Shown here: positions 1 to 45,889 of the stretch, piece by piece
Position numbering within the stretch: the stretch's first letter is position 1
Layout: each line of letters begins with the position of its first letter
Source of the DNA: Phycisphaerales bacterium
GTDB taxonomy: Bacteria > Planctomycetota > Phycisphaerae > Sedimentisphaerales > Anaerobacaceae
NCBI GenBank assembly: GCA_030602885.1
Contig: JAUVYV010000029.1
Coordinates: forward strand, 1-45,889
Direction: 5' to 3'
Length of the DNA: 45,889 nt
Notes under the pieces: generated by a model
Database searches by the model: none
Told to the model about the DNA's origin: nothing
What the model saw: the letters and a program-made list of their open reading frames with translations, nothing else
Translations under genes and position numbers: made by a program

Positions 1-513
1 CCGTCGGGCACAGGTAAAACTACCATAGCCCGGATTATCGCCGCACAGGGCGCAGACGACCTGTACGTCACCGAGTTCGACAGTGCCGACCAGTTGACCA
101 CACAGGCACTAACCGACATCGAACAGACTATGCAGCTATACAGCGGCGGCAAAGGCGGCAGGGCTTACATAGTGAACGAATCTCACGGCCTGCGTAAGCC
201 GATTATACGCCGTCTGCTGGGCCTGCTGGAGCGCATACCGTCTCACGTCGTCTTTATCTTCACGACCACCAAAGAGGGCGAATCAGGGCTATTCGAGGAC
301 CAGATTGACGCAAGCCCGCTGCTCAGTCGGTGCGTAAGGATCGAGCTAACGAATCAGGGACTTGCAAAAGTGTTCGCTGAACACTGTTGGGACATCGCCA
401 CAAAAGAGAATCTCAACGGAAAGCCCTTGCAAAGCTATGTAAAACTGGCGGCAAAACACAAGAACAACTGCCGGGCGATGCTAATGGAAATCGAATCCGG
501 TTCTATGCTTTAA
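1..513 (+). CDS. Clamp-loader-like AAA+ ATPase (5' end outside window)
   Basis: The reading frame is open from base 1 and ends at a TAA at 511-513, so the N-terminus is missing. The first residues, PSGTGKTT, are a Walker A P-loop. Further on come YIVNESHGL in the Walker B/DExH position, the sensor-1-like strand FIFTTTK, and SRC followed by a hydrophobic strand, as in the DnaX gamma/tau and RFC clamp-loader group. In that family the protein uses ATP to load the sliding clamp on DNA. The Walker B aspartate seems to be Asn here (VNESH against the usual DExH), so hydrolysis may be altered. It ends 10 nt before the integrase gene and probably shares its transcript. Family assignment rests on motifs only; another phage-type P-loop ATPase is possible. 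Confidence 0.7.
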
Positions 514-523
514 GGAGACAATT

Positions 524-1108
524 ATGGTTATCGACAGAACGAAGTATATGGACGCCGACGAGGTCAAACAACTGCGGACCGTCTGCGAAGCAAAGGCGAT
601 TGTCGATTTGCGCAAAGGGCGTATCACCGGGCCTTTGGTCTGGATGGTGATTGACGTTGCCTTCGCGACGGGCCTGCGTGTCTCGGAGCTGGCGGCAATT
701 CAGGTTAAGGACATCGATCTAAAACGCGGGTTTATAAACGTCCAGCGACGCAAGCGTAAAAAGAAAGTAATCGACACATTGGCTATAAGCCCGGAGCTGA
801 TAAAGCATATCAAAGAATATATTACAGACAGAACCAGCGGCAGTTTGTTCGTCGGTGAACGTGGCGACCTTACCCGGTATGGCTTGCAGCAGATATGGAA
901 ATCTGCCGTCAAACGTGCAGGTCTGCCAAAAGAATTATCAATTCACAGTGCCCGACATTCAATGGCAGTCCACCTACTCAAGAAAACAGGTAACTTACGG
1001 CAGGTACAAAAACAGCTTGGTCACGCTTCACCGGCAACAACCGCCAATATGTATGCCGATATTTCCTTTGAAGACATGCAGAACGGCGTTACCGGCCTGT
1101 ATCAGTGA
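524..1108 (+). CDS. Short tyrosine recombinase / integrase
   Basis: A 194-aa tyrosine recombinase catalytic domain that cuts and rejoins DNA through a phosphotyrosine bond. The catalytic set is visible: R52 (TGLRVSEL), the beta-strand lysine region after 75, H141-x-x-R144 (HSARH), H167 (LGH) and the nucleophile Y177 (MYADIS). The N-terminal core-binding and arm-binding domains of classic phage integrases (300-400 aa) are absent, so its size is that of FimB/FimE-type recombinases. An AAGGAGA Shine-Dalgarno 6-7 nt upstream supports the ATG at 524. With the tRNA-Cys remnant at 3904-3955 it is the best candidate for the enzyme that integrated this element, although it lies 2.8 kb from that site with an IS in between. 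It could instead be an inversion or resolution recombinase. Confidence 0.88.
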   Translation: MVIDRTKYMDADEVKQLRTVCEAKAIVDLRKGRITGPLVWMVIDVAFATGLRVSELAAIQVKDIDLKRGFINVQRRKRKKKVIDTLAISPELIKHIKEYITDRTSGSLFVGERGDLTRYGLQQIWKSAVKRAGLPKELSIHSARHSMAVHLLKKTGNLRQVQKQLGHASPATTANMYADISFEDMQNGVTGLYQ

Positions 1109-1134
1109 GAATCGGGCCCGGGTTTAACAACCTA

Positions 1135-2366
1135 GTGCTCTGTCGCACATAGTATGATGACATATAGGCTTTTTTGTCGATATATCTAAAAACGATATTT
1201 TGACAAGGAGGCTGTTATGGCAAATGAAGCAAAATATGTTGTTGAATTGACAAGTGAAGAGGGAAGTCTGATTAAGCGAATGCTCAGCAAAGGTAAAGCT
1301 GCGGCTTACAAACAACGGCATGGAAGAATTCTACTGCTGGCAGATCAAGGCCCTCATGGCGGCAAAAAGATGAGCGATTCCGCAATAGCGCAGGCTTTGG
1401 CCTGCGGTCAGGCAACTGTAGAACGTATTCGCAAACGTTTTGTTGTGGAGGGATTCGAATTAGCGTTGAGCCGTAAGAACCGCACTAATTATCAGCGTAA
1501 GATTGATGGCAAGGCTGAGGCTCATCTAATTGCGTTGGCATGCAGCAAGGCTCCTGATGGATATGATTGCTGGACGCTCAGGTTACTGGCCGATAAGCTG
1601 GTTGAACTTAAAATCGTCGATTCCTGCGGCAAAGATACTGTGCATCGGACGCTTAAAAAAACGAACTTAAGCCTTGGCTAAAGCAGCAGTGGTGTATACC
1701 GCCGAAGGCTAATGCCGAGTTTGTCTGCCAGATGGAAGACGTGTTAGATGTATACCATAGAGTGTATGACGGCAAAATATCGATGCTTTGCCTTGATGAA
1801 AGGCCGGTACAATTGATCGGAGAATTACGCTCTCCCATACCGGCAAAGCCCGGAAGAAAGGCTCGCTATGATTATGAGTACAAACGTAACGGCGTCGCGA
1901 ATATTTTTATGATATTCGAGCCGCTGAAGGGCAGAAGGCAATTGCAGGTGACACAGCGGCGAACTAAAAAGGATTGGGCAAAATGTGTTAAGTGGCTGGT
2001 CGATGAGCTTTACTCTGATTCGGAAAAAATAGTGCTGGTGATGGACAACTTGAATACTCATAAAAAAGCTTCACTGTATGAGACTTTCGAACCGGCCGAA
2101 GCGAAACGTATCGCCGATAAACTTGAAATACACTATACACCGAAACATGGCAGTTGGTTAAACATGGCTGAGATCGAATTAAGTGTTTTGTCTCGGCAGT
2201 GCCTTAATAAACGTATGGAAGATATTGGAAAGTTGACTGCAAAATGTAAGGCTTGGCTCAAGAATCGTAATATACAAGCCAACAAGGTAGATTGGCGTTT
2301 TACGACAGAAGACGCCAGGATAAAATTGAAAAAGCTATGCCCATCAATTGATTAGAGACAGAGCAC
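1135..2366 (+). mobile_element. Complete IS630-family insertion sequence, 1232 bp
   Basis: Perfect 10-bp terminal inverted repeats, AGTGCTCTGT at 1135-1144 region and its complement ending at 2366, are each bounded by TA (1133-1134 and 2367-2368). TA target duplication is the hallmark of IS630/Tc1-mariner insertion; with the TA included the arms read TAGTGCTCTGTC and GACAGAGCACTA. Both ends and both halves of the transposase are present, so the copy looks recent and possibly active. It sits just downstream of the integrase inside the integrated element. Removing it leaves about 140 bp of unannotated sequence between the integrase and the minus-strand gene ending at 2471. Confidence 0.9.
1217..2355 (+). 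CDS. IS630-family transposase, two frames joined by -1 frameshift
   Basis: The first frame (1217-1681, 154 aa) is a helix-turn-helix DNA-binding region, including SAIAQALACGQATVERIRKR. The second frame carries the DDE catalytic domain: D in MLCLDE, D in VMDNLNTH and E in WLNMAEIE. The frames differ by -1 and meet at an A7 run (1655-1661). After the run the -1 frame reads NELKPWLKQQWCIPP and continues openly into the DDE domain, whose stop is at 2353-2355. Several IS630 members are known to make the full protein by frameshifting or transcriptional slippage on such a run, so this is likely a working arrangement, not a mutation. A GGAGG Shine-Dalgarno precedes the ATG at 1217. If the frameshift were a simple deletion the gene would be dead. 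Confidence 0.85.
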
Positions 2367-2470
2367 TATGCCCTTTTTTCCTGCTCAAGGCTCAAGTGGA
2401 GCGATACCCAGGTTGACTCTATCCTTACACGCAAAAAATAAAGTGCTAAAGCTGGCAAAATAGAAAACTC

Positions 2471-3070
2471 TTAACGCTTTGACAATCTGGCTTCCATTTT
2501 CTCCATTTGCGCCCTGATCGGCCCTGATAATATCCCCATTTTCCGCTGAAGGGCCTGTATCCTTCTAACCTTTCTTGTGGGCCTACCTCTCCACGTCCAG
2601 CGTTTGATTTCGCTCCGGAGCTTTTTTATCTTCCTGTCAAGTACCCCAAAGATTCCATAAATGTTTGATTCGTTCCGACTGTGATATGACAGGTTGTTGC
2701 AGTTTCGGCACCGGAAGTGAACATCACCAGGCGCAAGATACAAGACCGCTACACGCCGACCGCATGATGGGCAGCCAAACCAGTACCTTACACCGCCAAA
2801 GTTGCAGGGAGTTGTTACAAGCGATACTTGATAGTCATAATCTGTTCTTTTGCCCTTTCGGTCTGTGACGGAGTATATAAGCCTAACATACGGATCGTCT
2901 GTTATGTCAACCGCTAAACCTATGATGGTTTTCTTGTCTGTCCTATTACTTGACCATATTCTTGTTCCTGAGCTATAACCCGATGACAGCATACCATCTT
3001 TTCTCAATTCACTTATTCTCAGCCTGCACGATTCATCTGCCGTAGCTTTCCTGTTATAGTAATATCTCAT
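2471..3070 (-). CDS. Zinc-ribbon protein of the integrated element, unknown function
   Basis: A 199-aa protein with an AGGAGG Shine-Dalgarno about 10 nt before its ATG at 3070. Its centre holds two CxxC knuckles, CPSCGRR (about residue 100) and CRNCNNLSYHSR (about residue 120), forming a treble-clef or zinc-ribbon-like site. The C-terminal 70 residues are very rich in Arg and Lys (KIKKLRSEIKRW, RGRPTRKVRRI), probably helical and nucleic-acid binding. Small proteins of this layout are common in prophages and integrative elements but I cannot name a function. The N-terminal half (SSNRTDKKTIIGLAVDITDDP) looks like a beta-rich domain. It lies downstream of the 10-bp repeat array, on the same strand as the HTH gene 305 bp upstream. 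Confidence 0.75.
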   Translation of the reverse strand: MRYYYNRKATADESCRLRISELRKDGMLSSGYSSGTRIWSSNRTDKKTIIGLAVDITDDPYVRLIYSVTDRKGKRTDYDYQVSLVTTPCNFGGVRYWFGCPSCGRRVAVLYLAPGDVHFRCRNCNNLSYHSRNESNIYGIFGVLDRKIKKLRSEIKRWTWRGRPTRKVRRIQALQRKMGILSGPIRAQMEKMEARLSKR

Positions 3071-3118
3071 TATGCTTTTAACCTCCTGAAACCGAAATCA
3101 TTAAGCTTTCTATACATT

Positions 3119-3350
3119 ATTGTATGTTCTTGTTACCGCCTTGTTGCCTCAGCAAAACCTAACATTATCTAACAAGCCATATATTGCCACATATTGCCAC
3201 ATTGGGCCTAAACCTTAGCATTTCTTAGCATCTTTGACGGCTCAAAGGTTAAGTTTAGTAAGGTTTTTCCCGTACATTTTCGTACATTATCGTATATTTT
3301 CGCAGGTTCTTATAGGTTTCCAAAATGTTAACTTTTGCTAAGTTTTTGCC
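3119..3350. repeat. Array of 10-bp-phased doublet and triplet repeats
   Basis: The 305-bp gap between two minus-strand genes is a string of short direct repeats whose sequences differ but whose spacing is always 10 bp: CTAACA at 3159 and 3169; ATATTGCCAC at 3181 and 3191; CTTAGCA at 3214 and 3224; CGTACATTTT, CGTACATTAT and CGTATATTTT at 3271, 3281 and 3291; AGGTT at 3304 and 3314; TAACTTTTGC and TAAGTTTTTGC at 3329 and 3339. One helical turn between copies puts each pair on the same DNA face. This could be a cooperative protein-binding site (operator, excisionase or integrase arm sites, replication iterons). No ORF on either strand fits it. Function unknown. Confidence 0.6.
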
Positions 3351-3375
3351 TTTTCAAGTGGCGACATTTGTCTTT

Positions 3376-3687
3376 TTAACCATATCCCCTGTACTGCCAG
3401 AATCTACGTTTTTTCCGCCGTCTTTCGGCCCACTCATAGACCCACGATGGACAGCGCCTGACCCTGATGTCATTTGCCCTGCACCATCTTTGCAGTGTCC
3501 GGCGTGGTATTTGTAGAATCCTTGCAGTTGCTCTCATACCGTGTTCGACTATCAATTCAAAGGCATAGTGTTTTTGCGCCTCTGAGTAGCGTCCTGCGTC
3601 CCCCAGCGACTCAAAGCAAGCTCTCGTGTCTTCATTCCCCTCTTGAATCATCATTCGGATAAGCTGTTTGTTTCCTATGCGCGGCAT
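3376..3687 (-). CDS. Small helix-turn-helix protein, possible excisionase or regulator
   Basis: A 103-aa basic protein. The start is set at the codon for MPRIGNKQ (3687), which has AGAGG about 8 nt upstream; a longer reading to 3762 has no such signal. The segment ARILQIPRRTLQRWCRANDIRVRR is a clear helix-turn-helix, and the C-terminus (WAERRRKKRRFW) is strongly cationic. It is the gene nearest the tRNA-Cys attachment remnant and is read away from it, a typical place for a recombination-directionality factor or element regulator. That role is inferred from position and HTH only. The 10-bp-phased repeats just downstream on the same strand are a natural candidate binding target. Confidence 0.65.
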   Translation of the reverse strand: MPRIGNKQLIRMMIQEGNEDTRACFESLGDAGRYSEAQKHYAFELIVEHGMRATARILQIPRRTLQRWCRANDIRVRRCPSWVYEWAERRRKKRRFWQYRGYG

Positions 3688-3867
3688 TACTTGGCCTCTT
3701 TGCAGTAAGTTTGAATCAGGGCTTTGATTGCCGCCTTGATATGCTCCGGCAGTGAAGGCCATACCGCTACAATTTCAGTCAAGTCAGAGGGCAGGTTTTG
3801 AGGTTGATTTTCGGCTTTTTTTGGGTTTTCTTTGTAAGCTGGTTTGTAAGCGCCTGTTTGGGTTTCT

Positions 3868-3903
3868 TGTAAGTCTTTGTTATTACAAAGACTTACATTT
3901 TTC
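3868..3903. terminator. Perfect 13-bp hairpin with T run beside the att site
   Basis: TGTAAGTCTTTGT (3868-3880) and its exact complement (3885-3897) flank a TATT loop and are followed by TTTTT on the plus strand. The stem is AT-rich but perfect. It directly abuts the tRNA-Cys fragment, so it may terminate element transcription before the tRNA remnant or be a recombinase recognition structure next to the crossover site. Confidence 0.6.
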
Positions 3904-3955
3904 AGGCGACGGTTTGCAAAACCGTTATTCGGCGGTTCGAATCCGCCCGCCGCCT
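3904..3955 (+). other. 3' part of a tRNA-Cys gene: integration site (attL or attR)
   Basis: The sequence folds as the 3' two-thirds of a tRNA: anticodon stem ACGGT/ACCGT (3909-3913, 3921-3925) around loop TTGCAAA with anticodon GCA (Cys); variable loop TATTC; T-arm GGCGG-TTCGAAT-CCGCC (3931-3947); 3' acceptor strand CGCCGCC (3948-3954); and discriminator T at 3955, as expected for tRNA-Cys. The 5' acceptor strand and most of the D-arm are absent; tRNA identity starts at AGGCG (3904), right after the hairpin. Integrases commonly use the 3' half of tRNA genes as attB and leave this scar at the far end. Host-type DNA follows. No CCA is encoded. Confidence 0.85.
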
Positions 3956-4171
3956 TTTATTGTTACTCGAAGAGAGCGATTTGGGTTTTTAGACACAAAT
4001 TCCTGACAAGCTTGGGACAAGTTAACACTGATTAACACGGTTTTTGAGATTCTGGATTCGGTGCTTGCGCGGGAATGATAAAGTATCATCCGAATAGCGG
4101 CAGAGTAGTGCAGCGCACGGTGCAACTACAGGTGTCGGTCCGTACTCTGGCCAATACGTCGTGGGGGTGGG

Positions 4172-4414
4172 TTACGAGTCTCTGTATCTCCTGGTTTTGT
4201 TGGTTGTCAGGCCTGTACCAATGGCGGCGAGGAGGAGCAATTCGGCTGAGACGATAAGGAAGACAGGGCCGAGAAGGACGGAGCAGAAGATGACGAATTC
4301 CTTAGTTGGTTTGTCCCAGGCGGGCCTGCAGCAACAGAGGAATGCGGCCCTGGTGAGCAGATATGCCGCGGCCGAGGCCGGCAGCCAAATGATAAGCACC
4401 CACATAACAGCCAT
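4172..4414 (-). CDS. Small membrane protein, unknown
   Basis: An 80-aa hydrophobic protein starting MAVMWVLIIW, with a GGTGGAGG Shine-Dalgarno about 9 nt upstream that fixes the start at 4414. Two transmembrane segments are evident (residues 3-25, with the CCC motif just after, and about 42-65), followed by a short basic tail. I do not recognise a family. It stands alone: the attachment remnant lies beyond its 3' end and the next gene is on the other strand. The sequence 4415-4735 upstream holds no gene apart from a short palindrome. Confidence 0.55.
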   Translation of the reverse strand: MAVMWVLIIWLPASAAAYLLTRAAFLCCCRPAWDKPTKEFVIFCSVLLGPVFLIVSAELLLLAAIGTGLTTNKTRRYRDS

Positions 4415-4436
4415 TTCTCTATCCTCCACCTATAAC

Positions 4437-4455
4437 CATGGGCGGGACGCCCGTG
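4437..4455. repeat. Short GC palindrome, REP-like
   Basis: CATGGGC and GCCCGTG (one G-T pair) flank GGGAC. It is of the same general kind as the other intergenic GC palindromes in this window. No T run follows, so it is not a typical terminator. The rest of 4415-4735 shows no gene. Confidence 0.4.
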
Positions 4456-4735
4456 ATACATGTCGCCAGCAGCGGCTTTGGCGAAGGTGCACAACACGCG
4501 AATCGGGCTACTATGGCTGGAATTCTCAGGATCTGTCCGACGCCTGTATTATACCAAATAGGAAGGCACGAATTATGATAAATCGCAGCGAAATTCTTCC
4601 GGCGGGGCGAGGGGGCTTGCCGGCGGCGTGTTGCTATTCGTAAGGTCTTTTCTGCAAAGCAGTTGCGTCGGTGGCACGGCTGAGATGAGGTATTGTCTGC
4701 GGGAAAGAAAATTTTTGTCGTGAGTCCGAAAAAGA

Positions 4736-4763
4736 TTGACAATTTGCAGCAAGAGAGTATAAT
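4736..4763 (+). promoter_or_regulatory. Near-perfect sigma-70 promoter
   Basis: TTGACA (4736-4741), a 16-bp spacer and TATAAT (4758-4763). Both hexamers are exact consensus. Transcription would start near 4770, which rules out the GTG at 4766 as the start of the next gene and favours the ATG at 4799. Confidence 0.75.
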
Positions 4764-4798
4764 TCGTGGTTGTGTTTATTTGGGGGCCAGCGAAAGGG

Positions 4799-4981
4799 AT
4801 GCTGGACAGGCAAAAAGACATTTGGGCGGAGGAGTATGCGCGTCGTATGCAGAAGCGCTTCGAGGAGTGGCAGAAGCCGCTCGGTATCGACGGCGAGGAG
4901 TACATCAGGTATCTGAGAAATGAGCTGGCGCAATCCTGCGAAGACCCGTTGATGAAGTCTCTTATCGAATCGATTTCGTAG
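4799..4981 (+). CDS. Small charged protein, unknown
   Basis: A 60-aa protein beginning MLDRQKDIWAEEYARR. It is highly charged, mostly predicted helix (EEYARRMQKRFEEWQKPLG), and has a Cys-containing C-terminal part. It lies 29 nt after the expected start of a consensus promoter, so transcription is likely. The Shine-Dalgarno is poor: AAAGGG sits almost against the ATG. I do not recognise a family. It stands alone, with 660 bp of mostly noncoding DNA after it. Confidence 0.5.
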   Translation: MLDRQKDIWAEEYARRMQKRFEEWQKPLGIDGEEYIRYLRNELAQSCEDPLMKSLIESIS

Positions 4982-5049
4982 GACTGCGGTAGTGAACTGT
5001 CGGTAAAGGTTATCGAAGCCGAGGGGAGGTTCCTACCTTTGTTTCCGAT

Positions 5050-5142
5050 AAAAAAGCCCCTGCGATTAGGAGGCCGAGAATATCCCTTTACATACCTTTC
5101 TCGTTATGCGTTTGAAATACTCGTCTTCGCGTTCGCAGGGGC
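5050..5142 (-). ncRNA. Candidate small RNA or long-loop terminator
   Basis: Read on the minus strand, GCCCCTGCGA (from 5142) pairs perfectly with TCGCAGGGGC (ending at 5056) and is followed by TTTTTT. The 67-nt interior can fold further (CGAG...CTCG). A closed RNA of about 90 nt ending in an intrinsic-terminator-like stem fits a small RNA. It lacks the SRP-RNA and tmRNA signatures, so it is unassigned. It may just be a terminator for a minus-strand transcript, but no minus-strand gene lies immediately upstream. Confidence 0.35.
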
Positions 5143-5642
5143 AAATCAGACCGTCTTTTCAACACCTCTTTTTATTTTCCTTTCGGTTTACATCAAGTTT
5201 CGCTTTGGCTGAACGTTTTTTGCATGAGAGCAAGTATGACTTTGGTAATGACTAACGGTCCGGCTATTCACTTTTTCAAGAGCAATGTTTTGACGACACG
5301 TTCGATACAGCGCATCGACAGGAACAGGTTTTCGACTTGAACCGTTTTCCGAGGCGTCGATAGCGGACAGCAAGACGCTGTTGAAACAGGTAAAGGCGCG
5401 CCGTGTCGGAGTAATTCTCAGCTTTATTAGGCTTTCCCCGCTGAACTGCAGAGCGACTGTGGGCTTTTGTCTCGTCGGTGGTAGTTTGCCCTGCTTAAAT
5501 CCGATAACACACGAGTCGCGGGAGGAGATTTTCTTTGTTCAAGGGCCGGGATTTTCGAATTTTTGCCGGTGAAAGGGCAAGGCAGCGTGCAGTTTGGCTT
5601 TGGTCGTGTGTTTCGTATAGTTTAAAATAGGGGGGTAATGAA
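5143..5642. other. Noncoding stretch, nothing recognised
   Basis: There is no ORF with both a start signal and protein-like composition on either strand, no tRNA, and no clear repeat. Short open frames here (for example around 5381-5572) have no Shine-Dalgarno and look random. It could contain a structured RNA that I cannot identify. Confidence 0.4.
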
Positions 5643-5777
5643 ATGAGCTTTCTCAAGTCTATTTTGCAATGGTGGTGCAAGCTGTGGCGATGCGACTGGC
5701 GTTTGCCCCGCATCGATACGCACAGATGGCACAACAAGAGCGAGATCCACAGAAGGTTGAAATATCGGCATCTGTGA
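5643..5777 (+). CDS. Possible 44-aa Trp-rich microprotein
   Basis: ATG at 5643 is preceded by a GGGGGG run (5630-5635) at Shine-Dalgarno distance. The product starts MSFLKSILQWWCKLWRCDW, with five Trp and two Cys in the first 20 residues, followed by a basic His/Arg-rich tail. The amphipathic N-terminus would suit membrane association. No family is recognised and the ORF may be chance. The 263 bp after it, up to gloB, contain no convincing gene. Confidence 0.3.
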   Translation: MSFLKSILQWWCKLWRCDWRLPRIDTHRWHNKSEIHRRLKYRHL

Positions 5778-6040
5778 GAGCTGCGTGGAGGTCCATAAAG
5801 GTCTTTCTGCGGAGCGGCGAAGGTACAGATGCAGAGTATTTCCGCAGCGTTCGAGACATACGCATTTGTCAGGCGTGCAGCAGGTGGGTACGCGCCTGCT
5901 TTTGAGCGGCTGGGGTTTCAGGACGGCAACGCCGGCGGCAGGCGGGACAAAAGCAATCAGCGTCTTGCAATCAACACGTCAAACGTTCTAATATCTGCAC
6001 TTGTTTTTCGGTCGTACAGCCAGTGTATTAAGGAGCCGAT

Positions 6041-6811
6041 ATGGATGCGGTGACCGTAATCCCGGCGTTTGGGAACAACTTCATATACGTGTGTCGGTAT
6101 GCCGGCGAAGGCGCTCTTGCCGTTGACCCGTGTGACAGCTCGACAGTGCTGCGAGCTATCAGTGATAAGAAGCTGCAGCTTACGGACGTTCTGGTGACAC
6201 ATCACCACCGGGACCACACGGCGGGGGTTGCGGAACTCAAAAAGATGACCGGCTGCAGGGTGATCGGTAGTGACGAGAAGAGAATTGGCGGCATAGACCT
6301 GGTGGTCGGGGATGGTGACGTTGTACCAGTCGGTGATACGAAGATAGAGGTCATTGCAACGCCCGGGCATACCGGGACATCCGTTTGCTATTATATGCCG
6401 ACGGCGAGCGAAGACGGCAGGGGGATTGTGTGGACGGGTGACACGATGTTCGCAGGGGGGTGCGGCAGGGTGCTCGAGTGTGGTATGGAGGCGATGTGGG
6501 AATCGCTTTCGAAATTAGCGGCTTTGCCCGAGGATACATTAGTTTACTGCGGCCACGATTACACGGAAGAGAACTTCGAATTTGCGTTGTCGATTATACC
6601 GAGTGACCCAGCCATACAGCATCGCCTAAAAGAAGTGCGGCAGGTGTTACGACAAGGTGGCTACACGGTTCCTTCGACGATAGGGCAGGAGAAGAAGACG
6701 AATATTTTTTTGCGGGTGGCCGAACCGGTAGTTAAAGGGGCTTTGCATATGGATGATGCGTCGGCGGTTGATGTCTTTGCAGAACTGCGGCGTCGCAAGG
6801 ACAGATTTTAG
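6041..6811 (+). CDS. gloB: Hydroxyacylglutathione hydrolase (glyoxalase II)
   Basis: A 256-aa metallo-beta-lactamase-fold enzyme that hydrolyses S-lactoylglutathione or related thioesters in methylglyoxal detoxification, in the cytoplasm. Metal ligands are visible: the motif THHHRDH (H54, H56, D58, H59), H110 in ATPGHTG, D134 in TGDTMF and H172 in CGHDYT. The C-terminal HAGH domain follows, with KKTNIFLR near residue 225, the region that binds the glutathione moiety. Length is that of the family. AAGGAG lies 7 nt before the ATG. It is convergent with the exonuclease gene ending at 6841. Planctomycetes do not all make glutathione, so the natural thiol may differ. Confidence 0.9.
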   Translation: MDAVTVIPAFGNNFIYVCRYAGEGALAVDPCDSSTVLRAISDKKLQLTDVLVTHHHRDHTAGVAELKKMTGCRVIGSDEKRIGGIDLVVGDGDVVPVGDTKIEVIATPGHTGTSVCYYMPTASEDGRGIVWTGDTMFAGGCGRVLECGMEAMWESLSKLAALPEDTLVYCGHDYTEENFEFALSIIPSDPAIQHRLKEVRQVLRQGGYTVPSTIGQEKKTNIFLRVAEPVVKGALHMDDASAVDVFAELRRRKDRF

Positions 6812-6840
6812 TATCATAAGGTCATTGAGCTGCTAATCAG

Positions 6841-7332
6841 CTAATCGACGCTGAGTTTTCGCCGTAAGTTGCGCAGGTTCAGCACATCTTCTTTGTTGTA
6901 TTCGAGGAGAGTTTTCAGGGCGGTGCGATTGGAGTTGTTGATATAATCCCACCAGAGCAGGACGGCTTTTCGTCCGTCGATGTCCTTTAGTTTTCTTTCG
7001 ATGCCGAGCAGTGTTTCGACGACTTTGAATCCTCCTTTGAGATTGTTTTTCCAGCAGTCGTACATCAGGTCGGTGTGTTTGAATTGACTTTTAAGGTCAA
7101 GGCCAAGGGCGGTCTTTATGAACGGCAGATCGAATCGGCTGCCGTTATAGCTGTAGATTTCATCGGTGCCGCGAAGTGCTCGGAGCAGTTTTACGTCTGT
7201 CAGGTTATCTTCGATAAGCTGGGTGAATTTCACTTTTTTGCCCTGCACAACGGCGATGCCGATGACGGTCAGCTCTGCGAGGTATTTGCTCAGGCCTGTG
7301 GTTTCTATATCGATGTAGGCCCTTCGTTTCAT
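6841..7332 (-). CDS. DEDD-type 3'-5' exonuclease (RNase H-like, YprB group)
   Basis: A 163-aa protein, start MKRRAYID at 7332. Exo I is DIETTG, Exo II is the NGSRFDLPFI segment, and Exo III is YNKEDVLNL (Y-x3-D): the acidic residues of a two-metal DEDD exonuclease of the kind in the YprB/RNase_H_2 families. It likely trims DNA or RNA 3' ends. The ATG overlaps the TGA of the upstream PLD gene as ATGA (7332-7329), so the two are translationally coupled. A longer ORF to 7389 inside the PLD gene has no better signal. Substrate unknown; a repair or RNA-processing role is inference. Confidence 0.8.
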   Translation of the reverse strand: MKRRAYIDIETTGLSKYLAELTVIGIAVVQGKKVKFTQLIEDNLTDVKLLRALRGTDEIYSYNGSRFDLPFIKTALGLDLKSQFKHTDLMYDCWKNNLKGGFKVVETLLGIERKLKDIDGRKAVLLWWDYINNSNRTALKTLLEYNKEDVLNLRNLRRKLSVD

Positions 7333-7856
7333 TTTAGGAGGATGTCCTTGTAGTCGGCGCAGTACTTTTTTCTCTGGCACTGTCGGCAATATTCGCCTCG
7401 CCAGATTGAGTCGAACTGCTCCATGACGGCGGCGACGATATCGTTTTTGTCGGTGATAATGGCAGCTTCGAAATTTCTTCTTGTATCCGTCTTGGCGCCC
7501 ATTCCGGCGCCGGTGAGATTCGCGCTTCCGGTGTAAACGAGGCGGCCATCGATAATGACGGATTTAAGGTGTACGCGTGGACAGAGGATGCGTTCCATGC
7601 CCTTAATCAGGTTGGGGTATTTATCGAAATCGCGTCTAAAGGCGGGGCCGGGCTCTTTGGCGTGCAGAAGGCGGATTTCAATCTGCTTTTCTATCAAATC
7701 AGAGAGGATTTCGAGAAAGGGGACCATCCTGCCGCTCTTGTGCACGTGCAGGTCTTTTAAATCTGCGGTTGCCAGCCAAAGGAATCTCTTTGTTCTCGGT
7801 ATAAGCTCGCAGATGACCTTGTCGTAGATCTGCCGGTCTGCAATAAACTTGAGCAC
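7329..7856 (-). CDS. Phospholipase D-like nuclease with C-terminal Cys cluster
   Basis: A 175-aa protein with one HKD motif, H96-x-K98-x4-D103-x6-GSxN (residues 96-113), the PLD-family phosphodiesterase site; single-HKD members such as Nuc and Bfil nucleases act as dimers. After the catalytic domain come C157-x2-C160-x5-C166 (CRQCQRKKYC) close to the C-terminus, probably a zinc or Fe-S site. There is no signal peptide, so it is cytoplasmic. It is the first gene of a two-gene operon with the DEDD exonuclease, which it overlaps by 4 nt. The pair suggests joint nucleic-acid processing, which is inference. It is divergent from the SGNH hydrolase gene 116 bp away. Confidence 0.8.
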   Translation of the reverse strand: MLKFIADRQIYDKVICELIPRTKRFLWLATADLKDLHVHKSGRMVPFLEILSDLIEKQIEIRLLHAKEPGPAFRRDFDKYPNLIKGMERILCPRVHLKSVIIDGRLVYTGSANLTGAGMGAKTDTRRNFEAAIITDKNDIVAAVMEQFDSIWRGEYCRQCQRKKYCADYKDILLK

Positions 7857-7972
7857 TTTCTACGCATCCGAACTAAAAGGTGCAATCGTTTTAGGCCGGG
7901 CAGTAGTTTACCTTTGGTGGGCGGTTGATACAATAGCGACGGCTTAATTAATGTATTTGAACCGTTGGAGAT

Positions 7973-8662
7973 ATGATGATGAAGATGCTAAGGATATTTG
8001 TTTTGTTGTTGCTGACTGGTGTGGTGTATCCGGATGCCGGCCGAGTGAGTGGAGCTGAGGTTGACCCGAATCGATGGGAAGAAACGATTCGCGGTTTTGA
8101 AAGGTGGGACAGCCAGAACGCTTTTCCGAAAGATTCAGTATTGTTTGTCGGCAGCAGCAGTATCGCGGGGTGGAAGACGCGAGAAAGTTTCGGCGATTTG
8201 CCGGTGATTAACAGGGGATTCGGCGGGTCGCATATGTCGGAGCTGAACTACTATGCGGAACGAATAGTGCTGCCTTACAAGCCGAGGGTCATTTTGGTTT
8301 ACGAAGGCGACAACGATGTGGCCAGCCGAAAGCGGGCAGAGCGGGTATTCGATGATTACAAGAAATTTGTAAAGCTCGTGCACGACAGGTTGCCTGATAC
8401 GCATATCGTTTTTATTACCATCAAGGCGAGCGGTAAACGGTGGAATCTCTGGCCTGAAATGGACAAGGCCAACAACATGATTAAAGAGTTCTCCGCCAGG
8501 GACGAGCGGCTGGGTTTTGCCGACTGTGCGACGGTGCTGCTTAAAGACGGTAAGCCCAACAAATCACTATTTCAGGATGACTATCTGCACCTGAACGACA
8601 AGGGCTATTCGCGGTGGACGGCTGTGGTAAGGCCGATTATTGAAAAGGCAATGAGGGATTAG
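7973..8662 (+). CDS. Secreted SGNH/GDSL hydrolase
   Basis: A 229-aa protein with a signal peptide (hydrophobic residues 5-20, then an Ala-containing cleavage region near 28). The SGNH blocks are visible: block I FVGSSSI (catalytic Ser about 61), block II Gly in NRGFGGS, block III Asn in EGDND (N114), and block V D203-x2-H206 in DDYLHLN. This set catalyses ester hydrolysis, as in carbohydrate acetylesterases and lysophospholipases; many planctomycete homologues are predicted to deacetylate polysaccharides. Substrate unknown. A GGAG sequence precedes the start. Two more Met codons follow at once, so the exact start may be 7976 or 7985. Confidence 0.85.
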   Translation: MMMKMLRIFVLLLLTGVVYPDAGRVSGAEVDPNRWEETIRGFERWDSQNAFPKDSVLFVGSSSIAGWKTRESFGDLPVINRGFGGSHMSELNYYAERIVLPYKPRVILVYEGDNDVASRKRAERVFDDYKKFVKLVHDRLPDTHIVFITIKASGKRWNLWPEMDKANNMIKEFSARDERLGFADCATVLLKDGKPNKSLFQDDYLHLNDKGYSRWTAVVRPIIEKAMRD

Positions 8663-8695
8663 TCAGCCACAACTGCCGGGAAGGCAAAAAAACAC

Positions 8696-8725
8696 TTGAC
8701 AATCCGGGGAAAGACCGCGTAAAGT
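8696..8725 (+). promoter_or_regulatory. Sigma-70-type promoter of the large exoprotein gene
   Basis: TTGACA (8696-8701), an 18-bp spacer and TAAAGT (8720-8725). It would give a leader of about 140 nt before the ATG at 8874. Confidence 0.5.
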
Positions 8726-8873
8726 GGAGGTGTTATAGGTCTTGGCAGGGTTTTGATTCGTAAATACGGAGTATTTCGAATTAATGTTCTGGTGGAGGAG
8801 CATCTTCGGACGCCTATTGGGTTATTTTCATCCGGTTTGATACAGATGGACTGAAATGCGCAGGAGGTGTAAG

Positions 8874-11800
8874 ATGAGGTATTATCACAGTTCAAATTCA
8901 TTTCTTAAAAAACCATTGTTTGTGCTGCTTTTGGTTGTTGGGATTGCTACCGGCATGTGTGCAAATGCGGCGCAACCGGCATCTTCAATCGGTGAAGAAT
9001 ATGCTTATGTGAGGATTTTCAGCGCAAAGATATCGGATGAATTGAGCGAATCACTTGATGAAGATGAAATAGAGGCAATTGCGCGTGAACAGGGCACTGA
9101 AGAGGTAGCGATGTTTCTCAAATCCGATGGTCCTGAAAAGCAGGCAGAGCGAAGGATCGTACGCTTAGGTTCTGAGGAATATGGTTATCCGCCGGGTTTG
9201 ACGGTAAAGGCACGGACACATCTGGCAGAGCAGAAAAAGCGCGGTGCTTTGCAGATGAGCAGCGACGGGCGCAGGGCCAGCGAAGTGCTTGCCCATCAAA
9301 ATGCTCGTCTGCAATGGGTGTTGCCCGAGTCTGTACGGTCGCCCCTATTATGTGATGTCAGCGAAAACGGCAAGCTGATAGCCAAAAACAGTATTCAAGA
9401 ACGACTTTCGCCGTCCGGTTTGCAGCGTTGGCCGGAGGTAATTCGCATCGAGCTTCCACAGAGAGACTGGGGTATAATCCAGGTTTTTGAATATCTCGAT
9501 GAAATGCCGGAGGGGCTTGAGCCTGTCGAGGATGAAACAATTTGGCATATGCCTTTCGGGAAGAGTGCGGTAAGAGAGAGAGACCGGGACGGAACGAAAA
9601 CAAACAGTGGGGACATACGATCGACCGCGGAGGACACCAATAGTATCGAAAAGAAAGAGCCGGTTTTGTTTTCCGCTTCCTGGCCATCCTGGGGCGGAGA
9701 GATGGGTCTGCATTCCGGCTGGCAGCCGAGGGGCAGTCCCGTTCAGATTCGTTTTGATATGGATGCGGCAGCCAGGCTGTCGTCTTCGATAGCCGGTGAG
9801 TTCGATCTGGTTTATGATCCCTGTACTCGAGAAGGAGATTTGACGCTGGGGGCCAGTTCAGGGCCCGGAGAGCTTGAAATAAACTTCGGCGTGGAAATGT
9901 CATCAAGAGGGCGCGTGGGGGTGGATTTGGGGCTGAAGGAGGTTGAGTTTACGTTTGATATTCCTTACGCACCCAATTTCGACTTCAGATGTTACGATAC
10001 GAATTCATTCGATTCCTATTTTATAAGCTCCGATAGTCCTGTTCGTGTGGCCGACTGGATCGAGCCACAGGAGCTGTATTCAATGGATGTTGCAGGAGTG
10101 CCGAAAATAGCCAGTGTCACTGTGGCTGCAATGGCACAGATGGAGTTATGGGCCGAGATGTGGACAGCTTCAATAACGACAGATTCAGTTGCAGATCCTG
10201 GAGATCCCTGTTCGATATCCGAGCATTGCAATTTTACATCAGAGGGACAAACACGTTCGGTAAATCTGCGTGATAACAATGCGTATATTGCAAACGCGGA
10301 TTATGATGAGCATTTAGAGATGGGTATGATTGTTACTTTTTATCCGGAGGTCTGTGTAGAAGTCGATGTATGGATATACGAATGGGATTACTGCGTGTCT
10401 GTCTTCGCACTGCCTGTGAAGCTTTGTGACGGTCCGTTAGACCTCGATATCAGTTCAGAACTGCGGTTTGAAGCCACTTATGATTTTATACTCACAGCAA
10501 CCAGTCCGGGAGCTGATACTGTACCGCCGCCCGATATTTACTCCGGCGCGCCGCCTACCGACATTTCCATTAGCGGCGGTGATGTCGGTGTTCGGAACCT
10601 TGGGGTGTACAGCTGGTATGACGTGAATCAAGAACATAATGTTTGCGTTACAGCCACGACCGCAGATGCTCCGGCTTATGAGTTTGATTGCTGGATATTA
10701 GACGGAAACGACGTCAATGAGATTGCAAATCCTCAATGCTGTGTTTACTTTGACATCAACGACAGTAACAATGTGTTCCATTCATTACATGCGATATTCT
10801 TCCGCGCCAAGGCGACCGAGCCTTTCCCGGGAGACCTTGAGGACAAGACAGGTAAGCTCATTACCCTTAGCTGGGTACCGGGAGAACGCGTGGCATCGCA
10901 GGATTTGTACTTCGGGACGAGTTTTGATGTTGTTGACAATGCGACTAACTTAGATCCCATGGGGCCGAATGAGGTTTACAGGGCTCACTTGAATGCTGCT
11001 GATACCGAGTATATTATCCCCGAAGAGCTTCAAGACTGCGAGACTTACTACTGGCGGGTCGATGAGGTTAATGATCCCTGCTTATGGGAAGGTATGGTCT
11101 GGAAGTTTAGAACAATCGGCTGTTGTGCTTCGGAGCCGAGCCCGCCTAATTGTGCTGCGGACGAGCCGAGGAATGTCCAGCTTAGCTGGAAGCAGGGCGA
11201 ACTTGTCGCAGATGCCAATCATCATTTGTATCTCGGCACCGATTTCGACGAGGTGAACGATGCCAATATATCTACGGTTGAGATATATCGAGGTGTCAGG
11301 GACACGAATAGTTGTATTATCCCGGAACTCGCCGCTATTCTACCCACGACATATTACTGGCGGGTCGATGAGGCCAATGATGCCTATCAAAATGATCCAA
11401 GTGAGCACATCAAATACCCATGGAAAGGGGCGGTATGGAAGCTGACGGTACAGCATGTCGTCGTGGATGATTTTGAGCGTTACAACGACATCGATAAGAA
11501 AATATATGATACATGGATAGATGGCTTTGAAGATTTTAACAGCGGCTCAGAGGTTGCCCTCGAGACAAGTTCTGATTACGTTCACGGCGGTGAAAAGTCG
11601 ATGAAGTATATATATAACAACTCGTTAAAGTGGCCTACGCAGCAGGGGTATTTTTCCGAGATAGCTGCGGATATAGTTAGTCTTGAGGTTAATGAAATCG
11701 GTGGAGACTGGACGGACTGTGATATTAAAGCATTAGTGTTGCAGTTCTACGGTGAGCCGAACAACGATTGCAGTGAAAATGAGCGTTTGTACATAGCTCT

Positions 11801-13031
11801 GGAAGATAATGATTTGCCCACAGCCGGTTATGGCTTGGTGCAATTCGACAGGGATGCCAATGATATGAACGAGTGGAATGTCGAGCTGCAGGAGTTTGCG
11901 GACCAGAGTGTGAATCTTGCAAATCTCAAAAAAATCTATATTGGCTTCGGTGAGCTTGGTAATCCGCCGGGTGGTTCGGGCACAGTATGGTTTGATGATA
12001 TTCGGCTTTACCCGCCCAGATGCCGTCCCGACTGCGCTATCCCTGAAGGTGATATCGAAGGCAGAGATTGCTTTGTTAATTCAGATGACTTAGCCCTGAT
12101 GGGGCGTGACTGGCTCAGGAGCGATTACATCGTTGAAGCGACTGAACCGAACAGCAATTCTCTGGTCGTCAAATACACGTTCGACACCGACCTTACCGAT
12201 ACATCCGGAAACGGCTATGACGGCGTTGGTGTGAACGGGCCAGTTATAACTGCGGATGGACTGCTGAGGCTCAACGGTTCTAACTTTGTGAATATAGGTA
12301 ACAATTTCAATGAGAAGAAACTTTTTGACGGCTTGAGCGATTTCTCGATCGCAATGCAGTTCCAGACCGAGACTCCGGGTATTCTCATCAGCTCTGCGAG
12401 GGATAAAAACCCCGAAAATCATTCTATGGCGGTTTTCGTAGCCAAGTTAGGTCCTAATAGAGGTGCAGTTTTCTACGGTAATTATGGTCTCGGGACGGCC
12501 GGCTCAGAAGACAATCCGCTCGATAACGAGTGGCATCACGTGGTTGTTACTTACGACACCGGCAATCTACATCGCGTGTATCTGGATGGTATCGTTGGCT
12601 GGGACAACGAGTTCGATCCCTGCATTCCCGATGCCAACTTTGATACGACCCGCATCGGCGGATCACGAAACGACGAGTTCCCCGATGTGAACAGTGCTCG
12701 TGATTTGGATCTGGATTTTGTCGGTGACATCAACAGCATCCATATTTATGACTATTCGCTCTCGGCTGAGGAGGTGTGCTATCTGTTTAACGAGAGTAAT
12801 GGCTGCGCCGGTTTTTTGTTACCGCTGTTCTCGTGCAGTCGACCATGCTATCAGCCGTTGAAATCCGTTGCAAATCTTGTCCCAAGAGACCCTGCTTTTG
12901 ATGTCTATAATCCACTTGATCCTAATGTACTAAACTACGACCCCAACGATCCTAACACCATTGATATCGTCAACTTCAGGGACTATGCGAAAATGTCTGC
13001 GAATTGGCTTGTAGATATCCTCTGGCCATAG
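8874..13031 (+). CDS. Large secreted multidomain protein with LamG and dockerin-like modules
   Basis: A 1385-aa exported protein. The start at 8874 has AGGAGGTG ahead of it; an ATG at 8856 lacks one. A signal peptide (PLFVLLLVVGIATGMCANAA) is followed by an unrecognised N-terminal region; an InlB-B-like repeat region about 560-650; two fibronectin-like modules (about 650-750 and 755-870), each containing YYWRVDE; a jelly-roll carbohydrate-binding-like segment (FERYNDI onward, about 875-1040); a dockerin-like EF-hand segment near 1060; a LamG/concanavalin-like domain (about 1095-1300); and a second dockerin-like segment at the C-terminus (DIVNFRDYAKMSANWL). This mosaic is typical of Phycisphaerae surface proteins. 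It probably binds glycans or matrix; no catalytic domain is recognised. Confidence 0.82.
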   Translation: MRYYHSSNSFLKKPLFVLLLVVGIATGMCANAAQPASSIGEEYAYVRIFSAKISDELSESLDEDEIEAIAREQGTEEVAMFLKSDGPEKQAERRIVRLGSEEYGYPPGLTVKARTHLAEQKKRGALQMSSDGRRASEVLAHQNARLQWVLPESVRSPLLCDVSENGKLIAKNSIQERLSPSGLQRWPEVIRIELPQRDWGIIQVFEYLDEMPEGLEPVEDETIWHMPFGKSAVRERDRDGTKTNSGDIRSTAEDTNSIEKKEPVLFSASWPSWGGEMGLHSGWQPRGSPVQIRFDMDAAARLSSSIAGEFDLVYDPCTREGDLTLGASSGPGELEINFGVEMSSRGRVGVDLGLKEVEFTFDIPYAPNFDFRCYDTNSFDSYFISSDSPVRVADWIEPQELYSMDVAGVPKIASVTVAAMAQMELWAEMWTASITTDSVADPGDPCSISEHCNFTSEGQTRSVNLRDNNAYIANADYDEHLEMGMIVTFYPEVCVEVDVWIYEWDYCVSVFALPVKLCDGPLDLDISSELRFEATYDFILTATSPGADTVPPPDIYSGAPPTDISISGGDVGVRNLGVYSWYDVNQEHNVCVTATTADAPAYEFDCWILDGNDVNEIANPQCCVYFDINDSNNVFHSLHAIFFRAKATEPFPGDLEDKTGKLITLSWVPGERVASQDLYFGTSFDVVDNATNLDPMGPNEVYRAHLNAADTEYIIPEELQDCETYYWRVDEVNDPCLWEGMVWKFRTIGCCASEPSPPNCAADEPRNVQLSWKQGELVADANHHLYLGTDFDEVNDANISTVEIYRGVRDTNSCIIPELAAILPTTYYWRVDEANDAYQNDPSEHIKYPWKGAVWKLTVQHVVVDDFERYNDIDKKIYDTWIDGFEDFNSGSEVALETSSDYVHGGEKSMKYIYNNSLKWPTQQGYFSEIAADIVSLEVNEIGGDWTDCDIKALVLQFYGEPNNDCSENERLYIALEDNDLPTAGYGLVQFDRDANDMNEWNVELQEFADQSVNLANLKKIYIGFGELGNPPGGSGTVWFDDIRLYPPRCRPDCAIPEGDIEGRDCFVNSDDLALMGRDWLRSDYIVEATEPNSNSLVVKYTFDTDLTDTSGNGYDGVGVNGPVITADGLLRLNGSNFVNIGNNFNEKKLFDGLSDFSIAMQFQTETPGILISSARDKNPENHSMAVFVAKLGPNRGAVFYGNYGLGTAGSEDNPLDNEWHHVVVTYDTGNLHRVYLDGIVGWDNEFDPCIPDANFDTTRIGGSRNDEFPDVNSARDLDLDFVGDINSIHIYDYSLSAEEVCYLFNESNGCAGFLLPLFSCSRPCYQPLKSVANLVPRDPAFDVYNPLDPNVLNYDPNDPNTIDIVNFRDYAKMSANWLVDILWP

Positions 13032-13106
13032 AAATTATAGAAGTAATTTGATCCACGGAGCCAGAGACGCTTAGGAAACTTCTGCTTATAGAAAGAGCTT
13101 TACCTG

Positions 13107-14429
13107 CTATAACTGCCAGGGGGTTCGCATTGGTCTTGAGAGCATTCTGTTTGCTTCGTCATCGTTAATGAACTCCTCTTTGACGGGGTCCCATCGCAGT
13201 TTCCTGCCGAGCGTCATTGCTATATGCTCGATGTGTGTGACGGTGTCGGAGCGAACCGCTATATCGACCGGGCAGACTGTCTTTTTTCTGGTTCTTACAC
13301 AGTCGAGGAAGTTTCGTTGGTGGTTGTTACTGAAAGCCAGGTGAATATCGTTGGCGCCGAGCTTTGCCCGCAGCAGTCCTTTCGGCTCTGAAGCGAAGAA
13401 ACCGCGTGCGGTATAAATCCAGCCGTCGCTGCCCAGAAACAAGATGCCCATCCAGTGAAGCGAAAACTGCGGCATTTTCGTTTTGGCAGTGTCCATATCC
13501 ATGTGAATCATCTTGACGCCGTTTGCATAGTTGTGCTCGATTTCCCAGTGCAGGGCGGTGTCGTAAAGCCCCTCGGCAGGAAATTCGCCCCAGCCGGCGG
13601 CGTCCAGCGGGCCGGTGTTGTCGGCGTCGGCCGCCCACTGTGCGATATCGACGTGGTGGATGCCCCAGGCGCCGCCGAGACAGCCGAGCGAATAATCACT
13701 GATTAGTCCCCAGCCGCGCGTGTACCGCAGACGAGTGTACGGAGCATATTGAGCGGGTCCGAGCCACATATCGTAATCGAGCCCGGGTGGGATCGGCTGA
13801 GTTGGTTGATTCGGCACCGGCTTATACTCTGCAGAGCCGACCATTATCGTATGCAGTTTGCCGATTCGTTCATTGCGAATCAGTTCCACCGTATGGCGGA
13901 ACCAGTTGCTCGACCGCTGCTGTGTGCCGAACTGAAATACTACTCCGTACTGGTGAACGGCCTGGCGTATTACCTTGCACTCGGCGATGCTTATCGCGAG
14001 CGGCTTTTCGTAATACATGTCCTTGCGGTTCTTTGCCGCTTCGATTCCTATCAGGACATGCCAGTGGTCGGGTGTGGCGATGCATACGGCATCGATATCG
14101 GGCCTGGCGAGCAGCTCGCGAAAGTCTCTATAGCCGGCGCAGTTGTTGTTGTCATACCGGCGGTTCACCCTCTCGGCCGCGCGTTGCCGATGGTCCTCAA
14201 ATACATCACATACCGCCACCATTTGTACGTCGTCCTGTCCAAGAAAACTCCTTAGATGACCGCCGCCCATGCCGCCTACGCCGATGCAGGCCATTACGAT
14301 TTTCTCGCTGGGGGCAACCACACCGCCTCTGCCGAAAACCTTCGACGGGACAATGTAAGGGAATGCGAGCGTTGCTGCCGCGGTCGCAGCTTTGCCTAAG
14401 AACCTGCGTCTATTCATTCGCATCGACAT
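13107..14429 (-). CDS. Tat-exported Gfo/Idh/MocA oxidoreductase
   Basis: A 440-aa protein starting MSMRMNRRRFLGKAA, with a twin-arginine signal (RRRFLG, then an Ala-rich stretch) at residues 5-28. The NAD(P)-binding Rossmann fold follows (CIGVGGMGGGHL), then DAVCIATPDHWH and the family lysine motif YYEKPLA (EKP), and a C-terminal alpha/beta substrate domain ending with the usual DPVKEEF segment. The family oxidises or epimerises sugars and cyclitols; Tat-exported members are greatly expanded in Planctomycetes. The start at 14429 is chosen because the Tat signal begins there and AGGA lies about 10 nt upstream; the ORF is open further, to 14522. It follows the lipoprotein gene (14527) on the same strand, probably co-transcribed. 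Substrate unknown. Confidence 0.88.
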   Translation of the reverse strand: MSMRMNRRRFLGKAATAAATLAFPYIVPSKVFGRGGVVAPSEKIVMACIGVGGMGGGHLRSFLGQDDVQMVAVCDVFEDHRQRAAERVNRRYDNNNCAGYRDFRELLARPDIDAVCIATPDHWHVLIGIEAAKNRKDMYYEKPLAISIAECKVIRQAVHQYGVVFQFGTQQRSSNWFRHTVELIRNERIGKLHTIMVGSAEYKPVPNQPTQPIPPGLDYDMWLGPAQYAPYTRLRYTRGWGLISDYSLGCLGGAWGIHHVDIAQWAADADNTGPLDAAGWGEFPAEGLYDTALHWEIEHNYANGVKMIHMDMDTAKTKMPQFSLHWMGILFLGSDGWIYTARGFFASEPKGLLRAKLGANDIHLAFSNNHQRNFLDCVRTRKKTVCPVDIAVRSDTVTHIEHIAMTLGRKLRWDPVKEEFINDDEANRMLSRPMRTPWQL

Positions 14430-14526
14430 GTAACGACCATCCTGAAATACAAGAGTGCTTTCCACAAATAAGCGTGTGGACACATTGTACAGTTTCTTTT
14501 TGGCCTTTGCAAGCGCGGCCAAAACT

Positions 14527-15510
14527 TCAACGCGAATTCAAAGCCGTAATGTGCGATGCAACGGCTGCGGTAATCTGCTCGGGTGATTCGAAGGGCAAAT
14601 ACATCAGCCGCATCACAAAAGTGTATCGCCGGCCCAACTGATATTCGGGAATATACCACTGGAAATCCCATGCCGGATGTCCACTGCCTCCACCGGACGG
14701 GGATTGGCTGAAACGAACCTGATCGGCTTGTCTGAAGATAAACACCAGCGCCATGTCGCCACTTATCCCGTAGTACCACGGCTCGGCGAAATGGTATTTC
14801 GAGAAATTGAATACGAGTGTAAGAGGAAAGTCCGGGTCATGCGGGAAGTTGCGATTATCGTAGCGGCCCAGGTGCGTGGACAGCTTACCGTGTGCAGGTG
14901 TTACGCCCGTCACCGGCCGTGTTTTACAATCTTCTTCGCCCGCGGGGCATCCCAGGAAGTGGATATCGATAGAGTCGGGTTTGTCTATGTAGCCGGCGAA
15001 GAACAGGCCAATGTATCCGTTTTTGAAGGTTCGCTCGTGCGGCACGCATTCGAATCTCAGTTCAATCACGCTGTCTGCCAACAGCTCATATTGCAGCCGG
15101 CTCTCGAGTTTCCAGTATGGCGTTGGCGGCTGATAAAGCTCAACTGTAAAGTCGTCTATCCGCCGAATCTCCACCGGCGCTCTTCGGGGCTCGAAGAGAA
15201 TATCTTCGTGCTGAGCAGTGCCATCGTGGATGTGTTCGAAGTTGAGACCTGCGTAGAAAGGGACAAAGACGTTTTTGCTGCGGTTAGTATGCGTCAATGA
15301 CGCCAGGCCGCTGTAGCCGCCGCGGTGTCGGGGCAGGATGTCATCGTCCACCGGCTCGTTGTTTACGACGATCGCCCTGAGCTCTCCGCGCCGGAGCACA
15401 ACATAAGGTTTATCCACCTGTTTGTACGGTAGTGGTGTTGTCGGTGCACATCCCGACAGGGCCAACGTGGACAAGACTACGGCCATCCAACTGTATCGGC
15501 GTGCTTTCAT
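14527..15510 (-). CDS. Secreted lipoprotein, unknown function
   Basis: A 327-aa protein. The signal peptide ends in the lipobox LSGC (Cys21), so the mature protein is probably lipid-anchored. An AAAGGA Shine-Dalgarno stands 9 nt before the ATG. The mature part is beta-rich with many aromatic residues (TPYWKLESRLQYELL, WYYGISGDMALVF), like galactose-mutarotase or jelly-roll folds, but I cannot assign a family. It lies between the DUF5916 gene upstream and the Tat-exported dehydrogenase downstream on the same strand, so a role in periplasmic carbohydrate handling is plausible. No catalytic motif is seen. Confidence 0.75.
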   Translation of the reverse strand: MKARRYSWMAVVLSTLALSGCAPTTPLPYKQVDKPYVVLRRGELRAIVVNNEPVDDDILPRHRGGYSGLASLTHTNRSKNVFVPFYAGLNFEHIHDGTAQHEDILFEPRRAPVEIRRIDDFTVELYQPPTPYWKLESRLQYELLADSVIELRFECVPHERTFKNGYIGLFFAGYIDKPDSIDIHFLGCPAGEEDCKTRPVTGVTPAHGKLSTHLGRYDNRNFPHDPDFPLTLVFNFSKYHFAEPWYYGISGDMALVFIFRQADQVRFSQSPSGGGSGHPAWDFQWYIPEYQLGRRYTFVMRLMYLPFESPEQITAAVASHITALNSR

Positions 15511-15590
15511 GGATTAAAATCCTTTCGTAACCGGAGGTTATCTCCACTGTTTCTTTGGTGGCGGTCAAGAGTTGTGACAAGAATCGCCCG

Positions 15591-17681
15591 TCAAAAGCGA
15601 TAGACGAGCTTGTTAAAGATACCGCGCTGGGCGATTCCGTCGCTTCGGTAATCGTTAAAGACAAAGTAGTAGTCGATATTGTATCTCACAGGCCAGACAA
15701 AAAGCAGTGTGATGTTGTATCTTCCTTCGGCAGTATCCTCGGCGGTGAACTTTATCCTTCCGTTGGACGGCCAGATATATTCGGTGACCCACCGCCATAG
15801 CCAGACGGACTCATCACTTTCGCCCCGGGGCTGCTGAATGCGATAATCAATCTCAAATTCGGTTGTCATGCGGTCGCTGAGCTTTATCGGCTTTTCAAAT
15901 CCGTATTCATCGTAGGGGACGTTCTCATAGACGCCTTTTTCGTAGGATAAACTGATTGAATTCCACCTGTCAACGCGGTTGTGTCGCAGCAAAAAGCGGT
16001 TGCTCCTGTTGTAGTAAGGTGCATGGTATCGGTCCGAACGGTAGTATCGAAACTCGAGCTCATTGCGCAGGCGAATTCCAGCCATGTGTCTGTAATAGTT
16101 GTATATCAGCTCATTGCTGTGGTTGTGGTAGTAATCGAAATCGGTGAAAAACCCGAGCCATTTAATAGGTCCTTCTTCGATGTCGCCATCATAGAATAAG
16201 GAGCCCGACGGGCCCCGGATGTCGCGTCTGGGAATATAGCCGAGGTCCGGGACAAAACCTCGTGTGATATCAACGTATCCGAGGTTCCAATCATAAGGTT
16301 TTTTCTCACCCTCCAGAGAGAAAGACATTGCGTGTGCGCTCTTGTCAATCTCACCGTCGGTATCGACGCCTTTGCTGTCACGCAGTCCGAGTACCTGAGC
16401 GTTTATCCAATTGTCGTCATTGAGAAAGACCCTCGAATCCAGCCCGCTGACAAAATTGGTTCCGTCCTTTCGATTTGAGCTTGCCCAGACGGCACCGATG
16501 TGCGAGTCGCCACTGAGGTAACGAATCGCACGGCCGATATTGTAGTGTCCGCTGATTTGGTCATCATCTCGCGTGATGTCTCCGAGGACATCAATCATTC
16601 CGAACGCCCAGTCGTCACCCTGTCCTGTCACTTTTCCGCCCGTCTCGATATCGAGAAATCGTCTGCTGTAGTAGAAGTTCAGCGGTGTCTTGAACAGCTC
16701 TGCGCCTTCCTGAAAAAAGGGTCTTTTTTCCGGAAGGAATCGCTCGGTATCTCGCAGCTCTATGGTATCGGCGTCGGCCTCCACTTGGCCGAAATCAGGA
16801 TTCACAGTAAGCGCGCTGACCCACTGAGAATTCAATCTCACTGCCATATCGAGGCCGGTGGAGAACTCATTCCTGCCGCCGTCGAGCTTGCCTGTTCCGG
16901 CATTGTTCAGTGTCGCTGTGCTGCTCACATACGTCTCGAAGCGTGGCTTCGGATTTATACTAATATTTGCCAGATCCAGGCCGGTAAGCAGACCGTAATT
17001 TCGCGGTGCATAGGGTTTTTGATTCAGATATGACCAACTGCTCTGTTCCTGAAGGCCTTTTTCGATTCGATAGAAATTGATGCCCCAGGTGGCATTGTCC
17101 TTTAGCTCAAAGTGCATGTCGGCTATAGGGATGGCTATTTCAGCGAACCAGCGGTCATCAGCGATTTTACACGCAACGGCTATATTGCTGTCCCAGTTGC
17201 TGTCCATGCCGAAAAGCCCCTGTCTGGCATCCCAAATGGTCCCCAGCGTCGATACAACGAAGATATAGCTGCACCTGCGGTCACCGAACGTGTCTATTCG
17301 CACGTCCACACGGTCGTCGTTTCTCAGATACCGGTCCCTTTTGCGTTCTGTGGCCTGTATCGCATTGGGGTCGGGCTCTATACACTCGAACGCGATATAT
17401 ATGCACTGGTCGTCATAGAGCACCCTGACGAAGGTTTGTTCGGTCGCAGGCCTGACGTATTGTGACTCAGTAAAGTCCGTGGCAACATTTGCGTTGGCCC
17501 AGCAGGCGTCGTCCAGCCGGCCGTCGATGACGGGTGCGGTATCGGTCCGCACCGCGGCCATTGAGGGTGGCTGTTCACTCGCGAAAACCGGCGCAGCAGC
17601 GCAGACTACGAACAACGCCGCAAGGGCCGCGGTGGTCGGTTGTGGGTATCTATGTAATCTTAACAGGGAGCAATTCATCAT
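15591..17681 (-). CDS. DUF5916-type outer-membrane protein with N-terminal CBM9-like domain
   Basis: About 696 aa. A signal peptide (TTAALAALFVVCAAAPVFA) is followed by a CBM9/DOMON-like domain (about residues 40-230: APVIDGRLDDACW, then DDQCIYIAFECIEPD) and a long DUF5916 region with DFGQVEADADTIELRDTERFLPEKRPFF written as one conserved block (about 320-350). The rest alternates short beta strands with aromatic ends and finishes in KLVYRF, with a terminal Phe typical of BAM-inserted beta-barrels. Members are predicted outer-membrane barrels that bind glycans outside; none is well characterised. The start is chosen at the MMNCS codons just before the signal peptide. The frame is open to 17906, and no Shine-Dalgarno is clear at either position. 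Confidence 0.8.
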   Translation of the reverse strand: MMNCSLLRLHRYPQPTTAALAALFVVCAAAPVFASEQPPSMAAVRTDTAPVIDGRLDDACWANANVATDFTESQYVRPATEQTFVRVLYDDQCIYIAFECIEPDPNAIQATERKRDRYLRNDDRVDVRIDTFGDRRCSYIFVVSTLGTIWDARQGLFGMDSNWDSNIAVACKIADDRWFAEIAIPIADMHFELKDNATWGINFYRIEKGLQEQSSWSYLNQKPYAPRNYGLLTGLDLANISINPKPRFETYVSSTATLNNAGTGKLDGGRNEFSTGLDMAVRLNSQWVSALTVNPDFGQVEADADTIELRDTERFLPEKRPFFQEGAELFKTPLNFYYSRRFLDIETGGKVTGQGDDWAFGMIDVLGDITRDDDQISGHYNIGRAIRYLSGDSHIGAVWASSNRKDGTNFVSGLDSRVFLNDDNWINAQVLGLRDSKGVDTDGEIDKSAHAMSFSLEGEKKPYDWNLGYVDITRGFVPDLGYIPRRDIRGPSGSLFYDGDIEEGPIKWLGFFTDFDYYHNHSNELIYNYYRHMAGIRLRNELEFRYYRSDRYHAPYYNRSNRFLLRHNRVDRWNSISLSYEKGVYENVPYDEYGFEKPIKLSDRMTTEFEIDYRIQQPRGESDESVWLWRWVTEYIWPSNGRIKFTAEDTAEGRYNITLLFVWPVRYNIDYYFVFNDYRSDGIAQRGIFNKLVYRF

Positions 17682-17917
17682 TAGAATACGGCTATCAAGC
17701 CTGTTTTGCAGAGGATGTGGCTGATACAGTAAGGTCGTTGCTGAAATTCGCCCCGTCATATCCCTTCGACAGGGCTGCGAACACAGGGCAGGCCAAAGCC
17801 GGAACCTTTCGGAAAAGCATCCTTGCAGATTTAACGTTACGTATCCAGTTTCTACATCAGAGCGAGTAAGAACGTGTATTATACTACTATACACCAATTT
17901 TTTCAAGCCTTCATAGG

Positions 17918-19155
17918 CTCAAACTTAGGGGTTTTTCGACAGGCTTGTTCATAATAGAGTCCTCCGAAGCCAGAAGCAGGCGTCAATTGCTTCAGTTAAA
18001 CCCGTCAGCAAGCGATAAAGGACAAAGTCGGCACTATTCGGTGGCGGCTGGCCAAAGGCTATTAACCGGTCCGTCAAATCCGGATGAGCTTCGACAATCC
18101 AGCCCAAATAGATCATCACCACCACGCTCAGCAGGACCAGCCGGCGAATCGCACACCAGCGAAAAGTTCGTATCTTCTCCAGATGGACCTGGCTTTTGAG
18201 AAAGCAAATCGCCTCTTCACATTTCCATCTGCGTATGTAGTAACGCAATACACGCTCGGCGTCTTTGGCATTTTCAACCGAAAGATTGGTAAGCAACATC
18301 AGCGGTGTGTCACTGCCTGCAAGACGAGAGACAACCAGCGTCAAGTCTTCTTCTCTGTCGGGCAAGAGAACCTTCACCTACCCGATCTGTGAGATACGCA
18401 GGGACGGTTTGCCTTTACGCTTGATGAGCTTATAGAACCGATATGGCGTTGGGGTTTGTTCGGCAAGCTGACGGGCCTCAATAGCAACCCATTGTCTGTC
18501 GCTGTTTTGCTCGAAACGGCCTATAGGCCGCGCAATAAATGCCGCTTTCCCACAAGACGAGTAACAAAACGATACTTGTTGTCAAGCCAATCATCGAACA
18601 TTACACCGGCATCAAATCCTCGATTCGCTACGAGCACACCGCGATTATTCGTAAGCTCAAAGCTTCTGTGGATGGCCTTGATGACAATGGGGTTTTGTCC
18701 CGGACTGTATGGTTCTTCATGGCTGAACGGCTCGAGTAATACAGGGACGGGATTCTTGCGACTCGCTGAGACATACAATTCAACAAGCCAATAACCAGTT
18801 ACCAGTTGCCTCGTGCTGCCGTCCCATACAGTAGCCAGATAGTCCATCTTTTTTGCCAGGGGTTTGGCAATTGCCGGGCCATCTGACAAACGATAGGTTT
18901 ACCTGTCCGCAACAGGCCTACCATGGCGTCGCGTTTGTTGGGCAACGAAAGATTTTTGTTTATCTTTTTGAGAAAACTGTGCAGGTTGGACGATAGTAAT
19001 TCCATCAAGGCTTGTCGTTTAACGCAGACGGCCCTCCTTGTGACATAAGGGTTTATAGAAATTAAACAACTACCCCTTATATCGTCATACACGAGGAGTG
19101 CGCCTTGAATTGAGCCTCCCCCGAAAAACACCCTCAAAAAACCCCGAAGTTTGAG
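17918..19155 (-). mobile_element. Decayed IS4-type insertion sequence, 1238 bp
   Basis: Imperfect 21-bp terminal inverted repeats, 19 of 21 matching, lie at 17918-17938 (starting CTCAAACTTAGGGG) and 19135-19155 (complement starting CTCAAACTTCGGGG). They bracket a broken minus-strand transposase. I see no clear target duplication (CTTCATAGG on the left against AAATCTGAT on the right), so flanking sequence has changed or one end was rearranged. It lies directly beyond the DUF5916 gene's upstream region and may have replaced its original promoter area. Confidence 0.8.
17949..19005 (-). pseudogene. IS4-family transposase, broken by frameshifts and a stop
   Basis: The pieces read in order on the minus strand: N-terminal MELLSSNLHSFLKK; then, after a frameshift near 18885, MDYLATVWDGSTRQ through FVTRLVGKRHL; a second frameshift near 18525; then RFEQNSDRQWVAIEARQL to RISQIG, an in-frame TAG, and VKVLLPDREEDLTLVVSRL to the end. 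The first catalytic Asp (TVWDGS region) and the Glu in RRWKCEEAICFLKS are present, but the second Asp site reads VANRGFDAG where IS4 enzymes have DRGFD, so it has changed to Asn. The gene is certainly dead. It could still be a substrate for a related transposase acting in trans. Confidence 0.85.
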
Positions 19156-19334
19156 AAATCTGATAGTCGCACAGTTTTAATCACCCCTTAGGGGCAGGCG
19201 AAGACACCAAGGCCATAAGGTCATAAGGTTGCAGGGTCACAAGGGCCCGTCAAACGGCGGGCCGGGATAAACTCCAGCGGACAGTGGTCAGGTCATAATT
19301 GCAAAAAAAAATTGGTAAAAAGCATAAAATTTAC

Positions 19335-19362
19335 TTGACAAGACACAAGATGCCGGTACAAA
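19335..19362 (+). promoter_or_regulatory. Promoter-like sequence before a structured leader
   Basis: TTGACA (19335-19340), a 16-bp spacer and TACAAA (19357-19362). Hairpins and a strong Shine-Dalgarno follow. Confidence 0.4.
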
Positions 19363-19363
19363 G

Positions 19364-19560
19364 GATCACAGTAATTTGAAAGAGGAGTCGCACCCGGTTT
19401 CCTTACCCGGTCGACCTTAACGAACATTCACAGCGCGCTCAAGAGAGCCGTTGCGCGGTGTATCTGTGAATTCCTCATGGAGGTGGAATATGAGCCATGA
19501 AGGAAAGGGTAGATGGCGAAGCCGGGCGGGCGATATAGGAGTGGTATCGCCGCTCAGCAA
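19364..19560 (+). other. Structured transcript region, candidate leader or ncRNA
   Basis: Downstream of the promoter-like sequence are a two-level stem (ATTCACAG 19426-19433 with CTGTGAAT 19464-19471, inside it CGCGC with GCGCG), a GGAGG ribosome site at 19479, and a 7-bp hairpin GGCGATA/TATCGCC (19529-19551). The density of pairing suggests an RNA with function. I do not recognise the class. Directly upstream, 19200-19240 carries degenerate CAT(A/C)AAGG-type tandem repeats. Confidence 0.3.
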
Positions 19561-19657
19561 CGCAGCAGGGGCAATCATTTCTCGATTTTCAGCGCTTCAA
19601 TCGCCGCCGTTGACAACCACACACTCAGTGCGTGATAAGCATAAGGGGTCAAAGTGA
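19490..19657 (+). CDS. Possible short ORF behind a strong Shine-Dalgarno
   Basis: ATG at 19490 has GGAGG with 6-nt spacing. The 55-aa product starts MSHEGKGRWRSRAGDIGVV and has no recognised domain. Its first third overlaps the hairpin at 19529-19551, so the region may be RNA rather than protein coding, or the 5' remnant of a gene lost when the IS at 19744 arrived. Confidence 0.25.
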   Translation: MSHEGKGRWRSRAGDIGVVSPLSNAAGAIISRFSALQSPPLTTTHSVRDKHKGSK

Positions 19658-19799
19658 TTATGGTTTTTGTAAAAATCGGGGGAGAAAGGAGATAAAAAAT
19701 TAGGTGGAGAAATGCAAACAAGTATTTTTTGAAGAGTGGTAACGTGAACTTTCGCACTTTTTAGGCGGCTGGTTTTAATGGTTTATCAATACGAACATA

Positions 19800-19849
19800 C
19801 CAACCTTCCGATGTCTTTATCGGAAATAAAGATAAGATAAGGAGGTTGG
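19800..19849 (+). promoter_or_regulatory. Nested hairpins hiding the transposase ribosome site
   Basis: CCAACCT (19800-19806) can pair with AGGTTGG (19843-19849), which contains most of the GGAGG Shine-Dalgarno of the transposase. Inside is a second hairpin, TCCGAT/ATCGGA (19807-19824). Such structures in other IS elements block translation of read-through transcripts that start outside the element while leaving the element's own shorter mRNA translatable. Confidence 0.6.
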
Positions 19850-19850
19850 C

Positions 19851-21143
19851 ATGAATACAATTATTACTTCGACATGGGATACGATAATTCAATACTTTTT
19901 CCCGATATTCACCGTTCCCACGACAGAAATCTTTCTCAATCTCGTAACCGGATGGGTTCTCTGCACCGCAAGACATACCATCACTGGCATCTTGCCATTC
20001 GCAGACCCGAAAGACACAAGGGCACACGATGCCTATCATCGCTTTTTCCCGGATGCTTCTTGGGCAATGAGCGAGTTGTGGAGACTTTTGATGATTCTGC
20101 TGGTCAGGGTGTTTTACCCAGCCGGTGTAATACCCACCGACCTGGACGATACCCTTTTTCATCACAGCGGCCGAAAAGTCAATGGAGCCGGCTGGTGGCG
20201 AGATGCTGTCCGTTCGACCGGCACAAAAACAGTCCACGCCTGGGGATTGAACATGGTGGTTCTTACGCTGAGAGTAAATCCGCCCTGGGGCGGCGAACCA
20301 CTTGGCCTGCCAATCAATATGAGACTGCACCGAAAGGATGGTTTGTCCCTGATAGAACTGGCCGAAGAGATGTTGACAGAAGTTGCCTTGTGGCTGCCTC
20401 AAAGGCGGTTTCTGTGCAGTGCGGACGGTTTTTACGCTTCTCTGGCAGGAGAGGACATACCCAACACTCATATAATCTCGCGTATGCGTCGGGACGCAAA
20501 TATTTGCGATTTGCTGAGCAAGAAAAGAACGAAGACAAGAGGCAGACCTCGCAAGAAAGGCAAAAAGCTTTCTTGTCCGCAAAATCTGGCAAAAAGAATA
20601 CACAATTGGCAATTGGTAGAAACCCGCGAACGAGGCAAGTCCGGAAGACGGCTGGTATATGTCAGAAAAGTCGTTTGGTACAGGGTCTCGCAAAAGCCGG
20701 TGCTTTTGGTTATCAGTCGAGACCCGACCGACAAAGAGAAGGACGACTTCTTCTTTACCACTGACACAACTCTCACCGCAGCCGAAGTCATTGGAGGCTT
20801 TGCGGGCAGATGGAGCATCGAGGATACTTTCAAAAACACCAAGCAACTTATAGGTGGTCAACAACCTCAGACCTGGAAACGCAAAGGCCCCGAGCGAGCG
20901 GCAGTGGTGAGTCTTTGGCTGTATTCGGTGATATGGCTGTGGTATCTTCAGCAAAAATCGAAGCAGAGATACTTTTTTGTTCAGCCCTGGTATCCGGGCA
21001 AGTCTGCTCCGAGCTTTGCGGATGCGTTGAGTTGCCTTCGCCGTGTGCTTTGGCGGGATAGAATTAGATTTATGTTCGGTAAAAGGTTCGCACATAACAA
21101 AAATTTCGAGTTTTTAATAGAAGCACTGACTTCAGCCGCCTAA
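19851..21143 (+). CDS. DDE transposase (IS4/IS701-like superfamily)
   Basis: An intact 430-aa transposase. The likely catalytic residues are D in PTDLDDTLFHH (about 97), D in LCSADGFY (about 191) and E in GRWSIEDTFKNTK (about 340). A Lys/Arg-rich linker (KTRGRPRKKGKK) separates the second Asp from the last third. It cuts and pastes the surrounding IS. GGAGG stands 6 nt before the ATG. It occupies almost the whole element, and its stop lies 27 bp inside the right end. IS4 versus IS701 membership cannot be settled without a database search. Confidence 0.85.
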   Translation: MNTIITSTWDTIIQYFFPIFTVPTTEIFLNLVTGWVLCTARHTITGILPFADPKDTRAHDAYHRFFPDASWAMSELWRLLMILLVRVFYPAGVIPTDLDDTLFHHSGRKVNGAGWWRDAVRSTGTKTVHAWGLNMVVLTLRVNPPWGGEPLGLPINMRLHRKDGLSLIELAEEMLTEVALWLPQRRFLCSADGFYASLAGEDIPNTHIISRMRRDANICDLLSKKRTKTRGRPRKKGKKLSCPQNLAKRIHNWQLVETRERGKSGRRLVYVRKVVWYRVSQKPVLLVISRDPTDKEKDDFFFTTDTTLTAAEVIGGFAGRWSIEDTFKNTKQLIGGQQPQTWKRKGPERAAVVSLWLYSVIWLWYLQQKSKQRYFFVQPWYPGKSAPSFADALSCLRRVLWRDRIRFMFGKRFAHNKNFEFLIEALTSAA

Positions 21144-21227
21144 ACGTTTAGCAAAAGTGCGAAAGTTCACGTAACGAAAGTGTGTATTTTGAAAAGTTTT
21201 TAGCAACGATTTTGTAGGAGAATAATT

Positions 21228-21480
21228 ATGCATAAGAAATTGATGTATCTAATGAGTCTTGTTTTGCTGCTGGGCCTGACCTCATCGGTCTTCGGGGCCT
21301 ATCTCGGCCAGTTGGGCATCGGTATCAGCCTGCCGGAGCGTTGCGAGACATTTGTGGATCAGGTGCACGAGCACTGATGGTCCAAAACAGGTGGCGATGC
21401 ATTGACGTCAGGTGACGTGGATGCCAGCGGCGCGCGAGCGGGGGGATTGAGCGAGATTCGGCGGGGAATTTTGGGGCGGT
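21228..21480 (+). pseudogene. Remnant of a secreted protein gene
   Basis: A good ribosome site (TAGGAG) and a typical planctomycete signal peptide (MHKKLMYLMSLVLLLGLTSS, cleavage after FGA) start a frame that hits TGA at 21375-21377 after 49 codons. The frame continues protein-like for about 15 codons (WSKTGGDALTSGDVDASG), so the stop looks like a nonsense mutation. Homology-like character fades after about 21430, where another gene remnant begins. The intact IS lies 58 bp upstream. Confidence 0.55.
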
Positions 21481-21699
21481 GGTGGAGGGGTGGCCTGATT
21501 ATCAGTATGCCGGAGGGGCTCAGTGTGCGGTGGGGTACTGTTATGCGGCGATGGTGAAACTCGGCGAGATTAGCGAGGTGGAGGCAGATGAGATGCGTTG
21601 ATAGAGCAGGCGTATCTTGCGGTGATAGAGGACTATTCGGATGCTCGGTGGGCGGGATATGCGTGTCTGCGGCTTGGCAAGTTCTATGCCGGCAAGTAG
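21440..21699 (+). pseudogene. TPR-like protein fragment with a frameshift
   Basis: One frame reads WPDYQYAGGAQCAVGYCYAA then MVKLGEISEVEADEMR and stops at 21599-21601. The -1 frame picks up at once as IEQAYLAVIEDYSD then RWAGYACLRLGKFYAGK and stops at 21697-21699. The spacing of Ala, Gly and Tyr is that of tetratricopeptide helices. There is no start and at least one frameshift, so this is a fragment. From 21700 to 21954 I see no gene; the plus strand abruptly becomes C-rich there. Confidence 0.55.
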
Positions 21700-21954
21700 G
21701 CCTGTTTTTTTACACCCCAATCACGGTCCCTGGGACAGTTCCGCGTTCAAACCAGGCCTGAACAATAAACCTCCGGCACACGCCGCTTCCTTCGCCACAT
21801 CTTCACCGTTGACATCCGATGCCACCCGCTTGTATAGTATCCCTTGAACCGAAATCGAGGCGAAAATCGGCTTTGCACCCTAAATTTCGGATATGGTGGC
21901 CTGGCTCGCCACCATGGCGGATATTTAACTGCACAATTTACGGAAATATGAGCT

Positions 21955-23475
21955 ATGAACCCTGCAATCTTTAAGGCCTACGACATCAGAGGAATATACC
22001 CGGATCAGTTGAACGAAGAAGACGCCTGGAAAATCGGCTCCGCTGTCGCCCGTTTTCTTCCCTCGCTGCTTCATGGCTACAACAGAGGCCGCAAAAACGC
22101 ACGCACTGTCTGCGTCGGGCGCGATATGAGGACACACAGCCCTGCGCTTACAAAAGCGCTCATTAAGGGCATCGGCGCCGCAGGAATAGACGTCATCGAC
22201 GTCGGAATGGTCGACACCCCGCACATCTACTTCGCCGTAAATCACCTCGGAAGCTGTGGCGGTGTACAGGTCACCGCCTCGCACAACCCCGCAAAATACA
22301 ACGGCTTCAAAATCTCAGGACCGCAGGCAAGACCCGTCGGTGAAGATACCGGTCTGGCCGACATCAGGCACATCGCACTCTCGCTGCTTCACACAAAGGG
22401 AAAACCCACCGGCGCCGTTCAGAAAACTGACCTTATGGAAGAATACAAACAGCACGTCCTCAAATTTCTCCGGCCAAAAATTAAAAACCTCAAAATTGCT
22501 ATCGACGCCTCTAACGGTATGGCCGGCAAAATGGTCCCCGCCGTCTTCGGTGATCTGCCCGTCAATATAATCGAACTCAACTTCAAGCACGACGGCTCAT
22601 TCAAACACGAGCCAGATCCCCTCATCGAAGAGAACCTCAAAGACGTAAAAGACGCTGTCAAAGGATACAACTGCGACTTCGGAGTCTGCTTTGACGCCGA
22701 TGCCGACCGACTAATGATGGTCGATGAAAACGGCGATACCGTCGGATGCGACCTGATGACCGCTCTGATGGCTGCCTATTTCCTGAAAAAAGAGCCAAAG
22801 TCAACCATCGTCTATGACCTCAGAAGCAGCAGGGCGGTTGCCGAAGAGATTATCAAACACGGCGGGACTCCCAGAAGGGAACGCGTCGGACATGCCTTTA
22901 TGAAAAAGGCCCTCCGCGACTCACACGCCGTCTTCGGCGGTGAGCTCTCAGGCCACTTCTACTACCGTGACAATTACTATGCAGACTCGGGCCTAATCAC
23001 TCTTGTCCATATACTAAATATTATTTCCGATGCAAAAGTATCTGTTAGCCACCTTATAAAACCTCTCCGAAGATACTTTGCGACCGGTGAAATAAACTTC
23101 GAAGTCGCGGATAAACAGGCAAAAATGGATGAGTTGGCAAAAAGATACCGCGACGCCCAGATTGACTACCTCGACGGTGTCACCGTCGGCTTCAAGGACT
23201 TCTGGTTCAACTGCAGACCTTCCAACACCGAGCCCTTGTTGCGACTCAACGTCGAAGCAAAATCCAGAAAGCTCCTCGAAGAAAAACTCGCCGAAATCGA
23301 AATTGTCCTCGGAAAACCCGTGGCCCGGAAAAAGGAAGCTGCCCAAAAAAGCCCGGAAAAAAAGAAAACGGCTACTATCAGGAAAAAACCGGCTAAAAAG
23401 AAAAAAGCAGCCCCCCCCAAAAGGGCGCCTAAGAAGAAAGCGAAAAAAAAGAAAAAAGCAAAGCAAAAAAAGTAA
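21955..23475 (+). CDS. Phosphomannomutase/phosphoglucomutase with lysine-rich C-terminal tail
   Basis: A 506-aa alpha-D-phosphohexomutase that interconverts hexose 1- and 6-phosphates for cell-envelope sugar synthesis. All four active-site elements are present: phosphoserine loop TASHNP (S109), metal loop DADADR (D247, D249, D251), sugar loop GGELSGH (residues 328-334) and phosphate-binding loop RPSNTEP (421-427). The catalytic part ends near residue 455, the normal family length. The last 50 residues are an extra tail of Lys, Ala and Pro (such as KKPAKKKKAAPPKRAPKKK), like a histone H1 or AlgP tail. The tail DNA contains C8 and A8 runs that could slip. The start matches the family N-terminus MNPAIFKAYDIRG; the Shine-Dalgarno is weak. 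Confidence 0.9.
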   Translation: MNPAIFKAYDIRGIYPDQLNEEDAWKIGSAVARFLPSLLHGYNRGRKNARTVCVGRDMRTHSPALTKALIKGIGAAGIDVIDVGMVDTPHIYFAVNHLGSCGGVQVTASHNPAKYNGFKISGPQARPVGEDTGLADIRHIALSLLHTKGKPTGAVQKTDLMEEYKQHVLKFLRPKIKNLKIAIDASNGMAGKMVPAVFGDLPVNIIELNFKHDGSFKHEPDPLIEENLKDVKDAVKGYNCDFGVCFDADADRLMMVDENGDTVGCDLMTALMAAYFLKKEPKSTIVYDLRSSRAVAEEIIKHGGTPRRERVGHAFMKKALRDSHAVFGGELSGHFYYRDNYYADSGLITLVHILNIISDAKVSVSHLIKPLRRYFATGEINFEVADKQAKMDELAKRYRDAQIDYLDGVTVGFKDFWFNCRPSNTEPLLRLNVEAKSRKLLEEKLAEIEIVLGKPVARKKEAAQKSPEKKKTATIRKKPAKKKKAAPPKRAPKKKAKKKKKAKQKK

Positions 23476-23541
23476 TAGCAAAACAACCCGACCAGGACTA
23501 CACTTGTTCCGTTACTTGAAGGAATTTTGCGAGGGAAAACT

Positions 23542-23850
23542 GTGGAAGTCTACACTAAAACATTCCAGACCTCCAACGGCCCCGTCGAAGGCGTCCAAAC
23601 GAAATGGCCCGGATTCAACATCCTTCTCGTTACCGGCTCGAAGGGCTTCCTTGCCTGTTCCGCAATCGATGTCGATGCCTGCCAGCGCTATGGCGTCGCC
23701 GCCGCCTTGGTGGAAAGCTCACCCGACAATCCCATCGGCACCCTCGACCGCTTCGGCAATCGCAATATACTCAAAGCCAACGAAAAGGCAAAAGAGCTTG
23801 GTATACAGGAAGGTATGCCCGTCACCGACGCCTTCGCACTGATTGCATGA
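23542..23850 (+). CDS. DUF1805 (YunC-like) protein
   Basis: A 102-aa protein of the DUF1805 family, to which Bacillus subtilis YunC (about 100 aa) belongs; the biochemical role is unknown. Family features are the opening beta strand with GPVEGVQTKWPGFNILLV, then KGFLACSAIDVDACQRYG and the C-terminal helix AKELGIQEGMPVTDAF. The GTG at 23542 is preferred (GAGGG 6 nt upstream, product length as in the family) over TTG at 23527. It follows the phosphohexomutase by 66 nt on the same strand and may be co-transcribed with it and the next gene. Confidence 0.78.
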   Translation: MEVYTKTFQTSNGPVEGVQTKWPGFNILLVTGSKGFLACSAIDVDACQRYGVAAALVESSPDNPIGTLDRFGNRNILKANEKAKELGIQEGMPVTDAFALIA

Positions 23851-23895
23851 TATTCCAAAACCCGAACGCCGGACCCAAAACGGAAGGGAACAGAA

Positions 23896-24687
23896 ATGAA
23901 AACGAAAATACACCTCCTAATGTTCGGAGTCTTGACTGTGGTCTGCGCTCTTGTCGCCTCAGCCCAGACCGAGCTTCCAGATTACTCTGACCTCACACTG
24001 ATTGGCCAGGCGAACGCCGCCCTGACCGGGATCAGGGAAATCAACTTTTTCAATCCCGGCCCTGCCGTTACCACCGAAAATGAGCAGTGGGTCAGGGACA
24101 CCGCCGGCACCTCCGGCAGTATCTCTCGGACATGCGTTGCAAAACTCGAAAAAACCGGGCTCAAGGTCCACAATCACGGTTCGCTCATTAGGCCTGAACT
24201 CGTCGTTCATACCGAACTCCTGTATCTGCCCGATTCACAAGCATTGGCCTTTTATGTTCAAAGCTCTTTCTCTCGTATCCTCGCTCTTCCGGATCGTTCA
24301 CAGACTAAAGTCGGGGCTGTGGTGTGGACTTCTGCTCCGATTATGCATGTCGTCTCCACCGAAGACATGTCTGAAAAGATTTCCGAAGCTGTCCTCCACC
24401 AGATCGAGGCCTTTGCCGTCCAGTGGTCTGCCGCCAATAACTCCGATGCAAAAGCACCCGATGCCAATGAAATAAAACCTCAGTCGCGCAGAGCCGCCAC
24501 AAGCCGAAAAGCTCCCGGGCAGGACACGGTTGAAGCCAGCTTCGTCGCCTCGAAAAACTCAAAGGTCTTTCACAAACCCGACTGTTCCTCCGCCAGGAGA
24601 ATCTTACCTGAAAATCTCGTCCCCTACAAAACAAGAGACGAAGCAATAAATGCCGGAAAAAGACCATGCAAGCGATGTAAACCGTAA
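23896..24687 (+). CDS. Secreted protein with Ada-like metal-binding C-terminal domain
   Basis: A 263-aa protein with a signal peptide (residues 1-23, ending VASA). The middle (about 25-190) is an unrecognised beta-rich domain, then a linker of charged and Ala residues (190-215). The last 48 residues fit the Ada/nuclease-associated Cys-knot domain: FVASKNSKVFHKPDC, then YKTRDEAINAGKRPCKRC, with H226, C230, C258 and C261 as likely Zn ligands. In Ada this fold binds Zn; in secreted nucleases it is an accessory domain of unclear role. The neighbour downstream starts 21 nt after the stop, so the two probably share an mRNA. Function unknown. Confidence 0.72.
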   Translation: MKTKIHLLMFGVLTVVCALVASAQTELPDYSDLTLIGQANAALTGIREINFFNPGPAVTTENEQWVRDTAGTSGSISRTCVAKLEKTGLKVHNHGSLIRPELVVHTELLYLPDSQALAFYVQSSFSRILALPDRSQTKVGAVVWTSAPIMHVVSTEDMSEKISEAVLHQIEAFAVQWSAANNSDAKAPDANEIKPQSRRAATSRKAPGQDTVEASFVASKNSKVFHKPDCSSARRILPENLVPYKTRDEAINAGKRPCKRCKP

Positions 24688-24708
24688 CAAATCCTGAAAG
24701 GAATATCG

Positions 24709-25215
24709 ATGCACGACGAAAACAATATTCTCTTCCGCGAGGTCCAGAGATTTCCCACCTGGCTTCGCCTGCTCGTCGCCGTCTCGATGGCCTTGGCCAT
24801 CGCACTTGCCGGTTTTCTCCTGGACTCGATGTTTACTTTGGACAAGTCTCCTCCTCTCTCCTCCATCGTCCTGACTGTCCTCATCGGAATGCTTCTGCCC
24901 GTGGCAATTATTCTCCTTTTCCTGCTCGTCCGACTCGAAACGTTTGTCCGCCCCGACGGCCTATACGTCCGCCTCTTCCCGCTCCACATCAAGTTCAAAA
25001 AATTCACCGGCGACGAAATCGCCGAGCACTACCCCTGCACCTACAGACCAATGCTTGACTACGGCGGCTGGGGTATCCGCTGCGGCCTCAAGGGCAAAAA
25101 AGCCTACAACTTGAAAGGGAACCGGGGTCTGCAGCTCGTCTTCAAATCCGGAAAAAAACTTCTCATCGGCTCGCAAAAACCCAACGAACTCGCCAATGCC
25201 ATAAGTCGCATATGA
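24709..25215 (+). CDS. Membrane protein with two TM helices and a soluble C-terminal domain
   Basis: A 168-aa protein with two transmembrane helices (about 18-40 and 48-72) and a cytoplasmic or periplasmic domain of beta strands (VRPDGLYVRLFPLHIKFKKF, then GLQLVFKSGKKLLIGSQKP), a PH-like pattern shared by several uncharacterised families of two-TM proteins. AAAGGA precedes the ATG. It ends the short plus-strand run begun by the phosphohexomutase. No enzymatic motif is seen. Confidence 0.65.
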   Translation: MHDENNILFREVQRFPTWLRLLVAVSMALAIALAGFLLDSMFTLDKSPPLSSIVLTVLIGMLLPVAIILLFLLVRLETFVRPDGLYVRLFPLHIKFKKFTGDEIAEHYPCTYRPMLDYGGWGIRCGLKGKKAYNLKGNRGLQLVFKSGKKLLIGSQKPNELANAISRI

Positions 25216-25319
25216 GCGGGTCACCCTTGCTTTTTGCCTCTGCTTCAGTTACCATCCGAACAGGCTTAACTTTTTGTACGTAAAGTCCTTAAATCATAAA
25301 TAGAAAATCGGCAATCGTG

Positions 25320-26036
25320 ATGCGTCTCCAGTTCGTAATATGCAAGGTAATCCAGCGTGAGGCCTACCTCTGCGCCTCCCGCTCGCCCAACACCATCGAT
25401 ATCGTTACAATGCCCCAGGGCCTCCATAACACCCCCGAAAAGCTCCGCTCAGAAGTCCAAAGATCTCTCGACACAACCGCCGACGTCCAGGGCCGACCCT
25501 ACGACGCATTCCTGCTCGGCTACGGCCTGTGCTCAAACGGCATCGTCGGTCTGTCTGCCGACATCCCCATCGTCGTCCCACGCGGCCACGACTGCATCAC
25601 CCTCTTGCTCGGCTCCAAAGAAAAATACAAACAGTACTTCGACTCCCACCGCGGTACTTACTGGTTTAGCCCCGGCTGGATCGATACCGACTCCCAGCCC
25701 GGCAAAGAACGCCACGAACGCACGCTCAAAGAGTACATCGAAAAGTTCGGGCACGACAATGCAAAATTCCTTATGGAAGCCGAACAGAGCTGGCTCAAAG
25801 AATACAACTGGGCCACTTACATCGACTGGGGTTTTGCAAACGCCGAAAAGGAAAAGCAATTCACAAAAGACGCCGCGGCCTTTCTCAACTGGAACTACGA
25901 CGAAATAGAAGGTGACCCGTCGCTGTTGCAGCGGCTCCTCGACGGCCAATGGAACGAATCCGATTTCCTCGTCGTAAAACCGGGCCAAAAAATCGCCCAA
26001 AACCTCACTACCGACCAAATAATAAAAGCCGACTGA
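25320..26036 (+). CDS. DUF1638 protein
   Basis: A 238-aa soluble protein with the DUF1638 pattern: FVICKVIQREAYLCASRSPN at the N-terminus, then YDAFLLGYGLCSNGIVGL, VVPRGHDCITLLLG, and a WDG-like C-terminal half with many aromatics. The conserved Cys and His (CSNG, RGHDC) suggest metal or cofactor binding. DUF1638 genes often sit near corrinoid-dependent methyltransferases in anaerobes, and an MttB-family gene lies 4 kb downstream here, but the two are not in one operon. ATG 25320 is taken over GTG 25317; no clear Shine-Dalgarno. The next gene starts 5 nt after the stop. Confidence 0.72.
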   Translation: MRLQFVICKVIQREAYLCASRSPNTIDIVTMPQGLHNTPEKLRSEVQRSLDTTADVQGRPYDAFLLGYGLCSNGIVGLSADIPIVVPRGHDCITLLLGSKEKYKQYFDSHRGTYWFSPGWIDTDSQPGKERHERTLKEYIEKFGHDNAKFLMEAEQSWLKEYNWATYIDWGFANAEKEKQFTKDAAAFLNWNYDEIEGDPSLLQRLLDGQWNESDFLVVKPGQKIAQNLTTDQIIKAD

Positions 26037-26041
26037 ATCCC

Positions 26042-26683
26042 ATGGACAGAAAAACCCAACAGCGCTTCGATCGTCTCTACGAAAACACCCCGCTTGACGA
26101 AATCCCCTGGAACCACGAAGAGCCGCCGGAGCTCCTGGTCGAATTGCTCGACTCCGGCCGCGTCAAACCCTGCCGTACACTCGACCTCGGCTGCGGCGCA
26201 GGTAACTATGCCATCTACCTCGCCTCAAAAGGATTCGACGTCACCGCAATCGATATCTCGCGCGAGGCAATCAAAATTGCAAAACAAAACGCCAAAGCGA
26301 AAAACGTCAAATGCACTTTCCTCGTCGCCGACGTCACCGAAAACCTCCCCCACTTCGACAAACCATTCGACTTCATCTACGACTGGGGCCTCCTCCACCA
26401 CGTCCCTCCCGAAAAAAGAACAGCTTACACACAGAATGTCCACCGCATCCTCACTGCCAAAGGATTGTATCTGTCACTATGCTTCAACCCCAAAGACACC
26501 ACCTTCGAAGGCACCGGCAAAGTGAGACAAAGCAACCGCGGAACCACAATCTATCTCTCCAGCGAATCCGACCTCAAACAGCTCTGGACTCCCTTCTTCA
26601 ATATCCTCGACTTCCGCGTCTTCTACATCGAAGGGAAAACCATCGCCCACACCTTCAACTTCGCCCTCTGCAAAAAATACTGA
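26042..26683 (+). CDS. Class I SAM-dependent methyltransferase
   Basis: A 213-aa methyltransferase starting MDRKTQQRFDRLYENTP. Motif I is LDLGCGAGNYA (about 46-56), motif II acidic residue in VTAIDIS, motif III LVADVTENLP, and a post-motif segment FIYDWGLLHHVPPE. It transfers a methyl group from S-adenosylmethionine to an unknown acceptor, in the cytoplasm. The N-terminal MDRKTQQRFDRLYENTPLDEIPW is found in thiopurine- and tellurite-type enzymes (TehB-like), which suggests a small-molecule substrate. It begins 5 nt after the DUF1638 stop, so the two are co-transcribed. An intrinsic terminator follows within 10 nt. Confidence 0.82.
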   Translation: MDRKTQQRFDRLYENTPLDEIPWNHEEPPELLVELLDSGRVKPCRTLDLGCGAGNYAIYLASKGFDVTAIDISREAIKIAKQNAKAKNVKCTFLVADVTENLPHFDKPFDFIYDWGLLHHVPPEKRTAYTQNVHRILTAKGLYLSLCFNPKDTTFEGTGKVRQSNRGTTIYLSSESDLKQLWTPFFNILDFRVFYIEGKTIAHTFNFALCKKY

Positions 26684-26715
26684 TATTTAACCCCCCAATT
26701 TTATTGGGGGTTTTT
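26684..26715 (+). terminator. Intrinsic terminator after the DUF1638-methyltransferase pair
   Basis: TATTTAACCCC leads into the stem CCCCCAAT (26692-26699)/ATTGGGGG (26703-26710) with a 3-nt loop and a TTTTT tail (26711-26715). The leader TATTTAACCCC recurs before other hairpins at 35221 and 36241. Confidence 0.85.
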
Positions 26716-26743
26716 CTCTCGAACCTGTAGAATCATAGACGTG

Positions 26744-27304
26744 ATGGAATTGCTCACAATAATATTCATTGCTCTCGGTCTTGCAATGGACGCCTTCGCC
26801 GTCTCCATCGTCACCGGCACCGCATACAGACAGCTCCAGGTCCGTCACGCCCTGCGAATGGCCGCCTTCTTCGGCGCCTTCCAGGCCGTTATGCCCCTGT
26901 TCGGCTATCTCGCCGGTTACACCGTTAAGGGATACCTCGTCGCCGTCGACCACTGGATCGCCTTCGGTTTGCTCACTGCAATCGGAGTCAGGATGATTAT
27001 CGAATCATTCAAAATAGACCCCCATCGCAAAAACTACAACCCCGCAAATGTCACTGTCCTGCTGGCGCTGGCCATCGCCACCAGCATCGACGCACTCGTC
27101 GTCGGCATAACACTCTCGCTCATCACCGAACAGATTATCACCGCCGTAATCATCATAGGCCTGGTCACCTTCGTCCTCTCATTGTTCGGTGTCGCCATCG
27201 GCAAACGCTTCGGCCACTTCTTCGAATCAAAAATCGAAGCACTCGGCGGCATCGTCCTCATCGCACTCGGCCTTAAAATACTCCTCTCACACCTCCTCAC
27301 TTAA
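26744..27304 (+). CDS. mntP: Manganese efflux pump MntP
   Basis: A 186-aa integral membrane protein with six predicted helices in two homologous halves. Family motifs are ALGLAMDAFAVSI near the N-terminus and its echo LAIATSIDALVVGI in the second half, with paired acidic residues (MDAF and SIDAL) that bind Mn2+ in the E. coli protein. It exports Mn2+ to prevent overload. There is no recognisable Shine-Dalgarno; ATG 26744 is used over the adjacent GTG. No Mn riboswitch (yybP-ykoY) is seen in the 30-nt gap after the terminator, so regulation differs from E. coli mntP. Confidence 0.9.
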   Translation: MELLTIIFIALGLAMDAFAVSIVTGTAYRQLQVRHALRMAAFFGAFQAVMPLFGYLAGYTVKGYLVAVDHWIAFGLLTAIGVRMIIESFKIDPHRKNYNPANVTVLLALAIATSIDALVVGITLSLITEQIITAVIIIGLVTFVLSLFGVAIGKRFGHFFESKIEALGGIVLIALGLKILLSHLLT

Positions 27305-27332
27305 AACCCCGCACATTACGTCCGCGTCAACC

Positions 27333-27361
27333 TTGACTTTGCACGCCCTCAACGCTAACAT
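27333..27361 (+). promoter_or_regulatory. Promoter of the dehydrogenase-MttB operon
   Basis: TTGACT (27333-27338), a 17-bp spacer and TAACAT (27356-27361), about 60 bp before the first gene's ATG. Confidence 0.5.
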
Positions 27362-27423
27362 CACTGTAGTGTGTTTTTCTCATTACACCCGCGTTTGAAT
27401 GGCGAAAACCAAAAGGAGGTCGA

Positions 27424-28530
27424 ATGCCTGTGGCCACGAAAGGAAAAGTCAAAGTCGCAATTATCGGGTCGGGCTTTATTGCCGACATTCACGCCGACTC
27501 GTTTCGGCTTATGCCTGACGAGGCCGAGGTCGTCGCTGTCGCCTCGCCTGCGGAGTACGAGCCCGAGAAGCTGGCAAAAAAGTTCAACATCCCCCGCATC
27601 TTCACAGATTACAAGGAAATGCTCGCTGAAAAAGACATCGAGATGGTCACCATCGGCGCGCCGAACTTGCTCCACGCCCAAATGACCATCGACATCGCCA
27701 ACGCCGGAAAACACGTCGTCTGCGAAAAACCCTTCTGTATGACCCTCGAAGAAGCCGACGAAATGATCGACACCTGCAGCAAGAAAGGCGTCCTGCTTAT
27801 GTACGCCGAGGAGCTCTTCTTTACGCCCAAATACGTCAAAGCAAAACAAATGGCCGACGAAGGCGCCTTCGGAAAGGTCTATCTCGTAAAGCAGTGTGAA
27901 AAGCACTTCGGCCCGCACGCACCCTGGTTCTGGGACATCGCCAAATCAGGCGGCGGAGTCTTTATGGATATGGGTTGTCACGGCATCGCATTCTGCTACT
28001 GGTTCCTCGACAGGCCAAAAATCAAAAACGTCTATTGCCAGATGGCCACTCACGTCCACACCGACAAAACAAAAGGCGAGGATGACTCCATCTGCATCCT
28101 CGAATTCGAAAACGGCGCCGTCGGACTCATCGAAGATTCATGGGCACGCCGAGGCGGTATGGAAGACCGAATCGAAGTCTATGGCGAAGGCGGCGTTACC
28201 TACGCAGACCTTCACATGGGAAATGCACTTCCCACCTACAGCGAGTACGGCTTCGGATACGCCGTCGAAAAAGCACCCACCACAAAGGGCTGGACGTATC
28301 CTGTCTATGAGGAGTTGTGGAACTACGGCTTCCCGCAGGAAATGCACCACTTCGCCCGATGTGTCCGCGGAAAAGAAGAGCCGCAATCAACCGGTGAAGA
28401 TGGCCGTCTCGTTCAGCAGGTCCTCTACGCCGGATACCAATCCGCCGGCACCGGCAAAAAAATCGACCTGCCATTCACACCCAAAAACGTCAGACGCCCC
28501 ATCGACCTCTGGCTAAATCCGGGAAAGTAA
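27424..28530 (+). CDS. Gfo/Idh/MocA-family oxidoreductase (cytoplasmic)
   Basis: A 368-aa dehydrogenase without a signal peptide. The nucleotide-binding site VAIIGSGFIADIHADSF (residues 10-26), GAPNLLHAQ, and VVCEKPFCM with the family EKP lysine are present; MGCHG in the C-terminal domain is where members place the catalytic Asp/His. It probably oxidises a polyol, sugar or methylated substrate with NAD(P). A GGAGG Shine-Dalgarno sits 6 nt before the ATG. It is the first gene of a tight operon: the next ATG follows one base after its stop, and the MttB-family gene follows that. Confidence 0.88.
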   Translation: MPVATKGKVKVAIIGSGFIADIHADSFRLMPDEAEVVAVASPAEYEPEKLAKKFNIPRIFTDYKEMLAEKDIEMVTIGAPNLLHAQMTIDIANAGKHVVCEKPFCMTLEEADEMIDTCSKKGVLLMYAEELFFTPKYVKAKQMADEGAFGKVYLVKQCEKHFGPHAPWFWDIAKSGGGVFMDMGCHGIAFCYWFLDRPKIKNVYCQMATHVHTDKTKGEDDSICILEFENGAVGLIEDSWARRGGMEDRIEVYGEGGVTYADLHMGNALPTYSEYGFGYAVEKAPTTKGWTYPVYEELWNYGFPQEMHHFARCVRGKEEPQSTGEDGRLVQQVLYAGYQSAGTGKKIDLPFTPKNVRRPIDLWLNPGK

Positions 28531-28531
28531 T

Positions 28532-29953
28532 ATGAAGGAAAAAACAAGTGATACTCAAATCTCTCGCCGCCAGTTCGTAAAATCTGCCGCCGCTGCCGCC
28601 GCATTTACCATTGTCCCCCGCCACGTCCTTGGCGGTATAAACCGCACGCCGCCATCCGAAAAAATCAACGTCGGTATCATCGGCGTGGGCGGCCAGGGAA
28701 CCTGGGATACCCAGCAGCTCCTCGAATTTCCTGAGCTGCAGGTAATCGCCGTCGCCGACCCTGTCAAAAGATGTGACTACAGCAAATGGTGGTACGAGAC
28801 CGACCGCGGCACCGAACCCGCACGCGAAATCGTCGAGCAGCACTACGCCGAACAAAAGCAATCCGGTACCTATAAGGGCTGCACCGAATACGCCGACTTC
28901 CGCGACATGCTCGAAAAAGAAGACCTCGATGCCGTCCTCATAGCCGCAACGGATAACCTCCACGCACCCGCCTCAATGGCCGCTATGAAAAAGGGCCTGC
29001 ATGTTTACTGCGAAAAGCCCCTCACACACACTGTCCACGAAGCCCGCGAAATGGCCCGGCTCGCCGGAGAAAAGAAGCTCGCCACTCAGATGGGAAACTC
29101 AGGTCAGGCCTCCGAACGCACGCGACGCGTTGCCGAGTTCATCGCCGACGGCGCCATCGGCCCCGTTCGCGAAGTCCACGACTGGACGAACCGACCCGTC
29201 TGGCCCCAGGGCCTCGGCCGACCAAAAGACACACCACCTGTCCCGGACTGGCTTAATTGGGACCTGTGGCTCGGACCCGCTCCTCATCGCCCCTATCATC
29301 CTGCCTATCTGCCCGTCCAGTGGCGTGGCTGGTGGGATTTCGGTACCGGCGCACTCGGCGACATGGGCTGCCACACCTTCGACCCCATCTTCCGTGCACT
29401 CAACCTCGGACACCCAACCACCGTCGAGGCCTGCTTCACAGTGTCCGTTCTGCCCGACCGCAGCGAATATGTCACGACCGAGACCTTCCCCCATGCTTCC
29501 ATTGTTCGCTACGAATTCCCCGCAAGAGCCGATTTTCCCCCGGTGAAACTCACCTGGTACGACGGCGGTATGAGACCCCCGCGCCCGGATGAGCTTGAAG
29601 AAGGCCGAACCATGGGAAAAGGCGGCGTCATGTACGTAGGTGACAAAGGCAAAATGCTTCAGGGCAGAATCATCCCGGAATCTAAAATGCAGCAGTACAA
29701 ACTGCCGCCCAAGACCCTGCCCCGTTCGCCCGGACACTACAACGAATGGGTCAACGCCATCAAAGGAGGCCCGGCACCCGGCGCCAACTTCGAATTCGCA
29801 TCGCTCGTCACCGAGACCGTCCTGCTGGGCAACATCGCCCTGCGATTCCCCGACACAAAACTCAAATGGGATGCTCAAAAATTCGAATTCACCAATCTGC
29901 CCGAGGCCAATCAGTGTCTCCACAGACAATACCGCCCCGGCTGGTCCCTCTAA
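28532..29953 (+). CDS. Tat-exported Gfo/Idh/MocA-family oxidoreductase
   Basis: A 473-aa protein with a twin-arginine signal (SRRQFVKSAAAAAAF, residues 10-24). The Rossmann motif is VGIIGVGGQGTWD, then AATDNLHAPAS and VYCEKPLTH with the EKP lysine. The C-terminal region contains GDMGCHTFDP, typical of the large planctomycete subfamily (about 430-480 aa) that also includes the gene at 13107. It is second in the operon, so a cytoplasmic and an exported dehydrogenase are made together with a corrinoid methyltransferase. The 3' end is G/C-skewed like its neighbours. Substrate unknown. Confidence 0.88.
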   Translation: MKEKTSDTQISRRQFVKSAAAAAAFTIVPRHVLGGINRTPPSEKINVGIIGVGGQGTWDTQQLLEFPELQVIAVADPVKRCDYSKWWYETDRGTEPAREIVEQHYAEQKQSGTYKGCTEYADFRDMLEKEDLDAVLIAATDNLHAPASMAAMKKGLHVYCEKPLTHTVHEAREMARLAGEKKLATQMGNSGQASERTRRVAEFIADGAIGPVREVHDWTNRPVWPQGLGRPKDTPPVPDWLNWDLWLGPAPHRPYHPAYLPVQWRGWWDFGTGALGDMGCHTFDPIFRALNLGHPTTVEACFTVSVLPDRSEYVTTETFPHASIVRYEFPARADFPPVKLTWYDGGMRPPRPDELEEGRTMGKGGVMYVGDKGKMLQGRIIPESKMQQYKLPPKTLPRSPGHYNEWVNAIKGGPAPGANFEFASLVTETVLLGNIALRFPDTKLKWDAQKFEFTNLPEANQCLHRQYRPGWSL

Positions 29954-29970
29954 TCTCTCGGAAATCGCCA

Positions 29971-31407
29971 ATGGCAAAGATAAACATAACGCTCCTGTCC
30001 AACGACGAAATACAGTCAATTCACAACGCCTCTCTCGCCATACTCCGCGACACCGGCATTATGATTCACCACGACGAAGTGCTAAAGCTCCTCGGCCAGG
30101 CCGGCGCGAAAATCGACGAAACAAACAAAATCGCCCGCCTGGATGAGAAATTGGTTATGGATTGTGTTGCCAAAGCAGGCAAACAATATGTCCTGTATGG
30201 TCGTGACCCTAACAAAACCGCACGTTTCGGATATGGCGATTTTGTCCTTATGTCCAGCCCGGGTCAGTACCTCTGGCTCGACGCCAACAGCACCAAACGC
30301 CGCTCTGCCACAATCACTGACGCACAAAACGCAATCCGGCTCGGCGACGCCCTCGAAAATCTCACTATCGTCGGCTCAATGGCAAGCCCACAGGAAATCC
30401 CCGAATCCTTTCGCGAAGTATTCCTCACCGCCGAGCTCGTCAAGGGCACAACCAAGCCCACTCGAACCTGGATATACAACGGCCGAACCGCAAAGTACGT
30501 CCTCGAAATATATCGCACCATCGCCGGCGGCGAAAAGGCTCTCCGTGAAAAACCAATGATAGAGACTTTTATGGAGCCCATCAGCCCGCTCCAGCTTCCC
30601 AAAGACGGCCTCGACATCATCATCAAATTCGTAAAGGCAGGCCAGCCCGTCTCTATCGGCCCTATGGCAATGACCTCCGGCACGGCACCCGGCACACTCG
30701 CCGGCACCCTCGCACAGGAAAACGCCGAAATCCTCGCCGGCCTCGTCGTCACACAGCTCCTCGCCCCCGGAACACCCATAACCTACGGCGGCATCCCGCA
30801 CATCATGGACCCACGAACCGGAATCTGTTCTTTTGGTTCCCCTGAGCAGGGATTGATGGCTGTGGCAATGGTGCAAATAGCTCAGCTTTACGGCTTCCCC
30901 GCTTACGTCAACGTCAACCTCACCGACTCCAAGCTGCCCGACGCACAGGCCGGTACCGAAAAGGCAACGTCGCTGCTCCTCGGCGCACTCGCCGGCGCCG
31001 ACACCTTCGGCCATGCCGGTATCTGCGGAACAGACCATGCCGCCTCTCTCGAATGGCTCTGCCTTGACAACGAAATCGCCGCCTACGTCAAAAGAATCAC
31101 TCGCGGTTTCGATGTCACCCCGGACACACTTGCCACTGACGTCGTCAACACTGTCGGCCCGAAAGGCAACTTCCTCGCAGAACCACACACCGCCAAACAC
31201 TTCCGCAAAGAGCTCTGGCTGCCCAACTCAACCTGGACAAGGGACTCCTTCGACGCCTGGCAGAACAGCGGCAAAAAATCATTCGCTGACAGAATCGCAG
31301 AGCAGGTCCAAAGCACGCTAAAAACACATCAGCCCGAACCAATCGACGAACAGCTCGCAAAAGAAATCGACCGAATCGTCAACGCCGCAAAAAAAGAATT
31401 GGCGTAA
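29971..31407 (+). CDS. MttB-family corrinoid methyltransferase, non-pyrrolysine type
   Basis: A 478-aa member of the trimethylamine methyltransferase (MttB) superfamily. It starts MAKINITLLSNDEIQSIHNAS as in the family; landmarks are ILRDTGIMIHHDEV, the barrel strands EPISPLQLPKDGLD and GPMAMTSGTAPGTLAG, and FGHAGICGTDHAASLEW near the C-terminus. There is no internal TAG, so it lacks pyrrolysine, like MtgB, MtpB and MtcB. Those enzymes move a methyl group from a quaternary amine (glycine betaine, proline betaine, carnitine) to a corrinoid protein. No corrinoid protein or reactivase is in the window, so partners lie elsewhere. It lies 17 nt after the second dehydrogenase in the same operon. 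Confidence 0.85.
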   Translation: MAKINITLLSNDEIQSIHNASLAILRDTGIMIHHDEVLKLLGQAGAKIDETNKIARLDEKLVMDCVAKAGKQYVLYGRDPNKTARFGYGDFVLMSSPGQYLWLDANSTKRRSATITDAQNAIRLGDALENLTIVGSMASPQEIPESFREVFLTAELVKGTTKPTRTWIYNGRTAKYVLEIYRTIAGGEKALREKPMIETFMEPISPLQLPKDGLDIIIKFVKAGQPVSIGPMAMTSGTAPGTLAGTLAQENAEILAGLVVTQLLAPGTPITYGGIPHIMDPRTGICSFGSPEQGLMAVAMVQIAQLYGFPAYVNVNLTDSKLPDAQAGTEKATSLLLGALAGADTFGHAGICGTDHAASLEWLCLDNEIAAYVKRITRGFDVTPDTLATDVVNTVGPKGNFLAEPHTAKHFRKELWLPNSTWTRDSFDAWQNSGKKSFADRIAEQVQSTLKTHQPEPIDEQLAKEIDRIVNAAKKELA

Positions 31408-31434
31408 TATCAGCCTTTTCGAAAGGACCCTGTG

Positions 31435-31575
31435 ATGAAAAACACCCGTAATCTTTCGCGCCGTCACTTCCTCAGCACCGCCCCACTTGGACTCTCTAAC
31501 TCGAACAACGTTAGGTCACATTTAAAAAACTCGCCCGGCACTCTTTCACAATTCAAACAACGCACGTCATTCTGA
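31435..31575 (+). pseudogene. Truncated Tat-signal gene start
   Basis: A GAAAGGA ribosome site and ATG at 31435 open a frame beginning MKNTRNLSRRHFLSTAPLG, a clear twin-arginine signal, but the rest is not protein-like and stops at 31575 after 46 codons. The 3' end merges into a CATTCTGAGCG palindromic repeat. Most likely this is the 5' stub of a third exported protein of the operon whose body was deleted. Confidence 0.55.
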
Positions 31576-31590
31576 GCGCAGCGAAGAATC
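31568..31590. repeat. Short palindromic repeat with GAGCGCAGCGAAG core
   Basis: CATTCTGAGCGCAGCGAAG and the following AATC form a 23-bp unit with ATTCT/AGAAT arms. Units of this type (CATTCTGAGCG(C/A)AGCGAAGAATC) are widespread as dispersed repeats in environmental bacterial genomes; their origin is unclear. It lies exactly where the Tat-signal gene is cut off. Confidence 0.55.
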
Positions 31591-31657
31591 TGGCCCTCGA
31601 ACCATAATCACCGCTTCATTCTGCCGGAGAATCTGCTTGAACCCCTGAATATTGGCG

Positions 31658-31686
31658 CGCCATTTCTTCGCCATTTCTGCTATAAT
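31658..31686 (+). promoter_or_regulatory. Extended -10 promoter of rpoN with tandem decamers
   Basis: TGCTATAAT (31678-31686) is an extended -10 element; no good -35 is present. Directly upstream are two copies of CGCCATTTCT (31658-31667 and 31669-31678), 11 bp apart, which could bind an activator. Confidence 0.5.
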
Positions 31687-31758
31687 AGACCACATCGAAA
31701 CGTAGAATACAGTTCGTAGGGCATGCTTTTCACACCGCCTCTACTGTTGGACGCAAAT

Positions 31759-33228
31759 ATGAAGCTCGAAATGCGAGGACAGCTCCGGCTCGAGCAGAGA
31801 ATGAAGCTCGCGCCGCACATGATTCAGTCTATGGAGATTCTCCAGCTCCCTATCCTCGCACTCCAGGAACGAATCGAACAGGAGCTAAACACAAATCCCG
31901 TCCTCGAAATTGACGAAGCCGCAGACCCCGAAGATGCCGCCACCACCGAATCCACCGAAAAAACCGCCGCTGAGGCAGACTACGATGCCGGCCGGCCGGG
32001 AGAACGCGCAGAGGACTTCAAACGCGTCGAATCTCTCGACGACGAATTCAAAGACTACATCGACCGCTCAGGCCCCTTCCGGCCACGTGCAAGAACCGAT
32101 GAGCCGGATGCAAAGCTCGAAGCCATCAAGAATACCGCTGCTCCATCGCAGTCCCTGAATGACTACCTCCACGAGCAGTGGCGACTCGCCGAAGCTCCCG
32201 AACCGGTCAAAATCGCTGGCTCGCTCATCATCGACTACATCGACTCTCGCGGCTATCTCTCCGTCCGCATCGAGCAGCTCCACAACAAAGACAAAAACGG
32301 CTTCTCCATCGACGACCTCAACAAAGCTCTCTCTCTCGTCCAGACCCTCGACCCGCTCGGCGTCGGCGCATGCGACCTCAGAGAATGCCTCCTCATCCAG
32401 CTCGACCAGAGCGCCGCTCATTTGACTCTCGAAAGACAGCTCATCGCCGAACACTTCGACGAGTTGCTTGAAAACCGCCTCCCTGAAATCGCAAAAAAAA
32501 TGCAGTGCTCCATCGACGATATTAACCTCGCCATTCGTCACCTCAGCAAGCTCGACACCTCACCCGGCCTGCAGATAGGCCCCTCCGGAAACCACCACAT
32601 CACCGCTGATGTCATTGTCGAATACGACGACGAGAGCGATACCTACACCGTTCGACTCGCGGACTCTCCCCTTCCACGCCTCAGGATTAGCGACTACTAC
32701 ACCAAAATGGTCGGCACCAGCAAGACCTCCGAAAAAGCCAAAAAATTCCTCCAGAGCAACATCCGCTCCGCCCAGTGGATTCTCGACGCCATCGAGCAAA
32801 GAAAAAACACCCTCCTGAAAGTCACTAAGGCAATCGTCAAATACCAGAAAGACTTCTTCGACAAAGGCCTGCTCCATCTAAAGCCGCTCCCTATGGCAAA
32901 AGTCGCCGACCACGTCGGCATACATCTCGCCACCGTCTCGCGAGCCGTCGCCGCAAAATACGTCCGGTGCTCCTGGGGCCTTGTCCCGCTGCGAAAATTC
33001 TTCTCGGGCGGTATCGAAGACGCAAATGGAAACGAAAGAAGCTGGGAGGCAATCAGAGCTAAGCTTCAGCAGATTATCGATTCCGAAGACAAATCAAAAC
33101 CCCTTAGTGACGACCAGATTCGAAAAGATCTCGCCGAAGCCGGTATCGAAAATCTCGCTCGCCGAACCGTCGCTAAATACCGAAAGCTCCTCAACATCCC
33201 TGTCGCCCGCCTGAGAAAAAAATACTAA
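31759..33228 (+). CDS. rpoN: RNA polymerase sigma-54 factor
   Basis: About 489 aa. Region I is Gln/Leu-rich (LRLEQRMKLAPHMIQSMEIL then QLPILALQERIEQELNTNP), which contacts the enhancer-binding ATPase. Region II is an acidic linker with many Asp and Glu. Region III contains the core-binding part (QTLDPLGVGACDLRECL) and the helix-turn-helix (MAKVADHVGIHLATVSRAV), and the RpoN box reads ARRTVAKYRK near the C-terminus. It directs RNA polymerase to -24/-12 promoters and requires activator ATPases, none of which is in the window. ATG 31759 fits the family start; an in-frame ATG at 31723 is also possible. It is convergent with the pseudopilin gene. Confidence 0.93.
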   Translation: MKLEMRGQLRLEQRMKLAPHMIQSMEILQLPILALQERIEQELNTNPVLEIDEAADPEDAATTESTEKTAAEADYDAGRPGERAEDFKRVESLDDEFKDYIDRSGPFRPRARTDEPDAKLEAIKNTAAPSQSLNDYLHEQWRLAEAPEPVKIAGSLIIDYIDSRGYLSVRIEQLHNKDKNGFSIDDLNKALSLVQTLDPLGVGACDLRECLLIQLDQSAAHLTLERQLIAEHFDELLENRLPEIAKKMQCSIDDINLAIRHLSKLDTSPGLQIGPSGNHHITADVIVEYDDESDTYTVRLADSPLPRLRISDYYTKMVGTSKTSEKAKKFLQSNIRSAQWILDAIEQRKNTLLKVTKAIVKYQKDFFDKGLLHLKPLPMAKVADHVGIHLATVSRAVAAKYVRCSWGLVPLRKFFSGGIEDANGNERSWEAIRAKLQQIIDSEDKSKPLSDDQIRKDLAEAGIENLARRTVAKYRKLLNIPVARLRKKY

Positions 33229-33269
33229 CCGTCCGCCGTCTGCTGAAAGCTGTCCGCCACACGCTGTCT

Positions 33270-34082
33270 TCACTCCAAATCAAACGGCGTATTATCCACC
33301 GGCTCGAACCAACCTAATAAAAATTCTTCCGAATTCGCACCGTAATTGTTGATACCACCCGATTCCGCAAGCTCTCGCGCATCTACGTGCCCGTCCGACC
33401 AGGCAATATTCGCAAGCCCTTGATGCCGAAAATGTATCGAAGGCGACGAATACATACTCGTAATCATTTGGCCCGCTATCACAAAATAAGGCGGTTCTGC
33501 AAATGAATACTCGTGAAGATACGGCTGCCCATTGTCGTCAAGCCTTGCCATCGCACAATCCGCAAACATCAGCGTCTCGCTCGGCCGCTTCACCTCACTC
33601 AAACGCGCCGTCAGAGAATAACGCTCCGCGAACCCAAGCCCCTTCTGCCACACCCTGCTGCCGATATACGTCATATTGTACCCATACCCCCCACAGCCCT
33701 GCTCGAAGTTCAGACCCCACGCAGCACCTTTACGAAACTTCACCTTCACCGGACATTCCTTCACCTTCCCGTCCGCAAGGTACCCTGCCAGCGGGCCTTT
33801 AAGAGGATCGAACGGCTCATTCGCGTCACTCCGTACCCCGTGCCATCGTCGTTTTCCTCCTAGCGCCGATATTATGTCCGGTGCTGCCGCCACAAGGTAT
33901 CCGTCGTTCTCCGTCGCATAACCGCTGTTCGCCAGAAATAACTGACGAAGGTTCGACCGGCAAACTATGCTCTTACCCTGCAGCCGTGCTCGAGCCAGTG
34001 CAGGCATCAGTATCGCCATCAATACCGATATCGTCGATATCACCACCATCAGCTCTACCAGGCTAAACCCTCTTTTACGCAT
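33270..34082 (-). CDS. Type II secretion-like pseudopilin / DUF1559-style prepilin
   Basis: A 270-aa protein starting MRKRGFSLVELMVVIS: a type IV prepilin leader cut before Phe with Glu5 in the mature N-terminal helix, followed by NLRQLFLANSGYATENDGYL. The C-terminal segment HFRHQGLANIAWSDGHVD matches the H-x-G...DG-V signature of the DUF1559 / planctomycete pseudopilin families. It inserts in the inner membrane and, after PilD processing, may assemble into a pseudopilus or act as an anchored surface protein. It is the last gene of the riboswitch-led minus-strand group (45 nt after the dockerin protein). The start at 34082 is set by the leader; the frame is open to 34139. Confidence 0.82.
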   Translation of the reverse strand: MRKRGFSLVELMVVISTISVLMAILMPALARARLQGKSIVCRSNLRQLFLANSGYATENDGYLVAAAPDIISALGGKRRWHGVRSDANEPFDPLKGPLAGYLADGKVKECPVKVKFRKGAAWGLNFEQGCGGYGYNMTYIGSRVWQKGLGFAERYSLTARLSEVKRPSETLMFADCAMARLDDNGQPYLHEYSFAEPPYFVIAGQMITSMYSSPSIHFRHQGLANIAWSDGHVDARELAESGGINNYGANSEEFLLGWFEPVDNTPFDLE

Positions 34083-34126
34083 CTCAAACTCACACCGCTC
34101 TAACCTGCAACCTGTAATCTGTGACC

Positions 34127-35179
34127 CTACTTCCTCCACTGCTCTACTGCTCCCCAGTCGCCCGCCAGAACCGCAAAATCCTTCAAATCAACCACATAAT
34201 CCCTCGGTCCTGCAACATCGCACCTGGCCGAAAACGCACTCTCCCCGAAATGCTCCTGCCACGCCCATGCAAACTCGTGCAAATCGTCCAGGTCCACTAT
34301 CCCATCCAGATTAATGTCCCCACGATACTCCTGCGGATGCAAAACTCCTATCGCCTCCAGATCGAATCCGCCCGAATCATACGTCTCCCACGCATCGTAA
34401 ATCGGGTGGTTCCCATCATAGTTCCCCCACTCAGGCCAACTGCACGGGTCGACATGCTCGCTCGCCTCATCAACAAAGTCCCCGCTGCCCGGTATATCCA
34501 CTATCCGCACATAGTTGATGTTGTTGATATCCACAAGCCCCGCCATAACGTTCGGCTCACCGGCAAGCACACGCAAATCGAACGGTGTCCCTCTGCATAT
34601 CCCGTAACCATTCTGATGCTTGCCCGCAAGACCGTAAACGTCGCTCGCATATATCATTCCGTAATTGCCCACCGCCTCCGGCGTCAGTGACACCCCCGCA
34701 AACCGCACATAATAAGTATTATCACTCGACACCTCCACGTACCCTAATTCAGCAAACATCTCAACAAATGCATACCCGTTCTCGAATACGACAAAATCGT
34801 AACCCGCCCCATCTGAAATCACCGCATCGAACGATAACGTTATCCGCCCGCACGGCACACCGCTCGCAATTTGGCCGCTGCTCAGGTCCCCTAAGCTCAC
34901 TATATCAAGATGGTCGCCTGTCACCGGCCCCAGCGCATACCACGGGTCATCCCAGTCAGGCCCAACCCCAGGCGCCGGCTCGTAGCTCACCGCCTCCGCC
35001 GCCCAGCCCCGAAACATCGGATTCAATACCGCATCCGAATCCCACGGGTCTGCCTCACGCCAGTCGTCGCCGACAAATCCATGCACCCCACGCTCATTGT
35101 AAGGCCCCGCATTCACCACACTCACCATCCCTGCAATGCTCACCACAAATACTATCGTTCCGCTTCTCACTGACGCCAT
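34127..35179 (-). CDS. Secreted surface protein with C-terminal dockerin module
   Basis: A 350-aa protein with a signal peptide (VFVVSIAGMVSVVNA). The body (residues 25-280) is a beta-rich domain annotated in other genomes only as a cell-surface protein (RITLSFDAVISDGAGYDFVV, then YVEVSSDNTYYVRFAGVSL). The C-terminus carries two dockerin-type Ca loops: DINLDGIVDLDD and, 26 residues on, the degenerate CDVAGPRDYVVDLKD. ATG 35179 has GGAGAGG upstream. It follows the DUF4465 gene (136 nt apart) behind the cobalamin riboswitch; proteins of this domain and DUF4465 are sometimes encoded together near cobalamin-uptake genes. Ligand unknown; cobamide binding is inference. Confidence 0.75.
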   Translation of the reverse strand: MASVRSGTIVFVVSIAGMVSVVNAGPYNERGVHGFVGDDWREADPWDSDAVLNPMFRGWAAEAVSYEPAPGVGPDWDDPWYALGPVTGDHLDIVSLGDLSSGQIASGVPCGRITLSFDAVISDGAGYDFVVFENGYAFVEMFAELGYVEVSSDNTYYVRFAGVSLTPEAVGNYGMIYASDVYGLAGKHQNGYGICRGTPFDLRVLAGEPNVMAGLVDINNINYVRIVDIPGSGDFVDEASEHVDPCSWPEWGNYDGNHPIYDAWETYDSGGFDLEAIGVLHPQEYRGDINLDGIVDLDDLHEFAWAWQEHFGESAFSARCDVAGPRDYVVDLKDFAVLAGDWGAVEQWRK

Positions 35180-35220
35180 CACCCTCTCCGCTGCACCTCA
35201 TCCATCCTGCCCATCACACA

Positions 35221-35264
35221 TATTTAACCCCGCAATCTTGTCCCGACGTGGTTTGTCGGGGTTT
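35221..35264. repeat. TATTTAACCCC-led hairpin
   Basis: TATTTAACCCCG is followed by a hairpin, CCCGAC (35242-35247)/GTCGGG (35255-35260), then GTTTATT on the plus strand; the outer AACCCCG also pairs with CGGGGTT. It shares its leader with the elements at 26684 and 36241. It lies between the two minus-strand surface-protein genes, so it may act as an mRNA-processing or partial termination site. Confidence 0.5.
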
Positions 35265-35314
35265 ATTGTGGCCTTCGCCTGCGAATACTCTGGCGCTACG
35301 CTACCCAAGAAAGC

Positions 35315-36088
35315 TCACCGCTTCCTCTTCAACGCAACTACACCCAGACCCATCAGCAAAACCATACCCGGCTCAGGAACAACAATACTGTCAATCACGA
35401 AGTACACCGGCGTATTCATCCCATACTCTCCAACGTCACTGCTGCTGAGCGAAAACTCCACGCTCGACACCTCTCCCAGCGGACCCAAATCCACGTACTC
35501 CCACCCATCCACAATGTAATCCAGACCGTTGTCCGCAAAGCGATAATCGGCTAAATAAAAATCAACCGTCCCTGTCACCTCTTCAAGCTCATTCTTGCCC
35601 GTTATCGTCAGCAAAAACCAGTCCGCGTCATCGCCGCTCGCACCGCCGAACTGCTTGGCAAACATGTCCCCATACATCATCGAATAATAAGCATAGTTGT
35701 TGTTCGTCACGCTTAACCCCGCAATCACGCTCGGCATCTCCAGCATCATCGTCGGCGGCCCGCCCCAACCTACATAACCCACCGCGTAATTCGCAGAGCC
35801 GCCTTCTCCGCTGCCCGTTATCGCATTGTACTGGGCGCCCCAGTCGCTCGCCGCCGTATCCGTAATATTCGAATACGCAAATCCTTTCCACGAGCCGTAC
35901 GTCTCATTGTAATCGTTCGCAAACCACGCACCACCGCTGCTAAACCCACCGCTCAAGTCCGCACCATTCCAATACGACTCACTCGCCAGGCTCAATTCCT
36001 CAAAATCAATAATCGTCTCTCCCTTAACCATCCCCGCCAACACAAATACAACACAAATACAAAGCATCACCCTTTCCGAAGCCGTCAT
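35315..36088 (-). CDS. DUF4465 protein with PEP-CTERM sorting signal
   Basis: A 257-aa exported protein. Signal peptide (VMLCICVVFVLAGMVKG), then the DUF4465 domain: FEELSLASESYWNG, SGGAWFANDYNETYGSWKGF, NYAVGYVGWG and YFVIDSIVV at its end. The C-terminal tail VVPEPGMVLLMGLGVVALKRKR-type ends with PEP, a transmembrane stretch and basic residues: an exosortase target, so the protein is probably anchored or released at the cell surface. DUF4465 genes are recurrent in Bacteroidota cobalamin-uptake loci. Here it is the first gene after a cobalamin riboswitch on the same strand. A GAGGAGA site precedes the ATG. No exosortase or BtuB-type transporter is in the window. Confidence 0.8.
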   Translation of the reverse strand: MTASERVMLCICVVFVLAGMVKGETIIDFEELSLASESYWNGADLSGGFSSGGAWFANDYNETYGSWKGFAYSNITDTAASDWGAQYNAITGSGEGGSANYAVGYVGWGGPPTMMLEMPSVIAGLSVTNNNYAYYSMMYGDMFAKQFGGASGDDADWFLLTITGKNELEEVTGTVDFYLADYRFADNGLDYIVDGWEYVDLGPLGEVSSVEFSLSSSDVGEYGMNTPVYFVIDSIVVPEPGMVLLMGLGVVALKRKR

Positions 36089-36240
36089 TCTCTCTTCTCC
36101 TCACTAATACAAAAATTATTCTCATAAACTCCCCTTTCTCTCCTCCTCCATCACCGACAATCAATCCGTTAATACCACACCCAACTGAATCCCGTCTCAC
36201 CTCCTTTCTATCCAAAAGAATCAATGCCCACGAAATTTTA

Positions 36241-36268
36241 TATTTAACCCCCACCCCTGCGGTGGGGG
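36241..36268. repeat. TATTTAACCCC-led GC hairpin
   Basis: TATTTAA leads into CCCCCACC (36248-36255)/GGTGGGGG (36261-36268). On the minus strand it follows the terminator at 36284-36323 and lies in the leader of the DUF4465 gene. Shared leader with 26684 and 35221. Confidence 0.5.
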
Positions 36269-36283
36269 TCCTTCAGCGCGCAA

Positions 36284-36323
36284 ACAAAAAGGCCGTCGCT
36301 CCCGCAACAGGAACGACGGCCTT
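36284..36323 (-). terminator. Intrinsic terminator between riboswitch and DUF4465 gene
   Basis: On the minus strand AAGGCCGTCG (36323-36314) and CGACGGCCTT (36298-36289) pair perfectly and are followed by a T run (36290-36286). It lies 112 nt after the aptamer and 195 nt before the DUF4465 ATG, on the same strand, so it could be the riboswitch expression platform. I found no convincing antiterminator; only AGGAAC in the gap can pair with GTTCCT in the terminator loop. Confidence 0.8.
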
Positions 36324-36434
36324 AATTCCGATAACATCTAACTCAGACCAAACTGCCTTCACAAAATCACAGCGCACCGGACCGAGTTGTCTCCGGGTTC
36401 CTTATCGCGAGAACTCCGCACACTTAACCGAATA

Positions 36435-36725
36435 CAGGCAGGTTTTCTGACTTGCGCCCTACCTCGAGGACCCCTTCCCATCCAAAACTAATCTTCGAAA
36501 CGCAAGACAGGCACAATAACACACCTGCCAACCGTTTGGGGTATAAAAGATTAGTCCCGAACAGTGGGACTACTGCCTCTCGGATTTCCGACCATTAATC
36601 GGAACGGACGCTCACAGCGGCGCGACCACCCGGGATTCTCACCCGGTTCCCTTTTTATCTATCCCAAAGCATTCAACGCTTCAGGACCCGCACTCGGCCT
36701 ATTAACTTCTAAAAGAGCAACCAAC
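36435..36725 (-). promoter_or_regulatory. Cobalamin (AdoCbl) riboswitch aptamer
   Basis: Read on the minus strand the conserved B12 elements appear in order: GTTGGTTGC at the 5' end, AAAGGGAACCGGGTGAGAA then TCCCGGG, the core GGTCGCGCCGCTGTGAGC (matching the consensus CCCGCNACTGT region), GGCAGTAGTCCCACTG, TGGGAAGG, GAGGTAGGG and the closing CAAGTCAGAAAACCTGCC. This is the RF00174 architecture with an extra stem inserted in the middle. Cobalamin binding normally switches off B12-uptake genes. The only genes downstream on this strand before a strand change are the DUF4465 protein, the dockerin surface protein and the pseudopilin. Confidence 0.9.
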
Positions 36726-36807
36726 AAAACTTTTACCACTCACTCTACACCACTGCAACAAAAAAACAAAAAAAAATCACTCCAATCGTGCCGAACTACT
36801 CGCTTAG

Positions 36808-36892
36808 CCCCGCCCACTGTGGGCGGGGTAATTCGTTGGCATTCGCCCGCCCTGCCCACATCTTACCCCCCAACCGCTGGCCACGCCAGCGG
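36808..36892. repeat. Two perfect GC palindromes
   Basis: CCCCGCCCAC/GTGGGCGGGG (36808-36828) and CCGCTGGC/GCCAGCGG (36874-36892). Neither has a T run. From here to 37224 there is no gene; CCTGCCTGCCGC occurs twice (about 36971 and 37023). The whole stretch lies where strand composition changes sign. Confidence 0.5.
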
Positions 36893-37224
36893 CATAATAG
36901 CCCCGTCCTCCGGGCGTGAGTGCAAACGTGAGGGATGCTTTGTTCTCACACACCCGTCCTCTGGGCCGCGGCCTGCCTGCCGCAATCGAACCGTCTGACT
37001 TCAGCCCAAGACCATGATACCTGCCTGCCGCTACGGCACGCTACGCCGTGACGAGTGTGGCTATACTGAATCCAAAAACAGGGTCAATCTGCGTCCAAAC
37101 ATTTCGTGAACATTCGTGATACTTCGTGGTTCCAATTTCTTTTGTGCCACTGGATGTCTTACTTACTTGTCCCAGCACGCGGTAGGCAGGGTCAAGAGGC
37201 GTTGAGATATGAGGGCGGTTTTTC

Positions 37225-39156
37225 TTATCGATATGATCTTTGGAGCCAGACGGCGGATAGGTACCAGATATCGTCGTAATCGACCTGGCCGTTGCCGGTG
37301 ATGTCCTCGCCGGCGCCGAGCCAGCTTTCGGCGAGCGTCGAGAAGTCTTTGAAGTTGACGATACCGTCTCCATTGAGGTCGGCCTGTTCGATCCAGAACC
37401 AAGTTGTACCCATTAGCCAGTCGTCGGCGAAGAGACCTAAGTCCTGGATCCCGACGGTGGCGCTTCTGTTGAGATCTGCCGGTGATAACTGGCCGACGTA
37501 GCGGAAATCGGCGGCGAAGTATGAATAGTCCGTCAAGTCCACGAAACCATCGTTGTTTATGTCGGCAAGCAGGGCCCAACCGGCAGGAGGGGCGCTTGCT
37601 TGGTACGTTCCGCCGAACGCGCCCATATTAATTCTGTTTCTTTCATAGCCGTACTCGTAGGGGGCCGGTGAGCCGGGGTTTCCGGCATCGATACAGGGGC
37701 TGGTAATTGTGCCCCCTGTCCAGCCATTTGCGTCGGTCCACTGCCATGGGATACTGCTCAGGTGGTATTCGTTATTCTCGGGATCAATGAAGCACGGGTC
37801 CAGGTCAAGGTTGCCAAGCCCCCAGTCAATATAGCAATCGGTGGCGACATAGGCATCTGTCTGGCCGCCCTGAATGTCGGAGTATGATACGGACAGGGTT
37901 GATGGATTTGAGGCACTTAGCAAAGCCAGCTCATTTCCGAAGGCAGCGAAATTGTTCCACAGTATGGAATTCATCAGATTTACACTGCTTGCGCCGTCGC
38001 AGCAAAGGGCACCTCCAACAGCCCAGGACATGTTGTCAGCCAGTGTGCAGTTTATGATAGTAGGACTGCCCCCCAAGCAGCATATTCCACCGCCTTTGCT
38101 CGATGCCGTGCTGCTGATTATAGTGCAATTCGTTATAGTCGGGCTGCTTTCGCACAAAATGGCGCCGCCGTTATCGTGATAGCCGTTGATAATAGTCAGC
38201 CCATCGATAATGGAGTTTGGCTCTTCTCCGCTATGGAAGTGGAAGGCTCTGTGTTTGTTTTGCAGGGAGCCCTGGCAGTTTATAACCACTGTGACAATCT
38301 GGTCATTCGAGCGTGTCGCCCGGACGGTGACAGGTTTTCCGTTGAGGTCGAGGTCGATGTTACTGCTTCCAGTATAGGTGCCCGGCCGAACGACGACGTG
38401 TCCGCCTTCGGCGGCGATATCAATGCCTTTTTGTATGGTCTTGAATGGCAGGTTCGATGTCCCCAGCCCTGTGATGTCGCTTCCGTCGTTTGCGACGTAA
38501 ACGCGTGCCTGTATTTTGTAAGTATAAACCCAGTCGAACTGATAGTGAGGCACGTCGTTCATATCATTGGCGAGCTCCGGAGGAAGTGTATTTAACTGGA
38601 CGATGCTGTCAACGACATCCATTCCTTCCAGTACCTGCCCGAAGACGCAGTATCCGTATCCGTACGGGTCATTTTCAAGGTCAAGGTCAGTGTTGTCTGT
38701 TGTGTTTATGTAGAACTGTGACGTGGCCGAGTTCGGGTCGCTGGTTCTGGCCATGGCGATTGTTCCGCGGATGTTGCTCAGGCCGTTGTAGCTTTCGTTG
38801 ATTATTGGGTCTCGCAGCCCCTCCGTTACAAGCCAGGGGCCGTAGCGTGTGCCGCCGCTTTTTACGCCCCAATACCCTCCTCCCTGGATGAGCCCGAAGT
38901 TCGGGTCGTTTTCGTTTTTGATGCGGTGAATGATGAGTGGGTCGTAGAAACCGGAGTTGACGTAATAGAGGAAGTTGTCGACCGTGATCGGTGCCTGGGC
39001 GGGGAACAGTTCAATTGTTATTGCGCCGAGAGTGGTATGCATTACCACTTTTGGCGTATCCTGGCTTGGCGGCAGGAGGTAAGCGCCGGATTCAGCACCG
39101 ATGGCCAGAAGAGCCAAAAAGGCAAGGCAGGCAATATATTTCACCCTCGCACCCAT
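37225..39156 (-). CDS. Secreted cyclophilin-type peptidyl-prolyl isomerase fused to beta-helix and dockerins
   Basis: A 643-aa exported protein. After the signal peptide (YIACLAFLALLAIGAESGA) comes a cyclophilin domain (about 33-220: VVMHTTLGAITIELFP, ITVDNFLYYVNSGFYD, HRI, NIRGTIAMART, SQFYINTTDN, VFGQVLEGMDVVDSI). Residues 220-520 form a right-handed beta-helix with the usual GTYTG opening and repeating TITNCTI-like turns. The C-terminal 110 residues carry four EF-like loops (DINNDGFVDLTD, DLNRSATVGIQD, DLNGDGIVNFKD, DITGNGQVDYDD), that is two dockerin-type modules. Cyclophilins speed proline isomerisation; an extracellular one attached to a polysaccharide-binding fold is unusual. A good promoter lies upstream. 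The start lacks a clear Shine-Dalgarno; GTG 12 bp downstream is an alternative. Confidence 0.85.
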   Translation of the reverse strand: MGARVKYIACLAFLALLAIGAESGAYLLPPSQDTPKVVMHTTLGAITIELFPAQAPITVDNFLYYVNSGFYDPLIIHRIKNENDPNFGLIQGGGYWGVKSGGTRYGPWLVTEGLRDPIINESYNGLSNIRGTIAMARTSDPNSATSQFYINTTDNTDLDLENDPYGYGYCVFGQVLEGMDVVDSIVQLNTLPPELANDMNDVPHYQFDWVYTYKIQARVYVANDGSDITGLGTSNLPFKTIQKGIDIAAEGGHVVVRPGTYTGSSNIDLDLNGKPVTVRATRSNDQIVTVVINCQGSLQNKHRAFHFHSGEEPNSIIDGLTIINGYHDNGGAILCESSPTITNCTIISSTASSKGGGICCLGGSPTIINCTLADNMSWAVGGALCCDGASSVNLMNSILWNNFAAFGNELALLSASNPSTLSVSYSDIQGGQTDAYVATDCYIDWGLGNLDLDPCFIDPENNEYHLSSIPWQWTDANGWTGGTITSPCIDAGNPGSPAPYEYGYERNRINMGAFGGTYQASAPPAGWALLADINNDGFVDLTDYSYFAADFRYVGQLSPADLNRSATVGIQDLGLFADDWLMGTTWFWIEQADLNGDGIVNFKDFSTLAESWLGAGEDITGNGQVDYDDIWYLSAVWLQRSYR

Positions 39157-39208
39157 TTTTAAATACTACGGCAATCTGAGCGATATAACATAGCACCCCA
39201 ATAGACGT

Positions 39209-39237
39209 ATTATACACAAACGTGGGTCTTTGGTCAA
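39209..39237 (-). promoter_or_regulatory. Strong sigma-70 promoter of the cyclophilin-fusion gene
   Basis: On the minus strand TTGACC (39237-39232), a 17-bp spacer and TATAAT (39214-39209); transcription would start near 39202, 46 nt before the ATG. Confidence 0.75.
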
Positions 39238-39313
39238 TACGCAAGTGATTTTGGGCAGGTTCGTTAGGGTATTTGCAGGGGGGCCGAAAAACGGGTTTAC
39301 GACTTTGAGCTGG

Positions 39314-39330
39314 TTTGTTACAATAACAAA
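39314..39330 (+). promoter_or_regulatory. Palindrome upstream of uvrA, possible operator
   Basis: TTTGTTA-CAA-TAACAAA is a perfect 7+3+7 palindrome 59 bp before the uvrA ATG. It does not match the E. coli or Bacillus LexA boxes, but Planctomycetes may use another motif. Chance cannot be excluded for an AT-rich palindrome. Confidence 0.35.
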
Positions 39331-39388
39331 TTTGGTTATTATCGGAATTTTCGGGTTTTTCAGTGGCGAAGCGGATGAGTGAAGTTTT

Positions 39389-42274
39389 ATGGTTAGGCAG
39401 GCGGAAAAAGCTATCAGGATTACGGCAGCGGCTGAGCACAATCTCAAGAATATCAGCTTGAGCATCCCTCGGGACAAGCTCGTTGTCATTACGGGAATAA
39501 GCGGCTCGGGCAAGAGCTCTCTTGCATTCGACACCATTTACGCCGAGGGCAGACGTAAGTACGTAGAGTCACTCAGCTCTTATGCGCGGCAGTTTCTGGA
39601 GCAGATGCAGAAACCGGCTGTCGGCGAGATTACGGGCCTGCCGCCGACGATTGCCATCGAGCAGCGCGGCGCCGGCGCCAATCCTCGCTCGACGGTGGCT
39701 ACGACGACGGAGATATATGATTATTTTCGGCTTCTTTTTGCGCGGGCCGGCTGGCCACACTGCTGGGTGTGCGGAAGAGAGATTACGAGCCAGCATTCTT
39801 CGCAGATAGTGGATTCGATACTGAGCAGGCCTGAAGGGACGAAGGTCCAGATATGCGCGCCTCTGGTTCGCGGCAAGAAGGGTGAGCATCGGGATATTTT
39901 TACTGCGGTGCAGCGTGAGGGGTTTGTGCGTGTTCTGGTTGACGGCCGCACTTACGATATTCGCAACGCTGCCGCTCTTGAGAAGAACAAGAAGCACGAT
40001 ATAGCCGCGGTCGTGGACAGATTGATAGTGAGGGATTCGGTTCGCGTTCGATTAGCGGATTCGGTTGAGACGGCGTTGAAGCTGGCGGAGGGGATTCTGC
40101 TGGTCCTGGTCCAGGAGCCGGGTTCGGATAAGGCCAGCGGCCCAGAGGGCGATTGGCAGCAGGTCATTTACAGTGAGAGGTTTGCCTGCCCGGAGCATCC
40201 TGAGGCGTCTCTGGAAGAGCTGAGCCCGCGCTTGTTCAGCTTCAACAGTCCTTACGGTGCGTGCAGGAGCTGTGACGGTCTGGGCAGGACACTCGAATTT
40301 GACCCGGATATGATAGTGCCGGACAAGACGGTGTCTTTAGAGAACGGCGCCGTTGACGCCTGGCGCAAGGGCGGCAAGCGCATGAATATCTACTATAACC
40401 GGCTGATCAAGCGGTTCTGCAGGAATTTTGGGATTCGCAAATCGACTTCGTTTGAGCGGCTGGGTGAGCAGATACGCAGGATATTGATGTACGGTACGAC
40501 GGCTGAGGACGAGCGCGAATATGGTGTTTGGTTCGAGGGGGTTATTCCGAATCTCACGCGTCGCTGGGAGAGCACGAGCAGCGAGTATGTCAAGGCGAGG
40601 CTGCACAGCTATTTTGGTGAGCTGCCTTGTCGGGACTGTGGCGGGGCGCGGCTCAGGCCTGAGGCGGTTGCGGTAACAGTGGGCGGCAGGAACATTCACG
40701 AGCTGAGCAAATTGAGCATCGAGAAGGCGCAGGAGTTTTTCCGGAAGTTGAAGCTTGATAAAGAGAAGTCGCTGATAGCTGCCCAGATACTGAAGGAGAT
40801 AAGAGCACGGTTGCAATTCATGGTTGATGTCGGTCTCGGCTATCTGACCCTGGACCGCAGGAGCGGGACACTGGCTGGCGGAGAGGCGCAGCGGATACGC
40901 TTGGCGACGCAGGTGGGCAGCGGTCTTGTCGGGGTCTGTTATGTGCTTGATGAGCCGACGATAGGTTTGCACAAACGCGACAACGACCGGCTTCTTGGGA
41001 TTTTGCGGCGTCTGACGCGAATAGGCAATACGGTCATAGTCGTAGAGCACGACGAGGATGTCATAGCCAGTGCCGAACATATTATTGATATCGGCCCTGC
41101 TGCGGGCGCTCATGGCGGCGAAGTTGTTGTGCAGGGCAGCTTCGAGGATGTTATAAAATGCCGCAGGTCGCTCACGGGCGAGTATCTGGGCGGCAGGAAG
41201 AAAATAGCGCTTCCGCCGGCGAGGCGCAAATACAATCTGAGAAGGTGCATCGAAGTCAAGCAGGCGGCGGAGAACAACCTCAAGGATATCGACGTGAAAT
41301 TTCCGTTGGGGATATTCATCTGTGTGACGGGCGTTTCCGGTTCCGGCAAAAGCACGCTGGTTAGTCAGGTTTTGCTTCGGGCGCTGAGACGTCGGTTATA
41401 CAGCTCACGGGAGCGGCCCGGCAAACATAAGAGTATTCTTGGGGCTTCTCAGATTGACAAGGTTATCGAGATAGACCAGTCGCCTATAGGCAAGACTCCT
41501 CGGAGCAATCCTGCGACTTATACGGGTGTTTTCGATGAGATTCGCAAGCTGTTCAGCAAGACGCGCGAGGCGAAGATTCGCGGGTATAAGCCGGGGCGTT
41601 TCAGCTTCAATGTCAAAGGCGGGCGCTGTGAATACTGTAAGGGTCAGGGGACGAAGAAGATTGAGATGCATTTTCTGCCGGATGTCTATGTAACGTGTCA
41701 GCAGTGCAAGGGGACACGGTATAATCCGGAGACGCTGCAGGTTACGTACAAGGGCAGGAATATCGCCGATGTGCTGGACATGCGGATTGCCGAGGCGCTG
41801 CAATTTTTCGCGAACTTTCCGACGATAGTGCGGTTCCTGCGAATGCTCGATGACGTTGGTATGGGTTACATGCAGTTGGGGCAGCCTTCGACGACACTTT
41901 CGGGCGGCGAAGCCCAGCGGGTCAAGCTCGCCTCTGAGCTGGGCAAGGCGGCAACGGGCCATACGTTGTATCTTCTGGATGAGCCGACCACGGGACTGCA
42001 TTTTGCGGACATCCATAACCTGCTCAATGTCCTGCAGCGGTTGTGCGATATGGGAAACACGGTTGTGGTGATAGAGCACAACCTCGATGTCGTCAAGATG
42101 GCCGATTATATAATCGACCTTGGTCCGGAGGGTGGCGATGCGGGCGGAGAGGTTGTTGCAGCGGGGCCTCCCGAAGAGATAATCAAGAACAGAAAAAGCT
42201 ACACGGCAAAATATCTGCGCACCAAACTCGATACAGATTACAGGGTCGGGCGGAAAAAGACGAAAGCGGGTTGA
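39389..42274 (+). CDS. uvrA: Excinuclease ABC subunit A
   Basis: A 961-aa UvrA, the damage-recognition ATPase of nucleotide excision repair, which loads UvrB on lesions as a dimer. It has two ABC modules: first Walker A GISGSGKSS (36-44), second Walker A GVSGSGKST (about 649), and signature motifs LSGGEAQR-like (LAGGEAQRIRL and LSGGEAQRVKL). Four CxxC zinc knuckles are visible: CWVCG, CRSCDG, CRDCG and CEYCKGQG...CQQCKG. The C-terminus is KKTKAG, a short basic tail. Length is the family's. The Shine-Dalgarno is weak. It is divergent from the cyclophilin-fusion gene and runs toward mtnA on the same strand (88 nt). Confidence 0.97.
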   Translation: MVRQAEKAIRITAAAEHNLKNISLSIPRDKLVVITGISGSGKSSLAFDTIYAEGRRKYVESLSSYARQFLEQMQKPAVGEITGLPPTIAIEQRGAGANPRSTVATTTEIYDYFRLLFARAGWPHCWVCGREITSQHSSQIVDSILSRPEGTKVQICAPLVRGKKGEHRDIFTAVQREGFVRVLVDGRTYDIRNAAALEKNKKHDIAAVVDRLIVRDSVRVRLADSVETALKLAEGILLVLVQEPGSDKASGPEGDWQQVIYSERFACPEHPEASLEELSPRLFSFNSPYGACRSCDGLGRTLEFDPDMIVPDKTVSLENGAVDAWRKGGKRMNIYYNRLIKRFCRNFGIRKSTSFERLGEQIRRILMYGTTAEDEREYGVWFEGVIPNLTRRWESTSSEYVKARLHSYFGELPCRDCGGARLRPEAVAVTVGGRNIHELSKLSIEKAQEFFRKLKLDKEKSLIAAQILKEIRARLQFMVDVGLGYLTLDRRSGTLAGGEAQRIRLATQVGSGLVGVCYVLDEPTIGLHKRDNDRLLGILRRLTRIGNTVIVVEHDEDVIASAEHIIDIGPAAGAHGGEVVVQGSFEDVIKCRRSLTGEYLGGRKKIALPPARRKYNLRRCIEVKQAAENNLKDIDVKFPLGIFICVTGVSGSGKSTLVSQVLLRALRRRLYSSRERPGKHKSILGASQIDKVIEIDQSPIGKTPRSNPATYTGVFDEIRKLFSKTREAKIRGYKPGRFSFNVKGGRCEYCKGQGTKKIEMHFLPDVYVTCQQCKGTRYNPETLQVTYKGRNIADVLDMRIAEALQFFANFPTIVRFLRMLDDVGMGYMQLGQPSTTLSGGEAQRVKLASELGKAATGHTLYLLDEPTTGLHFADIHNLLNVLQRLCDMGNTVVVIEHNLDVVKMADYIIDLGPEGGDAGGEVVAAGPPEEIIKNRKSYTAKYLRTKLDTDYRVGRKKTKAG

Positions 42275-42362
42275 TGTGGCTGAGTGGATTCAACGGGCCA
42301 GATTGTCAATTTATTATTCTGGTCTGCATGGCTGGTAATTGAGGTAACGACGGGAGGTTCTT

Positions 42363-43424
42363 ATGGTTATTCGGACGCTTGAGTGGGTTGGAGGAGTTGA
42401 CGGCTTGTTGGAGCTTATCGACCAGCGCAAGCTGCCTGGTGAGTTTGCGAAGCTGCAATGCCGTGATGTTGGACAAGTTTACGATGCGATAAAAACGCTT
42501 GCTGTTCGTGGTGCTCCTGCGGTAGGAGTGGCCGGCGCCTATGGGTTTGTAATTGGGCTGCAGAGGTTGCCGGCCGATGCTGCGTTAGAGCAGGGACTTG
42601 CGTCTTTGCACGACAGTGCTGACCATCTTGGTTCATCTCGGCCGACGGCGGTTAATCTGTTCTGGGCGCTGGATAGAGTGAAGCGGTGCGCAGAGGAGTT
42701 TGTTGTACGCAATCCGAATGCGGATGTGGGCGGGCTTCGCGAGGTTGTTTTGGACGAGGCGCACGCGATATGCAGAGAGGACGAAGATATGTGCCGGCGG
42801 ATTGGGCAGAACGGCGAGCGGTTTATAAAAGGAGGCGGCGGCGTGTTGACGCATTGCAATGCGGGGGCTCTGGCGACGGCTGGTCAGGGGACGGCGCTGT
42901 CGGTGATGTTTGAGGCGCACAAGAAAAGCAAAAGATTCAGGGTTTATGCTGATGAGACTCGACCTTTATTGCAGGGGGCCAGATTGACGGCGTGGGAGCT
43001 GGCTCAGGCGGGGATTGATGTGACGGTTATATGCGACAACATGGCCGGGGTGCTGATGAGGCAGGGCAAAGTCGATATGGTCATTACCGGCGCAGACCGC
43101 ATTGCGGCCAATGGTGACACCGCAAACAAGATAGGGACATATAGTCTGAGCGTTCTGGCAGAGCACCATGGGATACCGTTTTATGTTGCAGCACCGTCGA
43201 GCACTTTCGACTTGAATATAGAAAGCGGTGAGCAGATACCGATTGAGCAGCGCTCGGCTGACGAGGTCAGGTTCTGCGGGGACAAACAAACGGCGCCGGA
43301 TGGCGTAGATATTTACAATCCTGCGTTTGATGTAACGCCGGCGGGGAATATCACGGCTATTATCACAGAACGGGGGGTAATAGAGAGGCCCGGCACCGAG
43401 GAGGTGCGAGCGCACCTTAAGTGA
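42363..43424 (+). CDS. mtnA: Methylthioribose-1-phosphate isomerase
   Basis: A 353-aa enzyme of the methionine salvage pathway that converts 5-methylthioribose-1-phosphate to the ribulose form. Conserved features: RGAPAVGVAGAYG (49-61), THCNAGALATAG with catalytic Cys165 (Cys160 in Bacillus), DETRPLLQGARLT, and DNMAG then ITGADRIAANGD with Asp245 (Asp240 in Bacillus). The C-terminal NPAFDVTPAGNITAIITERG is also typical and separates it from eIF2B-like relatives. GGGAGG lies 7 nt before the ATG. It probably follows uvrA on one mRNA, though the functions are unrelated; no other salvage gene is in the window. Confidence 0.95.
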   Translation: MVIRTLEWVGGVDGLLELIDQRKLPGEFAKLQCRDVGQVYDAIKTLAVRGAPAVGVAGAYGFVIGLQRLPADAALEQGLASLHDSADHLGSSRPTAVNLFWALDRVKRCAEEFVVRNPNADVGGLREVVLDEAHAICREDEDMCRRIGQNGERFIKGGGGVLTHCNAGALATAGQGTALSVMFEAHKKSKRFRVYADETRPLLQGARLTAWELAQAGIDVTVICDNMAGVLMRQGKVDMVITGADRIAANGDTANKIGTYSLSVLAEHHGIPFYVAAPSSTFDLNIESGEQIPIEQRSADEVRFCGDKQTAPDGVDIYNPAFDVTPAGNITAIITERGVIERPGTEEVRAHLK

Positions 43425-43451
43425 TTTATTGAGCGAGGGTTAAGGGGCGGG

Positions 43452-43721
43452 TCAGCTTACGGCGATGACTTCTTTTAGCTCGGGGATTTTCTCTCGGAGG
43501 AGTCGTTCGATGCCCATTTTGAGGGTCATTTGCGCGCCGGGACAGCCGCTGCAAGCTCCTTGCAGGCGGACCTTTACGGTGTTGTCGGGTTCGGTAGCGA
43601 CGAGTTCGACGTCACCGCCATGGCTCTGTAAACTTGGACGGATCCGATCGATTATTTCCTTTACCTTGTCTTCGAAGGTTTTTTCGACGTTGTTTTGGTC
43701 ACAGCCACATTGATCACACAT
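43452..43721 (-). CDS. NifU C-terminal-domain (Nfu-type) Fe-S scaffold protein
   Basis: An 89-aa Nfu domain protein: LQSHGGDVELVATEPDNTVKV, then the cluster-binding GACSGCPGAQMTLKMGIE with C-x2-C (about 61 and 64). Such proteins carry a 4Fe-4S cluster at a dimer interface and deliver it to client enzymes. Ahead of the domain there is an extra N-terminal motif MCDQCGC with three cysteines in five residues, not part of the classical domain. GGAGA precedes the ATG at Shine-Dalgarno distance. It converges with mtnA (27 nt). UvrA is not an Fe-S protein, so neighbours do not point to a client. Confidence 0.88.
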   Translation of the reverse strand: MCDQCGCDQNNVEKTFEDKVKEIIDRIRPSLQSHGGDVELVATEPDNTVKVRLQGACSGCPGAQMTLKMGIERLLREKIPELKEVIAVS

Positions 43722-43904
43722 TGCATTTCTCCATGATTTGGTTTGGTAACTGCTTATAGTGCAATTAGTTACATAATCATCAAAACAACCATTATATCAG
43801 AGGAGGTTCGTTAAAGCCAGCTATTTTTGGTACGATTTCGAGGGGTATGATAAATCGAAACGGTCGTTGGTGTGACTTTGTTTCTGTAAATTGGACATGT
43901 TGTG

Positions 43905-43936
43905 ATGTGGCTGGGCGTAGCTGAGCGGAGCCACAT
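43905..43936. repeat. Palindromic repeat with GAGCGGAG core
   Basis: ATGTGGCT and AGCCACAT (8-bp perfect arms) flank GGGCGTAGCTGAGCGG. Similar in style to the unit at 31568 (GAGCG-AG core). No other feature is seen in 43722-44018. Confidence 0.5.
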
Positions 43937-44018
43937 GGCCTGATAATAAAATCTGCAAAACTACAAAACTGTCTTGGTAATGCTGACGATAGTGGAATAG
44001 GCAAAAGCAGAATATCGC

Positions 44019-44046
44019 TTGCTTTTTCGGCGTTTTCTGGTACAAT
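44019..44046 (+). promoter_or_regulatory. Extended -10 promoter
   Basis: TTGCTT (44019-44024), a 16-bp spacer and TGGTACAAT with the -10 at 44041-44046, about 55 nt before the next ATG. Confidence 0.55.
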
Positions 44047-44106
44047 ATGGGACCGGCATCGCTGGCTGAGCCATTCGATGTCAAGGTTTGGCGTTTTAAG
44101 GAATGA

Positions 44107-44751
44107 ATGATGAAGAACGCTTTAAGCGGTATCCTAACGGTATTGGCAGTATGGGTTTGCGTGGCTGTTGCAGCACCTGAGCCGGCGATTGTACCTGCTC
44201 TGGGCGTCTGGACGATTGAGGTGACCTTTGAGAATCCGCAGCAGATTTCGATTCGGCGTGGTGGGCCTCACGGCAAGCCGGAAAGGTTTTGGTACGTTAT
44301 AGTTACGCTCACGAACAACACCGGCCAGGATGTGGAATTTTATCCGAAGTGCGATCTGCTGACGGATACTTTCGAGGTGCTGGGCGCAGTGAAGGGGGCG
44401 TCGCCGGCACTGATTGGGAAGATAAAGGCGCGTCACCAGCAGAAATATCCGTTTCTTGAGCCGCTGGAAACCGTTGGTACTAAAGTACTTGAGGGCGAGG
44501 ACAACGTGAAGGAAGTTGCTGTTATCTTTCCGGATTTTGATGCGAAGGCCAAGGGCGTTAAGATATTTATATCGGGTCTGAGCAATGAGACGGTGGCGGT
44601 GGAGCATCCGGTGAGGAAGGACGCAAGTGGTGGGCCGGTAAAGGTTTACCTGCGCAAGACGTTAGAGCTGAGCTACAAGCTGGGTGGGGATCCGGCTTTT
44701 CGGGCGGAGCAGAAGCTGGAGTTTGAGGGTAAGCGCTGGGTGATGCGGTGA
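44107..44751 (+). CDS. Secreted protein, unknown
   Basis: A 214-aa protein with a signal peptide (residues 5-24, ending VAVAA). The mature part begins with an immunoglobulin-like strand pattern (VWTIEVTFENPQQISIRR, WYVIVTLTNNTGQDVEFYPKCDLLTDTFEV), as in small secreted beta-sandwich proteins, and ends LEFEGKRWVMR. A single Cys is left. AAGGA lies just upstream of two adjacent ATG codons (44107, 44110). I do not recognise a named family. It stands alone after the Fe-S gene on the opposite strand. Confidence 0.72.
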   Translation: MMKNALSGILTVLAVWVCVAVAAPEPAIVPALGVWTIEVTFENPQQISIRRGGPHGKPERFWYVIVTLTNNTGQDVEFYPKCDLLTDTFEVLGAVKGASPALIGKIKARHQQKYPFLEPLETVGTKVLEGEDNVKEVAVIFPDFDAKAKGVKIFISGLSNETVAVEHPVRKDASGGPVKVYLRKTLELSYKLGGDPAFRAEQKLEFEGKRWVMR

Positions 44752-45011
44752 GGGTGCGCTTGGCGCAATAAGTTCCGTAGAGCATAGATGTTAGGTTCAT
44801 CAGGAGGGGACAAGTCCATCGTTTTTTCAGGTCTTGGTGTGGTTGCGGTCTGCGCGACCCTGCCGGGTCGCTTGAAAATTGGGTTTGAATTGGGTTTGCT
44901 TTTTTGCCGCATTTTCCAAGAAATTTTCTGTAAGTCCTTTTGAGGCATAGAGTTAAATGTTGTCTAATTATTTTGACATTGGGTTTGTTTTGCATAAAAA
45001 GGTGTTTTGTC

Positions 45012-45039
45012 GTATCTCGTATCTCGTCGTTCGTATTTC
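45012..45039. repeat. Heptamer tandem repeat
   Basis: GTATCTC, GTATCTC, GTCGTTC and GTATTTC follow one another exactly 7 bp apart. It is one of several arrays in 44752-45889, a 1.1-kb stretch with no convincing gene. Confidence 0.6.
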
Positions 45040-45049
45040 GTTTGTTGAG

Positions 45050-45074
45050 GCGTGCTATGCACGCGGTGTTTTTT
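45050..45074 (+). terminator. Terminator-like hairpin
   Basis: GCGTGC-TAT-GCACGC followed by GGTGTTTTTT. The preceding GTTGAG and the layout recur at 45275. Confidence 0.5.
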
Positions 45075-45274
45075 ATGACCCCGGCCTCGTAGGGCCTGGG
45101 CTAAATCAGTTGTAGTCGGGTCAAGGTGGGTGAAGGTGGTCATCTCAAAATCCTTGTGTTTGTAATTTAGTGTCAAGCTTTCATATGTTAGCTAGGTATT
45201 ATACAACATGGGAAGTTAGATGTCAAGCATAAAATAGTCGTTGGTCACTGGTCTCTCGTCGTTAGCTGGTTGAG

Positions 45275-45299
45275 GCATGCCTGGCATGCTGAGTTTTTT
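45275..45299 (+). terminator. Terminator-like hairpin, second copy
   Basis: GCATGCC-T-GGCATGC followed by TGAGTTTTTT, again after GTTGAG. The two copies share layout but not stem sequence, which suggests selection on structure or a mobile hairpin family. Confidence 0.5.
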
Positions 45300-45315
45300 A
45301 ACCGCGGATTTTCAC

Positions 45316-45375
45316 CACAAAGACACTAAGGCACGAAGAGATTTTGTAGCCACAGAGATCACAGAAACCACAGAG
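45316..45375. repeat. Degenerate CAC-type tandem repeats, 8- and 9-bp periods
   Basis: CACAAAGA, CACTAAGG and CACGAAGA occur at 45316, 45324 and 45332 (8-bp period); CACAGAG, CACAGAA and CACAGAG at 45351, 45360 and 45369 (9-bp period). Confidence 0.6.
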
Positions 45376-45832
45376 AATTTTTGTAAGACACTGTTTTTCT
45401 CACCACGAAGGCACCCTCTGTTGAAAAGACAAGGTAGCAGACACTCCAGGGTAAACTCCGAGCACGAAGGGAGCGGAGAAGTTCTGACAGGTCAGTTTGG
45501 TGTTCTTCGCCTAAAGGCGTTCTCGATGCAAGCATCTGCGACGCCTTGCGGCTTCGTCCACTGACACAATTTGTGTGTCATGCTGTAACTGACCCGTTGC
45601 GCATAGGATAGCCATGTTTCAGTTAACAGGGAAGGGACACGAAGATTTCAGCGGGCAGATTGGCTTTGTGTTCTCGGCAGGTTACTCTCTGAAAGCGAGC
45701 TTTTTCCGAGTAACCATGCCTTCGTCCACGGAATCGCTACGCGGTTCTCTTTGGGAGCCAATCTTTTGAATCACCGGCTGAACGAAGTCTGGGGCGGGCG
45801 AAGAACATGAAGATTCTGAGAATTGGTTTAAC

Positions 45833-45862
45833 CACGGATTGACACGGATTATCACGGATTTT
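45833..45862. repeat. CACGGATT repeat, 10-bp period
   Basis: CACGGATT occurs at 45833, 45843 and 45853. A related degenerate form (AACACTGATTAACACGG) lies at about 4023-4039. Between 45376 and 45832 there are GC-rich mosaic fragments and no gene. Confidence 0.6.
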
Positions 45863-45889
45863 TCTTTTTGGGGTTACGGATTTTGGGCT

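What the first reader, a model, noticed from the sequence alone, without database searches (positions are those of the whole stretch)
33270..36725. Cobalamin riboswitch leading a planctomycete surface-protein operon (DUF4465, dockerin protein, pseudopilin)
A full AdoCbl aptamer on the minus strand is followed on the same strand only by a DUF4465 PEP-CTERM protein, a secreted beta-rich dockerin protein and a DUF1559-style pseudopilin. Riboswitches of this class normally control B12 synthesis or uptake. DUF4465 proteins recur in Bacteroidota B12-uptake loci, so the group may be a cobamide-capture system displayed on the cell surface through PEP-CTERM/dockerin anchoring, which to my knowledge is not described for Planctomycetes. 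An MttB-family corrinoid enzyme in the same window would need the cofactor. Seen: aptamer, genes, order. Known: riboswitch role, DUF4465 association. Inferred: B12 binding.
Basis: partly seen in the sequence, partly recalled or inferred. Interest (0 to 1): 0.82.

Follow-up and report, generated by a model that had tools for sequence, protein, structure and literature searches.

The report
Vitamin B12-capture operon with dedicated pilin
This is a gene set, under a vitamin B12-sensing RNA switch, that very probably lets a planctomycete capture B12 at its surface; its least studied member, a pilus-like protein, recurs most across relatives and may do the work of the usual outer-membrane B12 pump, which many relatives seem to lack.

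Summary
In detail: a 68-bit cobalamin riboswitch with a strong downstream terminator, then a DUF4465 PEP-CTERM protein, a second secreted beta protein and a pseudopilin. It is the only cobalamin riboswitch and the only DUF4465 gene found in this genome. The cobamide-capture reading holds. DUF4465 is now a published B12-binding family (2026), including a member from a Phycisphaerae planctomycete, so that part is known. I add three things. (1) The unnamed second protein is a remote relative of BtuH, a B12-binding domain of Bacteroides. (2) DUF4465 genes follow a cobalamin riboswitch in all 38 relatives with enough upstream sequence. (3) The pseudopilin is the constant part: a tight subfamily, about one per genome, present also in riboswitch operons without DUF4465, in a minimal riboswitch-pilin-btuFDC operon, and beside cobamide-salvage genes or btuB. 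Of 50 related genomes, 49 lack the corrin-synthesis marker CbiC, all have a BtuC-type permease, and 22 have no TonB plug domain. A dedicated pilin in B12 uptake, perhaps replacing BtuB, is the best lead; I found no report of it in the library searched. The pilin's role is inferred from gene order only.

The parts
36420..36706 (-). Cobalamin riboswitch aptamer
   Evidence: RF00174 68 bits, E 8.6e-15, positions 1-189 of 189; the only one found in the genome
36284..36323 (-). Intrinsic terminator (16-bp stem, U tract), the likely OFF platform of the riboswitch
   Evidence: stem 36323-36289, then T-rich tail; region folds at z -4.9 against shuffles
35315..36088 (-). DUF4465 (BtuJ-like) B12-binding protein with signal peptide and PEP-CTERM tail
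   Evidence: PF14717 E 3e-51, PEP-CTERM 24.4 against 20.7 bits; best PDB hit 9hmu, a B12 complex, E 7.7e-27; keeps the NTPxYF loop and the YAY helix motif by eye
34127..35182 (-). P2: secreted BtuH-like protein (domain 34346-35113) with a dockerin-like tail; likely start ATG 35179
   Evidence: model pLDDT 92.6; BtuG1/BtuH fold match; profile hit to the same chain; dockerin below cut-off
33270..34082 (-). Riboswitch-linked pseudopilin, last gene of the operon
   Evidence: N_methyl 29 against 21.2 bits; subfamily alignment A2 with invariant motifs; pilin fold, weak match Z 5.3 to PilA4; linkage to riboswitches

Best explanation
This is a cobalamin-repressed B12-acquisition operon. When cobamide is scarce the aptamer is empty, the terminator at 36323-36284 does not form and the operon is read (inferred from anatomy). 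The DUF4465 (BtuJ-like) and BtuH-like proteins are exported and hold cobamide at the cell surface; B12 binding is shown for the DUF4465 family and inferred for this member and for P2. The pseudopilin is a dedicated uptake component: I think it joins a type II secretion or type IV pilus-like machine and helps hand captured cobamide across the outer membrane to BtuF-BtuC-BtuD, which in this genome lies on another contig. Confidence for a B12-acquisition operon is about 0.92; for a direct role of the pilin in moving B12 through the outer envelope about 0.45. The value below is for the operon as a whole with the pilin as a functional member of it.
For: Riboswitch with terminator. DUF4465 is a B12-binding family (PMC13398666). 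P2 is BtuH-like. RF00174 upstream of 38 of 38 testable DUF4465 genes. DUF4465-P2 and propeller-P2 fusions. Pilin subfamily downstream in 49 of 57 mapped riboswitch loci, five of the other eight being contig ends. Operons riboswitch-DUF4465-P2-pilin-btuF-btuD-btuC (L070), riboswitch-pilin-btuF-btuD-btuC (L253), riboswitch-pilin-BluB-CobQ-CobO-CobT (L254), and riboswitch-pilin beside riboswitch-BtuB-ExbB-ExbD-TonB (L255). CbiC absent in 49 of 50 genomes, FecCD in 50 of 50, B12-binding domains in 23 of 23, no TonB plug in 22 of 50, secretins in 17 of 17.
Against: No expression or binding data for these proteins. The pilin has no detectable B12-binding feature; its fold search gives only ordinary pilins. 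28 of 50 genomes do have TonB receptors, so the pilin is not simply a replacement everywhere; G008 and G143 have both BtuB and the pilin. In the window's genome btuFCD is not linked to the operon. Many riboswitch-bearing genomes of the class lack the high-scoring pilin (101 of 298 have it).
Confidence: 0.85

Rival explanations
1. The pseudopilin serves export, not import: it is a dedicated subunit of a type II secretion-like machine that pushes the DUF4465 and BtuH-like proteins through the outer membrane, and B12 itself enters by another route (porin, TonB receptor or unknown channel).
For: Pseudopilins of type II secretion are known to drive export of folded proteins (established knowledge); the pilin usually follows the capture genes; secretins are present.
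Against: The pilin persists under the riboswitch where no capture gene is left to export: L253 riboswitch-pilin-btuFDC, L254 with salvage genes, L252 and L119.
Confidence: 0.3
2. The pseudopilin is itself a B12-binding surface protein, one more capture protein that uses a filament as its anchor, without moving B12 across the membrane.
For: The globular domain is unusually conserved (invariant R80, W81, R85, GGYGY, FRH, GWF), more so than P2 (45% against 38% mean column identity); minimal operon without other capture genes (L253).
Against: No structural resemblance to any B12 binder was found; these are weak tests.
Confidence: 0.2
3. The three genes are unrelated neighbours and only DUF4465 belongs to the riboswitch; P2 and the pilin are abundant planctomycete surface genes that landed there by chance.
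For: Pseudopilins and secreted PEP-CTERM or dockerin proteins are abundant in these genomes (about 20 to 430 first-look pseudopilin candidates per genome).
Against: P2 is fused in frame to DUF4465 in L082, L087, L095 and L097. The pilin subfamily stands apart in score from all other pseudopilins, and 62 of 72 with a known riboswitch position lie within 7 kb downstream of it, nearly all others being on different contigs.
Confidence: 0.02

Closest known systems
DUF4465 / BtuJ B12-binding proteins (IPR027828: BtuJ1 and BtuJ2 of B. thetaiotaomicron, D5EK51 of Coraliomargarita akajimensis, 'Pan' of Mucisphaera calidilacus)
   Same: Same domain family, secreted, riboswitch-controlled, next to other B12-capture genes; E 7.7e-27 to the B12-bound structure 9hmu.
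   Different: PEP-CTERM tail instead of a lipoprotein anchor; no btuB or TonB genes beside it; followed by a pseudopilin.
BtuH and the H domain of BtuG1 (B. thetaiotaomicron; 7BIZ, 8blw)
   Same: P2 has the same predicted fold (Z 10.6, 168 residues) and a weak sequence-profile match; also occurs fused to a propeller, as in BtuG1.
   Different: About 23% identity over the aligned part; not a lipoprotein; tail is dockerin-like or PEP-CTERM; binding untested.
Canonical btuB-exbB-exbD-tonB-btuF-btuD-btuC riboswitch operons (G008 L228, G143 L255)
   Same: Same riboswitch class, same btuF-btuD-btuC order downstream.
   Different: In the pilin operons the pilin stands in the place of BtuB, ExbB, ExbD and TonB (L070, L253).
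DUF1559 / H-X9-DG pseudopilins of planctomycetes
   Same: Prepilin N terminus, H-X9-DG motif, pilin fold.
   Different: Distinct subfamily (at least 195 bits against at most 160 for the rest), linked to cobalamin riboswitches, about one copy per genome.

Membership tests
Cobalamin riboswitch RF00174 | Covariance-model score above the curated gathering threshold over the full aptamer | tested here: met
   68 against 31.5 bits, positions 1-189
Cobalamin riboswitch RF00174 | Ligand-dependent change of expression | not testable with these tools
   Only the terminator platform is visible
DUF4465 / BtuJ | PF14717 domain above cut-off | tested here: met
   174.7 against 25 bits
DUF4465 / BtuJ | Conserved binding-loop tyrosines (HI loop NTPxYF; DE helix) | tested here: met
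   MNTPVYFVID and TNNNYAYYSMMYGD align with the solved proteins; read by eye against the motifs in PMC13398666
DUF4465 / BtuJ | Measured B12 binding | not testable with these tools
   Needs purified protein
PEP-CTERM proteins | C-terminal sorting motif above cut-off | tested here: met
   PF07589 24.4 of 20.7 bits; TIGR02595 17.2 of 16, on the DUF4465 protein
PEP-CTERM proteins | Exosortase in the genome | not tested
   Not searched
BtuH | BtuH globular fold | tested here: met
   Best fold match 8blw_B E 8.7e-4, Z 10.6 over 168 residues; profile E 0.0026 to the H-domain region. Predicted model, remote relation
BtuH | B12-contact residues of BtuH2 | not tested
   No residue-level comparison with 7BIZ was made
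Dockerin-anchored protein | Dockerin domain above cut-off in P2 | tested here: not met
   NF041540 16.2 of 29 bits, Pfam dockerin not reported
Type IV pilin-like proteins | Prepilin cleavage/methylation motif with conserved Glu and long N-terminal helix | tested here: met
   N_methyl 29 of 21.2 bits; TIGR02532 22.9 of 16.3; invariant Glu; helix 9-59 in the model
DUF1559 (PF07596) | PF07596 domain above cut-off | tested here: not met
   Not reported for the window protein at E 1; a relative, L253, just reaches it (25.2 of 23.3 bits)
BtuB-type TonB-dependent uptake operon | btuB in the operon | tested here: not met
   No such gene in 33270-36088; the only plug-domain protein found in the genome is Cir-like with 44 of 600 bits for TonB-B12

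The most novel reading that the evidence does not exclude
A dedicated type IV pilin-like protein, made under B12 shortage, carries out or drives the outer-membrane step of vitamin B12 uptake in place of BtuB and TonB. This would be a small-molecule import role for the pilin/secretin machinery.
Probability: 0.3. Interest if true: 0.92.

Novelty: new variant of a known kind. Interest (0 to 1): 0.72.

Why it matters
The well-known outer-membrane route for B12 is BtuB with TonB. Here is a group of bacteria that lack the corrin-synthesis marker CbiC, keep B12-dependent proteins and a BtuC-type permease, and in many cases have no detectable TonB-dependent receptor, yet put a pilin under B12 control next to B12-capture genes. 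If the pilin works in uptake, it answers how such cells obtain B12 and gives a first testable function to one member of the very large and uncharacterised planctomycete pseudopilin families. It also extends the Bacteroides capture toolkit (BtuJ, BtuH-like, propeller) to a setting without BtuB.

Tried and rejected
Fold search of the pilin: only ordinary pilins, Z 5.3 and below, and no ligand hint. Fold search of P2 also gives many discoidin/CBM32-like chains at Z 8-9 with about 8-10% identity, treated as common architecture. Own TonB receptor as BtuB: rejected. P2 as a plain dockerin protein of unknown function: replaced by BtuH-like. MttB as support for the operon: weak; it lies on the other strand and nothing links it to the operon. 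Literature: no paper in the library joins cobalamin riboswitch with pseudopilin (one unrelated hit), prepilin or Planctomycetes; most subscription journals are not held, so absence of a report is not proof.
Full report
CHECK OF THE OBSERVATION. The aptamer is real: RF00174, 68 bits, E 8.6e-15, full model, 36706-36420 minus. It is the only cobalamin riboswitch found in the 97.6% complete genome. A 16-bp hairpin with a U tract lies at 36323-36284 between the aptamer and the first gene, and the region folds far better than shuffled sequence (z -4.9). This is the expected anatomy of an OFF switch acting by transcription termination; that it acts so is inferred. The first gene is DUF4465 with a PEP-CTERM tail and is the only DUF4465 gene found in the genome. 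The second (P2) has no Pfam family; its dockerin-like tail is below cut-off. The third is a prepilin-like protein. The group ends against a convergent rpoN gene.

WHAT DUF4465 DOES. The closest solved protein is 9hmu, a Coraliomargarita DUF4465 protein crystallised with B12. A 2026 paper reports B12 binding by eight DUF4465 proteins and calls it a common function of the family (PMC13398666). One of them is from Mucisphaera calidilacus, which belongs to class Phycisphaerae. So a B12-binding DUF4465 protein in planctomycetes is known. That paper's main text mentions neither PEP-CTERM nor pilins.

WHAT P2 IS. I aligned 30 P2 domains from these loci (A1) and predicted the structure (pLDDT 92.6). 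The only PDB match with E below 0.001 is BtuG1 of B. theta (8blw chain B, E 8.7e-4, probability 1.0). In the second look it leads with Z 10.6, 168 residues, 23% identity, ahead of unrelated rows at Z 9.0 and below with mostly 8-10% identity; the margin in Z is modest, the margin in identity is clear. Independently, the sequence profile finds one PDB chain, the same one, at residues 391-497 (E 0.0026). BtuG1 has a C-terminal BtuH domain with its own B12 site (PMC10404256), and BtuH was described as having no known structural homologues (PMC8941943). I conclude that P2 is a remote BtuH relative, probability about 0.8. An alternative capture gene in relatives (C5) is a YncE-like beta-propeller, with a PEP-CTERM tail above cut-off in L072 and just below it in L122, reminiscent of BtuG.

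CONSERVATION OF THE OPERON. In 298 genomes of the class, DUF4465 occurs in 44, P2 in 55 and RF00174 in 274. Of the 44 DUF4465 genes, six lie at contig ends (G247, G093, G105, G289, G286, G274); all other 38 have RF00174 upstream on the same strand. With one to three such riboswitches per genome of several megabases, chance cannot explain this. P2 and DUF4465 share one reading frame in L082, L087, L095 and L097, and the propeller and P2 in L121 and L129, which supports joint function.

THE PILIN IS THE CONSTANT PART. I mapped genes around 57 riboswitches: 37 in loci chosen for DUF4465 or P2, and 20 high-scoring riboswitches, mostly from genomes in which both were absent at the first search (in G083, L129, only a weak P2 match had been seen). 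A pilin of this subfamily lies downstream on the same strand in 32 and 17 of them; five of the eight failures are contig ends. The subfamily is sharply separated: 101 places above 230 bits, then nothing until 157; in the locus set riboswitch-linked pilins score at least 195 and background pseudopilins at most 160. Of 72 high-scoring pilins in genomes with a known riboswitch position, 62 lie within 7 kb downstream of it, median 2.5 kb, and nearly all the rest are on other contigs. A FastTree tree puts all 65 high-scoring pilins in one clade with five others, of which L148 also sits in a locus with a B12 box and a P2-like gene; support is modest, 0.76, and the group was defined by score.

OPERONS THAT SHOW THE FUNCTION. 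L070 (G008): riboswitch, DUF4465, P2, pilin, btuF, btuD, btuC. The same genome has a canonical operon, L228: cobamide assembly genes, BtuB (best match TIGR01779, 351 bits, below its cut-off), ExbB, ExbD, TonB, btuF, btuD, btuC (riboswitch position; genes other than BtuB named by eye). So in the first operon the pilin stands where BtuB-ExbB-ExbD-TonB stands in the second. L253 (another class of the phylum): riboswitch, pilin, btuF, btuD, btuC. L254: riboswitch, pilin, small protein, BluB, CobQ, CobO, CobT. L255: riboswitch-pilin next to riboswitch-BtuB-ExbB-ExbD-TonB. Outside the phylum: a Chthoniobacteraceae genome with riboswitch, propeller, P2, pilin (L146) and a Hydrogenedentota genome with riboswitch, P2-like domain, pilin (L145).

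NEED AND ROUTE. Of 50 genomes, 49, the window's own among them, lack CbiC, a marker of de novo corrin synthesis. All 50 have FecCD permeases, and 23 of 23 tested have B12-binding domains. 22 have no TonB plug domain, among them the single-contig genomes G243, G038, G002 and G296. Secretins are present in all 17 tested. The window's own genome has BtuF-BtuC-BtuD type genes on another contig (L140; best matches are the B12 models but below their cut-offs) and a single TonB receptor, Cir-like, beside a putative kinase (L141). How cobamide crosses the outer membrane in genomes without TonB receptors is thus open, and the pilin is the one dedicated candidate in the operon.

MECHANISM. Shown: riboswitch, gene identities, order, conservation. 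Known from families: DUF4465 and BtuH bind B12; BtuFCD moves it through the inner membrane. Inferred: control by B12, binding by these two proteins, surface location, and the pilin's part. I prefer a direct uptake role because the pilin is kept where no capture gene is left to export (L253, L254, L252, L119). Pili-like fibres that bind dextran in Planctopirus and Gemmata (PMC5394234) make fibre-assisted uptake thinkable but do not show it.

NOVELTY. Riboswitch plus DUF4465 is a new member of a known kind. The planctomycete BtuH-like family and the riboswitch-linked pilin appear undescribed; searches for cobalamin riboswitch with pseudopilin, prepilin or Planctomycetes found nothing relevant, within an open-access library. 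I file the whole as a new variant of a known kind. It would become categorically new if the pilin is shown to import B12.

LIMITS. Draft genomes; one profile (Plug) for TonB receptors; match lists cut at 150 rows; shallow alignments for the models; model coordinates could not be inspected for a pocket; no experiment.

Noticed in passing
L145:3778-6852 (+); also L107:115-2091 (-) and L102:9505-11733 (+): The pilin shares one open frame with an upstream domain: a P2-like domain in L145, and in L107 by the overlap of the P2 and pilin matches. The prepilin helix would be internal, so either a fusion or two genes without an intervening stop.
   Followed up: partly
L072 (G243), riboswitches at 2662-2940 and 5760-6031; L255 (G143), 6404-6653 and 8743-8988: Tandem cobalamin riboswitch units: in L072 both are followed by a pilin; in L255 one leads a pilin and the next leads BtuB-ExbB-ExbD-TonB.
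   Followed up: partly
L252:5983-6330 (-), L254:5971-6276 (-), L251:7079-7420 (+): A small protein of about 100-115 residues, lipoprotein-like by eye and without a Pfam match where tested, follows the pilin in another family of the phylum; in L250 and L251 the pilin stays although no riboswitch was found.
   Followed up: no
window 37225-39156 (-): A cyclophilin domain joined to a repeat region and a dockerin-like tail in one 643-residue protein, directly upstream of the riboswitch on the same strand.
   Followed up: no
window 29746-31407 (+): MttB-family methyltransferase below the cut-off of the trimethylamine enzyme model (412 of 525 bits) and open under table 11, so not read through a TAG; probably a non-pyrrolysine MttB relative with another substrate.
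   Followed up: partly
L141:7013-11925 (+), window genome contig C55: The only TonB receptor found in the genome is Cir-like and sits beside a probable YfiR/DUF4154-like protein, a probable histidine kinase and response regulators, which suggests a sensory module.
   Followed up: partly
L010:3453-3498 (-): Acido-Lenti-1 RNA (RF01687, 39.9 of 37 bits) near the end of a DUF4465 operon locus.
   Followed up: no
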